A stretch of 64,000 nt of DNA, from assembly GCA_030581615.1 (NCBI GenBank), contig JAKTTT010000038.1, positions 165,843 through 229,842 on the forward strand. Reading direction: 5' to 3'. This document shows positions 1 to 64,000 of this stretch, piece after piece. The notes under the pieces are model-generated. The model had not been told where the DNA came from. It saw nothing but the letters and a program-made list of their open reading frames with translations, and made no database searches. Made by a program: the position numbers and the translations under genes. How positions within the stretch are numbered: the stretch's first letter is position 1; every line of letters starts with the position of its first letter. Source of the stretch: Alloascoidea africana (Eukaryota > Ascomycota > Alloascoideomycetes > Alloascoideales > Alloascoideaceae).

Positions 1-2
1 TC

Positions 3-272
3 GACCGGTGCCTGACCCGCAACGCAGCGCCACATTCGCAGCCGCGCCCTGGGTCCGGGTCCGGGTCCGGGCCCCGGCCGCGGATGGTTGTCTACACCCT
101 GCCCGACCCGCCGCACCCGCGCCCCGACGAAGAGTGCGTGATCTGCCTGGAAGAGCTTGCGCCCGGTGACCCGGTGGCCCGGCTCCAGTGCCTCTGTGTG
201 TACCACGTGACGTGCATCGAGCAGTGGTTCGCCCGAAACGGGTCATGCCCGGTGCACGTGGACGGGTGCTGA
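3..272 (+). CDS. PIB1: C-terminal end of a Pib1/ZNRF-type RING-H2 ubiquitin ligase (5' truncated by window edge)
   Basis: The frame is open from the window edge to the TGA at 270-272, so this is the last ~89 residues of a longer gene and the ATG at 84 need not be the start. A RING-H2 finger is visible: CVIC, then a 14-residue spacer, LQCLCVYH, CIEQWF, and a final pair CPVH in which His replaces the usual last Cys. The ARLQCLCVYH...CIEQWF...SCPVH arrangement is characteristic of yeast Pib1 and animal ZNRF1/2. Pib1 is a FYVE plus RING E3 acting at endosomes and the vacuole; the FYVE part would lie outside the window. Just before the RING is a Gly-Ser/Pro-Arg low-complexity stretch. The segment is strikingly GC-rich (CCG, CGC, GGG codons) compared with all later genes. 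Family assignment is fairly safe; the exact orthologue is inferred from the RING alone. Confidence 0.6.
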   Translation, partial: DRCLTRNAAPHSQPRPGSGSGSGPRPRMVVYTLPDPPHPRPDEECVICLEELAPGDPVARLQCLCVYHVTCIEQWFARNGSCPVHVDGC

Positions 273-338
273 AGTGGGCGGGTAACCTACTGATGTCCTA
301 GGTGTTTGGGAAAACGGCCTGGGATGCTCTACACCAGC

Positions 339-629
339 ATGGAGAACCCTCACGAACAGGTCCAGAACGCGCTGCTTTCGCGGATCATCAACAATACGGT
401 ATGCGGTGGTCTTGATAATGATAATGATCTTGCTATATTATACATATACATGTGCCAACATCTGCTCTAGGAACGACTCAATGAGTCCATACTCGTGCTA
501 AACAAAGCCCTACAGGAGATAAACAGAGACAACATGAACATAGAGCTGCTTGCTCAAATGTGGGAAAATTACCAGCGAAACGCCCAGTTTAACCTTGAAG
601 CAACTGGAAATGTAAAGGAGCCATTATAA
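339..629 (+). CDS. DAD4: DASH/Dam1 complex subunit Dad4, one intron
   Basis: Exons 339..398 and 471..629 join to a 72-residue protein, exactly the length of S. cerevisiae Dad4. It starts [20 protein letters not shown] and ends [14 protein letters not shown], both very close to the known protein. Dad4 is a small helical subunit of the DASH ring that couples kinetochores to spindle microtubules. The intron (399..470) has a GTATGC donor and ends CTCTAG; a possible branch site is TGCCAAC at about 453. An in-frame ATG at 324 would add five residues (MLYTS), but homology favours 339. It is co-oriented with the truncated RING gene and only 66 bp downstream of it. GC content falls from exon 1 to exon 2. 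Confidence 0.95.
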
Positions 630-771
630 ACAAACAATGTCTTTTTCTTCCGTGGTTGCAATCTTAAAACTTCTCAGGTTCTGTTATATAGACAAAAAAA
701 GGATAGATGATCACCATTGTTAGCAAAATACTACTCTAGCTTTGTTTGATTCTGTAAATTCAACTTTGTAG

Positions 772-957
772 TTACTCACCCTGCTGTGTCAAAAGCATGT
801 TGTATCTCTTTTTCAGTGTAACCCGTTGTCGTGAGTACTTGTCATCGGGTGAAAACCTTGCGGGATGGGCAGACTTGGTAATTTTGCCCTCTTCAGTAAT
901 CTTTTTCAGCGTGTATATCCGCTTGCCGTCTTCGCCCAATGTATACATCAAATGCAT
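772..957 (-). CDS. NOP10: H/ACA snoRNP protein Nop10
   Basis: The 61-residue product begins [19 protein letters not shown] and contains [20 protein letters not shown], which is nearly invariant in Nop10. Nop10 is a core protein of box H/ACA snoRNPs with Cbf5, Nhp2 and Gar1, needed for rRNA pseudouridylation and 18S maturation in the nucleolus. The start is placed at the ATG at 957; an upstream in-frame extension lacks an ATG and is not conserved. The C-terminal tail LLTQQGE is slightly longer than the 58-residue S. cerevisiae protein. It is divergent from SWA2, sharing a 194 bp intergenic promoter, and convergent with DAD4. Confidence 0.97.
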
Positions 958-1151
958 TTTCGCTGTTTGTCTATCCAAAGAGAAATGTTTTTGCTAACGT
1001 ATTCTAACCGAAAGTTGAGAACTGAAGAAATTTTACAACCAACCCAATGTGCGAAAAACGTACACCCATACACCCTCCACCCATCCCTTTTCTTTCTTAA
1101 TGGAAAAAGACCACAACCAAGACTAAGGCGCAAAACAGAAAGCCATATACA

Positions 1152-3479
1152 ATGTCGGGAGGAAAAGCATCTTCTAACGATTCTTTTGCAGATATACTCT
1201 CATTTGCTAGACCTTCTTCCTCCCAATCTGTTCGAAATGGTAATGGTGCCACGAAAAACCTCTCGCTTCTAGAACGTCAGAGATTAGGACATACAGGCAG
1301 TAGTAACAATAGTTCAAGGTCGACCACTCCTGCCTCGGCATTTTCCAACTGGGATGGTCTCGACTTGCTAGATAAAAAGGGTCCCTCTTTTCAAGCGAAT
1401 TCTCCTCCAGTTGGGGGAAGCTCACCACTTGTATCAGGAATCTTAACCCCCAGCCTTATTCCCTCAGGTGATAAAATCTCAAACACAAACGGTTCTTCCT
1501 CAGCTACACCGGAGCCAGCAAAACCAGATGATTTTGAAAATCTATTTGACGTTTTCAACAAGCCTCCGCAACCTCAGCCTAAAGTTGAAGAGTCGGCCTC
1601 AGGCCTGGCTTCAGTTTCATCAATAGAGTCAACTGAGCATAAACCTGTTCTTCCTAAACGACCTGCACCGAGAAAAGCAACCCCTTCTCCACATCCTGAT
1701 CTTCCAAGAACTTCGTCTTCATCCTCATCCTCATCCTCAGCGGAAGCACCAAAAACATATCATAAAGACCATGCAATTGCGGAGCTATTGGACATGGGGT
1801 TCAGCCTTGAGCAGGCACAAGAAGCTCTGTCGCATACCGATGATGGTAGTAATGTAGGACAAGCAATAGACTATATAATGAACAAAGCACACAGAGAAGC
1901 AAAACAAAAAAGAGTTGGTGCAAATCAGAACGTGAGTAGGAAAGCCACCACCAGTGAAGACTCTATGGACGATATCGGAAAGATGGTAAATGAGTTATCT
2001 GGACAATTCATCTCCAAAGCTTCAATGCTATGGTCACAAGGACGCCGCAATTTGCAAAAGACATTGGAGCAGTATAATGCAAAAACCTCTGGTGATGGAT
2101 CTGGTGCTTCGACACCTGCCTGGATGAGAGACCAAGACCTTTATGCGAGACGAGAAGCAAATAGGAGGTTTGATGATGATGCTCATGACATTGACATCCC
2201 TGATCACACTCCTCCATTACCAAGACGAAGAGGAGAGGCAAAAGTTAACGATGGATTGACGAAAGAAGCTATGTTACTGGAGATGAATGGACAACCAGAA
2301 AGAACATCACAAAGACAACAACAGCCACCACCAATTCCAAATGTCTCGAGACCTAGTTCAAGAGCCCAGGCATTCAAAGATTCTGTGCAAAATGAATCTG
2401 ATGTGTATCAATCTCCAGCAAGGAGAAGAAGAGCCCCAGCTCCAGCTCCAAGACCAGTTTCAAAGCCTGCTCCTAAGCCTGCTCCTAAACCACAGTCACT
2501 TAGAGCGCCCATCAACAAACCAAAAGTCGTGGTCGCGAGACCAGCTGTTTCTATATCACCTGCAGCACATGAGAATTTCAACAAAAACCGTACCTTAGGA
2601 GGTGATGCTTTTAAAAGGGGAGACTTTACAGAAGCACACATCTTTTATGAAAAGGCTCTTGTTAACATGCCCCCACAACATCTACTCTCTGTGATCGGTC
2701 TCTCTAACAAATCCGCAGCTCTTTTAAAGTTGGGAAACGCTAAAGATGCTCTGAATGATGCGAATAGGGCTCTTTCAATCATCGGAGAGAGTAAAGGTAT
2801 TGGAGAGGGCGAGATTGAACCTGGCAAGGGCAAGACAGTAAGAGAGTTTTACTTGAAGGCTACGCAAAGGAAAGCTGAGGCTCTCGAGAGCTTGGAAAGA
2901 TATCCTGAGGCGGCATCTACATGGAATGAACTTGTTGAAAATGGCGGTGCGTCAAATGTCGCACTTGAGAGTAAACGACGATGTCTGGCTGCTTCCCAAC
3001 CAGCTCCAGCACCAAAGCCAAAGCCAAGACCACGGCCGTCAGCAGTACAGAATACGATGGTGAATAAGAACGCTAGGAATGGGAAATCAGCGGCGGACCC
3101 AAACAAATCAAATGCAGTTAACAAATTGAGAAAGGAGGCAAAGCTGGCAGAACGAGAAGAAAACGAAAAGTTTGTACTTTTGGACCAGGTCGAAGCGAAA
3201 ATCGAGGCTTGGAAAAAGGGGAAAGAGGACAATCTTCGTGCACTGCTTGCCTCTCTTGATTCAATTCTGGATTCTTCCTATAATTGGAAGAAAATCGGTA
3301 TGGCTGATCTAGTCTTGGACAAAAAAGTGAAGATTAACTATCTCAAAGCGGTGGCGAAAACACATCCAGACAAGATTCCGTCGGGTGCAACCACAGAGCA
3401 GAAAATGGTTGCACAGGCTGTGTTTGTCACGTTGAATGGTGCATGGGACAAATTTAAAGAAATCAACGGCATAAAATAA
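1152..3479 (+). CDS. SWA2: Auxilin-like Swa2: UBA, TPR and J domains
   Basis: The 775-residue intronless product has the domain order of yeast auxilin Swa2. A disordered Ser/Pro-rich N-terminus contains acidic clathrin-binding-type stretches (DDFENLFDVF near residue 130). A UBA domain follows at about 202-245 (ELLDMGFSLEQAQEAL), then TPR repeats at about 472-610, and a C-terminal J domain at about 675-775 with the HPDKIP signature near residue 738. Auxilins recruit Hsp70 (Ssa) through the J domain to uncoat clathrin vesicles; in yeast Swa2 also affects ER inheritance. Pro-Ala-Pro-Lys repeats lie between the UBA and TPR modules. The ATG at 1152 is the first in frame and begins MSGGKASSND. Confidence 0.93.
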   Translation: MSGGKASSNDSFADILSFARPSSSQSVRNGNGATKNLSLLERQRLGHTGSSNNSSRSTTPASAFSNWDGLDLLDKKGPSFQANSPPVGGSSPLVSGILTPSLIPSGDKISNTNGSSSATPEPAKPDDFENLFDVFNKPPQPQPKVEESASGLASVSSIESTEHKPVLPKRPAPRKATPSPHPDLPRTSSSSSSSSSAEAPKTYHKDHAIAELLDMGFSLEQAQEALSHTDDGSNVGQAIDYIMNKAHREAKQKRVGANQNVSRKATTSEDSMDDIGKMVNELSGQFISKASMLWSQGRRNLQKTLEQYNAKTSGDGSGASTPAWMRDQDLYARREANRRFDDDAHDIDIPDHTPPLPRRRGEAKVNDGLTKEAMLLEMNGQPERTSQRQQQPPPIPNVSRPSSRAQAFKDSVQNESDVYQSPARRRRAPAPAPRPVSKPAPKPAPKPQSLRAPINKPKVVVARPAVSISPAAHENFNKNRTLGGDAFKRGDFTEAHIFYEKALVNMPPQHLLSVIGLSNKSAALLKLGNAKDALNDANRALSIIGESKGIGEGEIEPGKGKTVREFYLKATQRKAEALESLERYPEAASTWNELVENGGASNVALESKRRCLAASQPAPAPKPKPRPRPSAVQNTMVNKNARNGKSAADPNKSNAVNKLRKEAKLAEREENEKFVLLDQVEAKIEAWKKGKEDNLRALLASLDSILDSSYNWKKIGMADLVLDKKVKINYLKAVAKTHPDKIPSGATTEQKMVAQAVFVTLNGAWDKFKEINGIK

Positions 3480-5001
3480 GTGAATACGAATAGTCAGTGA
3501 TAATCACTTTCATATACATTTCATTATTCTCTTTGATTGCGGAGAAAATTGAATTTTTAATGGGCAATTGGTAGAATAGATTAGATTGGACGTACACAGA
3601 GACTAACAAAATTGAGCCAAATTTTTTTTCCCCCGTTTTTTGTGTAAACATGACCACTCCAGTTTTCTAGCCGCATATCCAAGCTTTGTTGAAGTGAAAG
3701 TTATGATGGCTTTGGTTTAGAAGATAACTGGAACCGTCAAGTCCCAGATGTTGTGTGATGATTTAGTAGTATATTTCTTTAGCATAGAATCAGTTTTGTG
3801 ATCAGTTAAAACCTAGACATTTTTATTTATAAACTTTTGTTTAAAAAAGCGTATATCATGATGTTCTATCAGTGATTTGATTTTATTCATTAACATCTTG
3901 CTTTCAAACTATCCTCAGAGCAATTCTATATCAGTAAAGAAAATGAGCTTGTGGAGGAGACGAATGGGCTTGATGGGTCAGAAGAGAGAATGGTTTCGTT
4001 ATTCTAAAACATCTGGATAAGGTGGCGGTTGCTAAAAAAACGTTGATCCTGCTATGGATCGCACTATGTGAATTTCCCAATGCTCAGAGCTTGGAATCAT
4101 TTTAAACATTTTGCTATGGAGTGGTTTAAGGTAACTATGTCTAAGTTTTCACAGAACGAGTAATATGCGCCCGCCCAGCGCGGCAAAGCCAGGGATGTTT
4201 GACTTGAAGAAACACAAAATTCTTTAAGAACCAATAAATGGATATTTGCTTTAAGAATCAATAAATGGATATTGCGGACTTGTTTTAACCTTTTTCTGCT
4301 CTTTTGCGCTTGTGCTGAGGTGGGCTTGACAATTGAGAGTGAACTAGATGAGTTTCCCCAATTCCTAAGAAGGGAAGTGTCTCAGTATATAGACTACGAA
4401 AGAGGTCAGTTGCCACCCAACTCTCGTTTCGTCTTCTTCTACCCTACTGCTCTGGTCTACGTGCAACCTGTATGAGACGAAGGTAGTCTGGTCCTTGCTT
4501 GACCACGAACCATGATTCTGCGAGACCGTGGAGGATTCCTAGGCTGGAATGACTGGAAGCGAACGATAAAAACCCCGCTATGTTTTTGAAATGTCCTAAA
4601 AGTAATAGCGCCTAGGCAGCTTTATTTGTAAAGCATCTACATGTAACCTACATTTGAGTGCATTCTCAGACCTTTAAAAGACCAATTTATGAGTTTCGAC
4701 ACTTGTACTCTTATGAAAACCGTTTGAATAAGATTATTAGCAATATCATTTTGTTGACAATATATATAGCTATCGATGCGACCGTATACTGTGTTAGTGC
4801 TAGATAATATCATTTGCTAAAAAGAAACTGGAAATAGTTTGAGCATCAATGTTACGTGAAAGGATTAGAACTCAGTTTTGGCCCAGCCTGGGGCCATTAT
4901 GTGTTTCTCGGGAGATAAGTTTTAGGCGGCAAAGCTCTTATGAGCCCAGTAGCAGTTAAAACTTTTAGCAATTGACATTGTCTCAACACTACTTGTCAAC
5001 C
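3480..5001. other. Intergenic region between convergent SWA2 and the F-box gene
   Basis: About 1.5 kb with no convincing gene. It contains one tandem repeat (4222-4274). A short open stretch at 4272-4475 lacks an ATG start and has no recognisable similarity, although its start looks like a hydrophobic signal segment (NLFLLFCACAEVGL). I see no tRNA or known ncRNA signature. Confidence 0.6.
4222..4274. repeat. Two-copy 26-27 nt tandem repeat
   Basis: The unit CTTTAAGAACCAATAAATGG plus ATATTTG is followed immediately by a second copy with one C-to-T change and one T fewer. It lies in intergenic DNA between SWA2 and the F-box gene. Confidence 0.85.
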
Positions 5002-6780
5002 TCAGCAATCTGTATCATCATTATTGTCTTTCTCCGTACTTTCCGTCTTCATCCTGATTCGAGTCATTCTTGACTTAAGATCACTGCACTTCTCTGGCAA
5101 ACGCAAAATTGTCGTCAGAGCCATTGACCTCCATTCCTGGAGATTAATTTCCGATTTTCCACGTTTTTCTTTACCAAGTTTTCCCTTTTTTGCTTTTCCA
5201 GAAAGTTGCGTATATTCAGGGAGGATTAGGTTATTCCACCCATAACAAAAGTATTGTATAGTCTCATCGCCCAGAGCAATAGCCCCAGCATATGACTCAG
5301 GATTGTCGTTCAGTCTAACATAATTTTCTCCATCTTCGTCTTTGGCCCAACTATTTGGGAAAAAACTATAATATTGCTCTGAAATATTTGGGCCGGAGAA
5401 TAGATGAATTTTGGTACCAGTGAGGATATCATACACAACTATGCGCTTACCTCCTAAACAACAAAAGCCTACCAAAACAACCAGAGAGTTGTTTACAATG
5501 TTGAAACCGTCGTAGGACAGAACAGCTAGATCATCAGCATCCCAAATAACATTTCTAATGATGGCTGTCGGCTTCAGCCATTCGTCATCTGAGTGCTGAC
5601 GGATATCAAATACAACGATTTCACCAGTCTGAACCTGCACAGTGGCCAAACAGGCACCTCCCCCAATGAGTGATTTATTGTATGTCAGGAGTGACGTTTC
5701 ATCAATTGAGCTCTTGAGAATGCACTGTTCGTTTGCCTTACCTAGCGCGACATCAAGCTTTAGAGTCTGTGAAGGCCATTTGGATAACCCCTCTTGGCTT
5801 TGGTTCATGTCATAACGAACAATCTCATTGCCCTTCCCTATTATACAATATCCTGCAGCAAAGTCTACCTTGAAGATGATACCCCCATCTGAGATGATAT
5901 AAGAAGCTGGCCAAATGCCTCTGGAGATCGCTAATATGAACTCGTCACTATGCGGAGCTTTATAATACAAACTTCCTAATCGATCTTTGACCACAATAGA
6001 GCCCTTAAAGTCTGCAAAAATATGGGTCACAACAACACCACTTGATTGAAGTTTCCACTCCGCAACCATTTTCTTGCGTCTGATATTCCAAGCTTGTACC
6101 TTACCCCAGCATCCAGTATAAAGCGAAATTTGGTCGTTGTCGATATTTTGCTTGTTGAGGCATAGAGTAAAAAAAGATATACTAGGGAGTAAGAGTTCCC
6201 TTAACGGCCAACGTGTGGATTTGGCCAAAAGGAGTGAATCTGGATCAATTGTGTGGTAAGCAAATGCGATGGAATTGGGTGGAATGGCGGTACAGACCCT
6301 TTGGAAAGATAATAAACGCACACATAAAGGAGACTTGTCCTTATGTAGTTGAAAAATGCCAATCTTATCCGGAATGTCTGAAAATGTCACCATGCAATCA
6401 TTTTTGAAGTCTGACTCGAGGTTGTCAATAGTTCCATCATTATCGATCCTTGTGTGTGAAGTGAGTAGTTGTTCTTTACTCCACCTTCGAAGACGAAACT
6501 TCCTGTAGAGGTACTCCTCTCTCCAGCATATACTTTTCGAAACGCTTGGAAAAGACTTGGTGCCAAATTCGTTAACAAAAAGCTCTTCCCAAGTAGCTTC
6601 GTTATGAACTATTCTTTTCCACCTTCTGCAAACAGAACCTGCTTGATGGAACCTTCCCGGATCCAAATAGCCAAAGATCCGTACCAGTAGTTCATCGGGT
6701 AAAGCATTGATATCTGTCATTTGTGAATTACTTTTGCCATCAATTTGACTTGACTTAGGACCGTCTTGAATTAACATCAT
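5002..6780 (-). CDS. F-box protein with beta-propeller-like body, Ufo1-like
   Basis: The 592-residue product carries an F-box at about residues 21-67 (INALPDELLVRIFGYLDPGR ... CRRWKRIV ... TWEELF). It continues like yeast Ufo1 (FPSVSKS, LYRKFRLRRWSKEQL, TRIDNDGTIDN). The remainder has spaced hydrophobic and Asp-containing strands consistent with a WD-type propeller. Ufo1 is a substrate receptor of SCF ubiquitin ligases (Ho endonuclease, Rad30). The C-terminus is a short basic then acidic tail, and the ubiquitin-interacting motifs of S. cerevisiae Ufo1 are not visible, so orthology is tentative. A TATATAAG box (plus-strand 6833-6840) lies about 53 bp upstream of the ATG at 6780. A decayed relative lies at 12300-12850. 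Confidence 0.6.
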   Translation of the reverse strand: MMLIQDGPKSSQIDGKSNSQMTDINALPDELLVRIFGYLDPGRFHQAGSVCRRWKRIVHNEATWEELFVNEFGTKSFPSVSKSICWREEYLYRKFRLRRWSKEQLLTSHTRIDNDGTIDNLESDFKNDCMVTFSDIPDKIGIFQLHKDKSPLCVRLLSFQRVCTAIPPNSIAFAYHTIDPDSLLLAKSTRWPLRELLLPSISFFTLCLNKQNIDNDQISLYTGCWGKVQAWNIRRKKMVAEWKLQSSGVVVTHIFADFKGSIVVKDRLGSLYYKAPHSDEFILAISRGIWPASYIISDGGIIFKVDFAAGYCIIGKGNEIVRYDMNQSQEGLSKWPSQTLKLDVALGKANEQCILKSSIDETSLLTYNKSLIGGGACLATVQVQTGEIVVFDIRQHSDDEWLKPTAIIRNVIWDADDLAVLSYDGFNIVNNSLVVLVGFCCLGGKRIVVYDILTGTKIHLFSGPNISEQYYSFFPNSWAKDEDGENYVRLNDNPESYAGAIALGDETIQYFCYGWNNLILPEYTQLSGKAKKGKLGKEKRGKSEINLQEWRSMALTTILRLPEKCSDLKSRMTRIRMKTESTEKDNNDDTDC

Positions 6781-6832
6781 TGAAGAACAGTCTGTGAAGT
6801 GGTCAAGTGTTGCTTACTCTTAGTCAAGTTGT

Positions 6833-6840
6833 CTTATATA
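6833..6840 (-). promoter_or_regulatory. TATA box of the F-box gene
   Basis: TATATAAG on the minus strand, about 53 bp upstream of the ATG at 6780. Confidence 0.4.
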
Positions 6841-7493
6841 GCAATGTACTCCGAACATGATTGCTTCCAACAGGGCTGTCCTAAGACGCTGGTCTGGATG
6901 AGAGCTAAACCATATTGATAAAACCAGAATGTCCAGTGCATATTGTTGGTCATCAAAAATTACTGCTAATGCTACATTCTAATCACCACATTCCAAGGAA
7001 AGATTGAAATTTGTACAGTTGGCTTTCATCATGGTTATATTGGGGTTTCCATGATGGTCTTTGCCCCTGTCAGTATAGCATTTGGCTGTTCCTCGGGTTA
7101 GGCTCTAGTATCTGCTGGTGGATGCCTTCAGCTGTCAATCTTGCTTAGGAGATACTACTTTGATTTTACTCGATATGATTCGGGGGACAGAGCCAGAGAA
7201 CCAGCTTTAAACTGTTAGAGACTCTTTTTTTTTCTACTATTGTTTTAAGATATTGAGAGTTGCAGTGTCTGTAAGCACAAGGAGGAACTGACAAACGCAA
7301 GGCAAAACGCTGAGATGCCACAAAAAGACAGACAAAAACGAGCTTGATTGCTAGAACATCGACTATAAAGAAACCTAATGGGCTATCTAACCCTCAAACA
7401 AGAGGAACAGACTCTACCAGTTAGAATCAAACAGCCAGTTATCCAGGAACCAAAGTAATGGCAAGGCCTATAGCAGCAAACATTGACACACTA

Positions 7494-8148
7494 GCATCCA
7501 AGCCAAAATGGTCAGCCGCGCATACTGGCATGCTCCACAATGCTGAGTCTATAATCTTTCATGTTTTGGTCACGCATTACTGTTTGCTCTGAGTTCAATT
7601 TTAGATGCTGCCAAATACCCTCTATTGAATCAGGATCCGGATATTGAGGGGACCACGCTTAAACCTCAATATGATGCTATTGTTCAATGAGTGTTTTGCT
7701 GGAACATTACATCTGCACTTGTTCCCCTGTTTCACCAATGATCTGAGAATGCTTCCTCGAGAACTTGTGATTAACTAGTTATTTTGAACCTAGTCTTGAA
7801 ATTTAGTAGGATACACAGGTCCATGCCATCTCAAAAAACCGTACTTCAATGTTCCTTGGATCTATTTTGTACTCTGTTATTCTCATAACTAGTTTCAACG
7901 AAGACTGTTCAGCTTTGCAACATTATTTAGACCTCAACGTTTAAAAGATTTTCTCTTACTCCTCTATACAATTCTTTATCACTTCTACTGGTCAGAATGC
8001 TTTGCGCTTGTCCATCATTTTCCGCTCTTCCCGAATCAATGAAACCAGTTCTATAGAAGAGCACTGATGACCCTTTGATGGTCTTTGCAATCCTTGAATC
8101 TGAATTTCTTCCTACTCTAGGAATTATTACTTTGTAATAGGCATACAT
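7494..8148 (-). pseudogene. Tc1/mariner-like transposase relic
   Basis: Three minus-strand blocks in the right order resemble a Tc1/mariner (IS630 superfamily) transposase. 7927-8148 encodes an HTH-like stretch (RIAKTIKGSS, then RTGFIDSG, then LTSRSDKELYRGVRENLLNV). About 7690-7712 reads MFQQNTH, matching the FQQDNA(x)H block around the second catalytic Asp, with that Asp lost. 7600-7640 reads SPQYPDPDSIEGIWQHLK, matching the SPDLNPIExxWxxLK block of the third acidic residue. 7494-7540 reads SMPVCAADHFGLDAS, matching the conserved SMPxRCxAVIxAxGxxT end. Frames change and stops intervene between blocks. The region of the first catalytic Asp is missing or unrecognisable, and I found no convincing terminal inverted repeats. 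The blocks are seen directly; the family call is by motif recognition. Confidence 0.55.
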
Positions 8149-8459
8149 ATACTTTTAGGGCATTTCCCTCTTGTTCCCCTCCTCTTTAAATGTCAAGTAA
8201 TTATTGCACTCTTTAACAAAATGGGAAATCATTTTGGGAATAACATATCTACAAAATAAAAGTCACATGTGAGCGGCCATCTACAGCCTTTCACAGTTCA
8301 AGTATTTATTTAGGATGCATACCACATAAAGGTTTAAGTTATAGTAGAAAATTGGTTTAACGAATTGTTTAAATTGAGGAAACCAACTTGATCTAAAATC
8401 ATCGAAACCCACTAGACTGTAGAAACAAAAAATCCCGGTTAAAATAAATCACTGTATCA

Positions 8460-8474
8460 GTGTGTGTGTGTGTA
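8460..8474. repeat. (TG)n microsatellite
   Basis: A short uninterrupted TG run inside AT-rich intergenic DNA. Confidence 0.8.
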
Positions 8475-9319
8475 TCGTCTTTTGTATTATAGTCCTATAT
8501 TCTAACATGTTCGGCCGATTGTATCAGTGTATATAATTCCCAACCAGGGAGGGATCAATCAATGGAACTTTTGGGAATTTCAAAATAAGACATTGTTTGT
8601 TTATGTCGGAAACCATATCCTAAAGGATATCCAAATGCTTGGTAATTTTCGGAACACACTCTCACTCACTCAATCACTCATTAATTCCTAAAAAAAAATA
8701 ATTTAGCTATTGTTGCACTTTCCTTTTCCTGACTCCAAAGCCAAAAACTCAATTCCACCGGCGGGACAAACAAACATTTTTTTTGTTAAAAAAAGGGTCT
8801 ACATTTATAATGCAGGTGTAAGTCTGTTACGGTTCTAATTCAAAATCAAACTCAAAATTTAAAATCCTAAAAATAAATCAAACTTTATTCTGGACCAGAC
8901 ACATTAACTAGATGTAGGTCAAAGACTAGCTAGCACCCATCCAGACCCACCCATCTAACACTATACATATACAACTTTCATAATTTGTACCTCCTACTTT
9001 AGCAATGAAATAATTATTTTTTGATAAATTGTGATGGTTAATTCTTGGTTCTGGATAGATAAACATAAAACATCATGTTGAGAATCCCTCTCTTGTAGAT
9101 TTTTTTTCGAAACTGGCAACTCCAAGGCATAAGAAAAACTTATTTTAAAGTTTCCTTAGAAATTGTCAGTCAAGGGAAAAAAAACTTTAGAAACAAGGGC
9201 TCAATTCGAATTCAAAGGAATTACAAAGGAAAGGTTTAAGTCTTTGTTTTTTGCGAATATATAAGGAGCACCTTTTCCCCTTCAAGTGAAGACCAAGCAC
9301 AGCTTAGACTGTCTTTTTG

Positions 9320-9352
9320 TTAGGACTCGGGTGGCATCCACCCCGGGTCCTA
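9320..9352. repeat. GC-rich imperfect inverted repeat (hairpin)
   Basis: AGGACTCGGGTGG and CACCCCGGGTCCT are near-perfect inverted arms around a short ATC-containing loop, in otherwise AT-rich DNA and about 60 bp downstream of a TATATAAGG box. It could be an LTR fragment or a transcript end, but no LTR ends or target duplication could be shown. Confidence 0.5.
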
Positions 9353-9713
9353 TCGTTGTATATTTTTACTTGGGAATACGAATCACAACAGATAGCATCC
9401 TCCTATACAATGGAGCTTTAAGCAGTGGACGTTAGCATTCAATCGAAGAAAAATACATTAAAAAGATAAAAATCACTTTCAGAAATGGCTCAAGTGCGGT
9501 AGCAAATTGGGAAGCAAATTGGATAGCAAATATCATGAATAAATCAAGAGAAGCAAACAAGCAAATACAGTTAAAAGCAGAAGTTGTATCGGAAATCCTA
9601 AACGCAAAGGAAAACCCATTTAAATCAGCAATGTCAAGTTTTGAAAACCAGGGGTTTTGAATCAGAAGCTATCAGTGATATCACAGAATGCCAGTGTCGC
9701 ACAAGTAAAAGGA

Positions 9714-10728
9714 TCACGAACTGGAGGTTGACAGAGGCATTCCCAATCGGTCATATAATCTCTGCACGTGTACATTCCCATTTATGCTTCCATTTACATG
9801 TCCATTTACGCTGCCATTCGCATTTTGTGGCACATGAATCGGTGAATCAAAATCAAAATCAATATCTCCTTCAAATCTCCTATGATCTCAATATTCTGGT
9901 GGTGGTTCCACCTGTTTCTCATCAATATTTTGCCAATTCAACTAATGGAAGAACGGTTGTGAAGCAAATTCTTGGTCCGAGTCATTATAATCCAAACGTT
10001 CGACTGGATTTGAAATCAAAAGTGCTTTTATAAAATCAATTATTCCAAGGGACCACCAATCAACTGCTTTGGTATAATCAGGATAAATAATCAACTCTGG
10101 AGCTTGATAACTTCTTGTACCTCCAGTAAGGAAACTTCTGGATTCAGGATGGTTTAAACCGATATAGGATAAACCATAATCACAAATCACCAAAAGATTT
10201 TGATTTTGATTTTTATCGAACACAATGTTTTGTGGTTTGATATTTCGATGAACAATGCCAGCTTTATGGATACTAAGTATTCCACAAACCAGTTCAGCCA
10301 TAACATGTTTGATCCAATTTTCATTCAAATATCGATTCATTGGGATATCATGGAGCAAATCTCCCACCACTATAATATTCCAATACAAGTATTGCTTCTC
10401 TTCTTGTATGGATATAACACTTTAACCTTGGATAATAACGACAATTTCGTCGTTTCAACTCTGCAAGCGCTTCCATTTCTTGTTATACAACACTATAACC
10501 CAAGATGCTTGAATTTTTGCATGACTTGTATATTTAAGCACGTACAATGCTTTTGTTTCGCGTTCCTACACGATTCCATATCCTCCCCATCCAACTGAGA
10601 TATTTGAAAGTTTGAACTGAACATATATCTCTATTGCCAACATAGATGACACTTTCATCATCAGACATTCAATTCGAGCTTGGTGAAGCGACGTTTGAGT
10701 CAGCAGAGTCAGCAGAGTCTTGATCCAT
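9714..10728 (-). pseudogene. AGC-family protein kinase pseudogene
   Basis: The minus strand carries an entire AGC kinase in pieces. The start is at 10728 (MDQDSADSADS, then a stop). A glycine-rich loop GWGGYGIV near 10590 follows, with the ATP-lysine region LYVLKYTSHAKI. Next come HRNIKPQN, CDYGLS, SYQAPEL, VDWWSLGII and SNPVERL, and then an AGC C-tail (FFH..NWQNIDEKQVEPP, FDFDSP) ending near 9714. Lesions include several in-frame stops and frameshifts in the N-lobe, replacement of the catalytic Asp (HRD to HRN), and loss of roughly 45 residues between VDWWSLGII and the late C-lobe. The only clean open stretch is 9942-10388. It is related in type to the intact kinase at 13564-14604 but is not a close copy of it. 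Confidence 0.8.
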
Positions 10729-11109
10729 TTTTATTTTTGAAATTGATATTCAATTTTTGTGTTTTGTGAATTGGCGTTCCACGGTACAATTAGTTTTGAA
10801 TGAGATTAGAAAATAGCAATGGTTTTAGGACTTTTTTTGATTGTTGTTGATAGGAATATATGAGCAAAGATTATGTTTTGAAAAACAAGTGGGTATTGTA
10901 GAGGGAAGTTATGCAAATAGAAGAATAGACAAGTGACATCCTTGTACATAAATTAGCATTGACAATAAATTTTTGATCAATGGGCACTTAATTTGTAAAA
11001 TGAACAAGAAACCTCCAGAAAAACTTGTACAAATTTTCATAACAACATGAGATTCTTCATGTTATAGATTTGGTAACTTAAGTTATTTATTTGTTAAATT
11101 AACTGTGGA
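10729..11109. other. AT-rich spacer between kinase pseudogene and transposon
   Basis: About 380 bp with no recognisable feature, directly abutting the TA target site of the pogo element. Confidence 0.6.
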
Positions 11110-11111
11110 TA

Positions 11112-11137
11112 ACGTAGTTCACGTGCGAGCTGCTCAC
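11112..11137 (+). repeat. Left terminal inverted repeat of the pogo element
   Basis: 26 nt starting ACGTAGTTCACGTGCGAGCT, preceded by TA at 11110-11111. It pairs with 12182..12207. Confidence 0.9.
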
Positions 11138-11201
11138 CGAATCATTTCCCACAATTCTACCAAACTTCGTACTTAAATATTGCTTTCTTCTGCCACATAA
11201 C

Positions 11202-12105
11202 ATGTCTTCAAATTCTAAAGAAGCTGATCTCCTCCTTGCCATCCAGGCTATCAAACAAGATACAAAACTCAGCATCCGGAAAGCTGCCCAGATCTACCAC
11301 GCTCCCTATTCAACACTACACACACACTAGGATGAATGGAACCCGCGCTCACGCTGATACTCTTGCTAATTCATGAGATTAAGTCTGCTAGAAGAGGAGA
11401 ATCTAGTCAAGTTCATCCTTGACCTTGGTGCCCGAGGATTGTTTCCCCGCTTCTCTAGTGTTGAAGATATGGTCAATCTCCTGCTCGCAGAGCACTGGGC
11501 TACACACTTCGTCAAGCGACAACCAGAGCTCAAGACACTCTTTAATCGCACATTCGACTACTAGAGGGCTCAACGCGAAGATCCAGACGCGATAAACGCG
11601 TGGTTTCGGCTTGTGGTGTGTGAGAGCCAAGTATGGTGTTGCTGATACGGATTTCTCAACTTGGGTCTCTTCGACACCACAGACCCTTCCACAAGCCGTT
11701 TCACAGTCTGCCTACACCAAAGATCGAACTTCCTGACACCAGAGCAGCTCTCCAACATCAATTTATGAAGCTGTTGACAAGATTGCTAAAGGAGCTCATT
11801 CTTTTATGCACCAGGTGGCCCTCCTGCGTGCTGAGAATAGGTCACTTCGTGAGGCAAATGAGAGACTGAGCAAGCGCCGGAGGGCTAAAAAGACAAGCAT
11901 ACAGCAGGGAGGAGTCCTTTCGGTAGGAGAAGGTCAAGACTTTATAGCTCAGATGGAGGTTGATAAGCAGGTAGCTCATTAAACAAGGCAATCTGGTGGC
12001 AGGTCGAGGCGAGCTGCGGCGACTGTTCGGCAATGCCGTAATTGCGGGAAAGTTGATGATAATGCGCGGACCTGTGCAATAGATGTAAAAATGCCTGGAT
12101 ATTCA
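11202..12105 (+). pseudogene. Pogo-type transposase remnant lacking the DDE domain
   Basis: The ATG at 11202 opens a psq-type helix-turn-helix (ADLLLAIQAIKQDTKLSIRK, then AAQIYHAPYSTL), interrupted by a TAG. After further stops the CENP-B/Tc5-type DNA-binding half follows (LSLLEEENLVKFILDLGARG, VEDMVNLLLAEHWATHFVKR, QPELKTLFNRTFDY, then EDPDAINAWFRLV). At about 11650 the sequence AKYGVADTDF jumps straight to STWVSSTPQTLPQAV. That skips the whole DDE_1 catalytic domain normally beginning NFDETGF. The C-terminal basic leucine-rich end is present (HQVALLRAENRSLREANERL, SKRRRAKK, GQDFIAQMEVDKQV), followed by a CRNCGKVDDNARTC zinc-knuckle-like tail. At least four stops and a frameshift mark it as dead. 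Confidence 0.88.
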
Positions 12106-12181
12106 GATAAGGGTAATAGCGAGTAGATTTTTATTGTGGTTGTGCTTTAATTGTCTGTTATATTAAGATAGGTTGTAGAAA

Positions 12182-12207
12182 GTGATCAGCTCGCTTGTGA
12201 CCTACGT
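12182..12207 (-). repeat. Right terminal inverted repeat of the pogo element
   Basis: Its reverse complement begins ACGTAGGTCACAAGCGAGCT, with four mismatches to the left repeat. It is followed by TA at 12208-12209. Confidence 0.9.
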
Positions 12208-12299
12208 TAGTTTATCGAGATTCCTTTTTTTGATAGTCTGATATGGTGTCCCCTTGAGGATCTGTCCGATGGCCGGTACTCACCCTATACTGCCTTAAT

Positions 12300-12850
12300 T
12301 GAGCCTTTTTGAAATTCAAGTGGCACGAAGACGTAGGAAGAAGCCTATCGTAGGGTTCAGATTGAACACTTATAGAAACCTTTTTTTATATAGTTCATTG
12401 ATATTAAGGTCACTAGTAAATGTTGAATATGTCAGCAAACGACTATTTTTTGAATTCAGTTTAGGAATTGTCCATAATGCCATCACGATCGATAAATGTC
12501 TTAGAAACGAGTTGCCCGTTAGTCCACTCTTAAAGACAAAACTTTCAGTAGAGGGATTCCTCTCTCCAGTTCAAAAGCCCGAGTTCCTCTAAAATTTTGG
12601 TAATTAGCAGTATAACTGGTGTTGGAGTGTTGAACGCAATACCATACGTCGCCAGCAACGCACCACTCCATTGCGACGCGATTAGATCGTTACTTTGCTG
12701 CAATTATATGATCTATAGAAATAGACTATAATTCAATCCATTATCAGCTGTTGGATTCCATGCTTTATGATCGTGTCTGCCACTTGAGTAAGCCTGCAAA
12801 GATAACAATTGGATCTTTACAAATAATGCGTGTATTATTCAGTGGCGACC
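12300..12850 (-). pseudogene. Decayed copy of the Ufo1-like F-box gene
   Basis: Minus-strand translation reads QWSGALLATYGIAFNTPTPV ... NWREESLY(stop)KFCL(stop)EWTNGQLVSKTFIDRDGIMDNS. It aligns to TWEELFVNEFGTKSFPSVSK, CWREEYLYRKFRLRRWSKEQLL and TRIDNDGTIDN of the intact gene at 5002-6780. The DNA is also visibly similar: 12470-12560 against 6421-6525, including the shared CCTCTCTCCAG. Upstream (DPIVIFAGLLKWQ, about 12780-12830) may be the remains of the F-box helices. Several in-frame stops and a frameshift near 12410 make it non-functional. Only the N-terminal third is recognisable. Confidence 0.75.
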
Positions 12851-13563
12851 AGAGAGCCAAGTGGTAATATCCAGCTGCTATCCATAATTGGATTACTCGT
12901 ATGGTTAATAGGGCAGAACATGGCATGCATAATTTGACAAGATTTGCTTTATGATAGGTTGGTATCATTCAGAGCGAACGGGCTTGTTTTCAAAGTCACA
13001 GAAAGGTGTGAAAAGCCAAGATCAATGCGCTCTGAAACCGAAAATGGGTTTCAGTTATGCAATGCGAAATAATGGGTTCATAATCGGTATGAGCCACCTG
13101 CCTTTCAAGACACATTACATTACTGTCAATAAAGACAGCATCAAGCCGGCATTTCAAAAAGCCGTGCCCGTTTTTTATTATGAGGAAAGTGTTGCTTCGA
13201 AGATTGTGGTACGACTCTGGAGCAGACTGTGAAGGTAGCTCAACCTCGTCTCAAATGTTCTATGGGCGCTCTTTTTGAGATAGAGTATTTGTCTGAGAAT
13301 AAAAGTAGTGGATCGTATAGCAATTTTACTAGTGATTTATATAAACATAAAAACAAGTGTATTATACTTTATACTGTTGTATACTGATAAAAATCAAACA
13401 CAAACGAAAGACAAGTAGAAGCAAAGTAAAAAAAACATAGCCAATTAATTAAAGTCAAAACACCAATCATAGACAAACAGAAGGTTCTATACATTCGAAT
13501 CTAAACACAAACAAAAAAACAGGTAAATGGCAAAGGAAAAAATACACACTTTCAAGTGTGCGC
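12851..13563. other. Unassigned region with an open but unrecognised stretch
   Basis: 12951-13232 (plus) is open for 93 codons (MIGWYHSERTGLF ... VVRLWSRL) but matches nothing I know. The opposite strand is also largely open. It is most simply decayed sequence continuing from the F-box pseudogene. 13280-13540 is AT-rich DNA downstream of the kinase gene. Confidence 0.4.
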
Positions 13564-14604
13564 TCAGAGGTTTTCAAAGTCTTTGAACAGAACTTGCTTT
13601 TCATCCTTAATCTTTTCTAAAGGGGTCAAGTAGTCAATTTCCTCTTCAAAGTCTTGGCTATCGGGAAAATATTTGTCCAATGGCTCCTCGTCGTTAATTT
13701 GGGGTACATAGGGAGGATCGATGTCCTTTCTCTTGACTTTTTCCCAACATATTTGGGAAAAGAAGCGGTGGTTGCGGATTTCGTGCGTGCCATATGTACC
13801 CAACCTTTTTTTGGGGTCCTTCTTCAGCAAGCCACTAATCAAACTGGCAAGATCATCGGAGAGTATCTGGGCCTTCCATTTCTTTAGTGGATGACCTGTC
13901 ATAATATTGGTGAAAACCTGGTATTTGTTCTCTGCCGCGAAAGGTAAGTCTAGCACCACCAGCTGATATGCCACAACACCGAGAGCCCACCAGTCGATAG
14001 CCTTAGGATTTTCAATGGGGGCATTGCGGAAGTGACTCAAAAGCTGTTCAGGGGCGAGGTAATCGGCCGTTCCCGCTAATGGAATAGCTACTCCAGAAAC
14101 ATCCCGGCACCACGATGAGAGCCCAAAGTCACACAGAGCAATGTGTCCCTCCGCATCCACCAAGATGTTGGCAAGCTTGAGGTCCCTGGCAACCACTCCA
14201 TTAGTGTGGAGAAAATCCAGGGCTTCAACCAGCTCGGAAAGGTAGAATCTGGCTTTCCTTTCTGTGGCACCATAGTTGCCAGAGAAGACGTGATTGAACA
14301 AGTCTCCCCCTGGATAAAAATCCATTGCAAAAAAAAGCTTGTCTGATGATTGGTACGCGGCTCTGAGTGTGGTGTTGAAAATGCCCGGGCTGAGACGCTC
14401 CATGATGCGTTTCTCTAACCCAGCGTGCTCGATGACATCTTTTTCTATCAATTTCGCTTTGGACACGGTCTTTACAGCATAGAGTCTGGTTTTTTCTTGG
14501 AATTGATAGCGAGAGAGATAGACTTTTCCAAAGCCTCCTTCGCCTAATTGAAGGGAGGGCTGGAGAGAAAGGAAATCAGATTTGGTAAGTTCGTATGTAA
14601 ACAT
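13564..14604 (-). CDS. AGC-family Ser/Thr protein kinase with atypical regulatory motifs
   Basis: This is an intact 346-residue kinase with an AGC C-tail. The ATP loop is LGEGGFGKVYL (about 20-30), the ATP lysine lies in YAVKTV, and the catalytic loop is ARDLKLAN (the usual His of HRD is Ala, the Asp is kept). DFGLSS and APEQ are normal. The segment where AGC kinases carry T-F-C-G-T-P-E-Y reads PLAGTADY, so the PDK1-target Thr is missing. The C-tail has FFSQICWEKVKRKDIDPPYV, a turn-motif candidate YLTPLE, and ends FKDFENL, a hydrophobic motif with Glu in place of the phosphorylatable residue. No N-terminal targeting domain is present. It resembles Ypk/Sck/PKA-type catalytic regions, but I cannot name an orthologue. 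A TATAAAAG box lies about 87 bp upstream. It sits among pseudogenes. Confidence 0.85.
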   Translation of the reverse strand: MFTYELTKSDFLSLQPSLQLGEGGFGKVYLSRYQFQEKTRLYAVKTVSKAKLIEKDVIEHAGLEKRIMERLSPGIFNTTLRAAYQSSDKLFFAMDFYPGGDLFNHVFSGNYGATERKARFYLSELVEALDFLHTNGVVARDLKLANILVDAEGHIALCDFGLSSWCRDVSGVAIPLAGTADYLAPEQLLSHFRNAPIENPKAIDWWALGVVAYQLVVLDLPFAAENKYQVFTNIMTGHPLKKWKAQILSDDLASLISGLLKKDPKKRLGTYGTHEIRNHRFFSQICWEKVKRKDIDPPYVPQINDEEPLDKYFPDSQDFEEEIDYLTPLEKIKDEKQVLFKDFENL

Positions 14605-14690
14605 GACAGTATTTTAAATTGTTTTTGAAGCAGAAGTAGATGTGATAGAGTAGAGTAAGATGAGAGAGGACATTTGAAGTCCTAACGTCT

Positions 14691-14698
14691 CTTTTATA
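14691..14698 (-). promoter_or_regulatory. TATA box of the AGC kinase gene
   Basis: TATAAAAG on the minus strand, about 87 bp upstream of the ATG at 14604. Confidence 0.5.
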
Positions 14699-16867
14699 GG
14701 CATTTTTTGACATTTGGGCGCTATTGTTTGAATTGACTTTAGCCCAGAGGAACAACTCAAGGATTATTTAGAGTCTGTTTTGCTAAAGAAGCCTAATTGG
14801 GATTTTTTCTGGAGTTTGACGCAGGTCATTCTTTTTTAAAAAACCGATTGGAATATTTTGGGAGTACATGTAGTTTTGGACAAAGGAGTCGTCGAGCTGA
14901 ATCAATAAAAATATTGGTGGATCCGCTTTCTAAACCTAAAGCTGTAGATCAAAGAGATAAGGTTTTACATCCCTGCATACAAGTAACAGAAGCTCATCGC
15001 TGCTGCAGAGCAGAAAGAAACAGCTTTCGGATCAATAAAACCATGTGGATAAGAGTTAGTTGAGGCTCTGATATGCTGAATACAATTATTCCCTTGCCTA
15101 ATAGTGATCCGGGGTTTCTAACAGCTGGTTGAAAATCATCTGCCATTTCATCGTAAAAAACAGAAAATTGGTGCTTCTCCAGTCTAGCGCGTGCGGCTAG
15201 AAATGACCCAGGTTAAACTTTACTTGTGTTCCTCTGGTGTTTTCTTTTTTTTTTTTCAATTAACCTTCCCATCAAAAGAGGCTCCCATCTATTGCTAAAT
15301 AGACTTTTTGATTCTCTTTTTTCTTCATTGTTGTTTTGACTTAAACGGACATACTATAGTGTAGGTTTAACTGAATATCATTCCAGTAGTTTCTCTGGTT
15401 TCCATCGACTGAAAGATATCGGCATTTTGCCATTTTTTAACTGATAGACGCTGGAAGTTTTGCGCAGACTACTTCAATTGTGCTTTTAGGTTTGTTGATA
15501 CTAGAGCAGGCTTTGAGTATTTTCCAAACACATCTCTTGTTCGACGGATTATGAAAGCAGAGCTCACCAATTCCTGTAATTGTTTGTTTTTAACGTTTTG
15601 TTTTCAGACATTTTCTTACTTTGATATATTTTTAACAAAAATCAGTTAATTATAGGGATGAATTGGGAACAACCTACCAAAAAACAAACATCCATTGAAA
15701 CTGCGGAAGCTTGGTAAACCACCGACCCTCTATATCCAATTTATCTGACTACTTTGAGATTTATGCAGGGCCAGGCACAAAAACCCTGTTCTTACTCCTG
15801 TGGACCCAGGTAATCACAGCAGTGCAGGACAAGCCTCCACTTTTGTGATTGCTTCGTGTTGAACACGAAGAACGGTGTGTGTTTTGAAGAAACTGGAAAT
15901 TCTGCTGGCCATTGTCCAGAAGTCACCAGCCAAGTTGGGGAAATGAGAAACGATGGAGCCTGCTTTCCTCCAGAACCATCACTACCACCACTCTTCTTTC
16001 TTGGTTTCTCGGTCCGTATGCTGTGCTTAAAGCGCTTAGGCTTGAGTTTGACGTATCTTGCTATTCTCATAATACTAAATGAAACCTACAACATTGATTC
16101 TTTTGCCACTAACGTATGCGCCATGCGAACGGGTCGCTGAACAGGCCGTTTCCTAGTACCTTCTTACCTTCAACACTTGTTTAGTAAACAATCAAATTAA
16201 ACTCAATTTTCTAATAACTAGTATAATCTTAAGATATATCTGCAAGCACCGCATTTCATAATAGTTAAATCAGTTTTCCTGAGCATGATTCTGCAATAAA
16301 ATACTGATGCCCACATTTTAGAATAACTTGTGATTCCTCAAAAATGAAAACCTCTTCTTTCCTTAAACGTGTCTTTTTGGTCCTCATGCGCTTGTGAACT
16401 GTTTTATTTACCTCTCGAAAAGACTGGACTTGGGCAAGCAACCTTTTGCATAAAATCTTCTCGGTTCATTCTTAAAATACTCTTCAAACGCCAATCTGAA
16501 CACAGCGCTTAAAAAAATAACATCCATTTCCATCTTAACTTTTAAACTCTTCACCAGTGTCATTAATAGTATCACTCAAGATGATTAACTTGTGCACTTA
16601 ATCGACCACTATAACACTGAAGACTATTCATGGTATACTGGATCACAGTTTATGGGCAGTTCACATTTTCAGATTGTAATCCGAGATATTAGGTAAAATG
16701 CAAAAATCTCAAATACTGCCCATTCCTTCTTGATAATCGATTTATATTTACTGTCTACAGGTCTAATGAGTTCAGCAATTGTGATTAAGCTGAGAGGCCA
16801 TCATTATAGTTTGGAGTGCAAATGCCTCCCGTCGCCAAATCCGGGTAATGGCAAAATAGGTGTGTAT

Positions 16868-16873
16868 CACGTG
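16868..16873. promoter_or_regulatory. CACGTG (Cbf1-type E-box) upstream of SGD1
   Basis: TCACGTG 58 bp before the proposed SGD1 ATG (16931). Confidence 0.4.
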
Positions 16874-16930
16874 TATACAAAATTTATGTCAGAATGGAGT
16901 AGTTTTTCTAATGAAACATATTTGCGAATC

Positions 16931-19838
16931 ATGTCAAGAAAACGTAGCCATGGAACAAGTGTAAGGCTTCCTGGGAAGATCGTAGATGAAATTTACGACA
17001 AAGAAGGTATATCTAGACTTGTCAGCTCTGATGTTTCTTTTTAAGAATTGGGATACTAAGTAGTTTGCAGACACAAATGGGCATGATTTTTCACGGCCGG
17101 GAAAGAGAAAGAAAAGGGGACCAGTGGTATCCCGCAAAGAGCGACGAAGAGAAGAAAGGAAGCAAAAGAAGCAAAACAAAACGCGGCACTCATTCACAAA
17201 AAGGACTGGAGTGAGCGAAGATCGGAATCAACCAGAGAAAGGAATATTGAAACCTATTTCAAATGATCAAACCGATAATGAAGATGAGGCGGACATTAAA
17301 CTAGCGGGAAGCGAACTGGATTCTTTGAAAAAAGCACAAGTTAAGAAAGCCAAATCTGTCAAGTTTGACCTGTCCAAAAGTGATACGGATAGTGAGGATA
17401 AGATCAGCGATGATGAAGGGGTAGATGGCACATGGGCAAAGTTAAAGGCCTTGAAAGAAAAGAAGGCAACAGAATCTCAGAAGAAGCCAGAGAAACCAGA
17501 ATTTGATTCTGTTGGAGATACTTGGAATGCACTGAAGGCATTGAAAGCCAAAAAACAAGCAAAAACAACACCAGAGGCCGTGCCTTTCAAAAGTAAGCCG
17601 GAGGAGACTGTTGAGGATACCTGGACCGCTTTAAAACAGTTGAAAGCAAAGAAAGCTAGTCAAGTTATCCAGACAAAGAAGCCGGCTAAAAAGGAAATCG
17701 AAACAGGAAGCAAGAAAGATAAGAGAGCGGGTACTAAGAGAGTTATCAGTGATGATGTGAAAAGGCAGTTTGAAGACGACGATGCTGACATAGAATACTA
17801 TACGAAACAATTGGGAAAGTTCAAATCATCTGAAGATGATGGTTTAAACGGAATTTTAGATGGTCTGGATCTAGATTTTTCTGATGAAAGCGATGGAGGA
17901 TCTGATGATGAAACTGATGAAGATGAGGAAAACTTAGAGCTGCCATTTTCTTCCGACGATGATTTAAACTCTTCCGACTTTGAAGGCGATAGTATCAGCG
18001 GCAGCGACGAAATAGAGGAGGGCAGCGATGATGGAAGCTCCATCGAAAACGGCGATGAAGAAGAAGAAGAAGAAGAAGAATCCTCAGTATTACCTTTTAA
18101 GGACAAGGAAAACCCGTATGTGGCCCCTACAACATCAAAATATGTGCCTCCTGCGTTACGAAGACAACAGAAACTTGCAGATAGCTCAGAGGAGCAATCA
18201 GAGGAGATGATAAGACTGAAAAGAACCGTTAAGGGTTTATTCAATCGTCTATCTGAGGCTAACATCACATCTATTCTTTCTGAAGTGAATTCTCTCTACT
18301 CCAATAACCCATCACATAATGTTTCTAGCACGATAATCAAAGTCATATTGGAGAGCACGGGCATTCAAGGCACATTACTAGAGCATTTTGTAATTGTACA
18401 TGGTGCTATTGCTGCTGCATTGTATCGCACCAGTGGCATATCTTTCGGTGCAGCCTACACTCAGGCCGTGGTTGAGAAATTCCTGGAATTCTATAAAGAA
18501 CGAAAACTTGGTCAATCTCAGGGAAAAGAAGCTTCAAATTTATTGACATTGATATGCATATCATATACCTTTCAAGTTATTTCTTGTACATTGGTGTATG
18601 ATATTGTTAGGCTGCTGTTGAAAGATGGAATATCTGAGGTTGATACCGAACTTCTCTTGAACATTGTTCAAAACTCTGGGTCGACTTTACGATCGGACGA
18701 TCCCAGCTCTCTAAAAGAAATTGTGCTTGAGCTTCAGGCAGCAACTAATAGGGCCAAGGAAACGAATCCTGAACTGATAAATTCAAGAACCAGGTTTTTA
18801 CTTGACATGATCTCAGATCTCAAAAACAACAAGCTCAAAAACATTAATGCAAAGGTCAATTCAAAGTCCATAATAAACATGAAGAAATTTCTTGGTGGGC
18901 TTTCTGGGAGAAATGTTGATGCGATCAAGGTATCACTAGACGATATTCAGAACGTTGGTACGAGGGGAAAGTGGTGGCTTGTCGGTGCCGCATGGAAAAG
19001 CGATAGAAGCTCTGGCGATGGATTAAATGAGGCACCGACAGATAGCATTGTTCTTAATGAGATAGTTGACAGTGCTGATGTTGACTTGATGGCATTGGCC
19101 AAATCTCAAGGGATGAACACAGATGTGAGGAGAGCGGTTTATATTACAATCATGGGTTCAGAGGATTTTCTAGATGGTTATGAAAAGCTTCAAAAGCTGG
19201 GTCTGAAACGAGTTCAGGAGAGAGAGATTGCCAAAGTTTTGCTTCATTGTTGTGCAAGTGAAGCTACTGGATACAATCCATTTTATGGATTTTTGGCTGC
19301 AAAGCTGTGTGAAAGGCATTCTCTAAAGAAAACTTTTCAATTCTCCTTGTGGGACTACTTTAATGAGCTAGAAGAAGGTACTACGAATGACGATGATGAT
19401 AAGCAAATTTTTGGGTTACAAAAGTCTATGAATCTGGCAAAACTTTATTCGAAATTGATTTGTGATGGAATATTCGATCTTGGTGTTTTCAAAACCATGG
19501 ACTTTTTGACCGCAAAGACAGAAACGCTATCTTTCTTGGAGCTGTTATTTATTGATCTATTTGATAGAATTGCAAAGAGATCCAAAGAATCGGCTGTTGG
19601 AAGCGGGGTTGGCAAAGGATCAAAGAAAAAAAGCAAGATGTTTGAGAGCCACTATAGTGACAAACACCTTATAGAGCTGATGAACAAATCCAAAGGTGAT
19701 CATCGCACATTACAGGGCATTGGGTTGTTCTTGATTAATAGGGTGCTCACTTCTGGGTTTTTCAAAAATGAAAAACAAAAGAAGAGGGTTGAATGGGGTG
19801 TTGATGGGTTCAACGACCTTGCTGAAGTTATGAAATGA
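16931..19838 (+). CDS. SGD1: Sgd1/NOM1-type nucleolar MIF4G-MA3 protein, one intron
   Basis: Exons 16931..17006 and 17071..19838 give 947 residues. The intron has a GTATAT donor, TACTAAG branch and TTTGCAG acceptor. It is needed because no ATG opens the long second exon, and splicing yields MSRKRSHGTSVRLPGKIVDE then DTNGHDFSRPGKRKKRGPVV and SRKERRREERKQKKQ, the typical basic Sgd1 N-terminus. Next come three WxxLKxLKxKK repeats, a very acidic region (about 270-360), an MIF4G domain (about 405-620) and an MA3 domain (about 700-830, DVRRAVYITIMGSEDFLDGY). Sgd1 is an essential nucleolar protein of small-subunit biogenesis, linked to osmotic growth and interacting with Plc1 and Fal1-type helicases. 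Assignment is by architecture and sequence. Confidence 0.93.
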
Positions 19839-22800
19839 GTAGACTATCTGTAACTGTAAAAGTTTCTATTTATCAGTTAGACTTCTAATTGATGACAGCA
19901 TTGCATAACTGATCACAGGAAAGCCAGTAACAACTTTAGTTTTGCATCTCAATTCACGCACTGGAAAAAAATATCATCTGATTCACTTGCCATTACAACT
20001 ACTAAGTTTGAAAGTAAGCCTCGCAATACTGATCAGTGTTCATAAAATCGTACACACCTCCACAAGATGTTTGATACAAGCTGGAAGTACTGCCGCTCTC
20101 AATGTTCAAATCGGATTGAAAAATAGCCCAGTTGAGATCTGCCTTTCGAATACGAGTTCCGAGCAGATAATGCGAAAATTAAATAATGAAATTTCTCCCA
20201 TTCATTGTGAATATGAGAATAGAGCAATTGAAGACCACATACAGTAATGAACAACTTTGGGTTATTAAATTCAAGAAATAGTCTCTCTATCTGTCTACAG
20301 TGGCTTCTAGCCTACATGCTATGAATTGGAAGGCGAGTACCTGTTGTAAAAATAATTAATTATGACATGAGCGATTTGGGAACATGAAATCGAAGCATTC
20401 AGTGAGGTTCTGTCCTTTTCATGGGAATCATTTCTCTTTTTATCCGTGAATCAGCCATTGCTGCAACACAATGATTTCAGAAAACGGGGTCGGCAGACTA
20501 CAACGCTCTGATAATTCAGCGAATAAAACCAATAGCTTTCATCAACGAGCATGTATCACACTTGATACACCTGAGTTGTGTGATGTAGGGGTTGGCAACT
20601 TTATCATATTGTTGAACGCAAAATCCCTCGGCGAAATCTCTGTAATGGTCAAGACAGGCGCTTCTTTCTGTTCACAGGCCATGCTTTATTCTTCGTAATT
20701 GAATTAAATTTAAAAGAATACAGCCTCCAAGATTAGGTTAGGAAAGTAGACACCAGACAAATGCTGAAGATCCAGTCTTTTAGTTCTACTATTCTAATAA
20801 ACTCTTTACTTAGGCAATACAGTTATCGTTAACCCGCGGTACCAATTTTGCTCCTTAGTTTCGAAGGATAGAAATCAAGTTTGGATCAAGACGGTTTTGC
20901 GATAAAAGGAATTCGTATTATCTCGAGATTGGCTACTTGGAGAGTTAAACATCCTTTTAGATTTAGTGAATACCCAAAGGTCAGATTTAAAGCTCAAATA
21001 ACGAACCAAATCAGCTGATACGACTATCAGTCTTTTTTTTTACCAGATTACTATAACTTTACCTACCAAGAGTATTTTGTGGCCTACGTATTGCTAATTT
21101 TATGGGCATCTTTTTCAGTTCTTTCTGGTCTTTAAAATTGGCTTAACTCGAGAGCTTAAAATGCCCAAACACTGAAGCATAATATTTGGTGGGCAAATAG
21201 GAAGAGAAGAGCTTTAATTCTATTACTACCCCAGTCTCGGACAGTCCTAAAGGATAGAAATAGAATAATTAATGATTTAAACTCATTTTTAGCCAGACTT
21301 CTTGTGATGAAGGATGGATTATTTTACGTGATAACTGGTGGTTACCTTTTGTAATATCTTACTTTCACTTTCTAAAATCACGGGTATATTGTTACTTTGG
21401 TTTATTATTGATTCCCTTTGACAAGCATTCTCGATAAAAGCAAGTACAACACATTTTTCTAGCTACTAAATAGTAGAAAAAATCAAGACTCCGCTTTTAT
21501 GATGAGGGGCAACCGCTGCTTACAAATTTGTGCACTGAAAAAACTTTTTTTAGCTGATGATTCTTTTAAGATCTCTTGACCCTATTAAATTCTCGCAACT
21601 ATGAGAAAGTACAACTAAAAGCAAAAGGCAGAGTTTCTTGGTCTTAAACTACGAATAAAATTATACTGGTCTATATCATATGGCACTTCGTTCTTACATC
21701 CTTGTCACAACTATCTACAGTGTCTCTAGTTCTAACATTATCCTCCGTTTTTGGAGAATCATTAATCGAAATAAAACTTTAGAGATGTGGTTAAAACAAC
21801 CTGGACATCTTGGAACACACACAGACTTGACAGTTTGAAGAACATGCCTTTTATTGCTTATCTGTTTTGATTCAACCGGGATATCTGTAGTTGACCCGTT
21901 TCTACAAAAGATTCTGGAATAACCGTCTACATGATCAAATTAGTAAAGGATACCAGTGAATGTGACTGCTATTATTTTGTAACTAGAGATCGGCCACTCT
22001 TGTAACAATTTACATTATGCCACTTGAATTCAAAACCTGGATTCTAGGATTCCTATTGTTTAAGCATAGTTAAGCATATAATCCAAGAAAGTGTCTAACT
22101 GGAACAGTCGGAAGTTTCGTTTATATTTTATACCATTTCGAGAGAAACCACCCCTGATTTTGGAACGTTGTCGTTTGTGGAAAAAATGCGAGCAGAATTA
22201 GGAAATGCAATTCAATTCTAAGGACAAATACATCTATATACCGTTGTTATGAATTCTCCTTGTTTTGTGACTTTTAGTAGAACAAAAGTTTCCGACTCCA
22301 GTATAGCGCTTGTGATTCTTCACCCAGAATGATAGTCGAAATGCACATTATACACCATTGCTTATTTTCCCTCTTCTTTTTGAAACCATGATCTTCTTGT
22401 TTCTGGGGTACTTGTAAAGTTGAATTGAGATGCAAAGAGTCCAAACTGAGACAATCTCGCTGTACATGAAGATACCGTCTGAATTTGGAAGTCGAAGATA
22501 TTAACCATGCCATAGCTTAGATAGCATTATGTGTATGAGCGTTTGTTTGTTCTTGGTTTCAGCGATACGCGTTTCGGTGTATTTGAAATATCATAATCCA
22601 TGATCTTCAGCAATATAAATGTCCTAGTCTTCAGAGCTAAATATCTGAGACTCAGTTAATGACAATGATAACTAGTCTAGAATCTGTGTGACATCACCTT
22701 GAACAAGCTAGAACGATACCCAGTTTAATGCTCGAACCATCGGACCTAATGAGATTTCTAAAAGTTTCAGAATATTTTCGGTCTTAAGTACACCTGTGTA

Positions 22801-24937
22801 GGGAGCTGATGATGTAATTTCAGTTGCTTCCTTAATAGTAAAAGATGCAGCCAAAATGGGAATCGGGAGAAAAGAGATCATTCATCTTGGGTTCTATTTC
22901 TTTCAAAAGAAGACGCAAATAAGGAAAGCAATATTGATCCTGGGGTCAAAGATTGAATGTGGATCAGCAAACTTTTCATTTCAGACTGTTAAAGATAAAC
23001 TCGAAAACCAGTAGCCTCTAGTCACAATGACCACCTCTAACCCAACTCATGAGACTTTTGCGTAGCATCAGGTTCGCAAAAACATTGTAGCAAATGGTTA
23101 ATAGGAGAACATTAAAGTTCCCATCCAATCATCCGCTCTCTAGGGAACATTGTCCAAGTACAGAATATTCGGATATATTCCGAGATTTTCGTGGGGTTAA
23201 AGTAGACAAACGATGGCAACTTTCTCAGATATCATGGCTTTCATTTGCTAGGCGTTTTTTTCCAATTTTAAATAGAAGTGTAGAAAACATTTTTCCAAAA
23301 GCTTGAACGAAAGCATTTCCAAGTTCATGGCGTTTCGTGGTGTAACAAAGAGTTAAAGGCGCTCCTGTATATGACCTGACTTGCGCATTCACCACCACCG
23401 TCATCACAACACAGCCCATATTTGCCCGATCACGGCGCATTTATCGAATTAAGAAGCAGTTTAAGGTGCTCGCAAGTTTATTTCTATTCCTAATTTACCC
23501 CTTCTTACCAGCTATTCAATCACGGCCTGATATGATGAGGCTAGAACTTGCCAGGATATGGAGAGGGAGAGTCTGGGGTCTAAAGCCCAAGCTGAAGCAG
23601 TCGAGCTACTAAAATGTAAAAAATCGGTGCTTTTGCTGCAAGTGACAGGCTTCTATAACTATACGAAAAGCTCGTCTGCTTCAATGGAGATGAAATCTCG
23701 CTGGTCTTTATCACATACAATACTTTCATCTTCGTCTTTAAGGACATGTGAGACCTTTGCGTAAGGAAGCGAGAAATGCAAAGACTTGATGTTCCTGATT
23801 TGACTATTTCAGTTTCGCTTAAGACTAGAAGCAGGGAAATGCCCTGAAATCCAATTGAGCATAGCTATTTAAGCAGCCTACAAACTTTGGACTGTTGGGG
23901 GTATCATTATCTCTTCTGAGATGTGAGGTTAGCTGTTCGGGACTAATTGGTGGATCCCGAGAGTTATCCCAACTCCAGTGGCTGCCAGTTTGTGCCAGTG
24001 ACCCAAACTAAGAGCCTGGTACCAAAAAAAAAAAACCATATGAATCATCTAAAACAATTCGGGATTGCCAGTAGTTGGGTGTAAATAGGGACCCGTCACA
24101 TTGTCGTTCCTTCAAACTAATATTTTTCCATGTATCATGCAAGAAAAAAGTGTTCCAGTGAGGTGGCATTTAAGATGGTTCTTCTACCCTCTTGTTTTCT
24201 ACCAGGAACCGGGTCCTGGTTCCCTGACCGTAAAATCTAGAGCTGCATGCCAAAGAGCAGAGCATCGTATAGCTTGCGTAAAGAGAAAGGGAAAATGTAC
24301 TTTTGATACAATGGGATGCTCCAAGAGTCACCGCCCAGCGCTACTGATGAAGGTAGAAATTGGCCGTGATCAGTCCAGCTGATGTAAATCGAGCGTAACG
24401 AGCGGGACGAACATGAGGAAACCTCGCCATAATTGTGGGTTTGTCGGGTGTGATTGTCTTCTGGAGGGCGTTTTCCAGTGAGGCTAGCACTTGTGCCTGG
24501 GGCCGGATGCCAAATACTGAACGCCGTTTTGCGTTTTGCGTCTGGCTGGGCGCTTAGCGTTGATCCACCCAACGGCATCGGCAGCAGGACAAAATATTCT
24601 GGCGTCCTTCCGAATCGGGCGGGATTGCAAGACAGCCAAAAAGACATTCCTGGAAACGTGCATACACCACCATATCTTTTGATTCCCGTTTGAGTCCTCC
24701 TCGTTTCTCTTTTTAACATCCCCTTTCCCCTACTTCCTCCCTGCCGTCTCTTGACTTGGTTTCCTTCGCCCTGATCGACCGACTGAGGATAAACAAGGTT
24801 CACCCCCCCATTCCGTTCTACTCCACCAAGAGACGTAAAGTTACTTCTTTACTACCAACATCAAAATTCTCTTAGAGCAAACCAACGCCCGCAACCACTC
24901 TATAACGAGCATAAATTCTCCATAGTCTTGCTGGACA
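19839..24937. other. 5.1 kb gene desert upstream of the KIN4-like kinase
   Basis: No open frame of credible length or known similarity. The best is a 160-codon minus-strand frame (24237-24719) in a locally GC-richer part that I cannot match to anything. An isolated MCB-like ACGCGTTTCGG occurs at 22567. 23950-24930 probably contains the promoter and 5' leader of the kinase. No tRNA, rRNA, LTR pair or tandem array was seen. The size and lack of genes make it one of two candidate sites in this window for a non-genic chromosomal element such as an origin or centromere, but no positive sequence evidence supports that. Confidence 0.5.
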
Positions 24938-27318
24938 ATGAGCGTCGTAGAGGTCAGAACTTCGGCAGTTATTTCAGATTCTGGCACAAACCATCATCCG
25001 CGGTCCCAACAACCACCAGCCTCAAAGGGAATGTCACAAACACACGCTTCAGCACAGGTCCAGATACCACCAATATCACCCTCAAACAGACCGACAGGTC
25101 ACTCCTCCTCGACTCTAATACCTTCTCATCACCGAGAAATTCGATTTGGTCCTTACATAATAGGATCGACACTTGGAGAGGGAGAATTTGGCAAGGTCAA
25201 GCTGGGTTGGAGGCGTGATGAGCAACACCCCGAACAGGTATGCGCTTACAGGTGCTGTTTTACTGTTGCTCAGAGCAGATTTGCAGATCACCGAGGATTG
25301 AGATATTTTTCCTGTTTTTCACAGTGTTTGGAATGACTAACAATATTTGTGTTCTGTTCAAGTTTGCAATTAAACTGATACGGCGAGACTCTGTTCCCTC
25401 TGGGTCCACCCGAGAAGTCAAGGTTCATCGAGAAATCCAGGCCCTGAAACGGCTGACGCATCCCAATATTGTAGGTTTACATGAAGTTCTTCAGAATGAA
25501 AAATATATTGGAATAGTCATCCAGTATGCATCAAGTGGAGAGCTTTTTGACCACATCTTAAACCAAAAGTTTCTCAAAGAGCCTGTTGCCTGTAAGATGT
25601 TTGCACAATTAATCAGTGGCGTTAACTACATGCATTCAAAAGGAATAGTTCACAGAGATCTCAAACTCGAAAATTTATTACTCGATAAGAATAACAATAT
25701 TTTGATTACCGATTTTGGCTTTGCAAACACGTTTACAAGAAATTATGACAACACGTACTCAGAACTGATGTCCACAAGTTGTGGGTCCCCTTGCTACGCT
25801 GCTCCGGAACTAGTAATCTCAAACCAAAAGTATGCTGGCAGGAAAGTTGACATTTGGAGCTGTGGCGTTATATTGTATGCAATGCTAGCAGGCTATTTAC
25901 CATTTGATGACGACCCTTTGAACCCTGATGGAGATAACATAACCCAGCTGTACACCTACATTACCAAAACATCTCTTACATTCCCCGAGTATGTAAGCGC
26001 TGTTCCCAGAGACCTGCTGAGAATGATGATCGTATCCGATCCCAAAAAGCGGGCAAAGATGCGAGATATATTCGCCCACAGATGGCTGGCTCCTTATGCC
26101 AAATTTTTATCCATTCGTCCCAGCGAATGGGATGAATGGGGGGACAGTGGCTCTGTACCTGGCTCATCAAAAGAGTCTACTGAAAAGCCCACAAGGGCCC
26201 AGAGCATGATGATTCCAGCATCTTCCAACTCCAATGTAGTCTCTTCAAAGCACCAGGCTCCTCTTCCTAGCTCTCAGCAACAACACTCTTACAAGAATAA
26301 GCATACCAGTACAAATATTAAAATCAATACAGGCATATCTTCTGACATAGATACTCCTGGCCGTGGAGATAGATCTGCTGCATTGACAGCGCTAACTGGG
26401 AATTCACAATCAGATACGCCCCAGAAACAATACACTCGGGATGATTTTCTTGAGGTCACTAGTCCTGGAGGCTCTAAAGTACCATCACCGGTGCTTAGTC
26501 CTCAGCTCCCTTCTGCTGAATCTATTTCAGTCACCAGTCCAGCGTCTAGCACTAGCAGCACAGGGGGAATAAGAATTGGAGTTACCAATTTCTCCATCAA
26601 TAATAGCCATTCACATCTGAATTCGGCTTTAAATCCACAGTTCCGAAGGGCAAACACTACTTCAGGTTCGAGGAAACCACGGCCAACGTCTCTTCAACCT
26701 GCATATTATCCTCAGAACAACAATTCTCGGGATAAGTCTAGCTCAAATAGAAACAGTGTTATTCGGGAGGAAGATGATCTGATTGCTAGTGACGCTCGTT
26801 CCACAAAGAGTTCCAAAAGCCGTTCACATCACAACCACAACAGATACAGTGAGGCTGTGCCACATAGCAGCAAGGACAAAAAGAGATTCAGCTTTTTGGG
26901 CATCAGTGGAGGCCCTTCGTCAAGCAGCTCTCACTCAAGATCAAAATCAACAGTGGATGTATCGAGAAGACAGTCTCAATCTAGACCTCATGCTTCAACA
27001 ATGACGAAAGATAATAGGTATTCCACGGCTACAATCATTCCAGAGAAGAGTTCTCAACTATCAGAACCAGTACCATCAGTTGTTCCCTATAGCAAAACGA
27101 TAATTGCATCAGAAGTAGAGTCGCCATCACACCGCTCCAAAGATTTGTCAAAGGTTCCCTCGTCTACTCAGCATCAACCGCCCCATAGCAATAGATACTC
27201 ATTATCATTTATTACTCAAAGCAATAGCCGGAAACCTCATGTTGTGGAAGCTAAAGAAACCAGTGCCTCCAAAAAAGTTAAAGGTTTCTTTAAGCGGAGG
27301 AATTCACGAGCCGCTTAG
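24938..27318 (+). CDS. KIN4: Kin4/Frk1-type Ser/Thr kinase, one intron
   Basis: Exons 24938..25237 and 25363..27318 give 751 residues. The intron (GTATGC donor, TGACTAAC branch at 25334-25341, TTCAAG acceptor) lies inside the N-lobe and restores GEGEFGKVKLGWRRDEQHPE joined to FAIKLIRRD. The kinase domain (about 70-350) has HRDLKLENLL near 197, DFGFAN near 217 and the activation segment STSCGSPCYAAPE. The YIIGSTLGEGEFGKVKLGW and HRDLKLENLLLDK wording is that of S. cerevisiae Kin4 and Frk1. Kin4 is the spindle-position checkpoint kinase that protects Bfa1 and blocks mitotic exit when the spindle is misaligned. The C-terminal half is Ser-rich and disordered and ends KKVKGFFKRRNSRAA, a basic tail suited to membrane or bud-neck association. 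Confidence 0.9.
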
Positions 27319-28249
27319 TGTAATACATGAAATGTCTTTTAATTTGTTTTTGTCATTTATCCCAAGCATTTAAATCTCAAGATGGTGGAAAAACATTTGA
27401 TTATAACGATTTATCTGCTTGGTTATCTATTTTCATCTTATGGCGATTATTCGATCCCTTTGTACTTTTTGGTTTTCATTTACCAGATTAGTGACTTGTT
27501 AAACATTTCCTTTTACTATTATACTTGGATTTTTGTTTCATCTTTCTGTTTCTATCTAACTTGTTAGTAATGCATTTCGCTTGCGGTGATTTTTGAAGAT
27601 GGATGCATGATTTGTTCCTGTTGTTTGGCTTTGGAAAAGAGATTCTCAGTTGACTTTTATATTGAATCTCTTTTAATGATCCATAATTCTTTCCTCAGTT
27701 GTGATAAACCGGCTTGTGTGATTGTTTACTTCTCTTCGGTTAGGAAATCGATATATTGTATTGTTGATCCTATTTACTATTAACATAAACCTATTCAACT
27801 ACATCAAGACAACCCTAATGCCAGGGTTTTCACTGTCTTCTCTAGATCATCCAGAAAAAAAATAATGGCATACGCTTATGTCATAGTCTGTAAAGAATCA
27901 GAAACGATAGAACATCTTTTGAATTTCACAAACAGTTATAACTCAGCTGAAAATAAGGTCAGATGCACTTGTTCGAGAGCTATCCAGACTTCAGGGGCTT
28001 CATGCCCAACACCAGAAGTGGTAGTTGCCACAGCATGAAGATGTTCGGGTTTGGCCATATTACATAACAGGTACGTTCATTCGATAATTGTACACTTTTG
28101 GTTTCATTTGCAGTTAATCGTGTAAGCTAGGGACATTTAGATTAGGTGTTGAACATAAAGTTGGATTACCCGGCGTTAAAGAATTTTTTTGGTTAGTATG
28201 TGCGGGCCACAAGCTCATCACCATTTTTTTTCAAGCAAGTTGCACAATC
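27319..28249. other. KIN4 3' region and UTP20 promoter
   Basis: AT-rich with no supported gene. Near the UTP20 end, GCTCATCAC (about 28213-28221) is a one-mismatch form of the PAC motif (GCTCATCGC) typical of ribosome-biogenesis promoters, 30-40 bp upstream of the ATG. Confidence 0.5.
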
Positions 28250-31200
28250 ATGGTGAAAAGAACGACTACAGCTTCGTCGAAGAAGTTTGTGGTATGTATC
28301 TCATTACTGGAATTTGACTCATTTTGACGTTTTCTAACTTGTTGGCAAAAAGTTCAAATCTTTTCGGGAGCTGGTAGATTCTATATCTATCAAGCCAACT
28401 TTAACGACCCAGACAAAAGCCTCTGACTTTGTAGAAACGAGCTTTTTCTTAACTTCCTATGAACATTGGGTTGAGGTTAATATTGCCAGAAGGTTTTCAG
28501 AGTTTTCAAATGAAGTACATGAGCTTGTTCAAACTTTAGCACAAGAAGTATATCACAAGGAGCAGATTTTCAGCCTGCTCACTTTGTATATTGGTTATAA
28601 GGAAGAAAAATCTCTAGAGCCTTTATTGGAGTATGTGTTTATGGTTTATGGTACCAGAATATGGCATAGTTGAATCAAACGCTAACTGTTTGAATATTAT
28701 AGCTTACTTGCGCAATTCTGTCATGATTTGGGATCAGATTTTATGCCATTCTTTGAAAAGTCTGTTGAGCTCATAGTTACAATAATTTCTGATGAGACTT
28801 TTTCCTCAAGCAGCCCACAAGTTTTAGAATGGTGTTTCAATTGTCTCGCTTATCTGTTCAAGTATTTATCAAGACCGCTTTCAACTGATATGATACCTGC
28901 GATCAAACTCTTAACGCCATTGCTTGAGATTGGAAAAGGTAAAGAATATATATCTCGATATGCGGCAGAATCGTTGTCTTTCTTACTCAGAAAGGTCACA
29001 CCTAGTAGTTTAACCTCTGTCGTCAAGTTCTGCCGAATTAGAGATGATTCTTGCGATGAACAAGTAATATCCAAGGAAGACGCAACGCGGCAAAGAAATT
29101 GGCGATCCATCATGTTCTCTGACGCTATGATAGGCGTAAATAACTCGCTTCATTCCAAAATGTCGATAATTATGAGAAGTGTGTTCTTGGAGTTTTCAAA
29201 ACGACCTCATTGTCAAGAGCATGCACTATTCATTGGAGATATCGTTCAATCATTGTTAAACACAAAAAATACTAAACTGCTTTACGACACAGTTCTTGGA
29301 CTGTTACCTCTCATTGACGATAACAGGATTAAGGTATCAGCTCTTCAGCAATTAGTTGTGGGGCGTGTTCCGGACTGGGATTTGCTTGCTAAGAGCTTTT
29401 TAGAAGTGACGAGAGAAATTGTAGAGTCGAAGGAGACCAAGGACTCAGAAATAATGGATGACATGTACAAAACGGCTGCTTTATATGTTGGAAAGTGCGA
29501 TAATGGGACGTTACTGAAAACACATATCGAACTAATTGAGTTGATTTCTTTAAAACCTGATGTATTTCTACCTTTTGCAGAAATCTGCTGGGTAAAAAGC
29601 TTGGATAGATATAGAATCTTTTTGGCAAGCTCAGTACAAAAGTTCTTTGATGAACATTGGAAAACGAAGCGCAAGGAAATTTACTTTTTCATTAATAAAT
29701 TGGCAGAAAAGGAACTGCTGGGTACGAAGAAGATGAGCTATACCATACCCGAAGATATGCAAGAATCGATATTTGAATACCTTACCTCTAAGGTAAATAC
29801 TTCTGAAGCCTCTGAGTTTACTTTTACTGATTATATCGAGATTTACCGAAGCATACAACTGCTTAAACTTTGCTCAAAGACAAAAGAAGAAACAACATCA
29901 AAAATCTTAATTCCATTACTCACTAAACATCTATTGAACCCAGCAACGACCAACAGATTCACGATAGATTCAGCTGGTATCGCATTAAGTGCTTTAACTA
30001 CATCGACTGAACTGCTGATACAGAAGTTGATAAATGTCTTTGACATTTATAAAATGCGGATTTCTTTTCTGCAAGGGTTTTTTGACCTGCTAAACCTGAA
30101 TGTCGTGAAGAATAGCTTAATTATTAAAGAAAATTGGTATAGACTGGCATCTCTGCTTATCGACAGTCTCAGCTCTTCTGATCAACAAGTTCGTCACAAG
30201 TTTCTTTACATTATATCTCAACTCTATTTTATTGGCGACGAAGGTAAAGAACCTCCAAAGGTTTTGCATGATTGTCAGATTCTCGACGAGATTCCAATAG
30301 CGGTTTCAACTGTTAGAGATATACAGATTCGCACCCGTAACATAACACAAGAATTCAATGCGATGGATCCTGATGTTTTGATAGCTCAGGCAGTGACGAA
30401 ATTTTTGTTCGGATATTCATGTTCAAAGGTGAAACCCATATATGAAGCTGCAAAAGAGGCTATTTCGGGCATTAGCGGGAAAGCGGGCCAGGTGATTTGG
30501 GAACAAGCAAACAACTGGATGGATGGAAACCATCATGATAAGTATGGATTTATCCAAGGAGATTCAATTCAGCACTATGCAATTTCCGAAATCGAACTTG
30601 CTCCAAGCATTTTTAATGAAGACACGATGATTCCTGAAGAGGAATCGGTCTTCTTACGAAGCAGGGCACTGTCGGTTTTGGTTAAGGTACCCTCTTTGGG
30701 AGTAGAAAAGGAACGCGCATCTATTTTGGTTTCTTATCTATTAGACGAGGATGAAACCAGACACTGGTCAACAATTGCAAAGAACAGCCTTCTGGAAATT
30801 TTTTGCCAGTTTAAACGTCTGAAAAAGATCCCTCGTGCAGATGAAGCGAAAAACTACTTCTTGAAAGTTTTGACAAGTAAAACAACCCATGCCCAGAAGC
30901 TTGCTTTAAAATGTTTACTTGCTTTTGATGGCAGGCTCAAAAAATACGGTCAGAACCTGGATAATTTGTTTGATAGTCAAACTTTTAGTGATGAGCTTCT
31001 CAAGTTTTTCAGTGAATCAGAAACAATGCTTGCCAAGGAAGATGAAGCATATGTTATCCCCATCGTTCTGAGAGTATTGTTTGGCAGAGTCAAGACCGTT
31101 AAAGATAGCAATACAAAGCAACGTCGAAAGTTTGCTGTGCTCTCTGTTCTGCCTAGCATCCCAAGGAAATTTCTCTTCGAGTTTGTGGATCTGATTTCGT

Positions 31201-34200
31201 CAAGCGTCTATATAGATTGTTCGGTTAAAGATCCAGAACAAGAGATCGATCAAACAATGATAAATGAAAAAATATTAAGAAGGCAGTCTGGATTTTTAAA
31301 CCTACTGGGAGAAGTAATTGAGGTTTTGGGTAAGAAATTCACAGAAGTTTTGGAAGCTACTCTTGATCCTCTTTTGTTTTCTCTCTGCTTTTCTCAATTC
31401 GCAGTTGATCAAAATTCGGACCCAATTCTTGTAAAGATTGCGAGAGCCAACAGACAAACGGGCATGAAATGCCTAAACGATTTACTTTCGGTTTTGGAGA
31501 GCTTTGACTGGATGCCATATTTAAACCGAGTGGTTTATCCCAAATTGATAAGCCCTCGTTTAGATTCTTTCAGCGTCGATAACCTTCAGAATCCCTCTTC
31601 ACTATTACAAATTATTACCAAGCTTCCTCGAGTTTCTCTATACGAAGAAGAATATAGGAGCACGAAAGCGATGCTGAGTTGTGCTGAAAATGAGCACGTG
31701 AAGGACTCTGTATTGAAAGTTTTGTTCGAATTTTTCTTAAGAGTTTTAGATCCAGAATCTCAAGATATATCTGAAGAATCTGAAAACTTATCCCAATTGG
31801 TTGCAAGCAGAATTCTCAATCATCTACCATATTTGTTTGATAAAAGATGCAGCACCAAAGAGATGAGCTCGTCACTTGTTCAGTTGCTTTTGATTATAAC
31901 ACAGGAACACCGTGTAAATGTTGGGTCAGACTCAATGGCAAGAATAATTGCGGCTGCATCCAATGCTTTAGAGACTCCTCACAATCAAATTAGCATTAGA
32001 ACCAAACAAGACATTCTAACATCGATCATTTCATTATTAGATGGTTATGAATGTAAGCTTGAGGATATCCAGAAGATATACAAAACAATCAGCGGGCTGT
32101 TGAAAGACACAAGCGAACGGAACATGCGAAGAGAAGTTATTCGTATGTTTGTTACATTGGGAAAGAAATTTGATGAGGTTGATAAAGTTGCTTCAATTTT
32201 GGATGACCTGAATTCCTTTTCCGCTAAAAGATTGGATGAGCCAGATTATGACAAGAGACTTGCTGCGTTTTCGAGCATTAATGAAACGATGTTCAAGGAG
32301 TTTACTCCCATGCAGTGGCTTCCCATTATCTATTCTAGCTTGTTTTACCTTGAGGATGAAGAAGAAATGCCATTTAGAACAGGAGCAAACTTTACCTTAC
32401 AAAGGTTTATTAGTTCTGCAAGCACTGAAGAGCTGAGTACGCAGTTACAAGACATTGTCATCCCGGCTCTACAAAAAGGAATGAGACACAAGACTTTAAT
32501 AATACGAACAGAATATATTTCGCTACTGGGATTTCTGGTTTCCAGTGATAACATACCGAACGATCTTTCAGAGTTGAAAATTTTACTTTTCGATGAAGAG
32601 TCTAATTTTTATAGCAACATTTACCATGTTCAGCATCACAGACGGCAACGAGCATTAGTTAGACTTGGTAAAGTTGCCAAAGAGTTGACTCCTAGGGAAA
32701 TTTCTCACTTCCTTATACCAATGATTGAGCACTTGGCATATTATCAAGGAGAAAAAGATAGGCCAATAGCGATAACCGCCATTGAAACGGTAGGACAGCT
32801 TATTCATAATGTTACATGGAATCATTATAAAGCGATTGTAAGGAGTTGTCTGGCAAAAATAAAGCAAAAAAAGCCGGAGACTTTCAAAGCAAGCATTTCC
32901 CTTTTTATATCGATCGGTAAAGCAACTCTTAACAAGAAAGTCGAAGAACACTCAGAACTTCCAGGATCAATTGAAAGTTTTATAATCGAGGAGGTGATCC
33001 CCGCTGCTTCCTCTGTTTTAAGGGCCAGGGAGGAGAATGAAGATATTACAATTGACCGTGTTTCTCTATCTGAAGGCATGGCTTTTCTCACAGCTGCTCT
33101 GTCAGATGAAAAAATTCCAAGTTATTTGCCGGGTGTACTCACAGATACTTGTCAAATTCTGCGGACGCGACAAGAATCTTTGAGACTGGCCACTCGAAAT
33201 TCTCTGGGCAGAACAGCAAGTACTCTGGGTGGGAAGTATTTATTCTTCTTGATAAAAGAGTTAAGAACAGCTTTGAAAAGAGAAAGACCAGTTTTGGGAA
33301 CAATGGTGCACTATATTTTAGTAGCATGCCAAGACAGGTTGGTGCACGGCGATTTAGACCCAAGCATCGAGTTACTAGTCGACGTAATTATGTCCACTTT
33401 TGAAGAAGCCAAAAAGAATGACTCTAATAAGATCAACGAAGTTGCAACCATCGTTGCTAAAAACATTTCCTTTGACCATCTCACTGACTTGGTTGAGGCT
33501 GTTAAAAATGTATTATTATACGAGAGAATTTCACACAAGGTTCAAGTTAAATTGGAAGACCTATTGAAAGCCTACTCAGTTGGACTACATCGCAATGAAG
33601 AATGCAACTCAATAAATGCTCTCAAACTATGTTACGAACTCTATCAAATCTCGATGCAAACAAAAGATTTATCAAAGAAGAAGAAAGGCAAAGGAATAAA
33701 CGACCAGGAGGAAGAGGAAGATCCGGAAGATCATTTTATTGTCAAGCTCGATGCAAAGGCAGAAAAGGTGATTCACACAAAAGGTGTTAAACAAATGTTG
33801 ATCTTTCGTAAGTTTTCGTTTGAGCTTCTCAGATCGATCTTGGTAAAACACCCAGAATTGGGAACCATTGAAAACCTGGCGGCATTTTTGCCTTTCATTG
33901 AAGAAAGCATTTCAAACGAACAAGAGTCTATTCTTATTGCGTCGTTAATATTAGCCACTTTCCTGGCAAAACTAAAGTCTCTTCAAACAACATCATTATT
34001 TCAGTCATTTCTGGAAAATTGCACTGATAAAGTAACCGAGATTGTGAAAGACATACCTACAATAAATTCGGAGCTTGGGCAGGTTTCTTTAAAGTTTTTG
34101 TCAACAGTCTTGAAATCTTCGAAAGTTGAAGTCGATGAGCAAACTATACAATATTTGGTGGAGAAGATAAAACCAGACTTAGAAGAGCATACACGGCATG

Positions 34201-35762
34201 GTCTTGCTTTCAGTTTTCTACGCTCGGTTCTATCAAGGAAAATAGTTAGCACCGAAGTGTATGAAGTTATGGACGTTGTTTCAAGAGTCATGGTTGCTAA
34301 TCATAACAAAGAGGTCCAGGATGCTGCAAGGAGCGCCTATTTTCAGTTTCTACGAGAATATCCTCAAAGTCGAAAGGGCCTGGAGAAACAGGTCAAGTTT
34401 TTACTAGGAAACTTGGAATATCCTGTAGATACGGGAAGACAATCTGTGATGGAGCTGATCCACTTGCTATTTTTGAAAGCAAACGATTTGATTATTGTTC
34501 CAAAGATTTCAACTTCATTCTTTATCTATCTTGCTCGTGTGGCAACCGTTGACGATTCTCCCAAATGCCGAGAAATGGCAGTACGTTTACTAGGAACTCT
34601 TTTCGATAGAGTTGGTCAAGGTAGCCAAGTTCTTGCAGAGATCGAAAAGATAATAGTCAGCTGGTTCAAGCAAAGCGACGAAGATATACTGAGATGCGCC
34701 TTCCAAGTCTACCAAATTTTTATCGATAAGTTTGGCTTAAAAGCTAATGCTCAACTAGATCAGTTGAGTATGGAGAAGATCAGTCTGTCGTTGAGCAGTG
34801 CAAAGGCTGACTCCTCTGAAGATTCCGTAGAATGGGAGCTTCTATACTCATGTCTTATGGTATTCAGCAAGATTGCTACCATTTCTGGTAAAGAGGCCTT
34901 TTTGCCCAGTTTGAGAGAAGTATGGGATGGTATCAGTGTATGTTTATTATACCCTCACAGCTGGGTTCGGCAGGCTTCCACGAGATTGATATCTCAACTA
35001 CTCGAGAACATTGAGATGGCTCGTAAGGAGAGCATGTTGGGCTTAAATGACTCTTCAATCCAGACTATTGTGAATAGAATTTTGCGACAACTAAGCGCTC
35101 CTGCAATTTCTGAAAAGCTGGGCTCGACTATTGTGAAAGCATTGCTTAGTATTGTTACATTTTGGGAAAATAATAACATTCTATTCAACACAGACTTTGA
35201 ACTTGAACACCAGGAAGCTGAAGTCGCAGAGGAAGACGATACGGGAAGCAAGTATAAGTATGCTACTGATTGGGTGGTAACACGGGTTTCTGGAATTTTA
35301 AGAAAGGAAGGGACTGTTGAGGATGCATTTTTTACGAAGAAATCGAGTATTTTGTTACTAGCGGTAATCATTCAAACACTTTCCAAAGAAAGGTTGAAAG
35401 AGCTGGTTGAGCCTATTTTGGTTGGCCTCTATAGGTTTACTGAGGAACAACCTCAAGAGAGGATTAGAAAGATTATCATTACAGAAAAGGAGAAAGAGCT
35501 GAAGCAGCTAGCGGATGAGATATTGGTTATTCTGCAAGAAACGATGGATACAACCGACTTTTTGAATGCATACGCTAAGGTCAAACAACAAGTCAAAGAA
35601 AGAAGAAAAGAAAGAAAAGCTAAAAGATCTATTTTGGCGGTCTCAGCACCAGAGGTTTCTGCAAGACGGAAACTGAAGAAGCACCAGCGCGGAAGAGAAA
35701 AGAGAAAGCATGTAAGAGATGAAAATGGATATTATCATGCCAAGAAGAAGAATAGAATATGA
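28250..35762 (+). CDS. UTP20: Utp20, giant HEAT-repeat SSU processome component, two introns
   Basis: Exons 28250..28291, 28353..28630 and 28703..35762 give 2,459 residues (S. cerevisiae Utp20 is about 2,493). Introns use GTATGT/CTAAC/AAAG and GTATGT/GCTAAC/TATAG. They restore an N-terminus MVKRTTTASSKKFVFKSFRE and the conserved LLDLLAQFCHDLGSDF across the second junction. The body is a continuous alpha-solenoid with no other domain. The C-terminus is strongly basic (KQQVKERRKERKAKRS ... KRKHVRDENGYYHAKKKNRI), as expected for a nucleolar RNA-associated protein. Utp20 joins the 90S pre-ribosome and is needed for 18S rRNA processing. It is the largest gene in the window; RFC5 follows after 204 bp in the same orientation. 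Confidence 0.97.
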
Positions 35763-35890
35763 TTGAGATAGATAGCATTATTGATGTGGTTTAGCATAGA
35801 GTTTATCACACACTATTCGTGGCTTTATTTTCGCTGGTTTGATTGAACTCACCAGGAGGTGGTTGGGCTGTCTAAGATAGGAAATTTCAT

Positions 35891-35896
35891 CACGTG
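35891..35896. promoter_or_regulatory. CACGTG upstream of RFC5
   Basis: TCACGTG 71 bp before the RFC5 ATG (35967), within the 204 bp UTP20-RFC5 spacer. Confidence 0.4.
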
Positions 35897-35966
35897 TAAA
35901 ATCTCTCCATGTCTCGAAATTGTGCCTAGTTATTCACGCTCATTACCTCTGAAGCTAGGAAGCAAA

Positions 35967-37337
35967 ATGTCACTTTGGGTGGATCAATACCGACCCAAGA
36001 CGCTGAAAGCTCTTGATTTTCACGATGATGTTACAGAAAGATTGAAAGCCTTGGTGAGTTGTTGGGCCTAGCGTTGATTGAGAATCAACCTGTGTTTTTA
36101 ACTGTTGACGCGTTTCGTCTTTTCATGAAAACTTCTAACACACCAATGTTAATGGTTTTAGGCCTCTACAAGCGACTTTCCTCATTTATTGGTTTATGGC
36201 CCATCTGGCGCTGGCAAAAAAACAAGAATTGTAGCAACTTTACACGAGCTATTTGGTGTTGGTGTTGAAAAAGTATATTTATTCTCTTGAAAAACGTTTC
36301 AAAACCATCTCAGCTTTAACTAAACCGGATGTTCAATAATTAGATGAAAATTGATGTGAGAACATTTGTTACACCTTCAAACAGAAAACTAGAATTCAAC
36401 GTTGTGTCTAGCCCTTATCACTTGGAGATTACGCCTAGTGATATGGGTAATAATGACAGGGTTGTGATTCAAGACCTGCTCAAGGAAATTGCCCAGACAG
36501 AAGCGATTGACTTTTCAAATGCAGCATCTCCAAAGCACAGGTTCAAAGTGGTGATAATAAATGAAGCAGATCAACTATCCAGAGATGCACAGGCCGCTTT
36601 GAGACGAACTATGGAAAAGTATTCAAGCAATATCCGATTGATTCTTATCGCAAACACTACTTCCAACATTATCACACCTATTAGATCAAGGACTCTTCTC
36701 ATTAGGATAGCGGCTCCAGAGAGCGAAGATATCAAAAAGATTTTGGTTCAATTGGCAAAGGCAGAAAGCTTGCCGTTGAAATCTGAGAGTCCAGAAGCTC
36801 AGCACTTTCTTGAAAAGATAGTGGAAGCTAGTGGTAGAAATCTTCGTAAAGCTCTTTTGATATTTGAAGCTGTGGCAATGCAAAAGTATGATTTTGTTGA
36901 CCCGTTTACCTGTTCCTAGCACCGACTAACTTGAGTAAACATAGCTCAACTCTTGGATCTTCGTCAACGATTCCCGTACCAGATTGGGAGGAGGTGATTA
37001 CGAAGCTCGCTGATAGTATTGTCGCAGAAAGAACTGTTAGTAGACTTGCACAGTGCAGAGGCACCTTATATGAACTGATATCCCACTGTATCCCACCGAA
37101 AATGATCTTGAAAACGTTAGCGTTTAGTTTGATCAACAAAGTATCTGAAAATTCTAAAGCAGATATCATTGGACTGGCGGCAGAATATGTAAGTCCCTTG
37201 AATACCAGTTCTACTGTCTTAGCGTTTCTAACTTCTTATTTGTTTAGGACGATCGGTTATGTCTAGGCTCAAAGGCCATTTTCCACTTGGAGGCATTTAT
37301 TGCCAAAGTTATGACTGTATTAGAAACACAGAGTTGA
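35967..37337 (+). CDS. RFC5: Replication factor C subunit 5, four introns
   Basis: Exons 35967..36053, 36162..36272, 36344..36885, 36945..37188 and 37248..37337 give 357 residues (S. cerevisiae 354). The start MSLWVDQYRPKTLKALDF is diagnostic. Next come the modified Walker A GPSGAGKKT (about 42-50), the long block VVSSPYHLEITPSDMGNNDR, INEADQLSRDAQAALRRTME and TPIRSRTLLIRI. The end is DDRLCLGSKAIFHLEAFIAK. All four introns keep frame and have recognisable branch sites (TTCTAAC, TAACTAAAC, GACTAAC, TTCTAAC); donors are GTGAGT, GTATAT, GTATGA and GTAAGT. Rfc5 is a common subunit of RFC and the Ctf18, Elg1 and Rad24 clamp loaders that load PCNA or 9-1-1. Intron 1 contains an MCB element shared with POL30. 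Confidence 0.97.
36104..36118 (+). promoter_or_regulatory. Intronic MluI cell-cycle box in RFC5 intron 1
   Basis: GTTGACGCGTTTCGT contains ACGCGT (36108..36113), the MBF (Mbp1-Swi6) core. The same 15-mer, in the same orientation to the gene, occurs upstream of POL30 (44993..45007). Confidence 0.6.
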
Positions 37338-37606
37338 GAATGTTGATGATTATTCAGTATCAAAAAACCTGTTGGTGATCTTATATTGAGTAAAAGCGTA
37401 CCTCATCTCCCTGTTAAATCTGAGAACAATATCTATCCTATTTCAAACCTACATAAATAGCCAAGTCAATAGGCCTATAAAATGCATATGCAACATAGTT
37501 TCTTATACCACAAGAAATCATTATCGTAAAGAAAAAGTCATATCAACATTCTTGGAATATGCTTAATCACAAATAACCAAATGTGTGACCAAATGAATTT
37601 TTTTAT

Positions 37607-39103
37607 TCATGATGAACTCTTGAGCATTGTGTTCGCTTCCAGGTCGTCCGATTTATTGGAACTACCCTCCGAGGCAGTAATCTTTGAATTTTCTTTTGTT
37701 TCTGAAAAGGAAATAACACTGTTCGCTGAAGATGGATCTTCAGATCTGGTGTCATCAGATGATCGGGTCGCTTTGTCCCGCACTTTCTTGCCCATCATCA
37801 TCAAAGTCACAGTTACGCCATGACAAACTATAGATGTTAACACACAGAAAAAAACTGTGGGGTAAATGGCATCTAAAATTAGGTCGATCCTTTGTAGTTT
37901 TGAATCGGAGTAGTTATCATCATCTTTATACTTCTCAAGGGTGTCCATTGCAACGTGTAAGTAGAAGAGAGCGCCAATTCCAATTGGCCCAAAATAACCC
38001 AGAAATAATGCTTCTTTGAATGATTCTACCGTTGGTATAAATTTGTAGAGGGCCATTACTGGCGGAATGCGACGAAAAATCATCATGGCAATCCCCAAGA
38101 CGACAAATCGCCAAGCGCTTCTGTCGAAAGAGTTAAATTGTTCCCATGGCATAACAGCTCCGATCCAGAGAAAAATCCCAATGTTGAGAATCATGTCAAG
38201 CGAATCTTGAAGAGAGTCGTCTTCTGTTTCATCTTTGAACCACCTTTCCCAGCCAAAGGCGCATCCCGCAAAAAAACAGGCAAACAAGTCGTCAGTACCA
38301 ATCATTCCAGCAGTTCCCATAATAAACAATGCCAATGCAAATATATGAACCAGAAAAGATTCGTGATCTACAAGCTGGTGCTTTTTGGCGTAATTCAATA
38401 TGGCCTGGGCCGTGTAGCCAATAACAACGCCATAGACAACGCTAAGTATAATCTGGTAGAGCAGGGTCTCGAGAACCCAGTTTTTAACAATCAGTCCAGC
38501 TTGTCCTGATCGCCCTTGAAATTTGAAAATGAAAAGCGCTAAAAACAAAAATGGATATCCAAAGCCATCGTTTGCTCCGGACTCGCAACTGATTAGATCT
38601 CTAATTCTCTTATTCACATACTTCATTGCGAATCTTCCTTTTATGATAGAGTTAGAGAGGACGGGATCAGTAGGCGTCACACAAGAGCCGATAATCAACG
38701 CGTCTAAGAACTTGAGACCAGGAATAACAAGCCAAATAATGAAAGATGAAATGATCCACATAGTGGTCATAACAGGTACAAGTAGAATAAAAACATCGAG
38801 TTTTCTTTTCCAAATGTATTTTGAAGGGAGCTGAACCCCAGATAGAATGAGTTGGATAGCCAACACCAATCTGCAAAACTCTAGGGTTATGCTGCGGACT
38901 GTTTCTAGCCCATTAGTATATCCATAATCCTCGGGGATGACCCAGTCGACTTTGTTAAACAGTAAGCCGAAGAGAAGGCAGGGAAGCGGTTCAGAGATGT
39001 ATAGTTTGTCTTTCAGATAAAATGAGAAAAGACCATACACTACGGTGAATCCTCCTATGCACGTAACAACAACGTTAAAATCAGAGGTGTTTGTTTCAGG
39101 CAT
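37607..39103 (-). CDS. Short Na+(K+)/H+ antiporter of the Nha1/Sod2 type
   Basis: The 498-residue protein has about a dozen hydrophobic segments over residues 8-430, as in the CPA1 yeast plasma-membrane antiporters. Signatures include LEFCRLVLAIQLILSGVQLP, CVTPTDPVLSNSIIKGRFA and the ion-binding SCESGANDGFGYPFLFLALF with the conserved Asp pair region. Only a short hydrophilic tail (about 60 residues, Ser/Asp-rich) follows the membrane domain. S. cerevisiae Nha1 has a tail of several hundred residues, so the length resembles fission-yeast Sod2. The role would be alkali-cation export in exchange for protons at the plasma membrane. The CACGTG at 39207-39212 is 104 bp upstream of the start. It is convergent with RFC5. 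Confidence 0.9.
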   Translation of the reverse strand: MPETNTSDFNVVVTCIGGFTVVYGLFSFYLKDKLYISEPLPCLLFGLLFNKVDWVIPEDYGYTNGLETVRSITLEFCRLVLAIQLILSGVQLPSKYIWKRKLDVFILLVPVMTTMWIISSFIIWLVIPGLKFLDALIIGSCVTPTDPVLSNSIIKGRFAMKYVNKRIRDLISCESGANDGFGYPFLFLALFIFKFQGRSGQAGLIVKNWVLETLLYQIILSVVYGVVIGYTAQAILNYAKKHQLVDHESFLVHIFALALFIMGTAGMIGTDDLFACFFAGCAFGWERWFKDETEDDSLQDSLDMILNIGIFLWIGAVMPWEQFNSFDRSAWRFVVLGIAMMIFRRIPPVMALYKFIPTVESFKEALFLGYFGPIGIGALFYLHVAMDTLEKYKDDDNYSDSKLQRIDLILDAIYPTVFFCVLTSIVCHGVTVTLMMMGKKVRDKATRSSDDTRSEDPSSANSVISFSETKENSKITASEGSSNKSDDLEANTMLKSSS

Positions 39104-40320
39104 CTCTGGCTTACTTCACTTTTTTTCTGTTCATTGAAGAAGAATAAATGGAGGATTTTGTGGCAATATGTTTTTTTCCTGCTTGAGTTTTCGTCCAATC
39201 ACCGAACACGTGCACAACCTCCGGTGAGAAGGTAAGATCCCAAATGGATCGTTCTCCCGATTAAGGAGTTTGTCAGGCTCATTTGGAAATTTATTCAATG
39301 TTAGTTGTTTAACGACTATATTCATCTTCCAAGCAGATTATAATCGAACGAGTGCAAGGCTTTTTCATCTCTATAGTAAGTTTGCCAAGCCAAGCCGTTC
39401 CGAAAAGCTTGACAGTCCTAATGCGCATATATGACGATCAAGAGGTAGACTTGGTAGTTCTGCTATTTATGGTACAACTATAGTACAGTGATCGAAAAAT
39501 ACTTGATATGAATAATTTGATCTTCCTGAACTCTGTCTCCTATTTCAAATAACTTAATAAGATGATTATCTTCCCCTCCTGGAGTGTGGGAATGCCAAGC
39601 TGCGTGTTCATGTAATTTGGTAGGGCGAAAGATGTCAGTTCCTGCTCTCAGTTCTGCCATTGCTTGTGGTCAACTCTTGCTTCTGGGAGTCACTAATCAG
39701 GTCTCGCTACGCCTTCTTCTTTTACCGGAAAAATGTTTACCTGCTTCCGAAGGCCTATCTGCTGCTTCAACAGCCGACTAAGTGATCTTCGCCAGATGAC
39801 TATTGTTTTCAGAACCTCAGCTATGAGACTAAACTAAATTCTATGTCAGTTTTCGGGTATGTTTTTTCTCTACCAAACATCGCACGTGTGGAGTAGTTAT
39901 CTATTCCAGTCCGGCAAGAAACAGGCGATAGTTCCTAATGAAGCCAAGCTGTGTGTGTTGTGTTGCAAAGAAAGAAAAAAAAACACTCTGCATCTTCGAG
40001 GGAGCGTGATGCCAGTGTTTCGGTGGATTATGGGTCTGTTAATACCGGGAATCTCACCTGAAGGTGCTTAAGATCTAGCCCTATGAGACTGAGATCCGTT
40101 ATGAGACCATTCTTTTGGTCCTCTAAGAGTCTATTATCTAAAACAAGAGGGTGTTTTAAGCACCCGGGCTCAATGGAAACTGTGTGACCTACAGTTAACC
40201 GCCCAAGTTCTATTATCTTTTCCATAAGAGAATCTAGAAACATTGTAAAGGAAAAGTTCGACTACTTACATTGAAACCAAAAACTATGATGTTTCATTAG
40301 AGTATTTCATTAAAGGGAAG
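39104..40320. other. NHA promoter and ATG11 3' region; two unconfirmed small frames
   Basis: A minus-strand frame at 40028-40243 (ATG, 71 codons, MFLDSLMEKIIELGRLTVGH) is followed at its natural-looking GTGAGA by non-coding sequence. Another at 39478-39660 (60 codons, MAELRAGTDIFRPTKLHEHA) lies further on. I tried to splice them and the phases do not agree. Neither is recognised. CACGTG motifs lie at 39207 and about 39886. Confidence 0.4.
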
Positions 40321-43300
40321 TCAAGAAATGCCAAGCTCCTCATCTGCCTCGATATAATACCACCTAATGCCCAAACTTAAAGAAAACGGATTCTCAACAG
40401 GATCATTCATATTCTCCCTAGACACTACCCGTTCTTCAATCTTCTTTATCCTTCCTAGCATCCAATCTCGATTGCCTAATAAACGAGTTGTCTTCTCTTG
40501 CAAAAAGAAATGAGGTGCTCCGACATTGAATGCGGCCCATGGCTGTGGATGTGATTGTTTGCCATGATCTGACTCAAGTCTGTCACTATTAATGTCTTTG
40601 TCCTTCAATTCTACCAGAGACGTTGGATGATTTGCAGAGGTTGTTGTAACATTCAGATTCTCACTTTTCAGTTCCTCCGAGTTTCGATCTCGAGTAGGTA
40701 GAAACAGAACCAAATCCCCATTCTTAAAGAGACGAATAGCAACTTTGTACTTCGATTCTAGTTCCCAAGTGCTGATCTTGTCTCTGTAATACCTTGATTC
40801 TTTCATCAATTTTCTAGCCAGGTGCTCGACATCGTGGAATCTTTTGTCTATTGCTGACCCAAAAACATCATAGTCCAAATCCACAAACGATATGAAACTA
40901 TTAAATTGGGAATCTAGAACTGACAAATTGGCACTCTCATTAATGTCCGAGATTTCTCCTTCCAAGCCTTGCTCACTATAGTTTGAATTATTGTTTTGTT
41001 TCTGGTAGTCGTTGTCCATCCAGTTTAACAGCTTGGGGTCCTTTGCCCCAGTGGACGGCAGTATTAACGACGATAACGGCACACTTGTAGCTTTTCCTTC
41101 CCCATTTACTTGATGGGGAAGAGTTACCAAATCCGCACTCGAACTGCTTCCTCTCCTTTTCTTGCTGAGGCCTTTAACTCTGACTATCTGCATTCCTGGA
41201 GGCGAGAAGCCGTTTTCCTTCACTTCTCTTTGATCTTCCTTCGACAATTCCAAAGATTCTGACTTTTCTTTTACTAATAATAGCCCAACAGATTCCAACA
41301 CAATACAGCTCCTTAGATAGCTTGTGTAAAGTTTCTGTGTCAAATCTCTTGACTTTTCAACAAAGAAGTTGTTGTTCGCCTTTAGTTGAGCATTTTCAGC
41401 TTGAAGCGCGACTTTCGTATTCGTTAGATTTTTTACGTCCTCTTGTAAGTTTTCATCAACGTGATATTGATCAAGTTGTTCCTTTAATTCCTTTATTTCT
41501 TCATGTAGAGAATTTCTTTCGTTGCTAAAGTCAACCTCTTTTGATGCCATGTTTGCTAACAAGTCCCGTTTCATGGTTTCTCCATCTTGAATCTTATTTA
41601 CCAGTTCCGAGTTTTCTTGTTTTAGCCGAGAAATTTCATCCTTCAAGCCCGTAACCTCGGCAGAATGGTTATCCTTAAGCGCTGTAATTTGATTTTGTAA
41701 CATTTCAATGTCTACAGCAGTTGTTCCATGCCCATTAGAAGTTTGAATTAAAGAAGTTGAACTGTCAAAGGGACCACCTTGGACATGCTTTCGATGTAGT
41801 AAATCTTCCAGCTTCCGTATTCTAGCTTCATAAAGTCGTACTTTTTCTTCAGCTATGCTATTCTCATTGCTGAAATTCGAGGAAGAAGTAGTTCCAGCAT
41901 CTTCTTGGGGTTTCTGCACAATGCTGCCAATCTTTTTAGGTACCAGTAAATGCTGCTTTTTGTGGACACTTTCAGAAAGCTTTCTCATTGTTGTTACTAC
42001 AAGCTTCAACTGTTTTTCCATGTGAAGCGCTATTTCGCTCCAAGATGGATGTCGCTTTAGAGTGCCGATAAATTCATAAATGTAATCATAAGTAATTTCA
42101 GAGTCCTCCTCCGATACAGAATTAGCTTCGTTGATGGTCAAATCAACGGAAAGAGCAAAATTCGGTTGAATCAATCCTTTGATGGATAAATTGGAGCCAA
42201 TCTCTTGTTGCCACCTTTCCTGTTCTTTAATTTCATACTCTCTTTGCTTTGCAAAAAGTTCTGCTATGTCATGGACACTCTTTTTGGTTGCTTCCACCCA
42301 TCTGTGTCTCCGAAATATTTCAATCAATGTCGACCCATATAACAGCGGTAAGTCAATAACTTGAGCAAAGCGTTTCATATGGTTATGCGCCACTTCTAGG
42401 TCTTTATCTATTAAAACCAGCTCATCCCTAGTGTTTTTCGTGAGAAGCTGACTACTGGCAACTTTTCGTAATAATGCAGTAGAGGCCATCAAAGTCTGTT
42501 TCTTTTGCTTCAGCCATGACGATTGAACATTATCCATTTCTGCTACTAAAGACCTTATCTGCGGAAGAAATTCGGTTTGGTGAAGAGACAAGATCCTAAA
42601 AGCATTCCGGACATTTGTCAAAGATTCTGGAAAAGAAGACACATAATCGGCATCAGTTTTGATCTTTATTGCCAATGTTTCAATCTCTTCAGCCGTATCA
42701 TAGTAAGATGAATTGTCAATGAGAAAACTATCCTCAAATTTCTGGCACTCTACTATCACTTTGAATTGTTCTGCATGGTCGCTTTCTAACCTTGATTTTG
42801 CATCGCGCAGCTTTGACTTTATCACATCGCTTATTGTGATTGCTTCCTTGGATATCAGCTCTAACTGGTCTGGATTTATCCAATCTGAAAGAAATTTCTT
42901 ATCCTTGCTGTCGTTTCTTTGAAAGTACTTGTGCATGGGAATGGTTTTCAAAATCTCAAAATCATCTCGCCATTGTTTGATGAGCGGTTCCTGATCAACG
43001 CTTGTAGCATAATCAAGCATATCCCTAAATTCTTTATCCAAGGTTTTTGAATTTCTTGATAAATTCCTCTGGGCCACCTGAATCGACTGCTTGATTATAG
43101 CGTTTGACCGCGCATAGGAAAGCATCGTTTCTTCTGAATTTTTGACTAGATTCAAGGCAGTTGTGGCCCACTGTACATTTATTGAGAATATATCCGCAAT
43201 CTGTTTGATTGAGTTTACATTTCTGGTGTTGTAACTTGGTATAGGCGACAGAGTAATAGTGGCAATCTTGGGGGTATCAGCCGAATCATCAAGCATTGAA

Positions 43301-43567
43301 CCTTGTGTACCTTGATTTGCGGATCCCGTAGAGAAGATGAGTCGGTCAAAGACGAATATCTCTTGCTTCAGAATTTGCCAAAGTCAGTATTTGAAAATTT
43401 ACAGCGCTCCCTGAAATATTAGATTAACGGGACAAAAGATAGAAAATCAGACTCACGCCATCCACTAGATGAACAGGCTTAACCTGTACAGCACTCTTTG
43501 TCAATAGGATTTGCCGTTCAAGCGGAACACCAAAGGTAGAGCAGACCCATTTTTTGAACTCGCTCAT
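40321..43567 (-). CDS. ATG11: Selective-autophagy scaffold Atg11, one intron
   Basis: Exons 43567..43457 and 43365..40321 (minus strand) give 1,051 residues. The intron 43456..43366 (GTGAGT donor, TACTGAC branch, CTGAAG acceptor) restores the N-terminal ubiquitin-fold region: MSEFKKWVCSTFGVPLERQI ... KPVHLVDG joined to QEIFVFDRLIFST. The middle is helical with a long coiled coil at about 545-720. The C-terminal Atg11 domain (about 900-1045) contains WAAFNVGAPHFFLQEKTTRL and NRDWMLGRIKKIEERVV. Atg11 links cargo receptors (Atg19, Atg30/36, Atg32) to the Atg1 kinase at the phagophore assembly site for Cvt, pexophagy and mitophagy. Assignment rests on the C-terminal domain plus overall architecture; the central part diverges from S. 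cerevisiae (1,178 residues). Confidence 0.92.
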
Positions 43568-44002
43568 GCTGTAATATTTGTGTTAGTCAAATCTATGACC
43601 TGGGAACAGCTGAGCCGTTTCTTGAACCATACCGTATAAATTTATGTGGGTTGACCATCTGATTCTGCCCTGTGTGAGAGTAGCTCACACTCATCACCGA
43701 GCGGTTGTTCATTTCAGCTATACTCTACTTCAAAGCCCTGCTATTTGGCAAAAGCTGGCACGTTCTCGTCACGTTTTCCGGAATACGGGGCAAAAGAAAT
43801 CAAAACTCGTAACACCTTGGAGAGCAATGGATAGAAGTTCTACTCATGATGACCTTTGCGTTCACTATGGCGATACTTACCCGAATCTAATGTCACGTGC
43901 TAAGGGACGTCGCCATAGCGATAAAACCACGGTAGCCAACTCTCCTGATAGATGGTCCTTATGATACAAGGTTTTCAAGTTCATACTATCTTTAAATACT
44001 AT
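43568..44002. other. ATG11 promoter / POL30 3' region
   Basis: 435 bp between two minus-strand genes. An antisense frame of 106 codons (43644-43964) starts with ATG but matches nothing. CACGTG lies at 43894. No gene is called. Confidence 0.5.
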
Positions 44003-44912
44003 CTATTCGTCTTCATCCTCGCTGATCTTTGGAGCCAGGAAGAATCTCAGATATCCACTAGGCAGTTTGTATTCAAACAATGCTGGAGTAGCGTTAGCCA
44101 ACTTTATCGTGAGCTTCCCTGACAAGCTAGTAGCCTTGATAACATCGCTCAAGTATCTAAGACCGAATGTCAGATCAACAGGTTCTGTGAGGTCAATTTT
44201 GACATTGTTGTCAGCATTGTCGAAATCTGTAAACGGCTTAACAACAATGCTGCCTTCACCAATATCACCTTCTGCAGAAAACTTGACGTGATCTTTGGTG
44301 ACAATGATTCGAAGTGACTCGGCCAGAGATGACAAATTTCGAACAATTTTGGCCCACTCGCCTGCAGGCATTGTGATCGTAGAAACGTACTCTATTCCAT
44401 CAAGAGTGAAATATTCGGCTTCTATATTCTTCAGCTTTAGGGAGAACTCAGAAACCTGATCCTTCTTTTTGTCTTCGAGAACGAAAACTGCTGTGTCAGG
44501 AGAGTCTTCAGCAACAATCGTAAGATGATCATCATTTCCACCGCATTTAAGGATCTTTGACAATGATGGAAGGTCCATGCCAAGTGTGATACTTCTGTCG
44601 CATCTGTATTCGGAAAATGTGTCGGTTCCAATCAGAAGTGAAACCAGTAAGACACGGGCATCGTCAAGAGCCTGGAAACTAATGCCATTCTCTGTGCACA
44701 CAAAGTTACACTGTTGAACAGTATCTTTAAGTGCTTCGATAATCTTTACAATTGAGTGAGTTAGTAAAGAAATTATACGCGTGTTTGTTGGGAATTGGAC
44801 AACTAAACATTATCCAGATCGCCAGATAACAATTCGAATTGAGGAAAACTGTTTCTATATAAAATCATACCTTCTTAAAAGTGGAAGCTTCGTCAAATTT
44901 GCCTTCCAACAT
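44003..44912 (-). CDS. POL30: PCNA sliding clamp, one intron
   Basis: Exons 44912..44871 and 44743..44003 (minus strand) give 260 residues (S. cerevisiae 258). Exon 1 encodes MLEGKFDEASTFKK; exon 2 continues IIEALKDTVQQCNFVCTENG. The 127 nt intron has a GTATGA donor, TACTAAC branch and GTAAAG acceptor. Signatures are DDARVLLVSLLIG, EYRCDRSITLGMDLPSLSKI, PVDLTFGLRYL and the PIP-binding C-terminal FFLAPKI. The lysine at position 164 (IVTKDHVKF), the site of ubiquitin and SUMO attachment in yeast, is conserved at exactly the same residue number. PCNA forms the homotrimeric ring loaded by RFC. MCB sites occur in the promoter (44998) and inside the intron (44777), consistent with G1/S expression. 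Confidence 0.98.
44777..44782. promoter_or_regulatory. ACGCGT inside the POL30 intron
   Basis: A second MluI cell-cycle box, within the only intron of the PCNA gene. Its flanks differ from the promoter copy. Confidence 0.4.
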
Positions 44913-44992
44913 TGTGTAATAGTTAAATCTTGAGGTGGTGGAAACGGTTATGGAATTGAGGAAGTTGAAAAAGAGATGGAAAAGAAAAAAAC

Positions 44993-45007
44993 ACGAAACG
45001 CGTCAAC
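44993..45007 (-). promoter_or_regulatory. MluI cell-cycle box in the POL30 promoter
   Basis: Minus strand GTTGACGCGTTTCGT, 81-95 bp upstream of the POL30 ATG (44912), identical over 15 nt to the RFC5 intron-1 site. ACGCGT is the binding core of MBF, which drives replication genes at G1/S in yeasts. Confidence 0.75.
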
Positions 45008-45998
45008 GAAAATAAAACATCCACACACCCTATTTCCCAAATGGGAAGACCGCCAAAAGCACATCACAGGGGAAACTGGATTCTTGAGCTCAAAAGAAGA
45101 GATGTAACTAGGTATTATCAGAGATGGAACGGTTCTAATATTTTTTTGTCAAGATCATCTTCTTGGATCGTGAATCGCATTCCTGTGACAATCGTTTGTT
45201 GGCTGCTCTACATTTGGCTTCCTTCCCGGAATCTTTTTCAACCTCTCCCCTCCATTGTTGCTCGAATTCTAGCGGCGAAACGCTTTGTCCTACAGAGCTG
45301 GAGTTTGTAGCCAATGGTGTTCCAGAGATTCGGCTCGGGACAACCTAAGCGGTTTACGAGAGACTAGGACAAGACGTGAAAGGTTCGTAATTCGACGCTG
45401 TCATCTACCAACTCGAAACAGACTTATTTGTGTGTGTTTTCGGTTGGGGTAAATATTAGGAGGGTGGGAAAAGGAGAAAAATAAGCTGGCGGAAAAAAGG
45501 AACATCTGCCAGAACACCTCGAGGATTCTAGCGAACTCAAGTGTGGGGGCAACCGGAATCCGTAGAAGTAAGGGAAAATCTAAATCGAAGAAGGCGCAAA
45601 GTCATTTTATGTGACTTCAAGAGGGGGAAACCATGCCAGAGACAATGATCGAACTCAATGGTTGCCTGCACTTCGGTGTGACACTAACTGCCAGCATCAA
45701 CAACTACCAGTATATACGTTATCCGATCTCTGACATCTGGCTTTGATCTATGTGAAAGCGGCTTGAGGGGAAACAAGTAGGACGAGAACTCTAACTGGTT
45801 ATTAAATAAAATGATCGCTAAATACTCAAATCATCGTTCAATTTCTAAGTTTTTGAGTGCTACCACGAATTGGTCGCAGAAGACCACAATCTCAAGATCT
45901 CTGTAAATTGGGTAGAATATATCAGTCTTTAATTCCCCCCGGTTTTCTTTCTCTGAACCATCCAGATTGATCCTGCTTTAGCCTATTTCTTTGATCCT
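45008..45998. other. Intergenic region between divergent POL30 and the TPR gene
   Basis: About 1 kb, somewhat less AT-rich than other spacers, with no supported gene. Overlapping plus-strand frames of 60-90 codons at 45041-45348 look like chance. Confidence 0.5.
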
Positions 45999-47765
45999 AT
46001 GACAACCGCATCTCCAATAAAGAATCTTTCACCCTTAGGCGATGGCCATGATAAGGCTTCATTTTCAACAACCACAAAATCTTCAAGATCTGAGAACGAA
46101 ATAAAAGCAAGAGATCTGAACCGGAGAGGAAACGCTTACCATAAACGAAAGCAATACAGTGAAGCGATAAACTGTTTTTCGGAATCTCTAAGGATTTCTC
46201 CTTCGGTAGCTGTTTACTCGAATAGAGCCGTGTGCTATGAACTGTTGGGAGACTCGGAAGCAGCCTATCAGGACACAAAAAAGGCAATCCAATTGAATCC
46301 CTTGCATTTGAAGAGTTATAAAAGAGTGTGTCTGATGGAGTATTTATCTAAAAATTACCAATCTGCGGCAAGAAGTTGTTTTGTGGTTTATTTATTGGAA
46401 CCCAATCAAAGTCATCTCTCCAACTTATCTAAAATCTTAAAACTAGCTGCATTCTGTGAGCAAACGCGTTTGATTAGAGTATTAAAAAACTCGATACTAC
46501 GGGTAGATAATACAGCCATCGCTGCGTATTTTGGATCTGTGTCGCCGTTTTTCGAAGTTGGAGATGAAGACTTTGAAACCAAATCAAGCGATTCATCTAA
46601 TGGTGAATACTTTTTACGGATAGGAATTGAATTATTCACCAAATGCAACAACACATATTATGATAAGATTTTGAATAACTTGAATAAGGCTTTGGAAATG
46701 GGTACTGGCGGTTTGGATTATATCGCCTACGACTATAGAGGGTTGGTTAGGTGTGCTTATCTGAGAAATATCGAGAAGGCAAAAGATGATTTCATGTCGT
46801 CATTGGCCTTGAAGAATACCTTCACAACACGATACCACCTGGCAGTTGCATTTGCTCTTTTAGGCGATACTGGTATTGGTCTTTCTTCTTTACACAAGGC
46901 ATGTTCTGCATTTACAACAAGTGAAGGGGAAAATGGAATGGCATCGGAGTATTGGTTAGGTATATTTTATTTGAAATGGCTGAACGAGCCTGACAACGCA
47001 TGGGAATTATTAATAAAGTATGCCTTGCTTCATCCCAACGATGCAGAATACGTGAGAGCTCTTGTTGAATGTGCTTCTCGAGTGCAGAAAAAAGCAAAGA
47101 ATTCATGGAGAATAGCGATAAGCTTTGCGAAACAGTTTTCAGACACATCTGAGGTCCTTCTTAGTCTGGCAAGTCTAGAAGTAGCACACAAGAACATGAC
47201 GAAAGCTTACTCTTTAGCCAAGAATGGATTAGGTTGTTTTCACAGCGGCGAATCGGTCATTGCGGGCATCAGAAACATGCACACTCAAAATAGAATACGG
47301 AAATTGACCGTGATGGTTCCATTGCTTCAGTTGATGTGCTTTCTGCTACAGCGACAATTACGAGATAATGAAAAGCCGCGGTACAAAAGGGAAAAGAAGA
47401 GTAAAATCGGGAGCAAAATAACACCAAATAATACAGGAATAGCGGGTGAATATCGACGTGCCATATTATCTCTTGAAGAATGCAACAATGAAAGCGTCAT
47501 AGGAGATTATGCGTTGGGTCAATACTATATCACTCAAAAGCAGTTTGACAAAGCTTCTGATTATTTCTTCCAGTTGTATTCTTTGGACAATAGTTATTTG
47601 GAGGTTGGCTTTATTTGGGGATTACTAAGTAAATGGATGGGCGAGCTGGCTGAAATAGACCAACTACGAGATTCTATTCAAAATATAATCTTCAATGGTT
47701 GTGATTACTACCAACTTGACACTGAATTTGAAAAGCATCTACCAAAACTAAATATACTTTCATAG
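45999..47765 (+). CDS. Soluble TPR protein, distant Tom70-like paralogue
   Basis: The intronless 588-residue protein starts at the ATG at 45999. After about 35 polar residues come clamp-type TPRs (ARDLNRRGNAYHKRKQYSEA ... VAVYSNRAVCYELLGDSEAA, KAIQLNPLHLKSYKR; about 35-140). A linker (AAYFGSVSPFFEV) matches in position the ASFFGIF segment of Tom70, and further helical repeats follow to the C-terminus. Unlike Tom70 it has no N-terminal membrane anchor, and the later repeats are poorly conserved. Function is unknown: the N-terminal clamp could bind an Hsp70/Hsp90 EEVD tail. I see no direct orthologue I can name; other TPR co-chaperone families remain possible. Confidence 0.6.
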   Translation: MTTASPIKNLSPLGDGHDKASFSTTTKSSRSENEIKARDLNRRGNAYHKRKQYSEAINCFSESLRISPSVAVYSNRAVCYELLGDSEAAYQDTKKAIQLNPLHLKSYKRVCLMEYLSKNYQSAARSCFVVYLLEPNQSHLSNLSKILKLAAFCEQTRLIRVLKNSILRVDNTAIAAYFGSVSPFFEVGDEDFETKSSDSSNGEYFLRIGIELFTKCNNTYYDKILNNLNKALEMGTGGLDYIAYDYRGLVRCAYLRNIEKAKDDFMSSLALKNTFTTRYHLAVAFALLGDTGIGLSSLHKACSAFTTSEGENGMASEYWLGIFYLKWLNEPDNAWELLIKYALLHPNDAEYVRALVECASRVQKKAKNSWRIAISFAKQFSDTSEVLLSLASLEVAHKNMTKAYSLAKNGLGCFHSGESVIAGIRNMHTQNRIRKLTVMVPLLQLMCFLLQRQLRDNEKPRYKREKKSKIGSKITPNNTGIAGEYRRAILSLEECNNESVIGDYALGQYYITQKQFDKASDYFFQLYSLDNSYLEVGFIWGLLSKWMGELAEIDQLRDSIQNIIFNGCDYYQLDTEFEKHLPKLNILS

Positions 47766-48149
47766 AATGAAGTTAAAAGCATTTGCCTTGTTCTACGCGA
47801 AAACCTGTAACAAGAATGATTCGAATTAAAATTAAGATGAGGAACAATCTTGTTAATCTCTTGATGGAAAGAAGCTTTTCCCTTTTTCTTGGACTTGAGT
47901 ATTGTTCGATCGACAATCATGTCCGTAAGGGGCGCTCTAAACTTTAGGGAAGTAACTTCTTCTTGTTGTGTAGAAAACAGCATGGAGTAAAAACTGTCAG
48001 AGCATCGGATCTCTTCTCGAACAACCAGCTTTATCAGTGGTGGAGGTGATAGTGTGGTTACCCGGAGTAACTCATGTTCCCTTACCTTTTTTGGCTACAG
48101 TTTGCATTTCTACTTTGCTAATAGTACTTTGAAAGACAGAGGTGTATAA
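47766..48149. other. Spacer between TPR gene and RXT2, possible antisense small gene
   Basis: A minus-strand two-exon reading is possible: ATG 48107, MQTVAKK, GTAAGG donor, then EEIRCSDSFYSMLFSTQQEE continuing to a stop at 47708, overlapping the TPR gene end by 58 bp. It keeps frame but is unrecognised, and its ATG would be only 42 bp from the RXT2 start, so it is not called as a gene. Confidence 0.25.
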
Positions 48150-49424
48150 ATGGTTCTCGACCAGAAAAGCGTGGAAATTGTTTAGTAAGTCTTTTTATAC
48201 CGACTGTTCTTTGTAATTAAAGAACTTTTTTTGCTAACGCTCATTGTTTAGCACTTTTAAGGAGGCATTGTCGCGAAGACCGGATGGTAAGGAACGATAT
48301 TTGAACAGCTGCTTTAACCAAAACCACTTGAAGAAACATGATAGTTTAGGAAGCAAAGTTAACATTCAAATTAAAGCTTCTGATTCCGAGGAGAGTGATA
48401 TTGGCGAGCCTACCAACAAAGGCAACAAATTGAAGAGAGGAGCATCCCAAGTCTATCGGGAAAAACTAGGTTTGGATGCTTATAACAGCCATGATGTTAA
48501 GGTACTGTAGCCCGGACTTTTAATGGATAACAATGTTGCTGTTTCTTTGTTTCTCAGGTTATCTAACTGGCCTAATGAAATGGCATCTTAGATTGTCGAG
48601 TATGGAAGCCAGAAGAGACCTGTGATTTATAAACGACGAAAGCTTCAAGATGGAACGAGAGACGAAGAGGGTGAGGATGATGATGACGACAGTGAACTAG
48701 ATCCATATGACTCCATACGTATTGAAGGTATGAAAATGTCTACGAACTTGAAGACTGCGAGCCTTGAAAACTAACTAGGTGGATAGACTTGCTGGCTCCC
48801 ATCGGTCATCCGTCAGAAGTTATTTCACATCCGGCCCTATCAAGAACATTCAAGGCAAATACGTTATCGATTCTAGCCACAAGAGCACTTGAGATAATAT
48901 CTTCAGAACAAAAGAATTTGATCCAATTTTCAAAACTTATGTCAATTTTTCTCGGTGATGATCCCTCATTCTTACTTCCAGAGAATCTGAATTTACCGCC
49001 TTACGACCATTCAAATACTCTATCCGCTGTGAGGGCAGGATCAAACAAAGATGTAGCCTTAAATGGAAATGGAACCAGCAGTGGTAAGCAAACCCGAACA
49101 AGAAAGATGCCAAGGTTAATCAGCCCCAGTTCACGCCATGAATCAAACGGAGATGCCGAGCATGATGGAGTAAGTGATGAAGAAGACGATTTTTTCTCTC
49201 TTCCGCAAGTTCTATTCGACCCAAATTTTGGTATCGCGCCAGAGTCAGCAGAGGAGACTAGACAGTTGACACAAATAGCATTGCAGAGAAACGAAGAATT
49301 TATAAGGTGCATGTCCAAGCTGAGGAGTGGAATAACACATGCTAATCGAATCCGTGATCAGGTCTTTGAATGGTGCAAAGAGATTAATGGAGAGATTGAC
49401 GACGATAAGGAAACGATAAGCTAG
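48150..49424 (+). CDS. RXT2: Rpd3L histone deacetylase complex subunit Rxt2, three introns
   Basis: Exons 48150..48184, 48252..48501, 48592..48727 and 48787..49424 give 352 residues. Donors are GTAAGT, GTACTG and GTATGA; branch sites are TGCTAAC, TATCTAAC and AACTAAC. All junctions keep frame: VEIV-Y-TFKEALSRRPDGK, DVK-IVEYGSQKRPVIY and DSIRIE-D-LLAPIGHPSEV. The conserved Rxt2-type blocks are the ALSRR start and SHPALSRTFKANTLSIL followed by LATRALEIISSEQKNLI and IFLGDDPSFL. Rxt2 belongs to the large Rpd3 (Rpd3L) deacetylase recruited to promoters by Ume6 and Ash1. Acidic and Ser-rich linkers separate the blocks. A second AG at 48557 would create an immediate stop and was rejected as acceptor. 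Confidence 0.78.
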
Positions 49425-49524
49425 AAAAAAAGAACTTGAATTATGTATAGTATTCCGTTGATATACACTCTTAATCTTTTATTGCTTCTCTCTATGTACA
49501 AATGTGGATCGCTCTTGGTTTCTT

Positions 49525-49891
49525 TCATCGTACCCCAGTTCCTGTGTATTTGTAGGCTGGCAAGTCCTGGGGCTGGACCCCTGTTTCCTTCAGATACTCG
49601 CCAACTGCCATATTTGTAGCCATAAACTTGGCGACACACCGATCAATGCAAACTGTCTCTCCTTTGTTCAGTTCGGCCTCGCCATACCTCGCTGGTATGC
49701 ATTTACTTCGGCAGGTCCTCATCATTCTAATACTCATTATGGTTAGTAGGTTCAAGGCAGTATTGAGTTGAAACGAGAGACCAAACATACGTGTCAAAGG
49801 TCGTGGCAATCGAGTCAAACTGATACTCGGCCATCATTACCTTTTGCGGATCGGCTTCATACGCATTTTGCTGTTGGAGAAAAAATGACAT
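49525..49891 (-). CDS. TIM10: Mitochondrial small Tim chaperone Tim10, one intron
   Basis: Exons 49891..49791 and 49726..49525 (minus strand) give 100 residues (S. cerevisiae 93). Exon 1 encodes MSFFLQQQNAYEADPQKVMM then AEYQFDSIATTFD. The 64 nt intron has a GTATGT donor, a perfect TACTAAC branch and a TTAG acceptor. Exon 2 supplies the twin CX3C motif, CRSKC and CIDRC, with ELNKGETVCIDRCVAKFMAT between and after, the Tim10 signature. Tim10 forms hexamers with Tim9 in the intermembrane space and escorts carrier precursors to TIM22; import depends on Mia40 oxidation of these cysteines. CACGTG lies 79 bp upstream (49970). Confidence 0.93.
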
Positions 49892-50686
49892 GTTGGAAAG
49901 TGTCTGAAGCAAATCTTTTCCACAGAGTGCAATCTGAGTGACAGTTCCTCTTCTCCCCTTCAGTGAAAGCACGTGATTTTTCAAGACTTTGATATCATTC
50001 TTATTAGAAGTCTTTGTTTACTGGTGATTACAGATTCATGAGTTGAAGAATATTGAACTCGGGATTTTATTTTATATCTTGGGTTTGAATGAGTCTTGAG
50101 GGTATGGTCGTGGAAAACGGCACTTCACTATGTGTCTAAGGAACTTTGTTCATGCGAGTTCCATTGGGAAAGAGATGCCATTTAATTCAGCTTGTGATTA
50201 TTTGCTTAATAGATTTTATTTCTTTTCATGCCCTTCCATGGATCCTTCCTTTTGGTTTTACGAGTAATACTTTCTTTTTGTTCCTTACCCGATCGGTGTA
50301 TCATTCGCAGATTTGCCCGAACCACCACGCTTTTTGCAACATTTTTTTTTGCGTGGGGGTAATCTGGAACTGGGGAGTTAGTCTTCAACAGTGAGCACCA
50401 CTTATGTCACGATGATCAATGAACTAAGAAGACTCGGTTGGTAATGAATACATGGTTCAAGATCAAATTAGAAAAGGGCGATGCAAAGTCAAACAAAATT
50501 GAATGCTGTAAGAGCGTAGGGAAGCAAGTCTGGATGGAACTTGGATTTCACAAGCTCAATGAGCAATTAGTTAAGATGGTACTCCACCCGAATGCAACTA
50601 AGCTAGTATAAAAGCTTCTCCTGATTCTGTCGTCACTTTCCTTTCCTTTTATTGATCTTTACATTACATTCCTCATTGGAAAGAAA
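49892..50686. other. Shared promoter region of TIM10 and the flavocytochrome gene
   Basis: 795 bp with no gene. CACGTG at 49970 is near TIM10. TATAAAAG at 50607 is 73 bp before the ATG of the dehydrogenase. Confidence 0.6.
50607..50614 (+). promoter_or_regulatory. TATA box of the flavocytochrome b2-like gene
   Basis: TATAAAAG 73 bp upstream of the ATG at 50687. Confidence 0.55.
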
Positions 50687-52295
50687 ATGAAGAAAATATC
50701 CTACCAGGAAGGTATGCCTTTTGCTCCACTCAAGTTTCCTTCGTTTCTCCCTAACCTTCTTGTCTCTAGTATCACAGCATAAGTCAAAAAATTCGATCTG
50801 GGTGATTCTCAACGGGAAAGTGTACGACCTGACACATTTCTTACCAGAACATCCAGGCGGTACAAAGGTTCTATTGCGACTAGCAGGGAAAGATGCGACA
50901 AAAGATTTCAGTCTGATTCATTCCAAAGACGTTCTGGATGAATTACCACCCGAAGCTTTCCTTGGGGAAGTTGACACTTTGAGCTTTCCAGCAAATAAGA
51001 AATCATCGTCTTCGAAGCCAAAGGTCAGACAAGGGACGAACTCCCAGACAAATGCAAAACCCATAGTCCCAGAAGCGCCCGTAGCAAACGTGACGAACTC
51101 TGTCGAGGACAAGAAATCAAACAAAAACGACAACAGGCTGCCACCTCTCTCACATATCCTTAACTTGGATGAGTTTGAAAAAACCGCACATAAAACTCTG
51201 TCTGGTAAAGCATGGGCATACTATAACTCTGCCTCGGATGACCAAGTTACAAAGAAGTTAAACAGTGAAATATTCAGTAAGGTGCTATTACGACCCCGGA
51301 TTTTTAGGGATGTGGAGAAGGTAGATACTTCTACGACCATTGTCGGATATAAAACCAGACTGCCCTTTTATGTCTCTGCTGCGGCTATGGCAAGACTGGC
51401 ACATCCATCTGGCGAGAAGGGGATTTCTGAAGCATGCTATAAAAGTGGAATCATACAGATGATCAGTAATAATGCATCCATGTCTTTTAACGAGATTGCA
51501 ACAACCGGACCTCATCGCGAAGACGAGCGGTGGTTTTTTCAGTTATACGTCCAAATAAACCGATCAAAGAGCGAAAAGTTACTTAAAAAGATTGTTGCAA
51601 CTGGGAAATTGGGGGCTGTGGTTCTTACACTCGACGCTCCTGTACCCGGGAAAAGAGAGCCCGATGAGAGATATAAATTCGAAACTGAAGCCGAGGAAGG
51701 GGAAGAGGAGGAAGACGTTGTAGGAGGAAGTGATGATAAGAAGGTAGACTCTCAAGGTGGTCTAGGAAGAGCCCTTTTTGCAGGCACCTCTCCAAAGCTC
51801 GTTTGGAAGGATCTCAAATGGCTTCGTGATCTTCTACCATCAAACGTCAAAATCATCATTAAAGGGATATCTACCCATGAAGACGTTGAGCTTGCAGCGA
51901 ATCATCCTCTTGTCGATGGAGTAATAATCTCAAACCATGGAGGAAGAGGGCTTGACTTCGCCCCACCACCATTATTGGTGTTAGAGGAGTGTCGTAAATA
52001 CACCCCAGACGTGTTTAACAAAATTGATGTACTCATTGATGGTGGCATTCGAAGGGGGACAGACATAGCTAAGGCTCTGTGTCTTGGAGCCAAGCAGGTT
52101 GGACTGGGAAGAGCAGCACTCTACGGCTTGGCTGGATATGGCGAGGATGGAGTATCCAGGACAATACAGATCTTACGGGAGGAGCTGGAGACTGCGATGA
52201 GGTTGCTTGGGGTAAATAGCATTAATGAATTGGGTCCAGAGCACGTCAACACTCGACAATTGGATGCTCTTTTGTTCAATTCTGGAAAACTCTAA
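50687..52295 (+). CDS. Flavocytochrome b2-like 2-hydroxyacid (L-lactate) dehydrogenase without mitochondrial presequence, one intron
   Basis: Exons 50687..50711 and 50770..52295 give 516 residues. The intron (GTATGC, CCTAAC, TCTAG) joins MKKISYQE to VSQHKSKNSIWVILNGKVYD, a canonical cytochrome b5 start. The heme His pair is in FLPEHPGG (His36) and LIHSKDV (His59). A charged linker (about 80-130) leads to the FMN domain: AYYNSASDD, SAAAMARLAHPSGE, FFQLYV, LTLDAPVPGKREPDER, IIKGIS, then SNHGGRGLD with the catalytic His near 398. These are the Cyb2 active-site residues. True Cyb2 carries a bipartite intermembrane-space presequence. This protein starts directly with the b5 fold, so a cytosolic or other location is inferred and the in vivo substrate (lactate or another 2-hydroxy acid) is uncertain. 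The acidic loop EAEEGEEEEDV corresponds to the mobile loop of Cyb2. Confidence 0.9.
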
Positions 52296-53024
52296 GTACT
52301 TGCATCTTTTTCAATATAAGGAAGCAATAAAAAATTGCTGTCATAGACAAGACTGTCTTTTTTCGTGTAGTTGTTTAAACATCTTAAAAGCGAATTTAGA
52401 ACATATTGTCGGTGCTATCCACACTATACTTTACTTTCTGTTTGGTGAATGCACCATAACTGACACAATTGATAGAGAGAGTTCCAATAGAATGCATTTT
52501 TCAAATAACGTCTTTGCTCTAATTCTTACCCCTTTTGAATGCTTTTCGCTTTTCACCGAAGCAAGTTTGATTAGCCTCAATTACAGAATGAAATATACAA
52601 TCAAATAGAGACGATATGAGGAGATAGTGTACTCTCAAAAGGAAACGGAAACGCGGTCGGCTCAGCGTTTCGGAAATTTTGATATTGATAAGGCCCTGGT
52701 CTTTTTTTCTGAAAACCCAGAACCAGCAGCACGTAATGTCCAAAGCTTAGTACTCTGTCCTCTTCTAACTACTCCTTTACTCAAATTTCATGACTTGTAT
52801 ACGTAAGACTTTGTGAGTGCCGGCCTCTACTGAGACTCACTCTAGAATGATTCCGCGACCATACCCATCTCTATATTGCTTAATCCGGCAATAATTTAGC
52901 CCCGGACTTCGCATACAAACTTTTTGTGTTTGTGATATCACGTGCACTTCTCATCCTCCTAGTTTTTCTGACTAGTTTCAAAACTGCCTGAATATCTGGG
53001 AGCAATTTGTCCTACCAAGTCAAG
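52296..53024. other. Intergenic region and PBY1 promoter
   Basis: 730 bp with no supported gene. The open frame running on past the dehydrogenase stop (52225-52608) is not coding-like. CACGTG at 52939 lies 81 bp before the PBY1 ATG. Confidence 0.5.
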
Positions 53025-55829
53025 ATGCACGTGTTGGTAAGTTTGGTTCTTTTCATGGTTGGCAAAGCGAGATCTGACAAAAGATAAAGCTTACGAATGA
53101 TGATGGCCCTCCAAATGATGATACTTCGCCCTACATCATCTATTTTGCGAATGCGCTGAAGAAGTACACTGATTGGGAAGTCAGCGTTTGTCTTCCAGAC
53201 CAGCAAAGGTAAGGATTGCATTATTTCCTCGACGGATAGAAATGTGTAAACAATATACTAATGATCTTTAACTTATCTACAAAGATCTTGGATTGGAAAG
53301 GCCCAGTTTGCAGGCAAAGATCTTACCGCTTCGTTCATTACACCTCATTTAACGAACAATTCAAATTCCTACGACGGTCCGTATTCCGTACCTCAACGTT
53401 CCAACGCTTCGAATAATGAAGATAAGATAAAAGAAGATGATGAATGGGTACTAATAGATGGCACACCGGCCTCTTGTGCTGACATCGGAATCCACCATTT
53501 GTTCAACCATAAACGCCCGATAGATCTGGTCATCTCCGGCCCGAACTATGGACGCAACTCAACTGCGCTGTATATAATGACAAGTGGAACCGTTGGGGCC
53601 GCTATGGAAGCTGCTTTGTCAGGGAAAAAAGCTATCAGTTTGTCTTATGCCTTTTTAAACCGCAATCATGACCCTGCTGTTTTGAGCCAAGCGTCTAAAC
53701 TGGCAATTTTTATCATCAAGGCCCTGTATGAAAAATGGCCTACCGATAATTCTGTTGATCTCTACAGTGTCAACATACCTTTGATACCAGATCTTAATGA
53801 CCAAACTAAGGCGGTCTATGCCCCTATCCTAGAGAACAGATGGGGAAGCACTTTTAGCTACATGGGTCAGTCGCCAATAAGAGATCCTTCCAAAGGTGTA
53901 GATATAGTTGACTCGAGCGATAGCCGAAAGATTCAGTTCCGATGGGAGCCAGACTTTGATATTGTCCACAGGACTATTCAAGAGAGTGATCCTGGGAATG
54001 ATGGTTGGGTTGTTGACCAAGGAAACGTTAGGTATGACTTTTTCTCATTCGCATGAAGCGGTTTGTTGGATGATTTCACTAACACAAGCATATAGCATAA
54101 CACCTTTGAAAGCTCTTTTTAAGGATGTGCCGCTCGAAGGGGAGTTGGCCATAGATATACCTCCTGAATTTGCATCTACAGACCTGAATGGCTTGTCTGA
54201 GGCTAAAGATAGCGCACCAAAACAAACGTAAGTCATGTCTGGTAAGCAGTAGCAGCAAAGGATTCAAGTGGAGTACTAGTGAAGCGAACTTGTTTGCCAT
54301 GTCGCAAATAGGATTGTAGCACGCACGCCACGTAGTCGATGTACAGGTTATTTCCTTTTTTTTGCTTTCTTTTTAACTCCTTTGGTTTTCATTTTCATTT
54401 CCGCTATTATATCCTTTATACCTTTGGAAGGAAATAGAGAGAATAGAGAAATGATAAAGAAAAAGTTTTCTTCCGAATGATATATGAAAATACTCTTAAG
54501 ATCAATTGATTTTGCTTACATACTGATATCTTCATCTCTAGCAGTGACAGCGCCCATGACGATACAGCAGACGGACCCAAGAAAGAACAACAAGAGATAT
54601 CACTCGTAACTATCGACCCCGAATCTTATATATATCCAGCGTTGATCCAGTCGCTGCAGAATCGACTGCCAAATTTAAAGATAATAGACACTATTGGCTC
54701 GATCCATTCAACGGCTAAAATATTTCAATATAGCGAATATGAAGACTTAGATTTTGACAAAATTGCCTCTCACCATTCTTCTTATCTTGCTTGCTCTTAT
54801 GTCTATAGAAAGGCTCTTATACGAAAGCATTATCTTGCCAATACAGTTCATTCCTATGCCGTCAAAAACCCGACCTCTATTTTGAAACGTTCATATCCCG
54901 AGACCTATCAACTAGAACTGGATTATGTTGAATTTTTGGACGATTCCCTTGACGAGGCTTATGAACTCAGGTGTGAGTTGGAAGCGAATGAGCAAAAGGC
55001 GAAGAAAGACGTATTCATTTTGAAGCCCGGAATGAGTGATAAAGGACAAGGAATTAGACTTTTTTCCACTATTGATGGACTACGATCAATTTTCGAAGAA
55101 TTTGAAGAGGATGAACAGTCTGATGATGAGAACGACACCCTCTTGGATGATGACCAAAATGGCGTAATCACCTCTCAATTGAGGCACTTTGTAATTCAAA
55201 AGTATATTTCAAATCCGCTGTTGTTGCCAAAGTATGGAAACCGAAAGTTTCATATTCGAGCCTATATTCTTGCAAAGGGTGCCATAGAAGTTTTTGTTTA
55301 CAAACCGATGCTTGCATTATTTTCTGATAAGAAGTATGCTAATCCTGTGGAAACCGATGGGAAAATTGATTTACAAGGTCATTTGACAAATACCTGCTTA
55401 CAGGAGAACACCCTGGGTGGCCAGACAGAAGAGATGTTAGACTCTGTATTTGAATTCTGGAGTCTTAAAGGATTGAGTTCTGAGGCCAAAGACGCAATTT
55501 TCAAAGAGATTCAATTGATCATTTCGGATTTGTTTAAGGCTGCAGTTGCTAATAACATTCATTTCCAAGCCTTGCCCAACGCTTTTGAGATATTTGGAAT
55601 TGATTTTCTCGTTGATGAACAATCGCAGGTTTATCTCCTTGAAGTGAACTCATATCCTGATTTCAAACAGACTGGATCTAACTTGAAAAGTCTAATTTAT
55701 GATCTATTTGATGACGTTGTCAATTGCTGTGTTACCGATTTCTTTGAGAAGACCGAGAAAGGAAAAGAAAAGCCGAAGGAATATAAGGGGTTGGTGCCAG
55801 CGTTAGATTTAAAAATCAGAGAGTGGTAG
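53025..55829 (+). CDS. PBY1: Pby1: SurE-like plus tubulin-tyrosine-ligase-like protein, four introns
   Basis: Exons 53025..53036, 53090..53208, 53285..54031, 54096..54227 and 54542..55829 give 765 residues (S. cerevisiae 753). Exon 1 is only 12 nt (MHVL) and splices to LTNDDGPPNDDTSPYIIYFA, a perfect SurE start. SurE hallmarks continue: VCLPDQQRSWIGKA, IDGTPASCADIGIHHLF, LVISGPNYGRNS, TSGTVGAAMEAAL. The C-terminal half is a TTL ATP-grasp domain (YVYRKALIRKHYLANTV, ILKPGMSDKGQGIRLFST, LRHFVIQKYISNPLLL, CHLTN-like HLTNTCLQ, LLEVNSYPDFKQTG). Pby1 is a P-body-associated protein; the chemistry of the fused protein is not settled. Intron 4 (314 nt) is much longer than the others and ends in a tandem acceptor (TAGCAG). 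Confidence 0.96.
54228..54541 (+). other. Unusually long PBY1 intron 4
   Basis: 314 nt with GTAAGT donor, candidate branch TACTGAT near 54523 and tandem acceptor TAG/CAG. It contains a T-rich block (about 54350-54410) and ATGATA...CTGA motifs (about 54450-54525) that loosely resemble box C/D spacing. No firm RNA gene is visible. Confidence 0.4.
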
Positions 55830-56555
55830 ATGATCTCCAAACTCGGAAAATAAAGCTCAAATTATAGATATTTTATCAAAGTAACGGGATAAATAAGAAT
55901 AAGAATTAAAAGTGTCTACTCTTCGAGATAACGTAGAAAATCTGAAATAGTAGCTCACTCTTAGCTCCCCGTTTAAGGCGCTAAATTCCCTATACAATTT
56001 AGAATATCCGATAGTAAAAGCAATATTTGCATCCATTCATCATACTTGTTGATATCACGATTTAGACAACTAAGCAAGCATAGCTTTTACATATTACCAT
56101 TCTAAGCGAACATGTGAAAGTTATCATGAGACGTTGCTACAAACACAAAATTGCCAACAGATGCTCAAAAACTCGAGTAAACACACTCAAAAGTTCGAGC
56201 TAATTGTTCTTGAGAGTGTTCTGCTTACAAACTAGCTCAAAGTTGTTCCTATTGCCATTGTTTCTCTCGTCATTGTATTGTACTCCCCGAAATAGTTGAA
56301 TCGTCTACAGCCGGGTAACCTTTTCCAACTGATATTCATATTGCACTTTTGGAAGGTGTTAGAGGAGTAATCCTTAAATCGCGCCTTTACCAACTGGGCA
56401 GTTGGGACTCAATAAATAGGAGTACCTCATAGATTGGAAAGAATTTTCGATTCTTTGTTATTCTTGAATCATTAACATCGAAATCACAACAAGACTTCGG
56501 TCTACGACCCCGGCTCAAGACTGTTCTAGGTTCAACATACCACATCAATAGTAAT
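55830..56555. other. PBY1-FHL1 intergenic region
   Basis: 726 bp with no gene. Contains the near-repeated phrases CTCAAAAACTCGAG and CTCAAAAGTTCGAG around 56164-56200, and a forkhead-type GTAAACA at 56177. Confidence 0.5.
56177..56183 (+). promoter_or_regulatory. Forkhead-type GTAAACA in the FHL1 promoter
   Basis: A match to the core Fkh1/2 site, 373 bp upstream of the FHL1 ATG. A single copy, so possibly chance. Confidence 0.25.
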
Positions 56556-58974
56556 ATGAATCCAACACTTACCCAAGATACTCTAGAAAAGCACAAGCCC
56601 AGTTACAGTACAGCGCAACCGGAACCGATTTTAAACACGCCTGGGTCGATATTGAAGCTGCTTCCAAATGATATAGCAAACGTTGTTCCGGGTTCCAAGG
56701 AGAACACTTCACGGACTGCCAACTCCCAACACACACAAACTGAAAAAGAGCAAGCTATGATAGGGGAACCTGAAAATTCTGACTCCCTTTTAAAGCCCAC
56801 CACCTTTGACGCTGAGTCTATGGCAAAGGATTCGATGAGTACTCGACCAGAAGACCCAGAAGCTCCCCTAATATCCGCTTATGCGCGACTTGATTTCCCC
56901 ACGAAACCACTCTATGTTCAGACATTACAAGTAGTATTCGGAAGAAAGGCAGAGAACGGGTCTGGAATGGTTGACGTTGACTTGGGACCAAACAAGGCAA
57001 TATCACGGCGGCATGCCAAAATATTCTACAATTTTGGAACTCAGAGGTTTGAGTTATCTGTTATGGGAAGGAATGGCGCGTTCGTAAACGATACATTTGT
57101 AGAATCTGGCGTCACCGTTGCACTATCAGATGGAGATAAAATTCAAATAGGTCAGGAAACCTTTACATTCGTGTTGCCCTCTGTATCGGTTGAATTAGGA
57201 CCTTCTTCGCCTTCGCGGCCCATGAATCCTTCTGAAGCGTTATCAATAAGAGGCAATACCGTCAATACAGACTTTAATCGGACACGACGGAAGGAGGACA
57301 ATGCCGTGAAATCCACAGTTGTTAAAGTTGAGAATGGTAAGTTTCAAGTGTTGATTATGAAAATCACTCTTCTATTGATTACTGACCTTTTTCTTAGAAA
57401 CGCCAGAAAATAAGTATACAAAACCCAAAATATCCTACTCAAGTATGATCTATCAGATTATGAGAGAAACAGATTCTTCAAAAGGAATGGCATTACCAGC
57501 CATATATGAGGCTATACAAGTTCGATTTCCTTATTTTAGATATTGTCAAGATGGTTGGCAAAATTCAATAAGGCATAATTTATCCATGAATAGAGCTTTC
57601 AAAAAGCTATCTAAAGAAGGTAAAGGATTTTTATGGGGATTGGATGAAGAATACTGGGCTGAAAAGGCTGAAAAAGAGAAAAACAAAAAGAAGCGAGCAA
57701 ATTCATCTTCAGCGAATAGCAAAAATGCTACTGTGAAACAGGAAGAAGGCAAAGCAAGTGCAAGTAATTCATCTAGGCAAGCTATAACTTTCGGGATAAA
57801 TGGGAAAAAAGAAAAACCCAAGACGATCGCTGAACTTGCCAGTGAGATCAAGCTGCATCCCCGAGGAAGTAATTACAACCCCCTTTATTCTACATATAAT
57901 TCGCAGCAATCCCAGTCTTCGAATGCCTTGCAGGATTCCAGCTCTAAATCGCCACCGAATAATGGAAATGCCAGCTCAAATGAAAAGGGAAAATCATCAA
58001 CGGAGAAGTCTGTCCATGCTTCGTCATCCAAAGAAGGCGGCTCTCTTCAAATAGACCCCGAGAAAATGCAAGCTCTGAGAGAAATTCAGAAGCGATTGAC
58101 GAATTTAGTTAAAGACAAAAATTATGATCGCAAAACCCTGGATGCGATCGTGACAAACGCTTTGGCAATGCTCATTGCTAAAGTTGAAGCGGCAGCTGAG
58201 AAAACTCCTAATGTTTCATTATCAAACATACTTAAAATGGATGAGAAAAGGCTTCACGCCGTTTTTGTTAACGCTATTAAAGCAGGCACAGCCAGAGTTA
58301 CGGGGACACATATTCCTTCTCGGCACACTCCAGACCCTCTACCGAAATCGGTGTCCCCTACTCCATTTCATGATGGTGATATCAAATCTAAAACTAATTC
58401 AGAAGAACCAGAAAAAACGCGCTCAATATCGCCCCCGAAACAAGAGGAGCCTTGTGTGAAGTCTGAGCCAATAGAGCAAAAGCCAGGCTCTTTGTCGCCT
58501 CCAAAGCAAAATGATAGAACCCGGCCCATAATAGTGGATGAAAAACCACAATCAACGCCCGAGTCTAATCAAGCAGAATCGGAAAGAACTCAAGCACTTA
58601 AGGAGATTCGAGTGCGACTTGCAGATTTGGCCAAGGAAAACAATTATGATAAGACGACTCTGGATAAGATTGTTACTGCCTCTTTGGAAATTCTGGTTGA
58701 TAAAGTGGAAGCGGCAGCTGCCAGAGCTCCTACCATTACATTTTCAAACCTACTCAAAACTGATCAAAATAAATTCAAGGCTGTTTTGGTGAATGCGCTC
58801 AAAGCAGGCACAGCTAGAGTGATATCCTCCAATAATAGTGCCAGGCACACACCAGATTCTAGTAAGACTCACTCACCTGCTCCAACAGCAAATACTCCCG
58901 TTATTGGAGATAAGCGGCCGTGTTCTGATAATACAGATGAAACGAAAAAGCCAAAACAATCTAGGAATGAATAG
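56556..58974 (+). CDS. FHL1: Fhl1-like FHA plus forkhead regulator, one intron, with duplicated C-terminal module
   Basis: Exons 56556..57336 and 57398..58974 give 785 residues. The intron (GTAAGT, TTACTGAC, CTTAG) joins VVKVEN to ETPENKYTKPKISYSSMIYQ. An FHA domain at about 112-215 has FGRK, SRRHAKI and GRNGAFVND. The forkhead domain (about 269-350) contains PYFRYCQDGWQNSIRHNLSM and GKGFLWGLDEEYW, wording typical of Fhl1 rather than Fkh1/2. Fhl1 sits at ribosomal-protein promoters with Rap1 and recruits Ifh1 via its FHA domain under TOR control. The C-terminal region carries two copies of a ~76-residue helical module (about 485-560 and 660-735). RPL11 lies 1.1 kb downstream of the FHL1 stop. 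Confidence 0.85.
58070..58300 (+). repeat. FHL1 internal module, copy A
   Basis: Encodes ALREIQKRL ... NYDRKTLDAIVTNAL ... KVEAAAEKTP ... VNAIKAGTARV. Paired with copy B at 58590-58820, about 43 of 76 residues identical. Confidence 0.85.
58590..58820 (+). repeat. FHL1 internal module, copy B
   Basis: Encodes ALKEIRVRL ... NYDKTTLDKIVTASL ... KVEAAAARAP ... VNALKAGTARV. Separated from copy A by a Ser/Pro/Glu-rich linker. Confidence 0.85.
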
Positions 58975-59017
58975 CTATTCATGGAATGAATTAGTTTTAT
59001 GTATTTATATTAACGTT

Positions 59018-59917
59018 CTAAATATTTGTTTTCACATCATTAAAGGATCCTTCTTTAGCTTTTGTCTCCCAGAACAGCTCTCCAACATCATGGTTTCCGT
59101 GATAGACCCATCCATTCTCAGTGATGTGGTACAAATTGATTGAACCACCAGAGTAAGCGTCTCTGTGGGTGGCAGCCAGAATGCTTCTCTTTCCCAACTC
59201 CAATGCCTCCTCAACGCCGAGATCCCAACTGTACGTGGCATCTAGAACGCCGTAAGCAAATGTTTGTCCAGACCCGACACAAAACAAGTCACCTTTTAGC
59301 CTTGTTCCATCGCTGTCCACGTAATAGATAGTAGGACCTTCACGCTTGGTATATCCACAAATCATAGTTCCCATTGAAAGGCCCATGCCCTTGTATGAGT
59401 AAACCAAGTTGGAGAGTATCTTACTAGCAGCTGCAACACTGATTCTTTCCTTTTCTCGCAGCTCGTGGAGTCGGCATTGAGTTCCTAGCCAGGTTTCCCA
59501 AAATTGACAATCTGCAGCGCCACCGGCCATAGTTCCCAGTAGGAAAGGGTTAATCTCAATCACCTTCTTCACGGTCTGAGAAGCAACCCAGTTTCCTGCT
59601 GTGGCTCTTGAATCAACAGCAACAACAATGCCTCCTTGGAATCTAAATGCCAATGTTGTAGTTCCGTGGGCAATCTTGATGGTGCAATCTGGGTTTGACT
59701 GGTCATCTGTGTGGGCTCGTAAAAAGGCCGATGGCTGAGAAATTGGAGGAAGGGAAATCGAGGGAGTTAAAGACAGGCTGTTGTAATTGTCAAAACTCTG
59801 TTCCTCATTCCTAATTGAAGAGCCGGAGAACCTTTGCGAGATTTCGTTCATGATGTCTATGATGAGTATATCCTGAGGAGGCGAATATGGATCTATTGGA
59901 AGTAGGGCCGGGAGCAT
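59018..59917 (-). CDS. PRE2: 20S proteasome beta-5 subunit Pre2
   Basis: The 299-residue precursor has a propeptide of about 85 residues cleaved at HG/TTTLAF, leaving catalytic Thr86 as the mature N-terminus (chymotrypsin-like site). Conserved blocks are [76 protein letters not shown] and [20 protein letters not shown]. The mature part has 214 residues, as expected. The first ATG (59917) is used; an internal Met at 23 could also serve, since propeptide length varies between species. It ends close to the FHL1 3' end (convergent, 43 bp between stops). Confidence 0.97.
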
Positions 59918-60076
59918 ACATCCAAATACCCTCCCTCACAAACAACGTAGGTTAACTTTTCAAATCTGAAAAATGGCACTTTTACGAAATTATTACGGAG
60001 TCAACCTCTACGCATGGGAATCAAATTAGTGAATCGTTTATTACCCAATTTAAGCAGTAAATACATTAATAATGAA

Positions 60077-60727
60077 TCATTTGTTCAACACATCGGCATC
60101 ATATTTCTGCTTGAACCAGTTGATCGAATCCTCTTTTGTAACCTTGTGAGCGCCGCCAATCTTTGCTCGGGTCCTCTTTCTACGGGCGATACGAGCTCCT
60201 GGACGTCCCATAACAACGTAAAAGTCCATACCGTAAATGCCGATAGATGGATCATACTTTATTCCCAAATCAATGTGTTCTGAGATGCCAAAGCCAAAGT
60301 TGCCAGTTTCTGAAAAGTTCTTGTTGCGTAGCTGGTATTCCTTTACTTTAAGTCCTCGCTCCAAGATCTCCTCTGCTTTTGGACCACGGACTGTGACATG
60401 GACTGCAATCTTTTCGTTTCTCCTGATGCCAAAGGTTCTGACGGTATATCGAGCTTTTGAGTAAACGGGCGTCTGACCGGACAGTTGTTCCAGGACTTTT
60501 GCAGCACGAGTGAGCCTATCACCAGACTCTCCAACACAGATATTGAGAGTCAGCTTCTCAATGCGGAGCTCACGCATAGGATTTGAACTTTGGGTACTCT
60601 GGAAAAAGTATTTGTTAGTTGTCTGATCATCTGAAAGACAGTGCCCTAAACCCGCGTTATCATACGCTGAAAGCGTTTACTTGATCGATCGGTTTATTCG
60701 CATTCAGCTCAAAAAGGTACATACCAT
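60077..60727 (-). CDS. RPL11: Ribosomal protein uL5 (Rpl11), ATG-only first exon
   Basis: Exon 1 is just the start codon (60727..60725) and exon 2 runs 60598..60077 (minus strand). Together they give 174 residues, exactly the yeast length. The 126 nt intron has GTATGT, CAACTAACA and TTCCAG. Splicing yields [20 protein letters not shown], matching the yeast N-terminus. Without it the protein would begin at an internal Met and lose eight residues. The blocks [40 protein letters not shown] and [19 protein letters not shown] identify uL5, which binds 5S rRNA with uL18 at the central protuberance. CACGTG lies 147 bp upstream and a TAAGGGTTTA element about 122-131 bp upstream. Confidence 0.98.
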
Positions 60728-61358
60728 TTCTTGGGTATATGATGTATGCTGATGATATCTCAAGATAGTGCTATTGCTTCAGGATTGATACTCTTCCCAG
60801 ACGATTTGGGAGGACGTGTGCTGAAATGTACGCCTGCTATCTTGGAATTATAAGGGTTTAGACCTATGTTGTGCACGTGCTATATACCCGGGTAACTATG
60901 CGTTGGTGGTGGCATGGAGGTTGGGTTTGTGTGGGGTTGATAGCCTAGGTGTTGTGCAAAGATTGTGAAACAAACCAAGCATTTCCCCTTCTTGTTCTTC
61001 TTCCTCATTCAGTTATTTCTTGACAAGTGATTTTTTAAGATACTGTCTATGTTATTTATTTTTTATACTCTTTTGTGAACTCTTAATAGTTTATATAAAT
61101 AGTGCCTTTACGTAACATAGCATGCATATGACACCTGTCGCGATAGATTTAGATCTTTAAACAAAATTGAATATCAGTTTATACCTTGTTTATCCAGAGC
61201 AAACCCCAAAGAAAATAGTTCCAATCCATATGCTTCTTTGTTTGTTGTATTGTGGACAAGTTTAGTGTTGATGGTTGGACAGCCCGGTAGTACAAGAGAG
61301 GAATGGATTGAGAGATAAGTCTCTTTCTTTTCCAATTTCCACTGTGAAAAAGTTTGTC
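60728..61358. other. RPL11 promoter and acyltransferase 5' region
   Basis: Contains TAAGGGTTTA (60850-60859), similar but not identical to the Tbf1-type TTAGGGTT, and CACGTG (60874). The acyltransferase frame is open upstream of its first ATG back to 61272, without another in-frame ATG. Confidence 0.45.
60874..60879. promoter_or_regulatory. CACGTG upstream of RPL11
   Basis: 147 bp before the RPL11 start codon (60727). Confidence 0.4.
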
Positions 61359-62352
61359 ATGGCAGTAAAGGTCATTTTCCTCTTGATGTTTTCAATATTT
61401 GTTAATACCATAACGCCTGTTCTTGATTTTCTTGGAGCAACTTGGTTTGTGGAACAGTTCCAATTCTGGCAGCTAGCATTTGCGCAATTGGTGAGATGCT
61501 GTTTTGGTTTATGCGCTTTTTGGCTGGAGCGGTTTCCCTAATTTTTAAATATCATAGAGAAAAAGACCGTTAAAAGTTGTTATTACAGGCGATTCTATTT
61601 CTTACCCAATGTCTGATCCTACAGTTGTCATGTCAAACCATCAATCGTTGTTGGATTATTTTGTGCTTTCGTACTGGCTCTCAACCGTTAACAATCGTAA
61701 TCCATATTTTTTCACTTGGGGAAATTGCTGGAAAGTACCCTCTGTTTATTCTTTATTCTGTTCTGGAGATCTTTCGGAAAACTGGTCTCTGCCAGATGGT
61801 GCCATGGATACTGTGCTGACATCAAGAATTACAAATTCTGAAGAGTGTATGATGGATTATGCATTAAACATTACAAGAAACTAATAGACAAAACTGTGTA
61901 GGTACAATAGTGTTTCCTGAAGTAAACACATGGTCTTACAAAACTGCAAACCTGGCAAGTAGCGGCATGCTTTTAAGATCGTAAGTCTATGATTAGAAGC
62001 TAACAAGCAACTGTAGCAAGCCAGTTTTTGCCGTTATCATCATCTTCCATGTTTTGAATACCTTTTATACCCCAGATTTTTTGCAATTTGGTTTGTTTTA
62101 CGATTTTTCAAGAAAAGAATGTGTTTGCAAAGCCTACAACTTTTAGATGTCACCATTTCATATCGTTATAACAATACAAAACAACCACCAGGAGTTTTAG
62201 ATTTTTTAGCAAAAAGGAATCCTTTGGAAATTTGTATACATATTGATAAGATTGATGTTTCTACTTTGCCAACAAGAAGATCAAAGCTGGAAGCATGGTT
62301 AGAGTCGCGTTGGCAAGAAAAAGACGAAAGATTGCAAATGCATTATAGCTGA
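61359..62352 (+). CDS. Small lysophospholipid acyltransferase-like protein (PlsC/LPLAT family), three introns
   Basis: Exons 61359..61490, 61558..61846, 61902..61980 and 62025..62352 give 275 residues. Without splicing the region is broken into three frames. The introns (donors GTGAGA, GTATGA, GTAAGT; branches CCTAAT, ACTAAT, GCTAAC; lengths 67, 55, 44) restore one continuous LPLAT sequence. An N-terminal membrane segment (VIFLLMFSIFVNTI) leads to KVVITGDS then SDPTVVMSNHQSLLDYFVLS with the HX4D catalytic motif (His72, Asp77). Motif III follows as TIVFPEVNTWSYKTANLASS (FPEGT varied to FPEVN), then HHLPCFEYLLYPR and LLDVTISYRYN. It resembles yeast Cst26, Vps66/Loa1 and YDR018C, which acylate lysophospholipids at the ER or lipid droplets. 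The Gly-to-Val change in FPEG is unusual. The start is the first in-frame ATG and could be further upstream in another exon. Confidence 0.75.
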
Positions 62353-62654
62353 ATTGTTGTGTGAACAAGAATCATCATAGTATTACGAGAACACCTCCAA
62401 GTTTTCTCTTATGCAAGCTTCGATCTTTTCAACATCTAAACGCTACTCCATGTTTTTTTGCATCCCCTTTGACAAACAAATCGAAGAAAGTTTACGCTGT
62501 CGCTTTGAATGAACCAAAATTTTTACACTGCAAGCTCGAAGTTTTAGTACATACATCTCAGGAGCAACACACAGCTTTCAACATAAACATGCTCAGTAAA
62601 TTGTCTATATTTTCTACATATAATAACAAAAGTCAAAAATACACTCATTTGCCG

Positions 62655-64000
62655 TTAATCTAGATTTCTAAGTGACTCGGCGTTAATTGAATCCGGTACT
62701 TTGTTAAAGATTGGTTTAAGTGTAGATTCGTAATATGGTGGAAGATGATTAACAGAGGGGTTCTGTGCCTGAACTTTTTGCATGTAGTTCTCATAAATAT
62801 TACCATCGTAATTTCCGATAGGAGCGTTGATGAAAAAATCGCTCAGTTGAAATCCATCAGTGATCCCAATCACTTCTGGTCGAATCTCAGCACATAGACT
62901 TGTAACAGTGTCTCTAATTTGTGAAACTTGTGAAGGAACAAAGAATCCTGCCTCAAGGTAAAGACTAGATTCTTGTTCAATATAATAGAGTCCGAGTAGC
63001 ACTGCAATCTTGGTCAATATTGGCTTGGCGGTATTATCGCTTGGTAATTGATCAATCCTTGAGAACAAACCGGAGGCCATAAAGTACTGAGTATGAATTC
63101 TGGTGCATTGATGTCTTTCCAAAGACAGTAACTCAAAAGCTTTATCAACAGAGTTACCTTCAGCTTTGAACTTTTCAAACTTCTCGGTGGCTGTAGCGAC
63201 AAGATTAACTGACAACTTCCTCAATGCATCAATAATTGTTTTAGGGTCTCTGATGTTTCCAGTAATCTGTGTAGGCTTGATCTTGTAATCGTTCAAGTAG
63301 CTTACAATCTCGCCCACCTGTTTGCCACTCTTAATCGCAAGCAAATTTTGAATCAAAGCTCGACCGTTTGAAAGGCATAAAATGTTATTGTCTCCTTCCC
63401 AAGTACACATAACAACAAAATCGTTGTAACCCTGGCCAAATCCATTATAACCAGAGTATCCATGTCCACCACAGGCCTGTCTACATTCATCTATAAGTTT
63501 AGCGGTGGCCCAAGTAGAATGTGCCTTTGCACCAGCAGAAGCCCCAAAGAGATCTTTAACATCTCGTAGAGCTTCATCTAGTTTTGTCTTGTCACCGATT
63601 CTATTTGCTTCGGCAAGTTTGGCGTTTGCAGATTCTGACAGCTTCACAATGCTGTTACCTGCAGCCCAAGTACCAAATAACTGTGCCAGGTGAGGAATCA
63701 GACGACGCTGGTGAAGTGGGTAATCCAAAAGAGCAGTTTCCTCTTTGCCTTTTTCGGTTCCAAATTGTCTTCTTACTGCTGCAAAGCGTAGCGCGATGGT
63801 GATAAAACGTCTCCCGATACTAAATGAATCCATGGCCATCGTGACTCTCCCATTAACCAAAGCGTTATATCCCAATTGCTGTAATGGAGGTTGAGTTACA
63901 TTGCCTTGTCTGTCGACTTTGGCGTATTTCATCAACATGTATTGACGAGGAACTCTAACATTGGTAAACTGGATCCATCCGTTGTCAATTCCGTCCCTCC
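62655..64000 (-). CDS. POX1: Acyl-CoA oxidase (peroxisomal), N-terminus beyond window
   Basis: The frame is open to the right edge, so about 447 C-terminal residues of a ~700-residue enzyme are present. At the edge it reads GRDGIDNGWIQFTNVRVPRQ then YMLMKYAKVDRQG, showing that the internal Met at 63938 is not the start. Blocks such as RVTMAMDSFSIGRRFITIAL, VRRQFGTEKGKEE, ACGGHGYSGYNGFGQGYNDF and CTWEGDNNIL are those of fungal acyl-CoA oxidases, which catalyse the first, H2O2-forming step of peroxisomal beta-oxidation with FAD. The catalytic Glu lies in the WEGDN segment. The C-terminus (SLRNLD) has no PTS1 tripeptide, as usual for yeast acyl-CoA oxidases, which enter via Pex5 by another route. 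Confidence 0.95.
   Translation of the reverse strand, partial: RDGIDNGWIQFTNVRVPRQYMLMKYAKVDRQGNVTQPPLQQLGYNALVNGRVTMAMDSFSIGRRFITIALRFAAVRRQFGTEKGKEETALLDYPLHQRRLIPHLAQLFGTWAAGNSIVKLSESANAKLAEANRIGDKTKLDEALRDVKDLFGASAGAKAHSTWATAKLIDECRQACGGHGYSGYNGFGQGYNDFVVMCTWEGDNNILCLSNGRALIQNLLAIKSGKQVGEIVSYLNDYKIKPTQITGNIRDPKTIIDALRKLSVNLVATATEKFEKFKAEGNSVDKAFELLSLERHQCTRIHTQYFMASGLFSRIDQLPSDNTAKPILTKIAVLLGLYYIEQESSLYLEAGFFVPSQVSQIRDTVTSLCAEIRPEVIGITDGFQLSDFFINAPIGNYDGNIYENYMQKVQAQNPSVNHLPPYYESTLKPIFNKVPDSINAESLRNLD

Follow-up and report, generated by a model that had tools for sequence, protein, structure and literature searches.

The element at the locus

The window, i.e. the whole stretch of 64,000 nucleotides from Alloascoidea africana analysed here, contains an element of 1,096 bp located between two TA dinucleotides, whose parts are listed in Table 1. 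An earlier note on this DNA had described inverted ends of 26 nt, identical at 22 of 26 positions and flanked by TA: ends and flanks are confirmed. The note also held that the N-terminal DNA-binding half and the zinc-knuckle tail of a pogo-type transposase are retained. Both are recognizable as remnants, the former because HTH_psq is found in a sister copy (L069), while the three translated pieces of the window copy itself have no match in Pfam, and the histidine of the knuckle is lost.

Table 1. Features of the element; positions are those of the window, a dot indicates features without strand.
Feature	Position	Strand	Basis
TA target-site duplication, left	11110..11111	.	sequence; single-TA empty sites of sister copies
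Left terminal inverted repeat, one recognition-like unit, core TGCT at 11131-11134	11112..11137	+	
CGAATCA, possible leftover second unit of another core class (GAAT)	11138..11144	+	sequence, tentative
HTH_psq N-terminal part, remnant, with a stop at its end	11203..11328	+	sequence; homologous stretch of L069 matches HTH_psq (4e-8)
N-terminal half, second part, remnant (63-aa frame)	11373..11564	+	no Pfam match
Deletion junction between 11659 and 11660, catalytic domain absent	11650..11669	+	32 of 40 aligned rows; FDETGF start retained in L060 and L069
C-terminal half remnant, zinc-knuckle-like tail	11660..12126	+	motif named by eye; histidine lost in the window copy
Right terminal inverted repeat, core TGAT at 12185-12188 (minus-strand reading)	12182..12207	-	
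TA target-site duplication, right	12208..12209	.	sequence

The nature of the lost protein is indicated by relatives found in the same genome. The homologous N-terminal stretch of L069 matches the Pfam domain HTH_psq at 4e-8 (33.3 bits, with a cut-off of 20.4), while HTH_Tnp_Tc5 was not detected by Pfam in the same piece. L016, a diverged and broken relative, matches DDE_1 at 2.6e-9 (37.3 bits, cut-off 22): by hand count, 35 residues separate its last two catalytic positions, and one catalytic D reads E. In L060 and L069 the FDETGF stretch, which opens the catalytic domain, is retained past the left side of the junction; the catalytic remnant of L060 has no Pfam match. Both loci are foldback-like, with inverted duplications, and in L069:887-2023 left-end sequence is found on both sides.

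Copies of the family and their common deletion

The genome searched consists of 23.18 Mb in 138 contigs. At least 47 matching pieces were found with the whole element, those longer than 900 bases at 81–87% identity; this copy count is a lower bound, derived in part from contig ends, and two pieces could belong to one copy. A genome-wide scan for the end pattern, which itself contained the TA and allowed up to 3 mismatches, produced 55 matches, one of which (C2:227201) resembles a chance match, while the reversed control produced 1. Ten further short stretches were collected by the end pattern and by protein search: nine contain family pieces, while L084 has none at the DNA level. The MITE-like spread that had been suspected from the window copy alone, and for which a genome search with ends and interior had been suggested, is thus borne out by both searches.

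Forty loci taken from the whole-element search were aligned. Both ends are available for 32 copies: 29 span 1,075–1,149 bp, while the remaining three measure only 831, 272 and 222 bp (one TA counted in each case). TA is found at both ends of 32 copies, and A+T accounts for 67 percent of the 100-bp flanks. The family therefore features what defines MITE-type elements: an absent catalytic domain, conserved ends and many copies of uniform structure.

Seven flank pairs were inspected as related empty sites. L040 compared with L005 gives a clean empty site, with a single TA; in two more pairs (L031 with L038, L037 with L004) a single TA is kept and the gap falls within a few bases. For L051 compared with L040 the alignment is continuous across the site, with TG instead of TA. 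The TA is not kept in L051 compared with L045 or in L030 compared with L037, and the alignment of L032 and L023 does not span the site. An empty site for the window copy was searched for and not found.

Ten contig ends lie inside family copies (L061, L062, L064, L065, L078-L083), so that the assembly breaks at the family and some copies are incomplete. Three contig-end copies of the GAAT class (L064, L065, L079) agree at 97–99 percent of the bases in comparisons of 471 and 115 bases, a likeness exceeding that of every pair in the 31-copy interior set. L077:1-1125 features a truncated family end, following what appears, by eye, to be the remnant of a copia-type retroelement.

The same junction is present in 32 of the 40 aligned rows, typically as GATTTCTACAA directly followed by CTTGGGTCTC, apart from minor changes that arose afterwards. 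As for the others, L059 and L063 carry secondary deletions covering the junction, L060 keeps catalytic-domain sequence there, L064 and L065 end before it and L061 and L062 begin after it, because of contig ends, and L066 is truncated and shows no junction. Since the junction is common to these 32 rows, the deletion is ancestral, a single event in one ancestral element; a deletion private to the window copy is ruled out. The loss of the catalytic domain at one junction, recurring in other copies, agrees with what had been anticipated, and the more general proposal of a non-autonomous pogo element, deprived of its catalytic domain, is supported by the family pieces, the common junction, HTH_psq in L069 and DDE_1 in L016.

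Across the common junction the reading frames of the two halves do not agree, except where another deletion of 1 nt brings them back into register. The passage from AKYGVADTDF to STWVSSTP, read by the earlier note near 11650, is correct as to the site; the in-frame join is not the state of the family, and the reading ADTDF-STWVSSTP of the window rests on a 1-nt deletion found in three rows (L001, L028, L029). Other frame-restoring 1-nt deletions are shared by L036, L051, L053 and L057 or, separately, present in L038.

Coding capacity and the search for a parent

Frame-restoring deletions, occurring in three forms, raise the question of whether the element encodes a useful DNA-binding protein devoid of the DDE domain, such as a repressor of transposition, so that the deletion itself was selected. 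Open frames joining both halves without the catalytic domain are indeed found in L051 (L051:1115-2059, minus strand, 314 aa) and in L053 (L053:1048-1986, plus strand, 312 aa), and L048 and L049 keep frames of 196 and 195 aa. A cruder codon test, where the null did not include sequence context and shared alleles were counted repeatedly, hinted at constraint: the N-half has a dN/dS-like ratio of 0.73, and stops are 29 against 45 in the N-half and 27 against 59 in the C-half.

This hint is not sustained by a context-matched test on 31 copies, which errs on the conservative side because the observed site may itself be drawn. Single-copy changes in the N-half are 66 silent, 177 amino-acid and 10 stop, where 61.4, 181.6 and 10.0 are expected; in the C-half they are 50, 146 and 7, where 50.8, 141.9 and 11.1 are expected. 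Only C-half stops common to several copies are fewer than expected (2 against 6.5, P 0.019). The two long open frames, compared with each other over 310 codons, have a dN/dS of 1.41 (NG86) or 1.60 (YN00), and one or two open copies among 31 are, by estimate, plausible by chance, given the load of stops and frameshifts. A conserved DDE-less protein, as might be supposed from L051 and L053, is therefore unsupported, both by dN/dS values above 1 and by the context-matched test; the coding halves show no clear constraint, and selection of the deletion for a useful product is very improbable.

The possible existence of a full-length parent elsewhere in the genome had also been raised. The assembly was searched with DDE_1 and at both DNA and protein level, the best candidates being scored; this revealed broken relatives and no intact transposase parent. 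With DDE_1, 19 matches were obtained among the best candidates scored, 13 of them in stop-free frames of at least 430 aa (L009-L015, L018-L022, L027). Seven of these frames were scanned along with L017: DDE_1 is found in all eight, Tc5 or psq are above cut-off in seven of the eight, and ABP1_N is above cut-off in one (L011); a DNA-binding domain (Tc5 or psq) passes the cut-off in each of the seven scanned stop-free frames. The stop-free DDE_1 genes have no end-pattern match next to them and therefore look like other pogo-derived genes, likely domesticated, rather than copies of the window family. A protein search with the read-through stretch of L016 returned 1,017 word-sharing candidates, of which none reached E 0.001, and a search of PDB sequences gave one weak match only (E 0.15). 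The genome features long intronless genes, no CpA-biased (RIP-like) decay and ABP1/Tc5-type pogo genes, a combination consistent with a yeast-like ascomycete.

A full-length, active parent still driving the family from within the same genome could be concealed in an unassembled interior, given the ten contig ends in copies, and contig-end copies include the most alike ones (97–99%). The searches just described point the other way, having returned only broken relatives or other pogo-derived genes, and such a resident parent is considered unlikely.

Recombination among copies and pairing of their ends

Recombination was evaluated on 31 copies at 204 shared sites. The proportion of compatible site pairs is 0.507 for sites less than 100 bp apart and drops to 0.281 when the distance is 700 bp. 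Incompatibility of near sites is 0.413, against 0.605 for permuted data, and falls below all 500 permutations; the correlation between left-half and right-half distances is 0.12, where random column splits give 0.56. Interior linkage reaches background within about 150–300 bp: the dispersed copies have therefore recombined with each other. Recurrent mutation alone would not give a decay with distance, and alignment errors might inflate the apparent incompatibility, but hardly its decay. As copies recombine, their mean interior divergence of 12 percent is no simple clock, and caution is suggested in dating families of this kind by divergence.

The ends follow a different pattern. Each contains one or two 17-nt units, whose 4-nt core (positions 20-23) is variable; positions 1-4, 15-17 and 24-25 are near-invariant, while 21-23 are the most variable. 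Between copies, ends differ at about 5.9 of 26 positions, more than the 3.2 differences per 26 seen in the interior. Within a copy, the two ends differ at 3.09 positions of 26, against 5.81 when shuffled, and none of 10,000 shuffles reaches 3.09; in 8 of 32 copies the ends are identical at all 26 positions. The same core is found at both ends in 19 of the 32, against 4.8 for shuffled ends (0 of 10,000 reach 19), while 13 have unequal cores. Two units are present in 28 of the 74 ends read: in 27 the period is 17 nt, and in 22 both units share the same core. All four units of L048 carry GGTA, a core that no other copy has. Identical ends extend at most to about 35 nt where one unit is present and to about 51 nt where there are two, TA not counted.

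The two ends of a copy co-vary. For the 10 variable positions, analyzed in 29 copies, linkage between the same positions of the two ends has a mean r2 of 0.37 (0.35-0.40 in leave-one-out analysis), against 0.037 shuffled. When the right end is replaced by frequency-matched interior sites, r2 is 0.05, with a maximum of 0.22, and none of 2,000 draws reaches 0.37; between ends and the nearest 150 interior columns r2 is 0.08. This linkage joins sequences 1.1 kb apart, far beyond the 150–300 bp over which interior linkage decays. It is uneven, being 0.68 at position 20 and 0.01 at core position 22, and at some positions it can be equalled by single interior sites of the 192.

Pairing could have been inherited, if a few subfamilies, founded with matched ends, had spread separately, with neither conversion from end to end nor selection for pairing. 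Some close interior neighbours do share their end class (GGAC in L039 and L041, TGAT in L031 and L033, GAAT in L028 and L035), and TIR and interior distances are weakly correlated (0.36); others may differ, as L043 (GGAC) and L048 (GGTA). In 19 of 29 copies the two ends resemble each other more than they resemble those of the three nearest interior neighbours, and in the other 10 they do so less. Among 19 end alleles private to one copy, 15 occur at one end only, as separate founding would allow, while four occur at both ends of their copy. The far weaker linkage of end sites to frequency-matched or adjacent interior sites than to the opposite end makes separate founding improbable as the source of pairing. 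Ends seem rather to be replaced and matched as pairs, through end-to-end conversion or through selection from several transposase specificities.

Exchange of ends between copies is also apparent. Identical sequence occurs at opposite ends of different copies: 45 nt are shared by the right end of L044 and the left end of L046, and 44 nt by the right end of L050 and the left end of L054, lengths that include the TA. By eye, L046 has a GAAT-type right end on the inner boundary seen in GGAC-type right ends, and a GTTC-type end is joined to a different class at the opposite end in six copies (L047, L049, L050, L052, L054, L057). The 4-nt core may tentatively be seen as an exchangeable address label: interiors would shuffle freely in a recombining pool, while labels at both ends and in tandem units would stay alike through conversion from end to end, or through the action of several transposase specificities mobilising only matched ends, so that the family would record a changing code of recognition between transposase and ends. 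If cores are labels, each should show a separate binding specificity. In the literature, covered through titles and abstract openings and only thinly for subscription papers, no treatment of paired end variation in pogo or other MITEs was found; paired, fast-changing ends offer a direct route to asking how transposon ends and transposases change together.

Taken together, the window copy is very probably a degenerate member of a MITE-like, non-autonomous family of Fot or Fot-like pogo elements, which descends from one ancestral loss of the DDE domain, occupies dozens of TA-flanked sites without clear coding constraint, and consists of recombined copies with co-varying ends. As no intact transposase of the family was found, movement in trans is a step that we infer: a Fot-type transposase would have bound the 17-nt end units, moving the deleted form by cut-and-paste. 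Gaps left by excision may then have been repaired on other copies as templates, in either orientation, and recombination during this repair would have rewritten and paired the end sequences. Shuffled interiors and rewritten ends, as well as foldback loci and shortened copies, could all stem from this one process, and matched ends were perhaps at an advantage, as the only ones mobilised. A single assembly documents a deletion derivative that spreads, with no intact parent seen, and then diversifies.

MITEs derived from Tc1/mariner or pogo elements are internally deleted, with intact ends, and occur in many copies, presumably moved in trans. The window family shares deletion, intact ends and copy number; in contrast, it is long for a MITE, at 1.1 kb, and its ends, though paired inside each copy, are more variable from copy to copy than its interior. 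Drosophila pogo, in work by Wang et al. dated 1999, is said to carry at its ends a repeated 12-bp motif bound by the transposase. A repeated recognition-like unit near each end is common to both, while the putative unit of the window family is 17 nt long, occurs once or twice and has a core variable between copies.

Among yeast elements, Fotyl of Yarrowia lipolytica is described as a pogo element of the Fot1 type with inverted ends, present in one complete and one degenerate copy (PMC5014426, available in part). It is similar to the window family, by description, in type, inverted ends and yeast host; an amplified deletion family, as found here, is not described in that portion of the source. 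According to the accessible part of PMC7386202, Fot elements are recorded in Pezizomycotina and Basidiomycota, and the only elements recorded in Saccharomycotina are Lemi, in two species; HTH_psq occurs in Fot and Fot-like elements, TIRs are of 40–60 bp in most Fot, and target duplications are TAA in most Fot, TA in FotC, FotD and some Fot-like elements. The TA duplication and HTH_psq in L069 are in line with this group; DDE_1, deleted in the family itself, is seen in the related broken locus L016, with a hand-counted 35-residue spacing but with E in place of one catalytic D. Compared with the elements in that part of PMC7386202, the window family differs in being a non-autonomous, 1.1-kb, TA-flanked form, with TIRs ranging from 26 to about 51 nt and 17-nt units, of variable core, present once or twice per end.
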